Assembly: GCA_009705225.1 (NCBI GenBank)
Contig: WLCQ01000006.1
Location: 1 to 39,827 of the forward strand
Direction: 5' to 3'
DNA: 39,827 bases
Origin: Actinomycetota bacterium
GTDB lineage: Bacteria; Actinomycetota; Acidimicrobiia; Acidimicrobiales; Acidimicrobilacustridaceae
Shown: positions 1-39,827 of the stretch, one piece after another
Layout: every line of letters begins with the position of its first letter
How positions within the stretch are numbered: the first letter of the stretch is position 1
Made by a program: the position numbers and the translations under genes
The notes under the pieces: generated by a model
What the model saw: only the letters and a program-made list of their open reading frames with translations
The model's database searches: none
Told to the model about the DNA's origin: nothing

Positions 1-704
1 CCGATGATCCTGCCGAGGCTGTCCCTGCGCAACGCTGTCGAGCGGGAGCCGACAAGAACCGCGAGGAGCGCGCCGATAAAGAACTCAGCGCATCGAGTGA
101 ATGTCGAGTAGTAGACGACGGTTGCGTTCCCGGCGTTGGCGAGCGTGACCATCAATGATCCGAGGATGAACAGCGAGAACGCCCCGAGGAGAAGTTGCGG
201 TCTGCGACGCAGCATCCAAACCACGATTGGCACGACGAGGTACACCTGCTCCTCGATGCCGAGGGACCAGAAATGCGCGACCGGCGAGCCCTCATGGGCG
301 CCGTAGGTCGTACCGGTGAGCAGGAACCGCCAGTTCGCCACCTCGAAGAACGACGCGAAAATATCGATGGCGATCGATCTCGTCATCCATGCGAAAACCA
401 GCCAAACCACGGTGACCAGTGCCAGCAGCAGCGTCGAGGCCGGCCACAGGCGTCGGAACCGCCGAGCGAAGAACGACCTGAGGTCGACGGTTCGATTCCT
501 GGTGATCTCGCCAAGCATCCCTCGGGTTATGACAAAACCAGAGAGGGCAAAGAAGATCGGGAGGCCAACAAGTCCACCCGGAAGGAACTCCGGCCACAGA
601 TGGAAGACCAGAACGGGGATGAGCGCGAACCCTCGAAGCCCATCAAGTCCCTTGAGTCGCGATGAGCTTCGAACCCTCTGCTGCTCATCTCCAACGGTGA
701 CCAC
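1..704 (-). CDS. Membrane O-acyltransferase family 3 (OafA/YrhL-like), 3' end outside window
   Basis: The minus strand is open from a GTG at 704 to the window edge, about 234 residues. It carries the acyltransferase-3 hallmarks: LDGLRGFALIPVLVFH near residue 20, the PGGLVGLPIFFALSGF segment, an Arg-rich ARRFRRLWPA loop, and HFWSLGIEEQVYLV. The family moves acyl groups across the inner membrane onto surface glycans; the histidine after LDGLRG is the usual catalytic residue. Several hydrophobic helices are visible. The frame closes upstream with a stop just before the GTG. TACATT lies exactly 6 nt before the GTG and there is no good Shine-Dalgarno, so translation is probably leaderless. Whether an SGNH domain follows, as in the two neighbours, cannot be seen. 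Confidence 0.88.
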   Translation of the reverse strand, partial: MVTVGDEQQRVRSSSRLKGLDGLRGFALIPVLVFHLWPEFLPGGLVGLPIFFALSGFVITRGMLGEITRNRTVDLRSFFARRFRRLWPASTLLLALVTVVWLVFAWMTRSIAIDIFASFFEVANWRFLLTGTTYGAHEGSPVAHFWSLGIEEQVYLVVPIVVWMLRRRPQLLLGAFSLFILGSLMVTLANAGNATVVYYSTFTRCAEFFIGALLAVLVGSRSTALRRDSLGRII

Positions 705-774
705 CGCGGCAATGTACTCCGCACCTGCAAGCGACCGATGTCACTGCCCTCGGGAGCACTGATACCTTGAGGAT
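705..774. promoter_or_regulatory. Compact divergent leaderless promoters of two acyltransferase genes
   Basis: Only 70 nt separate the divergent GTG starts at 704 (minus) and 775 (plus). Each start is preceded at exactly 6 nt by a TAnnnT -10 element: TACATT on the minus strand (711-716) and TACCTT on the plus strand (763-768). No convincing -35 element is seen for either. The geometry puts transcription starts at or next to the start codons. Confidence 0.55.
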
Positions 775-3033
775 GTGGACGCGAGCGCTCGAGCATCTTC
801 GAATCCCGCGTCAAAAGGCGGCGTCGACAACGAAGACCTTCACTGGTGGAAACCATCGCCCATCGCCCCGTCAGGCCATGATCAATCTGCAAGCGGGAAC
901 TCGGGCAGCGCCACCACAGGCACCTCAGTTCGCCGTGCGGCCCGAACCGAATCGACCATCGTCCCCCGGTCGTTTGCACATCTTCCCGTCCTCGATGGCC
1001 TCAGAGGTCTTGCGGTCGTTGCCGTAGTCCTCTTTCATTTCGCCCCGGATCTGGTTCCCGGTGGATTCCTCGGTGTCGACATCTTCTTCGTCCTGAGTGG
1101 CTTTCTCCTCACCTCACTCGTTCTCGTCGAGCATCACAACAAGGCTCGAATCTCGATGAGCGGATTCTGGATCCGTCGGATCCGACGACTACTCCCAGCA
1201 GCGTTGGTGACTGTTGTGGTGAGCGTCGCTATCGCATTCATTCTCGAACCAGATTTCACGCGCAGCACGCTCCGTGGTGAGGCACTCGCCGCCATCACGT
1301 ACGTCTCGAACTGGTGGACCATCGGCCACGGGCAGTCCTACGCGTCGTCGTTCGGACCCCAATCACCGGTCGCGCATTTCTGGTCGCTCGCTGTCGAGGA
1401 GCAGTTCTACCTCCTGTTCCCTTTCCTCATCGTTGGCCTGGGAGTTGCCGTCCGAATCGCGATTCGTCGGAAACTCCCTCGTCCGAAACTGCATCGACTC
1501 TCTGTTCTACTGCTCATCGTCGCGGTCGTGGGCACCATTGCGTCAGCCATCGACATGGTGCTCATCCACACACCGCAGACCGATCCGTCTCGCGAATATC
1601 TGGGGACCGATACGCGCGTTCAGACGATCCTCGTCGGCGTTGGCCTCGCTTGTCTCTGGTATCTAAAGCCGAAACGCCGGGACACCCGACCGGCGATGGC
1701 AGCGATCGGAGGAGGCGTGGTTCTCCTCTCCTTACTGTTGCTCGCGATCGCACTTGCCGACTTCCGGAGCGATTGGCTCTATCGCGGAGGGTTCACCCTC
1801 ATTGCGATTGGAATCGCTGCTCTCATCTGGGTGCTGGCCCGTCACGGTTCTCCCGTCACCAATTGGGTGCTCGAAAGCCTTCCAATGCGCCGCATTGGCG
1901 AGGTCTCGTACGGGCTCTACCTCTGGCACTGGCCGGTGATGGTGTTCCTGAACCCTCAGCGCACTGGTCTCGACGGAATCGCGTTGTTCACCCTTCGCGT
2001 GATCGTCACGGTGGCTGCCACGATTGCGTCATACATCTTCGTCGAGCGACCCCTGCGCCGGCCCCGCGGATCGCAGGAGCCCCGGCCGGGCACGCGTGAG
2101 GCGCAACTTCGTAATCGTCAGGCTCTCAAGGGTTGGGGTAGCGCGTCTCTGGCCGCGGTGCTCTGTGTTCTGGTCCTCACCGTGGGTCCCGTCGTTGGGG
2201 GTTCCACCTCGACCGCGACTCCCCCCTCCACGTCACCGACCGTGGTCACCACTCCACCCGGGGAGCTTCCCGCTGCGCTTCCCTACACCGCGCTCTGGAT
2301 CGGCGACTCGGTTATGTGGACTTTGGGAGGTGGAGGACCGATCGTGTTCCCGCAGCCGGACTCCTACACATCACCATTCGATCCAGCAGAACTCGTGATC
2401 TGGAACCGAGCGGTTTACCCGTGCGAGATCCTGCGATATCCGTCGAGATTCAACGGACTCCTGCGCGCGCATAACACCAACTGCGACAACAACGATTGGG
2501 CCGTTGCGAACGATGAGTTGAGGCCACAGATCATCGTCTTCAGTGCTGTGGTGAGCGATACCTATGACCGCTACGTGAATGGTCGTCTCGTTGAGTTCGG
2601 GACGCCGGAGTTCGATCAGATTTATCTCGACGCCCTCGACCGGGCGCTCACCCCGCTCGCTGTTCACCTCCCACAGATCGTCCTGCTCGACCAACCCCTG
2701 CCCTTCACCGTCTACGAGCCGAACGGCAGGCCTTCGGAGAACTGGCGTGTCATACATATGGGTGAGCTCTTCCGTCGATATGCGGCGAACCACCCTCGGG
2801 TAAGTGTGGTGGACCTCAAACCCATCGTCTGCCCTACAGATCCGTGCTCGAACCGAACTCCCGATGATCAAGTGATCCGGAACGACGGTCTCCACTTCAC
2901 CCGGGCCGGCATGGAACTGCTCTCGCCTTCACTCTCCAACGCCATCATCGCCGCTGCCCGCTCAACGGGGATTCCTCCCGTGGCAGCCGAAGCCTCCCCG
3001 CCCGAAACACAGCCGGCGGGTGCCACGCAGTGA
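775..3033 (+). CDS. Acyltransferase family 3 with C-terminal SGNH hydrolase-like domain
   Basis: The 752-residue protein has a cytoplasmic Ser/Thr/Pro-rich head (about 1-65), then the acyltransferase-3 membrane domain. That domain starts at LPVLDGLRGLAVVAVVLFHF (about residue 70) and includes HFWSLAVEEQFYLLFPF. Residues about 470-500 form a Thr/Ser/Pro-rich linker. A periplasmic SGNH domain follows with block I Gly510-Asp511-Ser512 and the block V pair Asp704/His707 (DGLH). Fused AT3-SGNH proteins O-acylate exopolysaccharide, lipopolysaccharide or peptidoglycan; the membrane part supplies the acyl donor and the SGNH part transfers it. The GTG start is backed by TACCTT 6 nt upstream. The target glycan is unknown. 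Confidence 0.9.
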   Translation: MDASARASSNPASKGGVDNEDLHWWKPSPIAPSGHDQSASGNSGSATTGTSVRRAARTESTIVPRSFAHLPVLDGLRGLAVVAVVLFHFAPDLVPGGFLGVDIFFVLSGFLLTSLVLVEHHNKARISMSGFWIRRIRRLLPAALVTVVVSVAIAFILEPDFTRSTLRGEALAAITYVSNWWTIGHGQSYASSFGPQSPVAHFWSLAVEEQFYLLFPFLIVGLGVAVRIAIRRKLPRPKLHRLSVLLLIVAVVGTIASAIDMVLIHTPQTDPSREYLGTDTRVQTILVGVGLACLWYLKPKRRDTRPAMAAIGGGVVLLSLLLLAIALADFRSDWLYRGGFTLIAIGIAALIWVLARHGSPVTNWVLESLPMRRIGEVSYGLYLWHWPVMVFLNPQRTGLDGIALFTLRVIVTVAATIASYIFVERPLRRPRGSQEPRPGTREAQLRNRQALKGWGSASLAAVLCVLVLTVGPVVGGSTSTATPPSTSPTVVTTPPGELPAALPYTALWIGDSVMWTLGGGGPIVFPQPDSYTSPFDPAELVIWNRAVYPCEILRYPSRFNGLLRAHNTNCDNNDWAVANDELRPQIIVFSAVVSDTYDRYVNGRLVEFGTPEFDQIYLDALDRALTPLAVHLPQIVLLDQPLPFTVYEPNGRPSENWRVIHMGELFRRYAANHPRVSVVDLKPIVCPTDPCSNRTPDDQVIRNDGLHFTRAGMELLSPSLSNAIIAAARSTGIPPVAAEASPPETQPAGATQ

Positions 3034-3130
3034 CCAAACGGCAGGCAGCGGAAGCGGAGGGTGTGCGTGGCACACTTTATGGAAGAGCCAGAATGCCGGT
3101 GTCCGTCTTCTTCTACCTGAGGGGGCTTCG

Positions 3131-5221
3131 ATGACAACAACGATCGAGCACCTCGATGACAACGGGGCCGGGTCAGGTGACCAGACCGGCGCAGACAGCG
3201 CCCCGGACGCTGCTTCGGAGAAGACCCGGCCGGGACGAGTGGCTCACATGCCAGCGCTCGACGGTATGCGCGGCTTATTCGTGATCATCGGGCCGCTGGC
3301 CTACCACTTCGCTCCCTACTGGATTCCCGGGGGCATCCTCGGCATCGACCTTTTCTTCGTTCTCTCGAGTTTCCTCATCGTCACCATTCTGCTGAACGAA
3401 CATGACCGGACTGATCAGGTCGACGTCGGTAGTTATGCATCCCGACGGGTTCGCCGTCTTCTCCCCGCCCTTGTGGCCACGTTCATCGCCACGGCGTTCG
3501 TCACGGCATTCATCCTCGACGTCTCCCGGATCCCGAAGTGGACCGGCGGCATCACTGCAGCAATGAGCTATGTCGCGAACTGGCGTGAGATCTTCGCCGG
3601 GACCAACTATTTCGACGCGAGCCAGTACTCGAATCCCCAGCCGTTCAGGCACGTCTGGTCCTTCGCAATCGAAGAGCAGTTCTACCTGTTCGCCCCGTTC
3701 TTCATCATCATCTGTCTCAAATGGTTCTCGAAGCGCTGGCTCACGATCATCTCGGTCGGAGGAGCTGTCGTGTCAGCGATCTGGATGTCCGTCCTCTTCG
3801 ACCCGAACAATCCGCAAACAATTTCACGTGCCTACTACGGCACCGACACCAGAGCGTTCGCCCTCTTGCTCGGCATTGCCATGGCAGCGGTTTGCAACCA
3901 ATACGGTCCACCGCGAACGAAGGTCGGACACTGGATCACCCAGTTCATGGGGCTCATCTCAACCGGAGTGTTCATTTATCTGATGCTTACGGTCAGTGAG
4001 AAGACCAGTTGGATGTTCGAGTACGGAGGATTCTTCCTCGTTGCCGTGCTTTCGGTCTTCATGACGAGAGCCGTCTCCATGCCGAGTGGTTGGCTGCACG
4101 GCATATATCAGAACCGCTTCCTCATGTGGGCTGGCCGTCTCGGGTTCGGGCTGTACCTCTACCACTGGCTGGTCTTCATCGCGATCGATAGCGATCGGTC
4201 CGCCGACAAGCCCGGTTTCAATAATCCACGCGACATGATTCTCGGCTTCGGCCTCACCTTCCTGCTGGCCTGGGCCAGTTACCGCTGGATCGAAAAGCCA
4301 TTCATCAAAGGTCGTTGGCCCGGATGGAAGCTGGTCGCCGGGCTCAGTGGCGGCATCATCATCTCTCTCACGCTTCTTCTCTACGCGAATGCGGTTCGCA
4401 CACCCAAGGTCTCTGCACTGAACGGCGTTCCTGCGCAGGGCACAACCCCGATCGCTCTGGGCAAGAACAGCCCCTGTGTGGCTCCAGCCGGGAGCGACCC
4501 CGTGCGCATCCTCGTCGTCGGCGATTCCGTGATGGTGCAACTCGGCGCTGCGCTGCGTGATTGGTGCGCCAGTCATCCCGGCCAGATCATGGTGATGTCC
4601 GACGCCGAACTCGGCTGCGGCACCACCCGTGGCGGCGACAAGAAGTACGAGGACGGTCCCGGACCAGTGAGCCCGGTCTGCAGTACATGGGCGGATCCGG
4701 TCGATCCGCTTCTCGTTCCCGACCCGGACATCGTCTCGTGGGTCACCTCCATCGACACGTATCACCCCGACGTCGTGCTTTCGTACGGCAGCCCCTGGGA
4801 CACCATCGACCGGCGTATCCCGCAGGGTGGCGATCAATGGTTACGACCCGGCGACCCCGTCTACGACGACTACATCCGATCCGAGTACTCGGAGGCGCTC
4901 TCGATCCTCTCGGCACATGGAGCATCGATCGCCTGGCTCAAGACCGCACACCTGAACCGATCGAGCCCATACAACTCGCCGGACCGCATCGATCGACTCA
5001 ATGAGATCGTGCTGCCCCTCGTCGAGGCCCTACCAAGGTCTGTGGTCATCGACTATCAGGACTACCTCGGCCCAGTCGGTGGAGCGAACGACGTCGCCAC
5101 CCGTGACGACGGGGTCCACATCCGGGCCGATCATCTCCAGACAGTGGTCGACTGGTTGGCCCCGCAACTGATCGCCGCGAAACAGATTCCGGAACCCAAC
5201 CCCGGCGGCGTTGCGAACTGA
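3131..5221 (+). CDS. Acyltransferase family 3 with C-terminal SGNH hydrolase-like domain (second copy)
   Basis: The 696-residue protein is a paralogue of the upstream gene. It has a polar head, acyltransferase-3 domain from LPALDGMRGLFVIIGPLAYH (about residue 40), the motif HVWSFAIEEQFYLFAPF, about ten hydrophobic helices, and an extracytoplasmic SGNH domain with Gly464-Asp465-Ser466 and Asp660/His663 (DGVH). I chose ATG 3131 because GAGGGGG sits about 6 nt upstream; the in-frame GTG at 3020 overlaps the previous gene and adds no conserved sequence. A 97-nt gap follows the previous gene, so co-transcription is likely but the gap has room for a promoter. It probably acylates a cell-surface polymer. 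Confidence 0.9.
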   Translation: MTTTIEHLDDNGAGSGDQTGADSAPDAASEKTRPGRVAHMPALDGMRGLFVIIGPLAYHFAPYWIPGGILGIDLFFVLSSFLIVTILLNEHDRTDQVDVGSYASRRVRRLLPALVATFIATAFVTAFILDVSRIPKWTGGITAAMSYVANWREIFAGTNYFDASQYSNPQPFRHVWSFAIEEQFYLFAPFFIIICLKWFSKRWLTIISVGGAVVSAIWMSVLFDPNNPQTISRAYYGTDTRAFALLLGIAMAAVCNQYGPPRTKVGHWITQFMGLISTGVFIYLMLTVSEKTSWMFEYGGFFLVAVLSVFMTRAVSMPSGWLHGIYQNRFLMWAGRLGFGLYLYHWLVFIAIDSDRSADKPGFNNPRDMILGFGLTFLLAWASYRWIEKPFIKGRWPGWKLVAGLSGGIIISLTLLLYANAVRTPKVSALNGVPAQGTTPIALGKNSPCVAPAGSDPVRILVVGDSVMVQLGAALRDWCASHPGQIMVMSDAELGCGTTRGGDKKYEDGPGPVSPVCSTWADPVDPLLVPDPDIVSWVTSIDTYHPDVVLSYGSPWDTIDRRIPQGGDQWLRPGDPVYDDYIRSEYSEALSILSAHGASIAWLKTAHLNRSSPYNSPDRIDRLNEIVLPLVEALPRSVVIDYQDYLGPVGGANDVATRDDGVHIRADHLQTVVDWLAPQLIAAKQIPEPNPGGVAN

Positions 5222-5227
5222 GACGCG

Positions 5228-5264
5228 CCACCGGCCCGCCGATCGAATCGGTACGGGCCGGTGG
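5228..5264. terminator. Hairpin terminator between convergent genes
   Basis: A perfect 11-bp inverted repeat (CCACCGGCCCG at 5228-5238 with its complement at 5254-5264) encloses a second 5-bp stem (CCGAT/ATCGG, 5239-5243 and 5247-5251). It starts 6 nt after the acyltransferase stop and lies before the convergent MaoC gene. There is no U-tract, as is usual for high-GC actinobacterial terminators. It could work in both directions. Confidence 0.75.
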
Positions 5265-5308
5265 GCATTGTTCTGAAGAGACAGCGCCGACCCAAACGGG
5301 TCGGACGG

Positions 5309-5782
5309 TCAGCCCCGCTTCGGGGTGTACAGAACCTGCATGCGGTACAGCAGTGCCGGACGCTCGGAACCCACGGCGCCGATCTCGGCCTCGGTGGTGA
5401 TGAGCGTGCCCTTCGGTTTGGCATCAGCGCGCACCACACGTGAGCGTGCATGCACCTCAGCACCTGCAGGAACTGGTGAGAGGAAACGAAGCGATTCAGC
5501 GCCGTAGTTCACGGCGCTGCCGAATCCGGTGACCGAGACCGGCATGGTGACGAGCTTCGGCATGAGGCTCAGCGTGAGGAATCCGTGGGCGACAGGTCCG
5601 CCGAACGGGCTCTCCTTGATCGATCGCTCAACATCCACATGGATCCACTGACGGTCACCGGTGAGTTCGGCGAAGTCGTTGATCATCTGCTGGGTTACGA
5701 CGATGGTGGAACCCCACTCCCCGAAGGTTTCGGAGGCGAGAGCGTTGATGGCATCGATGTCGTCGAAGGCCACAGAAGTCAT
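5309..5782 (-). CDS. MaoC-like (R)-specific enoyl-CoA hydratase
   Basis: The 157-residue protein is a single hot-dog MaoC domain. The hydratase-2 motif is clear: TGDRQWIHVDVERS followed by FGGPVAHGFLTLS, containing the catalytic Asp and His. The family hydrates trans-2-enoyl-CoA to (R)-3-hydroxyacyl-CoA in side-chain or fatty-acid degradation, usually as a dimer. I chose ATG 5782 because longer starts would run into the divergent dehydrogenase gene and give no conserved residues; only a weak AGAGAA precedes it. It is divergent from the acyl-CoA dehydrogenase gene, which suggests a shared regulatory region and one pathway. Confidence 0.9.
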   Translation of the reverse strand: MTSVAFDDIDAINALASETFGEWGSTIVVTQQMINDFAELTGDRQWIHVDVERSIKESPFGGPVAHGFLTLSLMPKLVTMPVSVTGFGSAVNYGAESLRFLSPVPAGAEVHARSRVVRADAKPKGTLITTEAEIGAVGSERPALLYRMQVLYTPKRG

Positions 5783-5935
5783 TCGGTTCTCTTTTCGATT
5801 TCGAGCGACCATCGTTCTGGATGGCCGGACGGGAGAGGCAACATATGCCTCATGGCGCCGCGATAGTACCGGCATGGTGTCAACCGGAAGAAACCTCGTT
5901 CGGCAAAACCGCCGCCCATTGCCTACGATCGGACT
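5783..5935. promoter_or_regulatory. Divergent promoter region of MaoC and acyl-CoA dehydrogenase genes
   Basis: This 153-nt region holds an inverted repeat with 6-bp arms, GAGGCA/TGCCTC, spaced by 5 nt (5835-5851), which is a possible operator. A -10 element TACGAT (5924-5929) lies exactly 6 nt before the ATG at 5936, the leaderless arrangement. TTGACA occurs on the minus strand near 5877-5882, but no -10 element stands at proper spacing from it. Confidence 0.45.
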
Positions 5936-7141
5936 ATGACCGTGCTCATTCCTGAATCGCTCGTCAGTGATCGAATTGATCAACTCCTCGCTGAACTCGA
6001 CCCCCGGACCTGCGAGAACCAGGAGTTCCGCGGCCGGCAGTACGACCTCGGGCTCGCGTGGGTGCATTTCCCCGAGGGATTCGGCGGGCTGAACCTCGCT
6101 CCGAACCATCAGAAGGAGATCGACAGTCGCCTGAAGGCTGCCGGTGCAGCCTCTGTCGACTCCCCGTACTTCTTCGGACTCACCATGGCCGGACCCACGA
6201 TCGTCACCCATGGCGACGAAGAGACCAAGGGCGAGCGACTCCGCCGCATCTTCACCGGCGAGGACTACTGGTGCCAGCTCTTCAGCGAGCCGGGCGCCGG
6301 CTCAGATCTCGCCGGACTCGCGTGCAAGGCCGTACGCGATGGTGATGAATGGGTCATCACCGGCCAGAAGGTCTGGAACACCCTCGCTCATCTCGCCAAC
6401 CGCGGCATGCTCGTGGCCCGAACCGATTCGGAAGCTCCCAAGCACAAGGGCATGACCTACTTCGCGCTTGACATGACCGCACCGGGCGTCGAGGTGCGTC
6501 CGCTTCGTCAGATGACCGGCGAGGCCGAATTCAACGAGGTGTACCTCACCGAGGTTCGTGTTCCCGATTCCGATCGCATCGGCGACGTGGGCGAGGGCTG
6601 GCGGGTTTCGATGACCACGCTTGCCAACGAGCGCACAACGATCGGTGGTGGCGGAGGTGGCACCCCGCAGCCCGGTTCCGGCGCTATTGCCGAGGCAGTC
6701 CGCATCTGGAACGACAGCGAGACCGAACAGAACCCTGTTCTCAAGGATCAACTCATGCAGTTGTGGGTCGAGGCTGAAGTGCTGCGCCTTACCAATGTGC
6801 GCGCCTCACAGAATCGCAAGGCCGGTAATCCCGGTCCCGAGGGATCCATCGCCAAGCTGCAGTTCGCCGAGGTCAACAAGCGCATCTACGCCTTCTGCGT
6901 CGACCTACTCGGTGCGCGGGCTCTCGTTGACTACGACTACACAATGCGCCGCAGCGAATCGCTGGGCCTCACCGGTCCCCCGGGGTCCGCTCGAAAGATG
7001 TTCCTTCGTGCCCGGGCCAATTCCATCGAGGGAGGCACCTCCGAGATCCAGCGCAACATCTTGGGTGAACGAGTCCTCGGCCTGCCCGGCGAGCCGCGCG
7101 TTGACAAGGATCTCCCCTGGAGTCAGGTCCCCCGCAACTGA
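5936..7141 (+). CDS. Acyl-CoA dehydrogenase (FadE-type)
   Basis: The 401-residue flavoprotein oxidises an acyl-CoA to the 2,3-enoyl-CoA. It shows the FAD/substrate signature CQLFSEPGAGSDLA (residues 113-126), WVITGQKVWNTLAHLANRG, a central beta domain, and the C-terminal signature IEGGTSEIQRNILGERVLGLP. Glu365 in that signature sits where medium-chain dehydrogenases keep their catalytic base, but assigning it as the base here is tentative. Length is normal for the family. No clear Shine-Dalgarno is seen; TACGAT 6 nt upstream supports a leaderless ATG. The stop overlaps the next start (TGATG), so it is translationally coupled to a thioesterase. The acyl substrate is not evident; this subtype is common in actinobacterial steroid and branched-chain degradation. 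Confidence 0.93.
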   Translation: MTVLIPESLVSDRIDQLLAELDPRTCENQEFRGRQYDLGLAWVHFPEGFGGLNLAPNHQKEIDSRLKAAGAASVDSPYFFGLTMAGPTIVTHGDEETKGERLRRIFTGEDYWCQLFSEPGAGSDLAGLACKAVRDGDEWVITGQKVWNTLAHLANRGMLVARTDSEAPKHKGMTYFALDMTAPGVEVRPLRQMTGEAEFNEVYLTEVRVPDSDRIGDVGEGWRVSMTTLANERTTIGGGGGGTPQPGSGAIAEAVRIWNDSETEQNPVLKDQLMQLWVEAEVLRLTNVRASQNRKAGNPGPEGSIAKLQFAEVNKRIYAFCVDLLGARALVDYDYTMRRSESLGLTGPPGSARKMFLRARANSIEGGTSEIQRNILGERVLGLPGEPRVDKDLPWSQVPRN

Positions 7142-7578
7142 TGCGTGTCGATCTCGACATTTCGATCGATCCGAACGATTACTCCTTCTCACATGACATC
7201 AGGGTTCGGTTCGCTGAAACCGATGCCATGGGTGTCATGCATCACTCCTCCTACGTCGCGTTCCTCGAGGAATCCAGGGTGGAATACCTCCGATCCCTTG
7301 GTCGCCCGTACGGCGAGCTCCGCGCTGAAGGATTCGAGTTCGCGGTACTTGAACTATTCGCCCAATATCGAGCGTCAGCAAGATTCGACGATCTGGTCAC
7401 CGTGCACACCGTGGTTCGGTCGATGCGGGGAGCATCGTTCCAGATGGACTATCTCTTGATGATCGACGATCAGATCTGCGCGCTCGCTTCAACAGTGCAC
7501 GGAGTGGTCGACCAGAACGGACGCGCCACCCGCGCCCCGGCATGGCTCAAGGAACTCCTAACCGGAATTCCTTCCTGA
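7141..7578 (+). CDS. 4HBT-family acyl-CoA thioesterase (YbgC/FcbC-like)
   Basis: The 145-residue protein is a hot-dog thioesterase with the 4-hydroxybenzoyl-CoA thioesterase signature ETDAMGVMHHSSYVAFLEE; Asp28 corresponds to the catalytic aspartate of that family. It hydrolyses an acyl-CoA to free acid and CoA. The ATG overlaps the stop of the acyl-CoA dehydrogenase by one base, so expression is coupled and the pair likely acts on related intermediates. It converges with the crotonase gene over an 81-nt gap (7579-7659) in which no strong terminator hairpin is seen. Confidence 0.9.
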   Translation: MRVDLDISIDPNDYSFSHDIRVRFAETDAMGVMHHSSYVAFLEESRVEYLRSLGRPYGELRAEGFEFAVLELFAQYRASARFDDLVTVHTVVRSMRGASFQMDYLLMIDDQICALASTVHGVVDQNGRATRAPAWLKELLTGIPS

Positions 7579-7659
7579 AAGTTCGACAATGCAGCAAGCA
7601 GCGCATCCGCATGGGTTTCGTGGTTCCGGTCCCTCGAACCTGCGGCGGAGCGGTTGCGG

Positions 7660-8463
7660 TCAGTCGCGGAAATTCGGCTTCCGTCCTTCTGCACGCGCTG
7701 CAACTGATTCGTCCCAGTTCTTGGTGGTGAGCCGCACATAGAGCTGGGCGTTCATCTCGTGGCGCATATGTGATCGGAAGCTCGTAGCTTCGAGTCCGGC
7801 GAGAGTCATTTTCTTGGTCAGTTCAACACCGATGCGGCTGAGTCCGGCAATGCGGTCAGCGATCTCATAACAGGCGGGAAGAAGCTCCTCGCGGGAAACG
7901 ACGCTGGTCAGCAGACCGCAGCGTTCAGCTTCCTCGGCATCCATATCGCGGCCGGTGAGCATGAGTTCGGTGGACCGACCAGCTCCGATGATCCGCGGAA
8001 GAAGGAAGCTCAGACCGAGTTCGGTCGCGGTGAGCCCGTTGTTGATGCCCGCAGCCCGGAAATACGCCTCAGGGGTGCCGACCCGGATATCGCAGGCGGC
8101 AGCGAGACAGAGTCCGCCCCCGACCGCGGCGCCATTCACCGCTGCGATCACTGGTTGCGGCATCTCCTGGATACCGAGGACGATGTCGTCGAGGAGCTTG
8201 CCGGCCCGATGAGCGATCACGGTCGGCGTGAGCCCTTCGATATGAGGAATGGTGCCCGACATCTTCTGGTCGGCCCCCGAGCAGAACCCCTCACCGGCGC
8301 CGGTGACGATCACGACTCTGGTGTCGTTGTCGTTCGCCACCGCGTCGAGCTGCTCCTTGAACGGCAGCATCACGTCGAACGCCATGGCATTCATTCGCTC
8401 AGGACGATTCAACGTGATCACGGTGACCTGCGGATGCGGCTTCTCGACGAGGACGAATGACAT
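7660..8463 (-). CDS. Enoyl-CoA hydratase/isomerase (crotonase) family protein lacking both canonical glutamates
   Basis: The 267-residue protein is a full-length crotonase. Oxyanion-hole segments are FCSGADQ (60-66) and GAAVGGG (111-117). Where mitochondrial enoyl-CoA hydratase has catalytic Glu144 and Glu164, this protein aligns Cys119 and Gly139, so simple hydration is doubtful. The segment TELGLSFLLPRIIG is typical of actinobacterial EchA paralogues of unknown reaction. The ATG at 8463 has GGGGGGAA directly upstream. A -10-like TAGGGT (plus-strand ACCCTA, 8493-8498) lies in the leader. Alternatives include a CoA-linked isomerase, hydrolase or C-C lyase. Confidence 0.88.
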   Translation of the reverse strand: MSFVLVEKPHPQVTVITLNRPERMNAMAFDVMLPFKEQLDAVANDNDTRVVIVTGAGEGFCSGADQKMSGTIPHIEGLTPTVIAHRAGKLLDDIVLGIQEMPQPVIAAVNGAAVGGGLCLAAACDIRVGTPEAYFRAAGINNGLTATELGLSFLLPRIIGAGRSTELMLTGRDMDAEEAERCGLLTSVVSREELLPACYEIADRIAGLSRIGVELTKKMTLAGLEATSFRSHMRHEMNAQLYVRLTTKNWDESVAARAEGRKPNFRD

Positions 8464-8747
8464 GGTTCCCCCCTGGGATCGTGTGTGGGCAGACCCTAGC
8501 TAGAGCGGTGGGTGCACCCATCCCCTGCTGCGCAGTGGCTGCACCCACCCCGTGCTGCCGTGAGGCATTCGCCCCTCCCCCAGCCCTTCCCGATAGGGTG
8601 TTGATGGTTCCCATCTGCCCCACGGGGGGAACCGGCCACGCATCCGACACCGGCGCTGGTGCCCCAAGCACCCCTGGTTCATGTCCGTGCCCGGTGTTCT
8701 CCGTGTCCCCGACCAGCGGCCGGGCAGATGTACAAAAGGAGGCGCAC
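8464..8747. other. Divergent intergenic region with near-direct repeat and hairpin
   Basis: This is the longest non-coding stretch (284 nt), between the crotonase and SHOCT genes. Two 22-nt near-identical direct copies occur at 8511-8532 and 8538-8559, with a period of 27 and core TGCACCCA/TGCACCCA followed by CCCC and TGCTGC. The first contains the palindrome GGGTGCACCC. A 7-bp hairpin GGTTCCC/GGGAACC spans 8606-8633. An 8-bp CTAGCTAG palindrome lies near 8496. A regulatory or long 5' leader role is inference; an open frame continues upstream of the SHOCT gene but looks non-coding. Confidence 0.4.
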
Positions 8748-9017
8748 ATGGGTGCGCAACGCACAAGCTTTGAGAAACTCCAGCGCGACCGTGCTCGGAA
8801 AGCGAAACAGGCGATGAAGCGGGAGAAGCGCCTGACAGGTGACGATTCCCCGGACGATGAGCCCACTGTCGAACTCACCACTGAAGGCGAACTTTCGGCG
8901 GCGGAACTCCTGGCCCAGATCGAACTCATCCACAAGCAACTCGACGACAAGGTCATCACCTTCGACGAGTTCGAGGAGCGCAAGATCGATCTGATGGCTC
9001 GTCTGCCGATCGACTGA
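8748..9017 (+). CDS. Small SHOCT-domain protein
   Basis: The 89-residue protein has a strongly basic N-terminus (RDRARKAKQAMKREKR, residues 13-28), an acidic middle, and a C-terminal SHOCT-like helical hairpin. The hairpin has the pattern LxxIxxIHKQLDDKVITFDEFEERK. SHOCT motifs are short C-terminal modules thought to mediate oligomerisation or nucleic-acid association. The start is fixed by AAAAGGAGG 5 nt before ATG 8748, one of the best ribosome-binding sites in the window. No membrane segment. A larger SHOCT protein with a membrane domain is encoded at 18802-20142. Function unknown; the basic head suggests nucleic-acid binding. Confidence 0.82.
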   Translation: MGAQRTSFEKLQRDRARKAKQAMKREKRLTGDDSPDDEPTVELTTEGELSAAELLAQIELIHKQLDDKVITFDEFEERKIDLMARLPID

Positions 9018-9046
9018 TCGCCAGACGCTCCATCACTGGCACCGCA

Positions 9047-9063
9047 TCGCGGACGATCCGCGA
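9047..9063. terminator. Hairpin terminator after SHOCT gene
   Basis: A perfect 7-bp stem with a 3-nt loop, TCGCGGA-CGA-TCCGCGA, lies 30 nt after the SHOCT stop. It is followed, after some 10 nt, by a T-rich stretch (TTGTTTGTTCCCTCTT). It lies between convergent genes. Confidence 0.6.
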
Positions 9064-9134
9064 CGAACGAAACTTGTTTGTTCCCTCTTCAGATCTAGCT
9101 ACTCGCACAAGCGCTCAGCCCATGCCGAGGGGTT

Positions 9135-10073
9135 TCAGTCCACGTAGAGACGGTGCAACTGCGAAAGCACGGCGACGCAATCGTCAGCACATTCGCGGAT
9201 GATGTCGGCTACTGGACGGATCTGTTCGATCCGTCCCGCGATCTGACCCGATAGCGCCACTGCCGCTTCCATATCGCCATCGAAGTAGAGCTTCTTGTGA
9301 TCGAGCATCGCGGTCATTGCGTTGACCGTGGTGTCGAACTCCAGTGCCGTACTGCGGTCGGATCGAAGCACCCGTAATGCCGGTCCCGCATGGCGATTGA
9401 GCATCACCGTGTCGGTTTCGGCGGCCCCGATGATCGCCTGCTTCCAGTTGTCATGGATCGGCGACTCCTGCGTGGCCACCATCACGGTTCCCAACTGCAC
9501 TCCTTCGGCGCCAAGAGCAAAAGCCGCCGCCATGGTGCGACCGTCGAGGAACCCTCCGGCGGCGATGATCGGCACATCAACCTTTGAAGCCACCAGCGGC
9601 AGCAGGACCATGGTTGCGACGTCGCGGGGGTTTTTGAACCCGCCACCCTCGCCGCCCTCGACGATGAGGCCATCAACCCCGGCATCAACGGCTTTCAGTG
9701 CCGCCCGCAGAGTCGGGACAACATGGAAGACGGTAAGCCCCGCGGCCTTGAGGCGTTCGGTGTATTGCCGGGGATCGCCGGCACTGGTCGTCACGAACTT
9801 CACGCCCTGCTCGACGACGAAATCGATGATCGATGGATCGCTGACGAACGCCTGGGCGATGTTGACTGCGAACGGTCGACCCGGAGCAAGCTCAGCCATG
9901 GCGAGGATTTCGCGGCGCACGTTGTCGAGTTCGCCTGAGCTGGTCTCGATCATGCCCATCGCCCCGGCATTGCTGACCGCTGACGCGAGCTGGGATCTGG
10001 CGATCCATCCCATCGGAGCCTGCATGATCGGAAGTTCGGTCCCCATCATTTCGGTGATTCGGTTACGCAGCAC
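9135..10073 (-). CDS. Nitronate monooxygenase-like FMN flavoprotein
   Basis: The 312-residue TIM-barrel protein matches the 2-nitropropane dioxygenase/nitronate monooxygenase family: PIMQAPMGWIA near the N-terminus, VDGLIVEGGEGGGFKNP mid-protein, and the FMN phosphate-binding run IIAAGGFLDGRTMAAAFALGAEGVQLGT. The EGGEGGG region lacks the His of classical class I nitronate monooxygenases. Similar mycobacterial proteins act in steroid-ring degradation (IpdC type) rather than on nitronates, so an enoyl-reductase or CoA-ester role is possible. The start is GTG 10073 with GGAGGA just upstream. TAGGAT in the leader is a plausible -10. The DUF3237 gene lies 104 nt upstream on the same strand. Confidence 0.88.
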   Translation of the reverse strand: MLRNRITEMMGTELPIMQAPMGWIARSQLASAVSNAGAMGMIETSSGELDNVRREILAMAELAPGRPFAVNIAQAFVSDPSIIDFVVEQGVKFVTTSAGDPRQYTERLKAAGLTVFHVVPTLRAALKAVDAGVDGLIVEGGEGGGFKNPRDVATMVLLPLVASKVDVPIIAAGGFLDGRTMAAAFALGAEGVQLGTVMVATQESPIHDNWKQAIIGAAETDTVMLNRHAGPALRVLRSDRSTALEFDTTVNAMTAMLDHKKLYFDGDMEAAVALSGQIAGRIEQIRPVADIIRECADDCVAVLSQLHRLYVD

Positions 10074-10177
10074 AGGTCCTCCAGAGTGAGTTCAGGTTTA
10101 CCAATATCCTATAGGAAGGCAGCACTGACGAAAGACCTTCTCGCCTGATCTATGCGCTCAGGTACTGGCGGTGCGGC

Positions 10178-10603
10178 TCAGGCCAGCTGGAACAACTCGT
10201 AGACAATGGCCCCGCCGGCGGTCGTGCGGCCCTGCCCGACCGGGAGCAAAGCATTGAGCCATGTGTAGCGCTCGTCACCAGCTTCGAACCAGAAGGCGGC
10301 GTCGATCGGTCCCTTGCCAAGACCTTCAGACCAGTCAGCCCGACCCTCGTAGCGAAGGTAGAGAATTGCGCCATCGTCGGTGACCAAGGTCATCCGGATG
10401 TCGAAAGTTGCGACTCCAGCGGCGTCGACCGCCAACCAATCGGCGGCGGCCGCACCCTTCAGTGAGGCCGAAATCCGGGGCCCCTCGATGCGTGCTCCGA
10501 CGATCTCCTGGATGATCCGGAGGCCAACCGGGGTGGTTCCGAGGAAGTGCAGCCCCTCCGAACTGGTCTCGAGGGTGAGCGTGGCGAATGGTGTCAATTC
10601 CAT
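10178..10603 (-). CDS. DUF3237 family protein
   Basis: The 141-residue protein has the DUF3237 pattern: LHFLGTTPVGLRII, then a Gly/Ala-rich segment before DWLAVDAAGVATFDIRMTLVTDDGAILYLRYEGRA. These are predicted beta-barrel proteins of unknown reaction, often found near oxidoreductases of aromatic or steroid degradation. I chose ATG 10603 (MELTPFATL) because the family starts there. ATG 10615 (MIHGMEL) is 12 nt upstream and neither has a Shine-Dalgarno. Longer starts would enter the divergent helicase leader. The 104-nt gap to the helicase gene shows nothing else clear. Confidence 0.75.
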   Translation of the reverse strand: MELTPFATLTLETSSEGLHFLGTTPVGLRIIQEIVGARIEGPRISASLKGAAAADWLAVDAAGVATFDIRMTLVTDDGAILYLRYEGRADWSEGLGKGPIDAAFWFEAGDERYTWLNALLPVGQGRTTAGGAIVYELFQLA

Positions 10604-10707
10604 GCCGTGAATCATCGCGCGCCGTCGACCACGAGCGTGCCGATTCGTGATTCTGGTCGGAGCATGAAAGCGTAGGAGCGGGCATTGTTGCCCATGAGGA
10701 GTTTCAC

Positions 10708-12450
10708 ATGAGCACAGATGATGCCGAACAGACCCAGACATTCGCCGACCTTGGACTCCGAGATGAGCTGCTCAGCGCGCTCACGACTCTCGGATATGAA
10801 GAGCCAACACCTATCCAATCCGAGTCCATCCCCCACCTGATCGCCGGTCGAGATCTCCTTGGCCAGGCCGCCACCGGCACCGGGAAGACCGCCGCGTTCG
10901 CTCTTCCCATCCTGGACCGACTCCAGCCCGGCAAACGGGGTGAAGAGCCGTCGGCACTCATTCTCGTACCCACCCGTGAACTTGCGATGCAGGTGTCCGA
11001 GGCAGTCCATAAGTACGGAAAAGATCTTGGCGCTCGCGTCGTACCGATCTATGGCGGTCAGCCGATCAGTCGTCAGTTGCAGGCCCTCCGCCGAGGGGTC
11101 GACGTGGTCATCGCCACCCCGGGACGAGCGGTTGATCACATCAAGCGTGGCACCCTGCCCCTCGACTTCATCGAGATCGTTGTGCTCGACGAAGCAGACG
11201 AGATGCTCGACATGGGCTTCGCCGAGGATCTCGATGCGATTCTCGAGGCCACACCCGAATCGCGCCAGACCGTCCTGTTCAGCGCAACGATGCCGTCGAA
11301 GATCGAGAAACTGGCCCGACGCCACCTCACCGACCCCATCAACATCCGCATCGCGCGAGAGATCGCCGAACCCGGCTCAGCTCCAAAGGTTCGCCAGAGC
11401 GCCTATGTGGTCCCCCGGTCGCATAAGCCAGCGGCCCTCGGACGGATCCTCGACGTCGAGTCACCTGCGGCGGCCATCGTGTTCTGCCGCACTCGTCACG
11501 AAGTCGATCAACTCTCCGAGACCCTGAACGGCCGCGGGTATCGCGCCGAAGCCCTTCACGGCGGAATGAGTCAGGAGGCTCGCGACCGCGTCATGGGACG
11601 CGTTCGGGCTGGTACCGCTGAACTGCTCATCGCCACCGACGTTGCCGCTCGCGGCCTCGATATCGACCAGCTGACCCACGTCGTGAACTACGACGTGCCC
11701 TCCGCGCCTGAGGCCTACGTCCACCGCATCGGTCGTGTCGGTCGGGCCGGTCGCGAAGGTGTGGCGATCACACTCGCCGAACCCCGCGAACATCGCCTCG
11801 TCGAGAATATCCAGCGGGTCACTGGTCAGAAGATTGCGTTCGAGAAGGTCCCCACCATCGCTGACCTTCGTAATCGACGCATGGAACTCACCTTGGCGAC
11901 TCTGCGCGAATCACTGATCGATGATGACCTCGATCGCTATCGCACCATCGTCGAAACCCTCACCGATGAATTCGACCTGGTCGAGATCGCACTGGCGGCC
12001 GTGAAATTGGCCCATGAGGCCGTCGGTGGAGACGAAGACGAAACCGAAATCCCTGAGATCGCCCCGCGCAAGCAATCGGGTAATTACGAGGACCGCGGGA
12101 AACCCGGAAAGTCCTTCAAGGACGGCAAGCCATCGAAGGATGGCAAGGGTGGGAAGTTCGGCAAAGAGGGCAAGGGGCCGAAGGGCGACAAGGGAGAACG
12201 ACTGAGCAAGGGAGACGCTGTTCGGCTGTATTTCCCGATTGGCCGATCAGCCCACGTCCGACCCGGTGACCTCGTTGGAGCCATCGCCGGCGAAACTTCC
12301 CTGTCGGGCAAGGACATCGGGGCGATCGAGATCACCGAGAACTTCTCGTTGGTCGAGGTTCCCGGAAAGTCGGTCGAGGAAGTGATCGGGGCCATGAAGC
12401 GCACCACCATCAAGGGCCTGAAGATCACGCCGCGGCGTGAGCGCTTCTGA
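10708..12450 (+). CDS. deaD: DEAD-box ATP-dependent RNA helicase, DeaD/DbpA type
   Basis: The 580-residue helicase unwinds RNA in ribosome assembly or mRNA turnover. Motifs appear in order: Q motif (PTPIQ, Q37), motif I AATGTGKT (54-61), PTRELA, TPGR, DEAD (161-164), SAT (192-194), ATDVAARGLD, and motif VI HRIGRVGRAGR from His339. After the helicase core come a helical segment, a Lys/Gly-rich linker (about 438-490, many GKxGK repeats) and a C-terminal DbpA-type RNA-binding domain. The start has GAGGAG 6 nt upstream of ATG 10708. Its 3' end abuts the pirin gene, which may be co-transcribed. Confidence 0.95.
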   Translation: MSTDDAEQTQTFADLGLRDELLSALTTLGYEEPTPIQSESIPHLIAGRDLLGQAATGTGKTAAFALPILDRLQPGKRGEEPSALILVPTRELAMQVSEAVHKYGKDLGARVVPIYGGQPISRQLQALRRGVDVVIATPGRAVDHIKRGTLPLDFIEIVVLDEADEMLDMGFAEDLDAILEATPESRQTVLFSATMPSKIEKLARRHLTDPINIRIAREIAEPGSAPKVRQSAYVVPRSHKPAALGRILDVESPAAAIVFCRTRHEVDQLSETLNGRGYRAEALHGGMSQEARDRVMGRVRAGTAELLIATDVAARGLDIDQLTHVVNYDVPSAPEAYVHRIGRVGRAGREGVAITLAEPREHRLVENIQRVTGQKIAFEKVPTIADLRNRRMELTLATLRESLIDDDLDRYRTIVETLTDEFDLVEIALAAVKLAHEAVGGDEDETEIPEIAPRKQSGNYEDRGKPGKSFKDGKPSKDGKGGKFGKEGKGPKGDKGERLSKGDAVRLYFPIGRSAHVRPGDLVGAIAGETSLSGKDIGAIEITENFSLVEVPGKSVEEVIGAMKRTTIKGLKITPRRERF

Positions 12451-12466
12451 CCGCAGCGGCGAAGCG

Positions 12467-13534
12467 ATGACCGACGCAACACGCGAGACCGGGAACTCCG
12501 TTCCACACAGCCCGGTACTGCAGACCGTCGAACTCGGACTGCACTGGCCGACCATCGACCCGTTCCTCTTCTGCGCCCATCACCTCGACATCTATCCACC
12601 GGGCGATGAACGTCTGGGGCCGGCTGCGTCCCTTGATGGTCGTGAGCTCGGAAGTGATTTCACGCTCCGTGATGGTTGGCGGATGTATCACGGGTCGGTG
12701 GTGCCTGGCTTCCCCCAACATCCGCACCGCGGATTCGAGACCGTCACCTACGTAAGGTCCGGGTTCGTCGATCATTCGGACTCCCTCGGAGCCACTGCTC
12801 GCTTCGGACAGGGTGACGTCCAGTGGCTCACCGCCGGTTCCGGGATCGTGCACTGCGAGATGTTTCCCCTGCTGGATCGTTCGACGCCGAATCCCACCGA
12901 GCTGTTCCAGATATGGGTCAACCTCCCTGCGGCCAACAAGATGGTCGACCCGCATTTCACGATGTTCTGGAACGAACAGATCCCGAAGATCCACCACCTC
13001 TCGGCAAACGGTGCTGACGGAACCATCACCGTGATCGCCGGTCAATTCCCCGGCAGTTCCCCCGACACAATGCCATTGCCACCACCGCCGGATTCATGGG
13101 CTTCAACTCCCGATTCCGATCTCGCGATCTGGCATCTAAGCCTCGAACCCGGCGCGGCCTTCGAACTCCCCCGAGCACAGCATGCCGACACGATCAGGGT
13201 GCTGTATCTCTTCGACGGCGATGATCTGAAAATCGGTTCCGACTCGATCCCCGGCTCAACCGGGGCGGTCGTGCGATGTGATGAGCCGATCACCATCTCC
13301 AGCCTCGGTGGCGCCGATTGTCTGGTTCTCCAGGCACGCCCGATCGGAGATCCCGTCGCCCAGCAAGGACCCTTCGTGATGAACACCCGGGCCGAACTGC
13401 TGCAGGCATTCGAGGATTATCGACGCACCGGATTCGGCGGTTGGCCATGGCCCACCGATGATCCGGTCCACCCGGCTGCCAGCGGAAGATTCGCGAAACA
13501 CCCCGACGGCCGGTTGGAATCTGCAGCAAACTGA
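12467..13534 (+). CDS. Pirin family protein (bicupin)
   Basis: The 355-residue protein is a two-cupin pirin. The metal site is intact: His85 and His87 in HPHRGFETVTYV, and His129 plus Glu131 in GSGIVHCEMF, which bind Fe(II) in characterised pirins. Bacterial pirins have quercetin 2,3-dioxygenase activity or modulate redox enzymes; the role here is open. ATG 12467 is 16 nt past the helicase stop; a GTG at 12437 overlapping the helicase is in frame but adds no conserved sequence. The C-terminal 60 residues resemble an extra tail after the pirin C-domain (FGGWPWPTDDPVHP). Confidence 0.9.
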   Translation: MTDATRETGNSVPHSPVLQTVELGLHWPTIDPFLFCAHHLDIYPPGDERLGPAASLDGRELGSDFTLRDGWRMYHGSVVPGFPQHPHRGFETVTYVRSGFVDHSDSLGATARFGQGDVQWLTAGSGIVHCEMFPLLDRSTPNPTELFQIWVNLPAANKMVDPHFTMFWNEQIPKIHHLSANGADGTITVIAGQFPGSSPDTMPLPPPPDSWASTPDSDLAIWHLSLEPGAAFELPRAQHADTIRVLYLFDGDDLKIGSDSIPGSTGAVVRCDEPITISSLGGADCLVLQARPIGDPVAQQGPFVMNTRAELLQAFEDYRRTGFGGWPWPTDDPVHPAASGRFAKHPDGRLESAAN

Positions 13535-13569
13535 TCGGCGAATCGGACAGCACACATCAAGGGGAAGAC

Positions 13570-14019
13570 ATGCCATCGACTGAAGCAAAATCGTTCTCGC
13601 CGGGCGAGGTCCGCGAGGCGTACGAGAACTTCGTCCGGGTCGGTGACAGCGGCGATTGGAATGCCTGGGCCGACCTTCACACAGTCGACGGTCTCTGGGT
13701 GGAACACCATCTCGGAACGTTCCGTGGGCGCGAGGAGATACGCGAAGCGATCGTCTCGGTGATGGCGCAGGCGCCACTGACGATGGAATTTCCCATTGAA
13801 TGGGTCATGATCGACGGCAATCGCGTCGTGTACTACCCATGGCAGGTGCTCCCCCATCCCACTGGAGGCGAGCCATTCCGCTTCAGTTGCATCACCATCC
13901 TCGAGTACGCCGGTGATGGACAGTTCTCCTATCAGGAGGACGTCTACAACCCGAAGGAAGGCGAGCAGGTCTTCGGTGACTGGATCGCCGCCGGCGGCAA
14001 ACTCCCCGGCATGGAGTAA
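13570..14019 (+). CDS. SnoaL-like (NTF2-fold) protein
   Basis: The 149-residue protein has the NTF2/SnoaL alpha+beta cone fold pattern: DWNAWADLHTVDGLWVEHHLGTFRG is the typical helix-strand start (residue numbers about 33-57). It is clearly related to each half of the tandem protein at 36265-37185; shared blocks include FRGREEI, MIDGNRV, ILEYAG and GxFSYQEDVYNP. SnoaL-like proteins act as cyclases, isomerases or hydratases on cyclic ketones and steroids. The reaction here is unknown. A GGGGA ribosome-binding site precedes ATG 13570. It converges with the Mug gene, with 12 nt between stops. Confidence 0.85.
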   Translation: MPSTEAKSFSPGEVREAYENFVRVGDSGDWNAWADLHTVDGLWVEHHLGTFRGREEIREAIVSVMAQAPLTMEFPIEWVMIDGNRVVYYPWQVLPHPTGGEPFRFSCITILEYAGDGQFSYQEDVYNPKEGEQVFGDWIAAGGKLPGME

Positions 14020-14031
14020 CCACGTATCGCT

Positions 14032-14613
14032 TCAGGCGTGCAGTTCGATTCCTGCTGACTCCGCGGCGATCCGATACCAATCGGCCAACGAGTCGACCGT
14101 TTCGTGGGCGTTGAGACCGCTCGGATTCGGCAGTACCCACAACTGCGCACCCTCGAAATCCTCAGCACTCCTGCCGACCGCAAGGTCTCGGCGTCCGAAT
14201 GCCTGCCGAAATGCGGTGACCCCGAGCACCGCCACGACCGAAGGCTGTCGCTTCGCCACCAGGGCGCGAAGCTCAACCCCACCCGCCCGCAACTGGGTCG
14301 TGCTGAGCTCGTCAGCCCGAGCAGTGGCAATGGGAACGATGTTGGAGATGCCGATACCCGCAGTCGTAAGTTCACTGCGTGCAGCTTCGGGCAGACCAAG
14401 AGATGCATCGACCAGACGAGAGGTGATGCCGGCACGATGAAGTGCGGGCCAGAACCGATTCCCGGGGCGGGCAAAATGGGCATTGACCGCTGCGGTCCAG
14501 AGGCCCGGATTGATGCCGACGAACAGCAATCGCAGATTCGGCGGCATCAGATCTTCGACGGTCATGCCGTGGCATGCCTGCAGTTCTTCTTTGTTCGGAC
14601 GCTCGGTTCGCAT
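14032..14613 (-). CDS. mug: G/U mismatch-specific uracil-DNA glycosylase (Mug-like)
   Basis: The 193-residue protein is a Mug/TDG-family glycosylase that removes uracil or ethenocytosine from mismatches in base-excision repair. The active-site block GINPGLWTAAVNAHFA holds the Asn equivalent to Asn18 of E. coli Mug, and the second block LPNPSGLNAH contacts DNA. PGNRFWPALHRAG completes the family pattern. I chose ATG 14613, which lies 4 nt after the amidase stop, so the gene is probably coupled to the amidase. Starts further upstream are inside the amidase gene. Confidence 0.9.
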   Translation of the reverse strand: MRTERPNKEELQACHGMTVEDLMPPNLRLLFVGINPGLWTAAVNAHFARPGNRFWPALHRAGITSRLVDASLGLPEAARSELTTAGIGISNIVPIATARADELSTTQLRAGGVELRALVAKRQPSVVAVLGVTAFRQAFGRRDLAVGRSAEDFEGAQLWVLPNPSGLNAHETVDSLADWYRIAAESAGIELHA

Positions 14614-14617
14614 CGGG

Positions 14618-16138
14618 TCAGGCGACCGACGGCGCCACCATCGGCCACGGGTGCTCACGTTCGAACGCGAGCGCCACGTCGAACAGCAGAGCATCGCGGT
14701 GATGGGGAGCGAGAACCTGCATGCCGACAGGGAGTCCATCGACTGTTCCGGCCGGGATGGACACGGCTGGATTCCCGTACATGTTGGAGATCATCGTGAG
14801 TCCGCCCATCGTGACCAGATCAGGAAAGCGCTCCGCCATCTGACCAAGCAGCTTCGATGGGAGTCTGGGAGCGACCGTGCTCGCAGCGCGCAGGCCGAAG
14901 AGTGCGGCGCGCGTTCCATACCGACCCGCAGCAGAATCCTTCGCCCAGTCGATGAAACTGGGCTCCGAGCTACTGACCGATGCTTCCGCAGCGAATGCCG
15001 GACCTGGGTTTGTGGCACAGATGATGAGATCGACCTCATCGAACGCGGCCGCCATTGTCTCGTTCGCAGCGACTCGCAGTTCCTCGGCTACTGCCGCAGT
15101 GTCGAGATTGTAGAGCGCGTGGGAGAGACGCATGCCGATCTCGATCTCTTCGGTGAGTTCGCCCGCACACTTCGGCCAACGATCACCGAGATCAGCGACC
15201 AACGTGGCCATATTGCCGACCATCCACTGGGCCGCCAGATTGGGGAGGTCAAGCCGCAGGGGCACCCGAACCATCCCTGTCGCTGCGATGAGCGCTTGGG
15301 CCTGCTGCTCGAGATGCTCGGCAACTCCGGCGTCGAGTTTCACCCCGGCGATCGATGGAAGGACGGCGACACGGAGTCCGGCGAGCGAATGAGTACCGAG
15401 CGACCGTTCCCAATCACCTGCCGATTCAAGCGTCGACGGGTCATAGCTGTCGACCCCGGCACAGACATCGAAATAGCGAGCGGAATCGCGCACCGATCGG
15501 GACAGATTTCCGAACACCACCGTGTTGGGTCGCATGAACGCGTGCGGTGCACGGGTGATCCGTCCGAACGTCCCCTTCATCCCGAGAAGCCCGCAGTAGC
15601 CAGCCGGAATGCGGATCGAGCCACCACCGTCGCCTCCGGTGGCCAGCGACACGAGTCCGCCGGACACTGCAGCGGCAGATCCGCTCGATGACCCGCCCAC
15701 GGTGCGTCCCTCGCGCCACGGGTTGTGAGTCACACCGTTGATGCGGGTAACGCTGACGTTCAAACCACCGAACTCGCTCGCGGTTGTGGCTCCGACTGGA
15801 TTCGCACCGCCCCGGGTGACGAGCCGACCGACATGATGCGAGGTTTTCGCAGCGAGGCGCCCTTTGAAGACAAGTGATGCTTCCGTATGCGGCCAGCCCG
15901 CGACCGGATCGAGTTCCTTGATGGCCGTCGGAACTCCGCCGAACGGAAGTGAAATATCAGCCTGCTCTGCGCGCTCACGAGCCGCGTCGACATCGAGATG
16001 GCAGAACGCGTTGAGGGTGGAACTGTTGATCGCAGCGACTGTCGCTTCGAGTTCGGAGAGTGGCGAGCGTTCTCCGGACCGAAAGGCGTCGACGAGGGAG
16101 CAGGCGTCCCCGGTCCAGGGCGATGATGTGTCAGCCAT
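14618..16138 (-). CDS. Amidase signature family enzyme
   Basis: The 506-residue protein is an amidase-signature hydrolase. The Ser-cisSer-Lys triad is visible: Lys74 in PTAIKE, cis-Ser150 in the GGSSSGSAAA loop, and nucleophile Ser174 in GGDGGGSIRIPAG. The family hydrolyses amides to acids and ammonia; the substrate is not evident. The missing Gln/Glu-tRNA partner genes argue against GatA. ATG 16138 is preceded by GAGGAG at 8 nt; a longer start 39 nt upstream is unlikely. It sits between the molybdoenzyme gene (108 nt upstream) and the Mug gene (4 nt downstream). Confidence 0.92.
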   Translation of the reverse strand: MADTSSPWTGDACSLVDAFRSGERSPLSELEATVAAINSSTLNAFCHLDVDAARERAEQADISLPFGGVPTAIKELDPVAGWPHTEASLVFKGRLAAKTSHHVGRLVTRGGANPVGATTASEFGGLNVSVTRINGVTHNPWREGRTVGGSSSGSAAAVSGGLVSLATGGDGGGSIRIPAGYCGLLGMKGTFGRITRAPHAFMRPNTVVFGNLSRSVRDSARYFDVCAGVDSYDPSTLESAGDWERSLGTHSLAGLRVAVLPSIAGVKLDAGVAEHLEQQAQALIAATGMVRVPLRLDLPNLAAQWMVGNMATLVADLGDRWPKCAGELTEEIEIGMRLSHALYNLDTAAVAEELRVAANETMAAAFDEVDLIICATNPGPAFAAEASVSSSEPSFIDWAKDSAAGRYGTRAALFGLRAASTVAPRLPSKLLGQMAERFPDLVTMGGLTMISNMYGNPAVSIPAGTVDGLPVGMQVLAPHHRDALLFDVALAFEREHPWPMVAPSVA

Positions 16139-16246
16139 CGAAAGGTCTCCTCGGCTCGGCTGCGGCAGCAGCAGCATGGGAACTGCTGATGCTCATGATG
16201 ATGCAGAGTCTGCCCGTCCAGCCGAACGCGCGCACGGTTCGTCCAA

Positions 16247-18238
16247 TCACGAGCCCAAGGGTTGCACCGTGATCGGGAAGCCCGAGGCCCACGGCATCGC
16301 CGTGAGCAGATCGATGTTCTCGTCACCGCTGATCAACATTCCGGGCGAGGCGCCGGGATGGCCATGCGTGACCGAAACAACCCCCGGTCGGAGGGTCGGG
16401 TCGAGGGCAACAGTCACCACCATCGAGCCGTACCTCGAACTGATCGCCGCCCACGAACCATGGCTGATGCCCGCGGCCTCGGCATCGCGAGGGTGCATGA
16501 GCGCCAGCGGCTCTGCGCCATCACCGGCAACAAGCACCGAATTGCTCCATGCGTTCTCCCGCCGCGGAACGAGGACCAACCCGACCTCCGGTCCGAGATG
16601 CACTGCGAGTCGATCGAGGAAATCCTGCGGGGCGATTCTCCATCGGCCTTCGAGAAGAAACGAGTCGCGGACCCATCCATACTCCGCCGGCAGATCGACA
16701 CCACGGGGTCCCGCAGCAAGGACGGCCGCAGCATCGAGTGGGCCATGGTCGAGAAGACCACCGAGGAACTGCCGATCAGTGAGGAGTGCTGGATCGGCGC
16801 CACCTAGGAGATCCACCCCCAGCGGGGCAAGGACCGACGCGAGTATTCGCCACACCGGTTGGGTCTCGTCGTCAGGGGCGAGTACTGCATCGGTGTATTG
16901 CATCCCCGACCGGAACGAGACCTGCTCGGCCAAGGTGAGGTCAGCTCGTTCGAGCTGCGTCGCCGCCGGGAAGACGTGGGTTGCCAGTTCGGTCATCTCG
17001 TTTTCAACCACATCCATCACGACAAGTACTTCGAGAGAACGGAGTGCCTCACGAAGCCTGCCCGGATCGGGAAAAGCGGCGAGCGGGTTCCCTCCGGTGA
17101 CGATAAGCGCCTTGAGTCTTCCCGCCTCGATCTCATCGACCATCGCCACTGCTGCCACCTGACCGGCAACACGCGGAACATCGGGTCGGCTCGCGGTCCC
17201 CGGCACCCGCGCAGGGATGGACCGAGGGGGACGCAGGCGGTTCACGACTCCCCGGTTGAATCGCATTCCACCGCGAACATCGAGCGAGCCAGTGAGGATG
17301 AGAAGAACCCATCGCAACCATTCGACGAGCACACCGTCGTTGGCCATCGTGGTTCCTGTGCCACAGAAGATCGCCAAGCGGCCTCGTGAGTCCCGAAGAT
17401 CGCCGAGTAGGGACTCGACCTGCACGAGGTCGAGTCCTGTGGCTACTGCTGCGGACTCCATCGTGAAGGGTTCGAGAGCGGCTCGTAGGGCGTCAACCTC
17501 GAGCGGGTCGCAGAACTGCGCCAACTCGAACTCATCGCGACCATGCTCCAGAAGTTGACGCGCAAGAGCGGCCAGCAGGATCACATCGGAGCCCGGCCGA
17601 CTCGAAAGGTGCAGATCGGCGTGAGCCGCAGTTTCCGTGCGGCGCGGGTCGATCACAATGATCCGGCCGCCCACGGAACGGTGTTCCCGCAGACGACGCA
17701 CTGGGTCGGCCAACGTGGTTCCGTACCCGTGCGACACCACAGGATTCGAACCGATGACCAACAGCAGCCCCCCGCTGTCGGGCTCCCAGATCGGGTTCAT
17801 CATGGCGTTGCCGGCAACACGTTCGGCAACGACGAGCACCGGTGCATTGTCGACGGTTGCGGCCGTGTAGAACGAGGAGCTTCCTAGAGCGCCCATTGCC
17901 ATTCCGCACGCGACCTGTCCTGCGGAGTCATAGGCCAGACCTGTTGCAAGATACAGGCCGATGGCGTCCGGTCCCGCCGAGTCGCGAATCTCAAGAAGCT
18001 CTCCACCCAGAGAAGCCGCCGCTTCGGACCAATGCGCTGTGCCCCCACGGACCCGTGCAACGCGGAGACGATCGGAGCGATGCTGCTGTGCCGGAAGCGC
18101 TCGACCCTTCGCGCATGTGTACCCGCGCGATACGGGATGCTCGGCGTCGCCCCTGACCCTCACGGCCACACCGTCGGCGACGTCGACAAGAATCCCGCAG
18201 GCCGCAGCACAGATCCGACAGAACGACTGATGCTCCAT
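16247..18238 (-). CDS. Molybdopterin (Mo-bisMGD) oxidoreductase with N-terminal [4Fe-4S] motif
   Basis: The 663-residue protein belongs to the DMSO reductase superfamily. Cys7, Cys10, Cys14 and Cys42 form the CxxC-x3-C-x27-C motif that binds a [4Fe-4S] cluster. Further blocks include LLLVIGSNPVVSHG, RIIVIDPRRTETAAHADLHL, LKALIVTGGNPLAAFPDPG, and a C-terminal MGD-binding beta barrel (NSVLVAGDG, ALMHPRDAEAAGI, VSVTHGHPG). The Mo ligand residue is not obvious. No Tat signal, small subunit or cofactor genes are nearby, so it is likely cytoplasmic with an unknown partner and substrate. ATG 18238 has GGGGGAG 5 nt upstream. Confidence 0.9.
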   Translation of the reverse strand: MEHQSFCRICAAACGILVDVADGVAVRVRGDAEHPVSRGYTCAKGRALPAQQHRSDRLRVARVRGGTAHWSEAAASLGGELLEIRDSAGPDAIGLYLATGLAYDSAGQVACGMAMGALGSSSFYTAATVDNAPVLVVAERVAGNAMMNPIWEPDSGGLLLVIGSNPVVSHGYGTTLADPVRRLREHRSVGGRIIVIDPRRTETAAHADLHLSSRPGSDVILLAALARQLLEHGRDEFELAQFCDPLEVDALRAALEPFTMESAAVATGLDLVQVESLLGDLRDSRGRLAIFCGTGTTMANDGVLVEWLRWVLLILTGSLDVRGGMRFNRGVVNRLRPPRSIPARVPGTASRPDVPRVAGQVAAVAMVDEIEAGRLKALIVTGGNPLAAFPDPGRLREALRSLEVLVVMDVVENEMTELATHVFPAATQLERADLTLAEQVSFRSGMQYTDAVLAPDDETQPVWRILASVLAPLGVDLLGGADPALLTDRQFLGGLLDHGPLDAAAVLAAGPRGVDLPAEYGWVRDSFLLEGRWRIAPQDFLDRLAVHLGPEVGLVLVPRRENAWSNSVLVAGDGAEPLALMHPRDAEAAGISHGSWAAISSRYGSMVVTVALDPTLRPGVVSVTHGHPGASPGMLISGDENIDLLTAMPWASGFPITVQPLGS

Positions 18239-18317
18239 GTCTGCTCCCCCATCGATCACTGCGACGTCGCTGCACTCTAGACACCGTCAGGGGTCCACTG
18301 GATCGACGGAGCCTCTC

Positions 18318-18337
18318 TGCGAGTATTGGTGCTCGCA
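18318..18337. repeat. Inverted repeat upstream of SnoaL-like gene
   Basis: Perfect 6-bp arms TGCGAG/CTCGCA are separated by 8 nt (TATTGGTG). It ends at the first in-frame ATG (18337) and lies 20 nt before the chosen start 18358. It may be an operator or a leader hairpin; the evidence is positional only. Confidence 0.3.
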
Positions 18338-18357
18338 TGTCGAGTGGAGGAGTCCAG

Positions 18358-18780
18358 ATGTCAGAACTCGAGGACCTCGAGCAGATCCGTCAGTTGAAGG
18401 CCCGCTACTTCCGATTCATGGATACGAAGCAATGGGAGTTGCTCGCAACGGTCTTCACTGATGACGTCAACATCGACATGATCGCCGAAGGCGGCGGGAT
18501 CACCTCCTCAGTCGCGGAGTATCTCCCATTCCTCATCGGGCAGATCAGCGAGGTCACAACCGTCCATCACGGCCATATGAGCGAGATCACGTTCAACGGA
18601 GAAGACCAGGCTCAGGGAATCTGGGCGATGGAGGATGAACTCTGGTGGCCGGAAGGCTCACCGCTGAAACATCTCCACGGCTATGGGCACTATCACGAGA
18701 CCTATCGACGCACCGCCGAAGGCTGGCTGATCTCAACGATGACCCTGACCAGACTCCACAGATTGATCGAGTTCGCCTGA
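18358..18780 (+). CDS. SnoaL-like (NTF2-fold) protein
   Basis: The 140-residue protein is in the SnoaL_4 type of the NTF2-like superfamily: LEDLEQIRQLKARYFRFMDT, then WELLATVFTDDVNIDM, and a C-terminal YHETYRRTAEGWLISTMTLTR strand pair. Such proteins often act as dehydratases or isomerases on steroid-like substrates or have regulatory roles. ATG 18358 is chosen because GGAGGAG lies 5-6 nt upstream; ATG 18337 is in frame and seven residues longer, and a TATTGG 7 nt before it leaves a leaderless start possible. It is divergent from the molybdoenzyme gene and convergent with the SHOCT membrane protein gene. Confidence 0.85.
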   Translation: MSELEDLEQIRQLKARYFRFMDTKQWELLATVFTDDVNIDMIAEGGGITSSVAEYLPFLIGQISEVTTVHHGHMSEITFNGEDQAQGIWAMEDELWWPEGSPLKHLHGYGHYHETYRRTAEGWLISTMTLTRLHRLIEFA

Positions 18781-18792
18781 TCGAGTTCGCCT
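18765..18792. repeat. 14-bp tandem duplication across a stop codon
   Basis: The 14-mer GATCGAGTTCGCCT occurs twice head to tail (18765-18778 and 18779-18792), followed by a third partial GATCG. The SnoaL-like gene stop TGA (18778-18780) falls on the junction. It looks like replication slippage. The convergent SHOCT gene ends 9 nt further on. Confidence 0.85.
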
Positions 18793-18801
18793 GATCGGGA
18801 C

Positions 18802-20142
18802 TCAGCTCTGATCTGGCGAGAGCACCTTGGCTTTCGCGGAAGAGAACTCGTCGTCGGTGAGTGCTCCACTGGCATGCAGCGCCTGAAGTTTTGAGAGTTT
18901 CTCGACCGGATCGGCATCGCCGACGGAGGAACCCCCGAGCGAACGAACTCGGCCCGAAACCGAAGTCCACACCCCGGCGACCGATCGTTTCATCCCATCG
19001 AGATCCATATCAGCGCGGGAGTCAGGAAACTCAACAAGGCTTCTGCGGCGCAGGAACTCGAGACCGAGAGCTCCGACGATGAGCATTGCGAGCACAGACC
19101 ACCAGATTCGGAACGCTGCGGTGGGCTCCCAGAGCCAGACGATGCTGAACAGCACTGCGGCACCTACCCAAAAGACGGTCTGATCAGCATTGAGTACCGG
19201 AGCAATCAGTTTTCGCAAGCTCGTGGCAGCCCGGCTGGGACCGATGAGCAAAGTTCCGAACACAATGATCGCTCCGTAAGTGGCAATGGTGAGGGCGACG
19301 GCAATAAGCAACTCAGAACCGATCAGGTAGACCGCCCGACCAGCAGCGGTCATGTTCGGATCGTTGATGAGACTGATCACGAGATTCCCCGTGACCTGAC
19401 GTACCAGAATCAGCCCGAACGCGACCAGCAGCAGGGACCAGCCAACATTGCGCAGCGTCACGCGTCGACGACCCTTCGCGAGGAAGACCGCCAGTCCATA
19501 GAGACCGACCACGACCACGAGCAGAACCCAGTTGAGAATTCCGAGCAGCCGAACCGCTTGCTGTGCCGCAGCAAGCTGATCACTCTGGATAAGCGTGATC
19601 TTTCCGGCATCAGCAGGAATGCGATCAACCGCACTCTGGGAAAGACCAAGGTTCGTGGCGACTGCTCGGATGACCTCACCGAGATCAAGTACGACCTTTC
19701 CATCGGACGTTGATCCGTACTTGGTCTTGTCTTCAAGCACGTTGACGAGCGACTGATGGGCGGCGGTATTGACTTTGTGCCAGATCGTCTTGATCTTCGG
19801 GGAACCGAGAAGGTTCTCCACCGTTGAGGTGACCGGTCCTCGGATCGCAGCCGAGATGGGCCCGGCTATGCCCTTCCAATCCTCCGGAAGCTTGTCGGAG
19901 AGTTGCTCCTGCACGTCGACAGTGCTGTACACCTCGTCGACGATGTAGGCAGCGAGCGCGCTGCGAACCTCCGGTGTCGCCAGGAGCTTGTCGCTGGCCC
20001 GAACCCACGCGGGCGTGTCGAGCAGTTGATGCTTGACCCAGACCTCTGCCGCGGATCCGAATGTGATCAGGGTGGAGAGCACGACCAGGACCCAGACGAG
20101 GATCTTTCGGGTGCGCGAGTGTCGAGCAGTCGTTGATTCCAT
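18802..20142 (-). CDS. Multi-pass membrane protein with C-terminal SHOCT domain
   Basis: The 446-residue protein has one N-terminal membrane helix (about 13-35), an extracytoplasmic region of about 165 residues (ending before ILNWVLLVVVVGLYGLAVFL), then about six hydrophobic helices. A cytoplasmic tail ends in a SHOCT motif (DPVEKLSKLQALHASGALTDDEF). No catalytic motif is seen. The extracytoplasmic part is polar and alpha-helical in pattern. The actinobacterial family is uncharacterised. It is downstream of the P450 and thioredoxin-like genes on the same strand with a 75-nt gap. ATG 20142 lacks a clear Shine-Dalgarno. Confidence 0.8.
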   Translation of the reverse strand: MESTTARHSRTRKILVWVLVVLSTLITFGSAAEVWVKHQLLDTPAWVRASDKLLATPEVRSALAAYIVDEVYSTVDVQEQLSDKLPEDWKGIAGPISAAIRGPVTSTVENLLGSPKIKTIWHKVNTAAHQSLVNVLEDKTKYGSTSDGKVVLDLGEVIRAVATNLGLSQSAVDRIPADAGKITLIQSDQLAAAQQAVRLLGILNWVLLVVVVGLYGLAVFLAKGRRRVTLRNVGWSLLLVAFGLILVRQVTGNLVISLINDPNMTAAGRAVYLIGSELLIAVALTIATYGAIIVFGTLLIGPSRAATSLRKLIAPVLNADQTVFWVGAAVLFSIVWLWEPTAAFRIWWSVLAMLIVGALGLEFLRRRSLVEFPDSRADMDLDGMKRSVAGVWTSVSGRVRSLGGSSVGDADPVEKLSKLQALHASGALTDDEFSSAKAKVLSPDQS

Positions 20143-20217
20143 CCGGAGAGTCTGATGCCTACGCCGACATAACGCGGGGACCCACCAGTCGTGGAAGATC
20201 GTGCGCTCTGCCCGATA

Positions 20218-21261
20218 TCAGCTGTTCCCGAGATCTGGTTGGAGCCCATGGAACGGGCGTCCGGCGCCGACCCACTCGTCGTAAAGATCCATGAACTCCT
20301 GTCCGAAGGGATCACGACCCGTGAGCGGCATCGCCGCCCGAGCCACCGTGAAATCGAGCGGTGCGAGTGATCTGGCTGTCTCGAATGGTGCTGCCGCCTC
20401 GTCGTCCCGACCGACACGGTGCAGATGCGCACCGATGCGGAACCAGAGACGAGCGGCGATCTCGTCGGGGGAAAGCTCGGCTACGGCTTCGGGAAGTGCA
20501 GCGTCTGGATCAAGGGTGCCTTCACGCACCCAGGCGCGGATGGCATCGAGGTGCGGCCCGGAGGGAACTCCGTGGAAGTCAGCAAAAAGATCCGTACCGA
20601 ATGCAGGAGTGTTCGGCCGGACGATTGTGCCCGATTCGTCGATCCACACGACCGTGGGCACATTGGAGATCGCATAAAGCTCGCTGAGCAGGTGTGACGG
20701 GTCATAGAGCACCGGAATGGTGATTCCTTCGGCGAAGGGAGCGACGACCGCGGCCTCCTGATCGAACGCGACAGCGACGACATTGAGGCCCTCTGCACCG
20801 AGTTCGTCGGAGAGCGCCTGCCAGCCGGGAAGGTCGTAGCAACAACCACACCAGGTTGAGAACGTGACCAAGACGGTGAGGCGGCCACGTAGCTGCTCGA
20901 GCGAACGCATCGAGCCGTCGAGCGCCGGGAGCGAGAACGATGGAGCGCGTCTGGAGACGAGCGCGTCACGGCGGGCCTGTTGGGTCGATCCTACGGAGAT
21001 GATCCGAGCATTCCGATCGATGACGAGCGGACGATCGAGAAGCGGGATCAGATGGTCGAGATCCAGGACTCCCGGAGATGGAACGGCTCGAGCACGATCG
21101 CGAACCGGCACACAGACGTCGCCATTGCACAGCCCTTCATCACGCAGATCCCAACCTGTGAGACGTTCGAAGTCCGCAGTGCCGATGAGATTGGGTGACC
21201 CCTTGTCGGGGAATTCATGGGACTCGCCCTCCCACAGAAGTGTCGTGATCGACTCAGTCAT
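20218..21261 (-). CDS. Thioredoxin-fold (TlpA/ResA-like) protein with extra N- and C-terminal regions
   Basis: The 347-residue protein holds a redoxin domain (about 104-240): APSFSLPALDG, VLVTFSTWCGCC with Cys138-x-x-Cys141, and the cis-Pro loop NVPTVVWIDESG. The first about 100 residues carry a Cys45/Cys50 pair and no obvious family. The last about 100 residues look like TPR helices (GRDDEAAAPFETARSLAPLDF). There is no signal peptide or lipobox, so it may act in the cytoplasm. ATG 21261 has AGGG 6 nt upstream. It lies 24 nt downstream of the P450 gene, so the two are probably co-transcribed; it may be a redox accessory, but that is inference. Confidence 0.82.
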   Translation of the reverse strand: MTESITTLLWEGESHEFPDKGSPNLIGTADFERLTGWDLRDEGLCNGDVCVPVRDRARAVPSPGVLDLDHLIPLLDRPLVIDRNARIISVGSTQQARRDALVSRRAPSFSLPALDGSMRSLEQLRGRLTVLVTFSTWCGCCYDLPGWQALSDELGAEGLNVVAVAFDQEAAVVAPFAEGITIPVLYDPSHLLSELYAISNVPTVVWIDESGTIVRPNTPAFGTDLFADFHGVPSGPHLDAIRAWVREGTLDPDAALPEAVAELSPDEIAARLWFRIGAHLHRVGRDDEAAAPFETARSLAPLDFTVARAAMPLTGRDPFGQEFMDLYDEWVGAGRPFHGLQPDLGNS

Positions 21262-21285
21262 GTCAGACCCTCGCTCCACGCCGCA

Positions 21286-22491
21286 TCAGGCGCGATCGAA
21301 TTCGATGTGCACAGCGTCATAGGCGCGAGTGAAGGTCGCTCCGAGCACTCGAGGTTCGGTTCCGGGGACGAGTCTCCAGTTCGGGATTCGTCGTAGGAGT
21401 TCCTCGAACATCACGCGGATCTCGAGCCTCGCCAGCGAAGCTCCGAGGCAGAAATGTGTACCGAACCCGAACGCCACATGGTGGTTGTGGGATCGGGTCA
21501 CGTCGAACACGTTCGGATTTTCGAACATCGATTCATCGCGGTTCGCGGCGCCGTACATGAGAAGAACCTGATCACCTGCGTGCATTTCACGACCGTGGAA
21601 CTCGTGGTCCCTCGTGACAGTGCGGCGCATGTTCAGGATGGGGGTCACCCATCGGATGAACTCCTCGACCGCAGTATCGGCGAGGATCTGCGGCTGCGCG
21701 GCCAGCAATTGGCGTTGAGAGTCATCGAGAGCGAGTTCGCGGATAATTGAGCCGATGACCGTTCGGGTGGTCTCCGCTCCGCCATCGAGAAGCAGGATGC
21801 ATTCCGAGATGATCTCTCCCTCGGTCCAGCGTCGCCCGTCGACCTCGGTAGTGGCCCAGATCGAGATGAGGTCGTTCTCAGGTTTTGCGCGGCGCTGCTC
21901 GATGAGTTCCATCACCGTTCCAGCGAACTCCATGATGGCGTTGGTGGAACGCTCCGAGAATGGCGCCGGCGAGCCATCAGGGGGGTTCTGACCCGACTCG
22001 TACATCGTGATCTCCGACCATTCACGCAGCTTCGGCCAGAGTTCTCTCGGGAACCCGAGTTTGTCACCGATGACAATGGCCGGAAGCGGGGAGGCGAGCG
22101 ATTCGATGGCCTCGCAACTGCCGGCATCGATGACGCCATCAATGAGTTCATTCACGAGCAATCGGAGCTCATCTTCGATCTGGCGAACCGCTCTCGGCGT
22201 GAACTGACGAGCCACCAACATGCGCTGCTGCTGGTGATCGGGATCGTCACGATTGATCATGGAGGTGTCGTCACGCTGGTCAGTGGCAGGACGTGATCCA
22301 TCTATCGACGTGTACAGGCCGGTGTTCTTCTCGACGGCGACGATGTCTGCGTAACGAGACACGCCCCAGATGCGGTGCACCGGATCCCAGTGAACGGGAT
22401 CATTGGCCCGCAGCCACGCATACGCATCCCACGGGTCGACGTAGAAGTTCGGATCAAGAAGATTGATCGCTGGCGCTTCGGTGATCGACAT
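21286..22491 (-). CDS. Cytochrome P450 (CYP125/CYP142-like group)
   Basis: The 401-residue soluble P450 inserts oxygen using an external ferredoxin, which is not encoded nearby. Its motifs are I-helix LLLDGGAETTRTV (Glu240-Thr241), ExxR Glu277-Arg280 (EFIRW), and the heme loop FGFGTHFCLGASLAR with ligand Cys348. The region around the heme, with NHHVAFGFGTHFCLGASLAR, resembles actinobacterial CYP124/125/142 proteins that oxidise steroid or branched side chains; exact family needs comparison. ATG 22491 has GGGGGA close upstream, while starts further up enter the regulatory palindrome. It is divergent from a Baeyer-Villiger monooxygenase gene. Confidence 0.93.
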   Translation of the reverse strand: MSITEAPAINLLDPNFYVDPWDAYAWLRANDPVHWDPVHRIWGVSRYADIVAVEKNTGLYTSIDGSRPATDQRDDTSMINRDDPDHQQQRMLVARQFTPRAVRQIEDELRLLVNELIDGVIDAGSCEAIESLASPLPAIVIGDKLGFPRELWPKLREWSEITMYESGQNPPDGSPAPFSERSTNAIMEFAGTVMELIEQRRAKPENDLISIWATTEVDGRRWTEGEIISECILLLDGGAETTRTVIGSIIRELALDDSQRQLLAAQPQILADTAVEEFIRWVTPILNMRRTVTRDHEFHGREMHAGDQVLLMYGAANRDESMFENPNVFDVTRSHNHHVAFGFGTHFCLGASLARLEIRVMFEELLRRIPNWRLVPGTEPRVLGATFTRAYDAVHIEFDRA

Positions 22492-22509
22492 TGGTCCCCC
22501 AGATGTATC

Positions 22510-22525
22510 GAGTCCGATCGGACTC
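22510..22525. promoter_or_regulatory. Perfect 16-bp palindrome in P450/BVMO divergent promoter
   Basis: GAGTCCGATCGGACTC is a perfect, uninterrupted 16-bp palindrome in the 132-nt region between the divergent P450 (22491) and BVMO (22624) genes. It has the size and symmetry of a dimeric repressor site such as TetR or GntR operators. It is 18 nt upstream of the P450 start codon. No regulator gene is adjacent. Confidence 0.6.
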
Positions 22526-22623
22526 CCCCACGGGCCATCGTACGGGAACATGAGCACTGCGGGCCACGGATGTTGGCGACGAACCAACGGGCTTCTCGCC
22601 TACGGTTCTGGAGGGAGGGGAAC

Positions 22624-24234
22624 ATGGACGACACAACACACGAGACGCTCGACGCCGTCATCATCGGGGCAGGGTTCTCGGGTCTCTACATGCTGCAGAA
22701 ACTGCGTTCACTCGGGCTGCGGGTGCATGTGCTCGAAGCGGCTTCTGACGTCGGCGGCACGTGGTGGTGGAACCGCTATCCCGGTGCCCGATGCGATATC
22801 GAGTCCTTCGACTACTCATATTCGTTCGACGCAGATCTCGAGCAAACATGGGAGTGGTCGGAGCGTTACGCGACCCAGCCGGAAATCCTCGCCTATGTCA
22901 ATCATGTCGCCGACCGGTTCGACCTCCGCCGGGACATCAGTTTCGACACCCGCATGCTCGAGGCCCGCTGGAACGACGAAACGACGACGTGGAATCTCAC
23001 CACCGACACTGGTCGCTCGATCGACGCGCACTACTGCATCATGGCGGTCGGTTGTCTCTCGCAGGCGAACCACCCCACGTTCGAAGGGATGGAGGAGTTC
23101 AGCGGACGAACTCTGCACACCGGTGAATGGCCCCACGAGGGAGTTGACGTCACCGGCCTGAGGGTCGGTGTGATCGGGACCGGCTCCTCAGCGATCCAGA
23201 GCATCCCGCTCCTCGCGGAACAAGCAGAGCAGCTCACCGTTTTCCAGCGCACGCCGGCGTTCACCCTTCCCGCCATGAATGCGCCACTCGATCCCGAAAC
23301 CGTGGCTGATTTCAAGGCCCGGTATCGGGAGCACCGCGAGGCCACCCGCCATTCGAACGGCGGCGTTCTCACCACGCTGGCAGAGGAGTCCGCTCTGGCC
23401 GTGGAAGCCGCCGAACGCGACCGGCGGTTCGAAGCCGCGTGGAAGTCCGGAACCCTGTTTGGTCTGCTCTCATCGTTCTCGGATCTCATGATCGACCCGC
23501 AGGCCAACGAACTCGCAGCGCAGTTCGTCCGAGACCAGATCGTCCGGATCGTCGATGATCCCGTGATCGCCGAACGACTCAGTCCTCACTCGTTCCCGAT
23601 CGGCACCAAGCGACTCTGTCTCGACACCGGCTACTACGCGACCTACAACCGACCGAATGTCGAGTTGGTGGACCTGCGCACCGAACCGATCGATCGATTC
23701 ACCGCGACTGGAATGAGCGTTGGTGATCGGGAGATTCCGCTCGATGTCATCGTCTTCGCTACCGGCTTCGACGCTATGACTGGGGCACTCCTCGCTCCCA
23801 GGATCATCGGTCGCGACGGAATCACCCTGAAACAGAAGTGGGCGGAAGGTCCCCGCACCTACCTCGGCATCGCAACCTCGGGGTTCCCGAATCTGTTCAC
23901 CATCACCGGGCCGGGAAGTCCGTCGGTACTGACGAACATGCTCGTTTCCATCGAACAGCACGTCGAGTGGACCGCCGCGTGCATCGAGTGGCTCGAGCAG
24001 CAGGGGGCTGCCTCGATCGAAGCCAATGTCGATGCCGAGAACGGCTGGGCCGACCATGTCACCGAAGTCGCAGGGTTCACGCTCTACCCCACCGGAAATT
24101 CCTGGTATCTGGGTTCGAATATCGAGGGCAAGCCGCGGGTATTCATGCCCTACATCGCCGGCGTTGAGATCTTCCGAACCGTCTGCGATGACGTAGCAGC
24201 GAACGGTTATCGGGGATTCACCATCTCGACCTGA
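22624..24234 (+). CDS. Flavin-containing Baeyer-Villiger monooxygenase (cyclohexanone monooxygenase type)
   Basis: The 536-residue FAD/NADPH enzyme converts ketones to esters or lactones. The first Rossmann motif is GAGFSG (15-20). The BVMO fingerprint FxGxxxHxxxWP is complete: Phe159, Gly161, His165, Trp169, Pro170. The NADPH Rossmann motif is GTGSSA (185-190). Also typical are GGTWWWNRYPGARCDIES and the C-terminal FATGFDAMTGALL. ATG 22624 has GGAGGGAGGGG upstream. It is divergent from the P450 with a shared palindrome, suggesting joint regulation and a pathway of hydroxylation then ring or chain cleavage. Substrate unknown. Confidence 0.95.
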   Translation: MDDTTHETLDAVIIGAGFSGLYMLQKLRSLGLRVHVLEAASDVGGTWWWNRYPGARCDIESFDYSYSFDADLEQTWEWSERYATQPEILAYVNHVADRFDLRRDISFDTRMLEARWNDETTTWNLTTDTGRSIDAHYCIMAVGCLSQANHPTFEGMEEFSGRTLHTGEWPHEGVDVTGLRVGVIGTGSSAIQSIPLLAEQAEQLTVFQRTPAFTLPAMNAPLDPETVADFKARYREHREATRHSNGGVLTTLAEESALAVEAAERDRRFEAAWKSGTLFGLLSSFSDLMIDPQANELAAQFVRDQIVRIVDDPVIAERLSPHSFPIGTKRLCLDTGYYATYNRPNVELVDLRTEPIDRFTATGMSVGDREIPLDVIVFATGFDAMTGALLAPRIIGRDGITLKQKWAEGPRTYLGIATSGFPNLFTITGPGSPSVLTNMLVSIEQHVEWTAACIEWLEQQGAASIEANVDAENGWADHVTEVAGFTLYPTGNSWYLGSNIEGKPRVFMPYIAGVEIFRTVCDDVAANGYRGFTIST

Positions 24235-24264
24235 ATTCCACCCCGAATTTCACCCCGAATTCAG
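24231..24264. repeat. Inverted repeat with internal tandem repeat at convergent gene ends
   Basis: CTGAATTC (24231-24238) and GAATTCAG (24257-24264) form 8-bp arms. Between and overlapping them the 11-mer CACCCCGAATT occurs twice (24239-24249 and 24251-24261, period 12). The BVMO stop codon (24232-24234) lies in the left arm. It could be a terminator that arose by duplication. Confidence 0.55.
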
Positions 24265-24276
24265 CGGCTCAACTGT

Positions 24277-25437
24277 TCAACGCGACGAGCTCACCACGCG
24301 GCCATAACCGGATGGTTCCTTCCACCATCCCCGGAAGTTCGTGACCGAGATCCCGTGCGATGCCTGCACCAACTGATTCCCCCCGATATACATCGCCACA
24401 TGCTCAGAGGCTCCCGGACCGTAGAAGACGAGGTCTCCCGGCTGGAGTTGCGAAGCGGAGATTCGCGTCGTGACTTGGTACTGCGCACCGCTGTAATGCG
24501 GCAGATTGATACCGACCTGGGCATAGGCCCACAGGATGAGACCGGAACAATCGAAGGTGGTGGGACCAGCGGCTCCCCAGACATAGGGCGAGCCGACCCG
24601 TGTGAGCGCGGCCGCGACCGCACCCGATGCTCCTTGTCCCGGCGGAGGCGGAGGGAGGTTTGGATTCTCCTTGAGTCCGGAGTTGTCGCCGATGCGCGAT
24701 GGCGTGTTCGGGAATGACCCACCTGAGCCACCGGCTGCTGCGGCGGCTGCAGCAGCCGCGCGTTGCTGTTCGGCTGCACGGCGGGCTGTCTCGGCAGCAA
24801 CAAGCGTGGCGAGATCTCCCTGCACCTTTGAGGCAAGAGCCTGCTGCTCAGAGAGTGCTGCTTGCTGCGACGCACGAGCCTGTTCGATCTCGGAGGCATG
24901 GGCGTCGGCAGCCCGCTCTGCCTCCGCCAATCGGGCGGTGTCCTCCTGCGCTCGCACCTTGGCTGCATTGAGCGCATCGATCGAGTCCTGTCGCGTGCCG
25001 GAAACGTTTTCGAGATACGAACGCTTCTGGACACCGGTCGATGCATCACTCGTCAGTAGCGCATCGAGCTCTGGACTGTCATTACCCATCTGATAGGCGG
25101 CGATGGCGAACTCGCGCAGCTCGACCCGGCGCTGGTCGAGCTCGGCGGAGGTGGCCGCAGCACGGGTACGCGCCTCCTCCACCCCCTGTTGGGCGAGGTG
25201 GAGTTCATAGTTGGCCCGCTCGAACTGTGAATTGATGTCCATCATGCGGGCATCCATCTGTTCGAGCTTGTCGGCGACGGCTGCGGCTTCCGCTCGCTTC
25301 TCAGAGATCTGGTCGGCACTGGCCGGAACGCTGACAAGTGACGCGGCGCCAAGCGCTGTGACCACGAGCAACGATCCGATCCGACGGAAATTGCGCCATC
25401 TGGGGGTGGCGCTGACGGGAACCTCGGGAGCGGACAT
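24277..25437 (-). CDS. Secreted coiled-coil NlpC/P60 peptidoglycan endopeptidase (RipA-like)
   Basis: The 386-residue protein has a signal peptide (about 1-42, RNFRRIGSLLVVTALGAASL, cleavage near ASADQ), a long N-terminal coiled coil (about 43-230), a run of nine alanines, a Pro-rich linker (PPPPPGQG), and a C-terminal NlpC/P60 domain from about 270. Catalytic residues are Cys297 (TFDCSGLI), His346 (SEHVAMYIG) and His361 (SHGISVT). It cleaves peptide stems in the cell wall during division or growth; the coiled coil usually restrains the enzyme or binds an FtsEX-type partner. ATG 25437 has AAGGA about 9 nt upstream. A much longer open frame upstream lacks coding features. Confidence 0.93.
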   Translation of the reverse strand: MSAPEVPVSATPRWRNFRRIGSLLVVTALGAASLVSVPASADQISEKRAEAAAVADKLEQMDARMMDINSQFERANYELHLAQQGVEEARTRAAATSAELDQRRVELREFAIAAYQMGNDSPELDALLTSDASTGVQKRSYLENVSGTRQDSIDALNAAKVRAQEDTARLAEAERAADAHASEIEQARASQQAALSEQQALASKVQGDLATLVAAETARRAAEQQRAAAAAAAAAGGSGGSFPNTPSRIGDNSGLKENPNLPPPPPGQGASGAVAAALTRVGSPYVWGAAGPTTFDCSGLILWAYAQVGINLPHYSGAQYQVTTRISASQLQPGDLVFYGPGASEHVAMYIGGNQLVQASHGISVTNFRGWWKEPSGYGRVVSSSR

Positions 25438-25632
25438 CGGGAACAATCCTTTCAGCACGCCACAGAACACGCAATGATGCCGCCCCAATGAGGGAGGTAT
25501 GTTCTTCACAGCTCTTGCCCGAATCGCCCGAAAACACCTGGAATTCCAAGGAATTACACGGAACCGTAACGACGATGTGCCCGGGTATCTCCACCCAGGG
25601 CCATGCGCCTCACCGCTGAATGGAATCCACCG
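25438..25632. promoter_or_regulatory. Divergent leader region of NlpC/P60 and SCO6745-family genes
   Basis: The region has a perfect 10-bp palindrome TGGAATTCCA (25539-25548) and a hairpin with arms at 25580-25586 and 25593-25600 (CCCGGGT/ACCCAGGG, one mismatch on the plus strand, a G-U pair on the minus strand). I looked for a c-di-AMP (ydaO) riboswitch, common before such hydrolases, and did not see its conserved blocks. Confidence 0.35.
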
Positions 25633-26490
25633 ATGACTGACTGGTCTGCGAAAGCCCGACGAAATTCCCGATCCGTACAAACCACGATCGGCTGGATCTT
25701 CTGGGACCCCGGCGCAGTTTCCCGGTTCGAGGCGCTGGGACTTCCCGGCCCGATCGGCTACATCGCCGCCCGCTGCGCTCCGCTCGCGCCTGCAGGACCC
25801 CACGCGGTCATTGCCGCATTCGGCTCCATCAGTCCACCAGCAATCGAATTCACGTTTGCGTTGGTCGAGGCGAACACGACGTTCCAGACGGTCTGGCAGG
25901 AACGTGACGCTGCAATTCTCGATGGACTCACCGCCCATGCTCCGCAAATCCTTCAGCCACTCGCGGATTTCGGGCCAGAGATCTGGGCCATTGTCGACCG
26001 TCTGCCGACCGCGGGCCGGGTGTTCTTCGCCGCCCACCTTTCCATGCCCCGCAGTACTGATCCGGTGCTATCGGGCTGGCATGCGATCAACTGCCTGCGC
26101 GAGTGGCGGGGCGACACCCATTGGGCACTCGTGGCGGCAGCAGGTCTTTCCGGCATCGAAGTCTCGATCCTGCACAACGAATGGCTGGGCTACGAGGCCG
26201 ATTGGCTCCCGACTTCACGGGGCAGCTCTCCCCAGGATCTCGAGAGCGGCTGGGCGCTGCTTGAATCGAAGGGCTTGGCCGCCAACCGTCGAGCGACGAC
26301 CGCGGGGCTCGATCTTCGCCAGCAGCTCGAGGATGACACCGATCGCCTCACTGCGGGCCCGTGGGAGGAGCTCGGAGAGTTGCGTTCGGTCGAGTTCGCA
26401 GAGCGATTCGAACCCCCGTGCGAGGCACTCCTGCAGCGGGTGGACCTCACGGCAGGGGTCAACTATCAGCCGGCCTCGCGGATCCGCTGA
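25633..26490 (+). CDS. SCO6745/SalK-like family protein
   Basis: The 285-residue protein matches the actinobacterial SCO6745 (SalK-like) family. Diagnostic blocks are GLPGPIGYIAARCAPL near residue 36, CLREWRGDTHWALVAAAGLSGIE in the middle and a C-terminal winged-helix-like part (GWALLESKGLAANRRATTAGLDLRQQLEDDTDRL). The family's biochemical function is unknown. I prefer ATG 25633 (MTDWSAKARR), which begins where family members begin; ATG 25603 is in frame and 10 residues longer. The gene is immediately upstream of oleA but is separated from it by a hairpin, so it is probably a separate transcript. Confidence 0.75.
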   Translation: MTDWSAKARRNSRSVQTTIGWIFWDPGAVSRFEALGLPGPIGYIAARCAPLAPAGPHAVIAAFGSISPPAIEFTFALVEANTTFQTVWQERDAAILDGLTAHAPQILQPLADFGPEIWAIVDRLPTAGRVFFAAHLSMPRSTDPVLSGWHAINCLREWRGDTHWALVAAAGLSGIEVSILHNEWLGYEADWLPTSRGSSPQDLESGWALLESKGLAANRRATTAGLDLRQQLEDDTDRLTAGPWEELGELRSVEFAERFEPPCEALLQRVDLTAGVNYQPASRIR

Positions 26491-26491
26491 G

Positions 26492-26518
26492 GGGCACCGT
26501 CTCGGTGAACAGGTGCCC
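26492..26518 (+). terminator. Hairpin between SCO6745-family gene and oleA
   Basis: A 7-bp stem GGGCACC/GGTGCCC (26492-26498 and 26512-26518) begins 2 nt after the stop codon. An alternative 5-bp stem CACCG/CGGTG with a 3-nt loop (26495-26507) shares its left arm, so the two cannot form together. Position suggests termination of the upstream gene before the oleA promoter. Confidence 0.55.
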
Positions 26519-26525
26519 GAGGCCC

Positions 26526-26531
26526 TAGCCT
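26526..26531 (+). promoter_or_regulatory. Putative -10 element for leaderless oleA
   Basis: TAGCCT lies exactly 6 nt before the GTG at 26538, matching the TAnnnT-N6-start pattern of leaderless actinobacterial genes. No -35 element is evident. No Shine-Dalgarno precedes the GTG. Confidence 0.45.
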
Positions 26532-26537
26532 GCAGGG

Positions 26538-27551
26538 GTGGCCCCGTTCTCCGCGCTTGACCAGTCGCATATCTGGTCCGTGTCCCATGTCGAAGCTCCG
26601 GAACGGATCAGCTCGGAATGGATCGACGAGCAACTCGCTGAGACCTATACGCGCTGCGGAGTTCGTCCCGGTCTTCTTGCGTCAGTAGCCGGCATCGACG
26701 CGCGTCGCTGGTGGAATGCCGAGACGACCTTCGATGAGGCGGCGGCACTCGCTGGAGCCCGGGCGCTCGAGGAAGCTGGCGTCGCCCCCGACGAAGTCGA
26801 CCTCCTCATCTCGACCTCGGTCTCGAAGCATCATCTCGAACCAAGCGTCGCCTGCGCCGTGCACTACCGGCTCGGACTTGCGGCGACCTGTACGAACTAT
26901 GACCTCGGAAATGCCTGTCTCGGCTTCGTGAACGCGATGACCATCGCATCAATGGCGATCGCCACCGGTCAGGCAAGGGTTGTGCTCATTGTGGACGGAG
27001 AAGGAAGCCGTCAGGTCCAGACCGAGACCATCGAGCGCCTGCAGTCCCCTGATACCGAGGTCACCGATATCTTCGAGCAGTTCGCCTCCCTCACCATTGG
27101 TTCGGGTGCAGCAGCAATGGTGATGGGTGCGCCTCGAGATGGCGGCCATCGATTCGTCGGCGCCGTCACCCGAGCCGCTACCAAACATCATGAGCTCTGC
27201 ATCGGCGACCTCAAGTCGATGCGGACCGACACCGCTGCGCTTCTCGAATCCGGTCTCGAACTGGCCGAGCAGACCTTCAGTGCAGCGCTCGAATCGGGAT
27301 GGCAATGGCGCAATTGCGACCGCTACGTACTCCATCAGGTCTCGAAGGTGCACACGAACAAACTCTGTGAACTCCTCGGGATCGACCAGAAACAGGTGCC
27401 GCTCAGCTATCCGGAGTTCGGCAACATCGGCCCGGCCGCACTTCCGTACACACTCTCGACGATCTCAGATGAACTCCAGACCGACGATCGCGTGCTCCTC
27501 ATGGGCATCGGCTCCGGCCTGAATTGCTCCATGGCCGAACTCGTCTGGTGA
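26538..27551 (+). CDS. oleA: OleA: thiolase-fold condensing enzyme for head-to-head hydrocarbon synthesis
   Basis: The 337-residue protein joins two fatty acyl-CoAs by a non-decarboxylative Claisen condensation to a 2-alkyl-3-ketoacid. OleA-specific residues are all present: Glu101 (LEPSVA, the Glu117 equivalent), Cys127 (DLGNACLGFVNAM, Cys143 equivalent), His266 (LHQVSKVHT) and Asn296 (YPEFGNIGPAALP), numbering comparisons being to Xanthomonas OleA. The early block SVSHVEAP and VAGIDARRWW also match OleA rather than FabH. GTG 26538 keeps that block and has TAGCCT 6 nt upstream. The next gene, the oleB-oleC fusion, starts 6 nt after its stop, so these are one operon. Confidence 0.95.
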   Translation: MAPFSALDQSHIWSVSHVEAPERISSEWIDEQLAETYTRCGVRPGLLASVAGIDARRWWNAETTFDEAAALAGARALEEAGVAPDEVDLLISTSVSKHHLEPSVACAVHYRLGLAATCTNYDLGNACLGFVNAMTIASMAIATGQARVVLIVDGEGSRQVQTETIERLQSPDTEVTDIFEQFASLTIGSGAAAMVMGAPRDGGHRFVGAVTRAATKHHELCIGDLKSMRTDTAALLESGLELAEQTFSAALESGWQWRNCDRYVLHQVSKVHTNKLCELLGIDQKQVPLSYPEFGNIGPAALPYTLSTISDELQTDDRVLLMGIGSGLNCSMAELVW

Positions 27552-27557
27552 GCGGGC

Positions 27558-30110
27558 GTGCCCCAACGTCGTACCGGCAGCACTGATCGTCCCGAGGCCT
27601 CGGACTGGGAGCGATGGGGCGTAGATCCGGCATGGAATCGCCGAGTCACGCTGACCACATCGGCGGGCACTGTGGAGTGGAGCATTCTCGATACCGGACA
27701 CGGATCGAAGGGCACCATCGTCTGTGTGCACGGCAATCCCACATGGGGTTACCTGTGGCGAAATCTCCTCCGTGAGTCAGCGCACGGTTGGCGTGTCATC
27801 GCCGTCGATCAAACGGGTATGGGTTGGTCGCAACGCGCCGGGTCGCGAACCTTGGAACAACGGGTCGAGGAACTTGTCGCCTTCTGCCAGCAGGAAGCAC
27901 CCGGACCTCTCATCCTCGCGGCCCACGACTGGGGTGGACCCGTCGCAATGGGAGCGGCAGGTGAACTCGACGTGCGGGCGGTCGTTCTGACCAACACCGC
28001 CGTCGCGAAGCCTCAATCCGTCTCCGTTCCGCCGCTCATCGCAGTCGCCAGGAGCGCTGTCGGCCTGACATGTGCTCGCACACCGCTGTTCGTGCGCGGC
28101 ACGTCACATATGACCGATCGGTCACACCGAGAGGCGCTGAATGCGCCGTACCGATCGGCGGCTCGGCGTAGCGCTGTCGCTGACTTCGTCGCCGATATTC
28201 CGCTGCAACCAAATGACACGTCGTTCGTTGCCCTTGAGCGCTCCGCATCGAATTTCGAAGCGCTCCGATCGCGATCGATACCGGTACTTCTCCTCTGGGG
28301 TGGTAGCGACCCGGTCTTCCACGATCGATTTCTCGCCGACCTTCTGACTCGAGCTCCCCACGCCGATGTGCACCGGTTCGCCGATGCAGGTCATCTGGTG
28401 GCGCTCGATGAGCCCATCGGACCCATGGTCACCCGGTGGCTCGACACCCATCTCGCCAACGGCACCATCACGCTCGCCGAATCCGCGAACCCTGCTGCGC
28501 ACATCCGAGAGCCGCATGAACCAACTTCCATGCACCCGGTAGGGGAAGACTCCACCGATTTCGCAGTCACTACAGCAAACACCTTCTCCCCGATCACCAC
28601 AGCGCTCATGGAGCGGGCGTCGGACCCTTCGTGTGCGTACGAAGGGCCCGACGGCGCTCGAAGCTGGAGCGCACTCAACGCTGCCGCCGAACGAATCGCT
28701 CGGAGACTCGTGCGTCATGGCGTGCAACCGGGCGATCGAATCGCGCTGCTCGTGCCGCCCGGAATACAGCTTCTTGAAGCAGTCCACGGTGCCTGGCGGG
28801 CTGGTGCAGTGGTCGTCATCGCCGACAGCGCTCTCGGCGCTTCGGGCCTCCGGTCTGCATTCAGGAGCGCCACGCCGGCTTGGGTCATCGGTACACCCAA
28901 GAATCTGCTGGCGGCAAAGATTCTGCGGATGACGCCGGGTGCCGGAGCATTCTCGATGGGCCGACTCCCCGGAGCCGTAGATCTCTCGGGTTCGGCGCTC
29001 CGATCCAACCCGAACGAATTTTCGCTTCGACTCCCCAACCTTGATCCTGATTCTGCGGCCGCAGTAGTCCACACCTCGGGGGCCACCGGTCCGGCAAAGC
29101 CGGTCGTTTACACGCACGCTGCTCTTGCTGCCCAGCGTGACGTGGTGCGTGAGGCGTTCACCCTCGATCCCGCCCACGGATTCATCTCCTCCTTCGCTCC
29201 GTTCATCCTTCTCGGTCCAGCCCTAGGCGTCCCGTGTGTCCTCCCCGAGGGCGACGTCCTCGCTCCCGCCGAACTCGACTTCGATCAATTCGCTGATGCC
29301 TGCCGATCTTCGGATTCGGACGTGGCATGGCTCTCCCCAGCATCGGCCCGCACGATCGTTCGCACCGCCAATGGTCGACAGGTTCCTCTGCGCCTCGTGA
29401 TGCTCGCCGGCGCACCCATCCCGCTCGCACTCGCTGAGGACATCCACCGCGTCACCAGCGCCGAGGTTCGCGCACCGTACGGAATGACCGAAGCAATGCC
29501 CGTGACTGACGGAATAGGAGCGATGAATCGAGTTCCGTGGGGAACCGATACGGGAAGGGCTCTCTCCGGAGCCGAGATCATCATCGTGCCCTTCCGCGAA
29601 CCCCGGTTGGCGCAGGTCGCGACAGGTTGTTGGGGCGAGATCCTCGTGTCGTGTCCATGGATGCGTTCCGGATACGACAGAAGATGGGGAGTCGATGAGT
29701 CATCAACGATTGAGCGCGACGGAAAGTTGTTCCACAGGACCGGCGATGTCGGGGCGATCGACGATCAGGGCCACCTCATCCAACTTGGTCGAGTGCAGCA
29801 CGTGATCACCACCGCAACACAGGCGCTTCCATGTGCCGTGGTCGAACAATCAATTGCCGACCAGATCAGTGCTGAGGTGGCGGCGGTGGGCGTTGGCCCC
29901 GATGGGGCGCAGGTCGTCGTCGTCGTAGTGAGCGGTACCGGTTCGTTGCGTACTGCCGACTCCGAACTCACTGCCGATGTACGTGCTGCATCGCCGCATT
30001 CCATTGCTGCGGTACTCATCGGCGAACTCCCTGTTGACATCCGTCATCAGTCGAAGATCCGGCGCGATGTCCTTGCCGAATCGGCCGCCGAACTGCTTGC
30101 GGGCCGATGA
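27558..30110 (+). CDS. oleBC: OleBC fusion: beta-lactone decarboxylase plus beta-lactone synthetase
   Basis: The 850-residue protein joins two enzymes. Residues about 25-300 are an OleB alpha/beta hydrolase: HGNPTWGYLWR (58-68), nucleophile Asp124 in AAHDWGGP, acid Asp251 in WGGSDPV, and His279 in DAGHLV. Residues about 300-335 are a linker. Residues about 336-850 are an OleC adenylate-forming domain: P-loop HTSGATGPAK (505-514), APYGMTEAMPVT, TGDVGAIDDQGHLIQLGR and a C-terminal Lys in HQSKIRR. OleC closes the 2-alkyl-3-hydroxyacid to a beta-lactone using ATP; OleB removes CO2 to give a cis-olefin. Fusion should channel the reactive lactone. OleB-OleC fusions are known in other Actinobacteria such as Micrococcus. 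The GTG start has no strong Shine-Dalgarno and is probably coupled to oleA. The stop overlaps oleD. Confidence 0.95.
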   Translation: MPQRRTGSTDRPEASDWERWGVDPAWNRRVTLTTSAGTVEWSILDTGHGSKGTIVCVHGNPTWGYLWRNLLRESAHGWRVIAVDQTGMGWSQRAGSRTLEQRVEELVAFCQQEAPGPLILAAHDWGGPVAMGAAGELDVRAVVLTNTAVAKPQSVSVPPLIAVARSAVGLTCARTPLFVRGTSHMTDRSHREALNAPYRSAARRSAVADFVADIPLQPNDTSFVALERSASNFEALRSRSIPVLLLWGGSDPVFHDRFLADLLTRAPHADVHRFADAGHLVALDEPIGPMVTRWLDTHLANGTITLAESANPAAHIREPHEPTSMHPVGEDSTDFAVTTANTFSPITTALMERASDPSCAYEGPDGARSWSALNAAAERIARRLVRHGVQPGDRIALLVPPGIQLLEAVHGAWRAGAVVVIADSALGASGLRSAFRSATPAWVIGTPKNLLAAKILRMTPGAGAFSMGRLPGAVDLSGSALRSNPNEFSLRLPNLDPDSAAAVVHTSGATGPAKPVVYTHAALAAQRDVVREAFTLDPAHGFISSFAPFILLGPALGVPCVLPEGDVLAPAELDFDQFADACRSSDSDVAWLSPASARTIVRTANGRQVPLRLVMLAGAPIPLALAEDIHRVTSAEVRAPYGMTEAMPVTDGIGAMNRVPWGTDTGRALSGAEIIIVPFREPRLAQVATGCWGEILVSCPWMRSGYDRRWGVDESSTIERDGKLFHRTGDVGAIDDQGHLIQLGRVQHVITTATQALPCAVVEQSIADQISAEVAAVGVGPDGAQVVVVVVSGTGSLRTADSELTADVRAASPHSIAAVLIGELPVDIRHQSKIRRDVLAESAAELLAGR

Positions 30111-31060
30111 AAGTTCTGGTCACGGGGGGTTCGAGCCTTCTCGGGGCAACCGTCGCGAACCTCCTCGTGACGAGAGGCGATGAGGTCACCTGTTTCCAGC
30201 GCAAGCATTCAGGCACACATGCCACCGATCACCTCGGCGACATCACCGATGCTTCGTCACTCCTCGCTGCCGCATCGGGCCATGAAGCAGTTATCCATCT
30301 GGCAGCACTCGTCGTTCCGAAAGCTCCTTGGAGTCGGATGCAAGCCGTGAACATCGAAGGCACTCGCAATGCCCGAAGCGCAGCTGAGCAGTGCGGCAGA
30401 TTCGTGCATATCTCGAGCCCATCAGTCGCGTTCCACGACGTCGCCAGCGTGGGCGAGGGAGCGAATGCCCCGCTCTACGCCGGGCGTGACGGCTACACCA
30501 GATCCAAAGCAATTGCTGAACAGGAAGTACTCACTGGGCCACGCGTACCCACCGTCGTGATACGCCCACATCTCGTCTGGGGTCCGGGCGATACTCAGCT
30601 CATTGGTCGCATCGTCGACAGAGCCCGCTCACATCGACTGGCTCTTCCCGACCATGGCAGAGCACTCGTCGACACGACCTACGTCGACGATGCAGCATCA
30701 GCAATCGTGGCTGCTCTCGATGTCTGTCATCCCGGGGCCGATGCGGTCAATCACGCGTGGGTGGTGACCGGATCAGAACCGCGGCCACTGCGCGATCTCG
30801 TGGACTCCATCCTGCATGCCGCCGGCGTCACCGAACGTCCTCGCTCGGTACCGGCGCCACTCGCCGCTGCGGCTGGTCGGGTGCTGGAACGGCTCTGGCC
30901 CGGAGCGGAGCCGCCGCTCACCCATTTCGCTGCTCGCCAACTCTCGGTGGCGCACTGGTTCGACCAGCGAGAGACACAGCGGGTGCTGCGGTGGTCTCCC
31001 ACCGTCGGTCTCGACGAAGGTTTCCGGCGCCTCGCCGACTGGTTCGCCGCTTCATCGTGA
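30107..31060 (+). CDS. oleD: OleD: NADPH-dependent 2-alkyl-3-ketoacid reductase
   Basis: The 317-residue extended short-chain dehydrogenase reduces the OleA product to the 2-alkyl-3-hydroxyacid. The NAD(P) motif is TGGSSLLG (6-13). The catalytic residues are a Ser in HISSPSV (103-104) and Tyr130/Lys134 (YTRSK). PHLVWGPGDTQLIGRIVDRAR is typical of the 3-beta-HSD-like OleD family. ATG 30107 overlaps the oleBC stop in ATGA, so translation is coupled. With OleA and OleBC this completes the four-activity pathway. Confidence 0.93.
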   Translation: MKVLVTGGSSLLGATVANLLVTRGDEVTCFQRKHSGTHATDHLGDITDASSLLAAASGHEAVIHLAALVVPKAPWSRMQAVNIEGTRNARSAAEQCGRFVHISSPSVAFHDVASVGEGANAPLYAGRDGYTRSKAIAEQEVLTGPRVPTVVIRPHLVWGPGDTQLIGRIVDRARSHRLALPDHGRALVDTTYVDDAASAIVAALDVCHPGADAVNHAWVVTGSEPRPLRDLVDSILHAAGVTERPRSVPAPLAAAAGRVLERLWPGAEPPLTHFAARQLSVAHWFDQRETQRVLRWSPTVGLDEGFRRLADWFAASS

Positions 31061-31070
31061 CTCGCAGCGG

Positions 31071-31076
31071 TACGGT
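31071..31076 (+). promoter_or_regulatory. Putative -10 element for leaderless GNAT gene
   Basis: TACGGT lies exactly 6 nt before ATG 31083. The gene has no Shine-Dalgarno and starts 22 nt after the oleD stop, so it may be transcribed on its own as well as by read-through from the ole operon. Confidence 0.4.
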
Positions 31077-31082
31077 GCGCGC

Positions 31083-31700
31083 ATGACAGAGTTCGAGATC
31101 GGCCGCCTTGAGGCGGGTTCGCTTCCGATGGCCATCGCCACCACCAGCCGGGCGTTCTGGCCCGACCCACTCTTCGGGCACTTCGCCCGTGACGTCGTGC
31201 AGGAACATCGCATGCTTCCCACATTCCTCGGCGCGCTCCTACGCGATGCGGCCGACCACGGCGAGATCTGGGTCGCAACCCGCGATGGTGTCGTGGTCGG
31301 ATCAGCCTCGTGGCTGCAACCAGGAACGATGCCGCGAACTCGTTCCCGAGAGAGTCGCATCACAAGGGCCTGCGCGAGCGCACTTCTCACCGGTCGCAAT
31401 CGGCGCAGCGGTCTTGCCCTGCTTTCAGCAGTTGAGCGTCAGCATCCCACCGAGGCGCACTGGTATCTCCCACTGCTCGGCATCGACCCCAAGTGGCAGG
31501 GGCGCGGCATTGGTACTGCCCTGTTGAACCCGAAGCTGCGCGAATGCGACGCCGATGGCCTACCCGCCTACCTCGAAACCCAGAAGCCGGAAAATGTCCC
31601 GTACTACGAACGATTCGGATTCCGGGTGACCGATGTGATCGAGCTGCCGGCGACCCCGCCGATCTGGCTCATGTGGCGCGATCCAAAACCGCTCGAGTAG
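31083..31700 (+). CDS. GNAT-family N-acetyltransferase
   Basis: The 205-residue protein has the acetyl-CoA pyrophosphate loop of GNAT enzymes, LLGIDPKWQGRGIGTALL (Q/RxxGxG/A), and the family's C-terminal NVPYYERFGFRVTDVIEL. Substrate cannot be predicted. The start is ATG 31083 (MTEFEIGRLE), supported by TACGGT 6 nt upstream; an earlier in-frame start lies inside oleD. The stop codon is separated from the convergent SDR stop by a single base. Whether it has any part in the ole pathway is unknown. Confidence 0.87.
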   Translation: MTEFEIGRLEAGSLPMAIATTSRAFWPDPLFGHFARDVVQEHRMLPTFLGALLRDAADHGEIWVATRDGVVVGSASWLQPGTMPRTRSRESRITRACASALLTGRNRRSGLALLSAVERQHPTEAHWYLPLLGIDPKWQGRGIGTALLNPKLRECDADGLPAYLETQKPENVPYYERFGFRVTDVIELPATPPIWLMWRDPKPLE

Positions 31701-31701
31701 C

Positions 31702-32550
31702 TCACACGTCGGGGCGAAGTAGCACCTCGGGGATTCGACCGTCGACATCAGTGAAACCGAGCTGACGGGCCAGATCGGCTGACGTAAACGCGTGACCGGA
31801 TCGCTCTGCGATATCGGCAGCACCGGCCAGAGCAACCACTGCACGACCGAGGAACCGAGGAGTTTCGGCACCCGAAAGGTCGAACCTGCCCTCGCCGGGC
31901 AATTCGATATAGGTCTGATCACCATCGGTCTGGGCACCCATCTCCAGCATCTCGGTACGCACCAGCCCCGGCCACAGAGACACAACATTGACGCCAGTAC
32001 CTGCAAGCTCAACAGCCATATCGGCGGTCATCTTGTCGACAGCGGCCTTGCCGACTCCGTAGACGACATTGTGGGCGTAGGTCACTGCCCCAGATGAGGA
32101 AACGTTGACGATGAGTCCGCTGCCATTGCGGAACATCAGTGGGGCGCCGAAGACGCTGGCTACGTAGTGCGAACGCGTTCCGATATCGATGACCTGATCC
32201 CAGGCGCCGATCGGGAGTTCCCAGAACTTCTTGTTGAGCCACGGCACAAGGTCCGGCGCGGAATACACATTGTTGACGAGAACGTCGAGGCGACCCTGTT
32301 CAGCGTCGATGCGTTCGAAGACGGCTCGAACCTGGTCGTCGTCGTGGTGATCACAAGCAACTGCGATGCCAGTTCCACCGAGTTCCGTGATCTGCGCTGC
32401 GGTTTCGCCCACGGTGCCGGGAATCACTCCAGCATCGACGCTGCGGCCGGTGACATAGACGATTGCCCCGCTCGCTCCGAGTTCGAGGGCGATTCCCTTA
32501 CCGATCCCCCTGCTCGCTCCGGTAACGATCGCGACTCGCTGCTCAGCCAT
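31702..32550 (-). CDS. Short-chain dehydrogenase/reductase (DHRS1-like)
   Basis: The 282-residue Rossmann protein has cofactor motif TGASRGIG (10-17), NNVYS in place of NNAG, a Ser cluster at 151-153, and Tyr164/Lys168 (YGVGK). NADP preference is suggested by the Arg after Ser in ASRGIG. It oxidises an alcohol or reduces a ketone; substrate unknown. ATG 32550 has AAGGAG 6 nt upstream. It is the last gene of a minus-strand run that starts with the VOC gene, 70 nt after the previous SDR. Confidence 0.92.
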   Translation of the reverse strand: MAEQRVAIVTGASRGIGKGIALELGASGAIVYVTGRSVDAGVIPGTVGETAAQITELGGTGIAVACDHHDDDQVRAVFERIDAEQGRLDVLVNNVYSAPDLVPWLNKKFWELPIGAWDQVIDIGTRSHYVASVFGAPLMFRNGSGLIVNVSSSGAVTYAHNVVYGVGKAAVDKMTADMAVELAGTGVNVVSLWPGLVRTEMLEMGAQTDGDQTYIELPGEGRFDLSGAETPRFLGRAVVALAGAADIAERSGHAFTSADLARQLGFTDVDGRIPEVLLRPDV

Positions 32551-32620
32551 GTTGTGCTCCTTAAGGTCGTGACTGCCGACGTTACCAATCTGATTATGGA
32601 CCGATGATCAACCGGGACGA

Positions 32621-33406
32621 TCAGAGAACCGCGCCGCCGCTGACGTTGATCGATGTGCCGGTGACGTTGTCGGCCTGACAGAGGTAGACCACGGCCTGAC
32701 CCATATCGGTAGGAGTCTGCATGCGACCGAGCGGCGTGGTTCCTGCGCTCACCTGATCAAGGATCTGTTCCTTCATCTCATCGGGTACGCCATGCTTGTC
32801 CATCTGCGCTGCGGAGATTCCGGTGAACACCGTGCCCGGCAGGATGCAGTTCACCCGGATGCCCTGAGGGCCGAGTTCGAGAGCGAGCGTCTGCACCATC
32901 GAGATGACCGCGGCCTTGCTGGCGGCGTAATGCACAAGCTCCTTCGTGCCCCGAAGTCCGGTGATGGATGCAGTGGCCACGATCGAACCGTGGCCCTGTT
33001 CAAGGAGAGCGGGGAGCGCAGCTCGCACGGTGAGGAACATCCCGAGGGTGTTGATGTCGAAGGTTCGGCGGAACTCCTCGACAGAAAGCTCAGTGGCCGC
33101 AGACAGATTGCAGATACCCGCGTTCGGGCACACGATGTCGAGACGACCGAACAGCTTGACCGCACTACCCATAAGCGTTTCGAGATCATCTTCGGAGCGC
33201 ACATCACACTGCACGGCAGTCGCCCGGCGACCGAGCTGCTCCAGCATCGCCACGGTCTCCGCAGCATCGGCCGCGATGTCGGGGATGGAAAGCAGGTCGC
33301 CGATGACGACATCGACGCCGGCGCGTCCCAACTCGAGAGCAATGCCACGTCCGATGCCGCGGGCACCGCCGGTGATGACCGCTACCTGTCCTGTGATGTC
33401 ACTCAT
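32621..33406 (-). CDS. Short-chain dehydrogenase/reductase (FabG-like)
   Basis: The 261-residue classical SDR has TGGARGIG (12-19), PNAGI, Ser147, and Tyr160/Lys164 (YAASK), with C-terminal NVTGTSINVSGGAVL. The acidic residue after the second strand (IGDL) suggests NAD(H). It has GAGGAA upstream of ATG 33406. It lies between the amidohydrolase (38 nt upstream) and the other SDR. Likely a 3-hydroxyacyl-CoA or alcohol dehydrogenase of the same catabolic run. Confidence 0.92.
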   Translation of the reverse strand: MSDITGQVAVITGGARGIGRGIALELGRAGVDVVIGDLLSIPDIAADAAETVAMLEQLGRRATAVQCDVRSEDDLETLMGSAVKLFGRLDIVCPNAGICNLSAATELSVEEFRRTFDINTLGMFLTVRAALPALLEQGHGSIVATASITGLRGTKELVHYAASKAAVISMVQTLALELGPQGIRVNCILPGTVFTGISAAQMDKHGVPDEMKEQILDQVSAGTTPLGRMQTPTDMGQAVVYLCQADNVTGTSINVSGGAVL

Positions 33407-33444
33407 CGTGATCTGTTCCTCATGGTGTGAAAATACGGAATTCG

Positions 33445-34731
33445 TCAGCGCGACTGCGCTGCCGTGCGGGCGATGATCTCCCGCCAGGCTTCGAGATCTC
33501 GCTCACCAGCTTCGCGACCGACGCGAGTGACGACATCGACGTCTCCTGCTTCCGCCCGGAGCGCGCCGACCGTGCAGTTCTCCCGCAGTCGATGGGCAAA
33601 GGGGTCGAAGCCGTAATGCCGCATGGCATTCCCGTGGGAGATGGCGTTGATCTGCTCGTCGGTGAATCCCTCGAGTGTGATCAGCAGTTCCTCGGGAGCA
33701 TTCGGCCAGGTGCCATCGGAGTGGGGATAATCCGACTCCCAGCACACATTGCCCAATTCAAAATGGTGCATGAGTTCCGGACCCACGGTCTCTTTGATGA
33801 AGCACACCAGAATGTGATCGCGGAAGATCTGCGTGGGGCCACCCGTTTTCGAGAAATCATGATCGATCCAACCGCCGTGCCGATCGTTGACATGTTCCGC
33901 CCTCCAGAGGAAGTACGGGATCCAACCGATATCGCCTTCGGTCAGCGAGAACTTGAGCGTCGGGAAGCGCTCCCAGAACGTGGCCCAGAGCAGATCCATG
34001 AGCGTGAGAACAGTGCCGGCCGATGACAGCGACATGGCCACGCCGGGAGGTGCATCGATCGAGGTATTCATTGAGCGAGAAGATGAGCCGAGATGGCAGC
34101 ACAGCACTGTCTGCGCTTCGACGCACGCGGCGAACAATGGATCCCAGTATCCGGAATGGATTGATGGCATGTTCAACGCAGCAGGGTTCTCCGAGAAGGT
34201 GACCGCATGGCAACCTTTCGCGGCGAGACGATGCACCTCGGCCGCCGCCTTCTCGACATCGAACAGTGGCAGGATCCCGCACGGAATGAACCGACCCGGG
34301 TAAGAGGCGCACCATTCGTCGACGTGCCAATCGTTGTATGCCCGGATCATGACTTCGTTGACCGCAGTGTCGGACCCCATGTTGAGGACCTGACCACTGA
34401 ATCCGGTGAAGTTCGGAAAGTTGAGCCCGGCCAACTGCCCGCCGGCGTTCATGTCACGTATGCGTTCATGAACGTCGAAGCACCCAGGACGCATCTCGTC
34501 GTAGCGACTGGCATCGACGTTGTACATCTCGCGTGGTTTGCCGGCCACCGCGTTGAGACCGAGATCACGGCCTTTGACGTTGCCGTACCACCACTGCTGG
34601 GCTCCGCGATCGTCGGTGACGACTCTCGGCGCGAGGTCGCGCATCTTTGACGGAACATGCGCGTCGAACATGTTCGCCGGTTCGGCGATGTGATCGTCGA
34701 CGCTTATGAGAATGAGGTCGTCAGCAAGCAC
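33445..34731 (-). CDS. Amidohydrolase family 2 (metal-dependent TIM-barrel hydrolase/decarboxylase-like)
   Basis: The 428-residue protein has the N-terminal DxH metal motif (SVDDHI, Asp12-His14), a mid-protein GCHAVTFSENP and CHLGSSS, and the C-terminal CWESDYPHSDGTWP with the metal-binding Asp. Amidohydrolase-2 proteins include ACMSD-type decarboxylases and ring-cleaving hydrolases, and related actinobacterial proteins are common in steroid and aromatic catabolic loci. The start is GTG 34731, 12 nt after the VOC stop, with only a weak ribosome-binding site, so it is probably coupled to the VOC gene. Confidence 0.9.
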   Translation of the reverse strand: MLADDLILISVDDHIAEPANMFDAHVPSKMRDLAPRVVTDDRGAQQWWYGNVKGRDLGLNAVAGKPREMYNVDASRYDEMRPGCFDVHERIRDMNAGGQLAGLNFPNFTGFSGQVLNMGSDTAVNEVMIRAYNDWHVDEWCASYPGRFIPCGILPLFDVEKAAAEVHRLAAKGCHAVTFSENPAALNMPSIHSGYWDPLFAACVEAQTVLCCHLGSSSRSMNTSIDAPPGVAMSLSSAGTVLTLMDLLWATFWERFPTLKFSLTEGDIGWIPYFLWRAEHVNDRHGGWIDHDFSKTGGPTQIFRDHILVCFIKETVGPELMHHFELGNVCWESDYPHSDGTWPNAPEELLITLEGFTDEQINAISHGNAMRHYGFDPFAHRLRENCTVGALRAEAGDVDVVTRVGREAGERDLEAWREIIARTAAQSR

Positions 34732-34743
34732 CGACGAGTCCGA

Positions 34744-35148
34744 TCACTCGCCCGGTCGCGGACCGTCGTGCTGGATGAGTTCGATCAGGTATCCATCCGG
34801 GTCGTAGACAAACGCCACGATGACAGGCCAGCGTTCGAGCCGTTCGGGATCCATGACCGACGTGTACCCGGCGTCAACCACTCGCTGCCAGGTCGCCTGA
34901 CAGTCGTCCACGTTGATGTAGGTCTTCCAGAGCGCATTGCCATGATCAAGTGGCTGCGGACTCATCGTCTCGGCGAACTTGGCCAACTGGAGACGACCGC
35001 CACCTGAATCTGCCGCCAGATGCACCTCGTTCACGTTCGGAATCTCGGTGCGACCCTGCACCTTGAGGCCGAGAAGATCGACGTAGAAATGGACGGAACG
35101 ATCGAGATCGCTCACCTTGATGCAGTACTGACCGACTGTGGTTGCCAT
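34744..35148 (-). CDS. VOC (glyoxalase/dioxygenase superfamily) protein
   Basis: The 134-residue protein is a vicinal-oxygen-chelate fold: YCIKVSDLDRSVHFYVDLLGLKV, a central GGGRLQLAKF strand and the C-terminal FVYDPDGYLIELIQH, in which the last Glu is a likely metal ligand. The usual first His and the Glu of the middle strand are not conserved in pattern, so metal binding is uncertain. The start is ATG 35148 with GGGGGGAA close upstream; longer starts enter the divergent intergenic region. It opens the minus-strand run with the amidohydrolase and two SDRs. Confidence 0.87.
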   Translation of the reverse strand: MATTVGQYCIKVSDLDRSVHFYVDLLGLKVQGRTEIPNVNEVHLAADSGGGRLQLAKFAETMSPQPLDHGNALWKTYINVDDCQATWQRVVDAGYTSVMDPERLERWPVIVAFVYDPDGYLIELIQHDGPRPGE

Positions 35149-35304
35149 CTGTTCCCCCCGGATCATGTGACGCAGGGCGAACCCCTGTATCGACAACGTT
35201 GACAACGTAGCGGAGAACGATCGAGGTCGTGCCACGTCACAGGTTTGGAGTCAGTACAGTCCGCCCTACCAACGGGCCGGTGCGGCCCGCATCAGGGGGA
35301 CATC
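35149..35304. promoter_or_regulatory. Divergent promoter region of VOC and third SDR genes
   Basis: A direct repeat GACAACGT occurs at 35192-35199 and 35201-35208 and includes the palindrome CAACGTTG. TTGACA (35199-35204) resembles a plus-strand -35 but no -10 is at correct spacing; TACAGT (35255-35260) is a possible -10. Regulation is not otherwise evident. Confidence 0.35.
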
Positions 35305-36171
35305 ATGAAAGAACTCAGGGGCAAAGTCGCAGTCATCACCGGCGGTGCCGGTGGCATCGGCCGAGCCATGGCCGAACGATTCGGCGAAGAGGGCATGAAG
35401 CTCGTCATCGCGGATCTCAAACAGGACGCGCTCGACACGGCCGTGGCCGAACTCGTCGGGCTCGGCTACGAAGCCATCGGCGTTCGCACCGATGTTTCGA
35501 AGTTGGAGTCGGTCGAGGCACTGCGCGACGCCACCCTCGCCGCATTCGGCGCCGTCCACGTGCTGTGCAACAACGCCGGAGTGGCCTCGGGCGCCAACGG
35601 CAAGATCTGGGAGCACGAGACCAACGACTGGGGTTTCGCGTTCAGCGTGCACGTCTACGGGGTGATCAACGGCATCAACGCATTCGTTCCGACCATGCTG
35701 GCCCAGGGCGATGAGTGTCATATCGTCAACACCACCTCAAGCAATGGCGGTTTCGCACCCATTGCATCATCGGCCACCTACGCCACGTGCAAGGCAGCCT
35801 GCGTCACCATCTCTGAATGCCTCTGGGGTCAGCTTCATGCAATCGACGCCAAGATCGGTGTGTCGGTGCTCTTCCCCACTGGTAAGACCAAGGGAATCCT
35901 CAACACGGGGATCTGGGCCGCGTCTGAGCGTCCGCCCGAGTTCCCTGCTGACCATGAGATCAACACCACGTCGGCAATGGCCGGCTGGATGAAGGCCATG
36001 GAAGACGCCGGCACGCCGGTGGAGTTCACTCCCCTGTCCGAGGTGGCCGACACCGTTGTAGAGGGCTTGTACGCCGATCGGTTCTGGATGGTCGAGGAAG
36101 GCCGGTTCGAGGACACCGTGCGGGCTCGTACTGACATCATCCTCAACCGGGCACATCCGAACTACGCCTGA
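35305..36171 (+). CDS. Short-chain dehydrogenase/reductase
   Basis: The 288-residue SDR has TGGAGGIG (12-19), NNAGVASG, Ser145/146, and Tyr159/Lys163 (YATCK). The long tail after residue 200 (TGIWAASERPPEF) is typical of the actinobacterial SDR group near steroid/terpenoid genes. ATG 35305 has GGGGA 5 nt upstream; the in-frame start 60 nt earlier is not supported by a ribosome-binding site. It is transcribed away from the VOC/amidohydrolase run, so it may share its regulator, and it ends at a very strong terminator. Confidence 0.92.
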   Translation: MKELRGKVAVITGGAGGIGRAMAERFGEEGMKLVIADLKQDALDTAVAELVGLGYEAIGVRTDVSKLESVEALRDATLAAFGAVHVLCNNAGVASGANGKIWEHETNDWGFAFSVHVYGVINGINAFVPTMLAQGDECHIVNTTSSNGGFAPIASSATYATCKAACVTISECLWGQLHAIDAKIGVSVLFPTGKTKGILNTGIWAASERPPEFPADHEINTTSAMAGWMKAMEDAGTPVEFTPLSEVADTVVEGLYADRFWMVEEGRFEDTVRARTDIILNRAHPNYA

Positions 36172-36175
36172 GTCA

Positions 36176-36216
36176 TTCGGGTGTGTCTGATCGGTCTCCG
36201 ATCAGACACACCCGAA
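36176..36216. terminator. Very long perfect hairpin terminator between convergent genes
   Basis: A perfect 19-bp stem with a 3-nt loop (TCT) begins 4 nt after the SDR stop. The left arm is TTCGGGTGTGTCTGATCGG (36176-36194), the right arm 36198-36216. A further copy of the 12-mer CAGACACACCCG lies at 36218-36229. No U-tract follows. It lies between convergent genes and can serve both. Confidence 0.9.
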
Positions 36217-36264
36217 CCAGACACACCCGCACCGGATGCACATGAATCAGTCTCGACCCAACGG

Positions 36265-37185
36265 TCAGCTGGGGATGACGCCGCCGGCAGCGAGCCAGCG
36301 CTTCACGACCGCTCCGGCCTCCGCTGGCGAGTACACGTCCTCTTCGTAGCTCCACTTCCCGTTGCCGGCGTAGTGAAGGATCGAGTTGACGTCGAAGCCG
36401 TAATAGCCATCGTCGCCATCGGGTGCCGGAAGGATGTTCGGGATGAGCGCGCTGACCCGATTGCCGTCGATCACCTTGTAGGAGACGGGGAATTCCATCG
36501 TCGGGAACGGCTGCATCACGCCATTGATCCAGTCGCGGATCTCCTGCTGACCATTGAAGTAGCCGTAATGATGTTCGCGATATTGCGCATCCTCGGTGAA
36601 CTGATCGGCCCACTGGTTCCAGTCTCCGGTCGCCACTGCTGTGACACCACGCTGGCGATAGATCTCGAACTCGCGCTCGATCTCCTCGCGTGAGTACTCG
36701 CCCTCCGGTACTGCCGGGGACCATCCCTCGATGCCCTTCAAGGACCGATCCTGCGGGGTTTCGCGATTTCCACCGGCCCCGAGCCATTCCATGAACACCC
36801 GACCGGCGTCAGCCGGGTTGTAATAGTCGCCCTCGAAACTGAAGAGTCCGTTTCCGGCGTATTCGAGGAACGTCGTGTTGGGAAATCCGAATCGACGGCC
36901 GGTTCCGGTCGGGTCGGGCAGGTTGTTCCAGATGTAGAAGCTCACCCGATTGCCCTCGATGGCGTACCACTCGATCCAAAGCGTCATGGTCGGATAGTCA
37001 GCCATGCACTCGACAATCCAGGACTTGATGGCTTCGCGCCCACGAAATACTCCGAGGTTGTGCTCTTCATAGAGAGCGTCCTCGGTGAACATGTCGGCCC
37101 AACCGGCCCAATCGTGGGTCTCCACCCCACGCCGTCGGAACTCTGCGAAAGCGGCTTCAATCTCTTCTCTGGGGAAGGTTGTCAT
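36265..37185 (-). CDS. Tandem SnoaL-like (two NTF2-fold domains) protein
   Basis: The 306-residue protein is two SnoaL-like domains in one chain: residues about 5-150 and about 165-306. Matching pairs include HDWAGWADMFTEDALYEEHNLGVFRG with DWNQWADQFTEDAQYREHHYGYFNG, EGNRVSFYIWNNLPDPTG with DGNRVSALIPNILPAPDG, and FLEYAGNGLFSFEGDYYNP with HYAGNGKWSYEEDVYSP. Each half also matches the single-domain protein at 13570-14019. A pseudo-dimer is expected, since this fold often dimerises. No enzyme activity is assigned. ATG 37185 has GAGGAA 5 nt upstream; it is divergent from the TetR gene. Confidence 0.88.
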   Translation of the reverse strand: MTTFPREEIEAAFAEFRRRGVETHDWAGWADMFTEDALYEEHNLGVFRGREAIKSWIVECMADYPTMTLWIEWYAIEGNRVSFYIWNNLPDPTGTGRRFGFPNTTFLEYAGNGLFSFEGDYYNPADAGRVFMEWLGAGGNRETPQDRSLKGIEGWSPAVPEGEYSREEIEREFEIYRQRGVTAVATGDWNQWADQFTEDAQYREHHYGYFNGQQEIRDWINGVMQPFPTMEFPVSYKVIDGNRVSALIPNILPAPDGDDGYYGFDVNSILHYAGNGKWSYEEDVYSPAEAGAVVKRWLAAGGVIPS

Positions 37186-37394
37186 CGTTGTTCCTCAATT
37201 GTGTGTAGTGACTGGCATGTCTCGTCAGTCAAGAGTGAACGCTGGTCTTTGATCGATCGATTACGCGCTCGCTCGCGCGTGTCCCCCGACAGAGGTTGAC
37301 GATAGTCGTCGGCACCCTGCTGGTTCCCGATAGATTCGAAAAGCCGGTGAATCACTCTCCGCTGTAACTCAGCGGAAAATCCCTGGGGGGACAC
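37186..37394. promoter_or_regulatory. Divergent regulatory region of tandem-SnoaL and TetR genes, with several palindromes
   Basis: Four inverted repeats lie in this 209-nt stretch: ACGCGC/GCGCGT spaced by 6 nt (37263-37280), GACGA/TCGTC spaced by 3 nt (37298-37310), TCCGCTG/CAGCGGA spaced by 5 nt (37358-37376), and ATCGATCGAT (37252-37261). The third is a 19-nt element 18 nt before the TetR start and is the best operator candidate for TetR autoregulation. Which, if any, is bound is unknown. Confidence 0.5.
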
Positions 37395-38012
37395 GTGCCA
37401 AAGATCGTCGATCATGAGGAACGAAGAAGTCTGTTGGTGGCCGCGTTGTGGCGAATCGTCCAGCGTGACGGGGCCAGCGGAATCACGATCCGAAACGTCG
37501 CTGCGGAAGCCGGCATCCCGAAGAGCACCATGGAGCACTACTTCGCCGATCGGTTATCCCTACTCAGCGCGGCGGTGAGTCAGGTCAACGCGAATGCCCT
37601 GTCCCGATTGAGCAAGATCGACCTTACGGATGGATCCCTCGAGTCGGGGGTGGACGCTGTGATGATCGCCATCCCCGACAGCCCCTCCCGCCGCCGCGAG
37701 AGCGAGGTCTGGGCACTACTAATCAACGAACGCCGCGTCGACACCGGGGCGGGGACCGCCGCTGCCGCACTTGATGAGTCAGTGCGCAACACGGCTTCTG
37801 TGGCCCTGAATCTTTGGGTTACAAGCGGACTTGTCCACCCCAGCCGAGATCTCGACATTGAAGCCTCTCGACTCCACGCCCTCATCGATGGACTCTCGCT
37901 GCATGTGCTTCATGATCCAAAGGCCTACCCAAAGGCCAGACTCAGAGCGATCGTTACCTCCCATCTGGCCGACCTCGTAAACGCGCCTGCGCAGCACTCT
38001 CTAAAGTCGTAG
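37395..38012 (+). CDS. TetR/AcrR-family transcriptional regulator
   Basis: The 205-residue protein has an N-terminal TetR helix-turn-helix: residues about 9-55, with ALWRIVQRDGASGITIRNVAAEAGIP followed by TMEHYF before the ligand-binding domain. The rest is an alpha-helical ligand-binding domain lacking recognised residues. It starts at GTG 37395 with GGGGGGA directly upstream. It is divergent from the tandem SnoaL gene and 22 nt upstream of the second BVMO gene, so it probably controls both by binding a ketone or lactone. That role is inferred from position. Confidence 0.9.
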   Translation: MPKIVDHEERRSLLVAALWRIVQRDGASGITIRNVAAEAGIPKSTMEHYFADRLSLLSAAVSQVNANALSRLSKIDLTDGSLESGVDAVMIAIPDSPSRRRESEVWALLINERRVDTGAGTAAAALDESVRNTASVALNLWVTSGLVHPSRDLDIEASRLHALIDGLSLHVLHDPKAYPKARLRAIVTSHLADLVNAPAQHSLKS

Positions 38013-38034
38013 CGACCCGCTGCAAGGAGCCACG

Positions 38035-39827
38035 ATGTCTGAAGCAACCTCGATCGAATTCATCAGTCGCGCCGTCGAGTACGCAGACCTCGCTGCGTTG
38101 CGAATTGCGATTTTTCAGGCCTGCGGCGATGAGGAGGTCGGTCGACTCGGCCCGGTTTCGACATTGTCCCCGGAGGATCGCCAGCACCTCATTGACCGAT
38201 GCATTGAACTCATCGACACAAACCTCGACTCGTGGAGCATTCGCACTCCATCCGACGATGAGCTCTATTCACTTCTCGAGATGGTCATCGGGGTACCTAC
38301 GCCAGAGGGTGATTTCGAACTTCGCAAACAGGTACTTTCGTTCGAGGACTACCCGTTCTTCGCTGACTGGCAATCCGGTGAGCCTTCCGCGACCGGGGAC
38401 TTCCATGTCGCGATCATCGGTGGTGGCTTCAACGGTGTCGCGACTGCGGTGCAACTCGAACAGCTCGGCATCGCGTACACCGTGTACGAACGTCGCTCCG
38501 AACTCGGCGGCACCTGGAGCATCCACAAATACCCGGATATCCGGGTCGACACACTGAGCGCCTCCTACGAGTTCAGCTTCGAGAAGAACTACCAGTGGAC
38601 CGAGTATTTCGCTCGCGGCCCGGAGGTCAAGGGGTACCTCCGTCATATCGCCGAGAAATTCGGGGTGATGCCCAACCTGCGCTTCGAACACGACCTTGTT
38701 GAAGCCCGCTTCGACGACGACACCCAGATGTGGAACGTCACGTTCCGTCTCCCCGACGGATCCACCACCTCACAAACGGTCAATGCGATCGTCAGCGCGG
38801 CAGGTCTGTTCGCCAATCCGAAGGAACCGGACTTTCCGGGCATCGAAGCCTTCGGGGGCACGGTGGTGCACCCGACCCGCTGGCCCGAAGACCTCCACCT
38901 CGCCGGTAAGCGAGTCGCCGTCATCGGCAATGGATCCACCGGTGTGCAACTGCTGGCGCGCGTGGCCGAGATGGCCGAGCACACCGACGTCTTCGTGCGC
39001 ACACCGCAATGGATCAGCCCGCGGGACAAGTACGGCAAGCATGTCGAACCCGAAACCCGATGGTTGATCGACTCCATGCCCGGGTACTGGAACTGGTGCC
39101 GGATCACCTCGATCATGCATCTGTTCAACTTCCATCGCGACTACCTCATCCGCGACCCCGAGTTTGAAGCCACCGGCGGACGCATCACCCAGACCAGCGA
39201 GAACGTGCGAGCGTTCCTCACTGACTACATCCGCACCGAGACCGGCGGTCGCCAGGACCTCATCGACCGTCTTATGCCTGATCACGCGCCAATGGTGCGT
39301 CGACCCATCGTCGATAACGGTTGGTATCGATCCCTCACGCGTGACGATGTCGACCTCGTCACCGACGACATCGTGCGCTTCACCGAGACCGGTATCGAAA
39401 CCGCCGATGGAGCGCACCACGAACTCGACGTCGTCATCTCGGCCACCGGGTTCGACATCGTCAAGTATCTGTGGCCTGCCGAGTACTTCGGTCGGGGCGG
39501 CGCCAATCTTCACGAACGCTGGGAGGAGGAAACTCCTATGGCGTACGTAGGGATGATGGTCCCGGACTTCCCCAATCTGTTCATCCTCTATGGACCGAAC
39601 TCGCAACCGGTGTCCGGCGGCGTCGCCCTGCCGGCCTGGTACCAGATGTGGGCCGGATTCGTGGCCCGATGCCTCACCACCATGATCGAGGGCGAGCATG
39701 GCACCGTCGAGGTGAGCCGGGAGGCGTTCGAGGAGTACAACCGGCGTCTCGTCGAGGAGTCCCAGAACCTCATCATGGTCACCGAAGAGGCGTCGGCGAA
39801 GAAGAACTACTACGTGAACGCTCGCGG
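38035..39827 (+). CDS. Baeyer-Villiger monooxygenase, 4-hydroxyacetophenone monooxygenase type, 3' end outside window
   Basis: At least 597 residues are encoded, open to the window edge. Residues 1-about 122 form an extra N-terminal region (MSEATSIEFISRAVE to EDYPFFADW) typical of 4-hydroxyacetophenone monooxygenases. The FAD motif GGGFNG follows at 129-134, the BVMO fingerprint at Phe273-Gly275-His279-Trp283-Pro284 (FGGTVVHPTRWP), and the NADPH motif GNGSTG near 302. SATGFDIVKYLWP is the usual late block. ATG 38035 has AAGGAG 6-7 nt upstream. It follows the TetR gene by 22 nt. The protein normally ends about 40 residues further on. Confidence 0.93.
   Translation, partial: MSEATSIEFISRAVEYADLAALRIAIFQACGDEEVGRLGPVSTLSPEDRQHLIDRCIELIDTNLDSWSIRTPSDDELYSLLEMVIGVPTPEGDFELRKQVLSFEDYPFFADWQSGEPSATGDFHVAIIGGGFNGVATAVQLEQLGIAYTVYERRSELGGTWSIHKYPDIRVDTLSASYEFSFEKNYQWTEYFARGPEVKGYLRHIAEKFGVMPNLRFEHDLVEARFDDDTQMWNVTFRLPDGSTTSQTVNAIVSAAGLFANPKEPDFPGIEAFGGTVVHPTRWPEDLHLAGKRVAVIGNGSTGVQLLARVAEMAEHTDVFVRTPQWISPRDKYGKHVEPETRWLIDSMPGYWNWCRITSIMHLFNFHRDYLIRDPEFEATGGRITQTSENVRAFLTDYIRTETGGRQDLIDRLMPDHAPMVRRPIVDNGWYRSLTRDDVDLVTDDIVRFTETGIETADGAHHELDVVISATGFDIVKYLWPAEYFGRGGANLHERWEEETPMAYVGMMVPDFPNLFILYGPNSQPVSGGVALPAWYQMWAGFVARCLTTMIEGEHGTVEVSREAFEEYNRRLVEESQNLIMVTEEASAKKNYYVNAR

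Follow-up and report, generated by a model that had tools for sequence, protein, structure and literature searches.

An oleA-oleBC-oleD locus predicted to direct olefin synthesis in Acidimicrobiia

The stretch of DNA analysed here (hereafter the window; 39,827 nucleotides) carries an intact and complete Ole set, confirmed at the sequence level, in the order oleA-oleBC-oleD. We consider it highly likely that this locus is a self-contained olefin operon, whose mRNA is probably leaderless and starts from a promoter immediately in front of oleA. The enzyme set itself is ordinary and known; what we add is its occurrence in Acidimicrobiia and its counts there. An earlier reading made from the sequence only (the sequence-only reading) had placed all four Ole activities in these three consecutive genes, and the complete set was indeed present and recurred together in essentially every related locus. 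Chance co-occurrence is excluded, because OleA scored above the cut-off of its profile, no control protein passed it, and the four enzymes recur together.

All three open reading frames are intact and lie on the + strand. The first, oleA (26538-27551), encodes 337 amino acids assigned by sequence as a head-to-head (non-decarboxylative Claisen) acyl-CoA condensing thiolase; its frame opens just 3 codons 5′ of a GTG, which is the sole candidate start before the conserved N-terminus. A gap of 6 nt separates the oleA stop (27551) from the GTG start of oleBC (27558-30110), a fusion gene of 850 codons that comprises an OleB domain (approximately residues 1-301, 27558-28460), predicted to be a beta-lactone decarboxylase of the haloalkane-dehalogenase type, a flexible interdomain linker (residues 302-340, 28461-28577) and an OleC domain (residues 341-850, 28578-30110), a putative beta-lactone synthetase of the ANL family. 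The end of oleBC overlaps by 4 nt (ATGA, 30107-30110) with oleD (30107-31060), which encodes an extended SDR of 317 amino acids, the candidate 2-alkyl-3-oxoalkanoate reductase. The sequence-only reading had these open reading frames, their strand and coordinates exactly, as well as the 6-nt gap followed by the 4-nt overlap, and every catalytic residue that it had named for OleA, OleB, OleC and OleD was found at its position. An ole cluster was defined as OleBC and OleD homologues within at most 5 kb of an OleA with the published signature; in the window both adjoin such an OleA, in one direction.

In a profile search, OleA reached 405 bits against the curated NF006720 family model (cut-off 285), and the same model found no protein above its cut-off in 14 control genomes. 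The best match in the PDB was the Xanthomonas campestris OleA (E 4.6e-82), and the catalytic residues are E101, C127, H266 and N296. The OleA signature EP..[AS]-x(14,18)-D..NACL, as defined in PMC7158056, was matched at residues 101-128. OleA is predicted, by analogy with its characterised homologues, to act as a non-decarboxylative condenser of two long acyl-CoAs. A reservation comes from a 2020 screen of two actinobacterial OleA clades: activity was clear in one, but in the other it was weak and limited to a single homologue (PMC7064751).

The OleB half of OleBC matched the Abhydrolase_1 and haloalkane dehalogenase models and has the features of a haloalkane-dehalogenase-like hydrolase, with an Asp nucleophile, a second Asp and a His (D124, D251, H279). 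The OleC half gave an AMP-binding match of 147 bits, carries the P-loop TSGATGPAK at residues 506-514 and adopts an ANL fold according to Foldseek (best E 2e-32); its adenylation motifs and the C-terminal residues D827, R829, H830 and K833, the last of them the catalytic Lys, are invariant among relatives. The AlphaFold model of the whole fusion had a mean pLDDT of 87.5 and a pTM of 0.85, and the linker, with pLDDT below 50 at residues 302-340, is disordered in the model. In OleD, the Y-x3-K residues Y130 and K134 are kept in every relative that covers them. The profile search of each domain against the Ole families, proposed by the sequence-only reading, had a divided outcome: OleA passed, whereas OleC scored 193 of 900 bits and 154 of 850 bits against the Xanthomonas and Shewanella models of the NCBIfam olefin beta-lactone synthetase, and OleD 251 bits, with a cut-off of 580, against the OleD model that was its best NCBIfam match, all of these below the cut-offs of equivalog models whose names point to Xanthomonas- and Shewanella-type proteins as their basis. 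We claim no membership for OleC and OleD at so narrow an equivalog level and assign them by best match, conserved residues and context.

The reactions, the product and its location can be proposed from characterised homologues. Head-to-head joining of two long-chain acyl-CoAs by OleA would yield a 2-alkyl-3-oxo acid, and its reduction by OleD the corresponding 2-alkyl-3-hydroxy acid. The OleC half would then activate this hydroxy acid with ATP and close the ring to a beta-lactone, and decarboxylation of the beta-lactone by the OleB half would give a cis internal alkene, with the membrane as its expected final location.

OleA and FabH have the thiolase fold and the C/H/N catalytic set in common, and no FabH above cut-off was found in the window's own draft genome, so that one might read OleA as a FabH-type ketosynthase that serves fatty acid synthesis and only by chance stands beside an unrelated ligase and reductase. 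The sequence-only reading had taken a grouping of OleA with FabH as its refutation. In a tree of 49 OleAs, X. campestris included, and 17 FabHs of the same order, the OleAs instead formed one clade separate from the FabHs (support 0.94). Glu101 was present in 49/49 OleAs and missing from all 17 FabHs, and the full signature was matched by 46/49 OleAs against 0/17 FabHs. True FabHs are present separately in 28/37 genomes of the family, including most of the genus, and the four-enzyme neighbourhood of OleA is conserved, which leaves the FabH reading hardly credible.

It is also conceivable that the pathway ends at a beta-lactone natural product, with an inactive or slow OleB domain, since Actinobacteria with oleACD and without oleB produce beta-lactones, e.g., lipstatin (PMC7064751). 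We regard this as very unlikely. OleB is present and fused, its residues N60, W63, D124, W125, D251 and H279 showed no variation in 47 relatives, and no tailoring genes were found inside the ole cluster. Across 45-49 loci, virtually no variation was seen in the catalytic residues of the four enzymes. All parts are under purifying selection, with dN/dS between the window and a related locus (L030) of 0.06 (OleA) and 0.10 (OleB, OleC and OleD alike), values that are rough because synonymous sites are close to saturation. A decay of OleB toward a beta-lactone pathway should relax its constraint relative to OleC; none was seen. The invariant OleB triad, together with purifying selection equal to that on OleC, suggests that the expected end product is an olefin rather than a beta-lactone. 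Of the two products named by the sequence-only reading, the cis-olefin is therefore supported and the beta-lactone alternative is not favoured. A further possibility, and an improbable one, is that the Ole set acts on unusual acyl groups and makes another hydrocarbon (polyunsaturated, branched or short-chain) in place of ordinary C25-C31 olefins. Olefin chain length depends on the specificity of OleA and on the fatty acids available (PMC7158056, PMC7064751) and the window's OleA is strongly diverged from the X. campestris enzyme, but nothing specific indicates an unusual substrate. For the ordinary olefin product that we prefer, the range C25-C31 is an analogy, as chain length is not readable from sequence; the olefins of Micrococcales span C21-C29, overlapping this range, and were found in every ole-bearing Micrococcales genus with lipids analysed (PMC7158056).

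As for the supply of acyl groups, fatty acid synthesis in the genus is of type II, with a FabF-like ketosynthase in the window's genome and FabH in most genus members. A type I fatty acid synthase as the acyl-CoA source was rejected (0/37 family genomes), and so was a loss of FabH tied to OleA, hinted at by the window's draft genome, since the genus has FabH. Given the FabH counts in the family and genus, the lack of FabH in this draft, which is 94% complete, probably reflects missing sequence.

The single operon proposed by the sequence-only reading is supported: the three genes very probably form a single transcription unit, and gene order within the ole block is constant where the neighbours vary. 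Directly upstream of oleA, the segment GGCCCTAGCCTGCAGGG (26508-26537, + strand) contains a -10-like TAGCCT 6 nt before the GTG. In the window's clade, 13/13 loci have an element of the form TAnnnT 6-9 nt before the oleA start, even with differing genes upstream, although these are not 13 independent events, several being closely related. Such an element occupies the same place in 1/35 other OleA loci and precedes 1.9% of random start codons. It is carried by relatives in families f1 and f23 and is absent before the oleA of Ilumatobacter nonamiensis. What this pattern most likely marks is a putative leaderless promoter, with oleA as the first gene of the operon. A scan for sigma-70 promoters and terminators found none. 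Downstream, a GNAT gene begins 22 nt past oleD and has its own TACGGT element (31061-31085) 6 nt before its start (31083), and a similar element stands at the same place in the three related loci L030, L031 and L084. As the GNAT gene has its own promoter-like element, the unit probably ends at oleD; the recurrence of such elements suggests that the lineage may often use leaderless promoters. The upstream HTH_67/SCO6745-family gene and the downstream GNAT, SDR and amidohydrolase genes flank ole only in L030 (the same as L083), L031 and L084. The HTH_67 and GNAT neighbours were rejected as operon members, because this neighbourhood is common to the four closest loci only and promoter-like elements stand before oleA and before GNAT.

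Compared with known systems, X. campestris oleABCD (OleA structure 3ROW and relatives) has the same four activities, and its OleA aligns with that of the window over nearly the full length, with the same catalytic residues. In X. campestris, OleB and OleC are separate genes. Its ole region holds two additional genes, and the paper that notes this reports an oleBC fusion only in Actinobacteria and Granulosicoccus (PMC7064751). The A-BC-D layout and its chemistry are already published for Micrococcales, whose oleABCD clusters with an oleBC fusion (e.g., Mobilicoccus) have the same gene content and fusion as the window, and the same chemistry is expected (PMC7064751, PMC7158056). The window differs from them in belonging to another class of Actinomycetota, in its strongly diverged sequences and in the clade-specific leaderless-type promoter element of its oleA. 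A Micrococcales-like cluster (L159), used for the sequence comparison in place of M. luteus, has the same A, B, C, D order, with identities of 45%, 38%, 34% and 47%, respectively. The lipstatin and nocardiolactone clusters (oleACD type) have OleA-, OleC- and OleD-like steps in common with the window and are without OleB, whereas the window encodes an intact and constrained OleB domain.

Within the window's genus, OleBC was found in 19/21 genomes, and one of the remaining two (G003) has a fragment scoring like OleA, so that at least 20/21 carry some of the set. OleA was detected in 28/198 sampled genomes of the order (19/133 genera) and in 24/396 genomes of a phylum-wide draw, with some genomes common to both samples. 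On every contig with enough sequence around oleA, the B, C and D genes are present as well, and a fusion of B and C is seen in each of these loci with the exception of L036, where a frame break in the linker may be an assembly error, and L116-L120. The latter are Actinomycetota clusters with separate oleB and oleC that fall outside the fused group in the tree, a placement consistent with a single origin of the fusion common to Acidimicrobiia and Micrococcales-like clusters. In two other loci (L108 and L109), oleA is divergent from oleBC-oleD, and their OleAs are without the published signature and keep the catalytic residues. A horizontal transfer between two families (f1 and f23), hinted at by the OleA tree, received no support from the concatenated tree.

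Among the named relatives, MAGs labelled Microthrixaceae are the nearest, and a freshwater habitat is inferred from the reservoir- and lake-type names of related MAGs. The sequence-only reading was right to place the lineage near Acidimicrobiia: the cluster is also present in Ilumatobacter nonamiensis YM16-303, a cultured member of this class. According to a 2020 survey, oleABCD was confined, among Gram-positive orders, to Micrococcales (PMC7158056). Our literature search, mostly without subscription papers, found the ole set unrecorded in Acidimicrobiia, with an earlier notice elsewhere possible, and the literature found held no product, expression or enzyme activity for any acidimicrobiian ole set. 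With its occurrence in many families of the acidimicrobiian order, in other Actinomycetota and in a cultured species, the cluster extends the likely biological alkene producers to aquatic bacteria so far uncounted. More tentatively, at a little under even chances, olefin synthesis may be an old trait of aquatic Acidimicrobiia, kept almost throughout the species genomes of this small-genome genus under its own conserved leaderless promoter, and these plankton an unrecognised source of long-chain alkenes.

Among plasmid records there was no OleA, only weak ligase or hydrolase matches, and phage records gave one OleA match, MT835738.1, a sequence from human faeces labelled 'Bacteriophage sp.' with complete oleA, B, C and D at 2530-7114. 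We did not accept it as a phage ole set: with 74% GC, all the ole genes and an ORF whose start reads like DNA polymerase III delta, it was judged bacterial, and is probably a Micrococcales-like bacterial sequence filed as phage (the L159 used above). Elsewhere in the window, two adjacent large Acyl_transf_3 genes of 752 and 733 amino acids lie at 775-5221, the second starting within the end of the first. At 21286-24234, there is an overlap between a cytochrome P450 ORF (- strand) and the extended 5′ end of an ORF for a Baeyer-Villiger-type flavin monooxygenase; the start of the monooxygenase gene is probably near 22620, roughly the point from which it is homologous to relatives.
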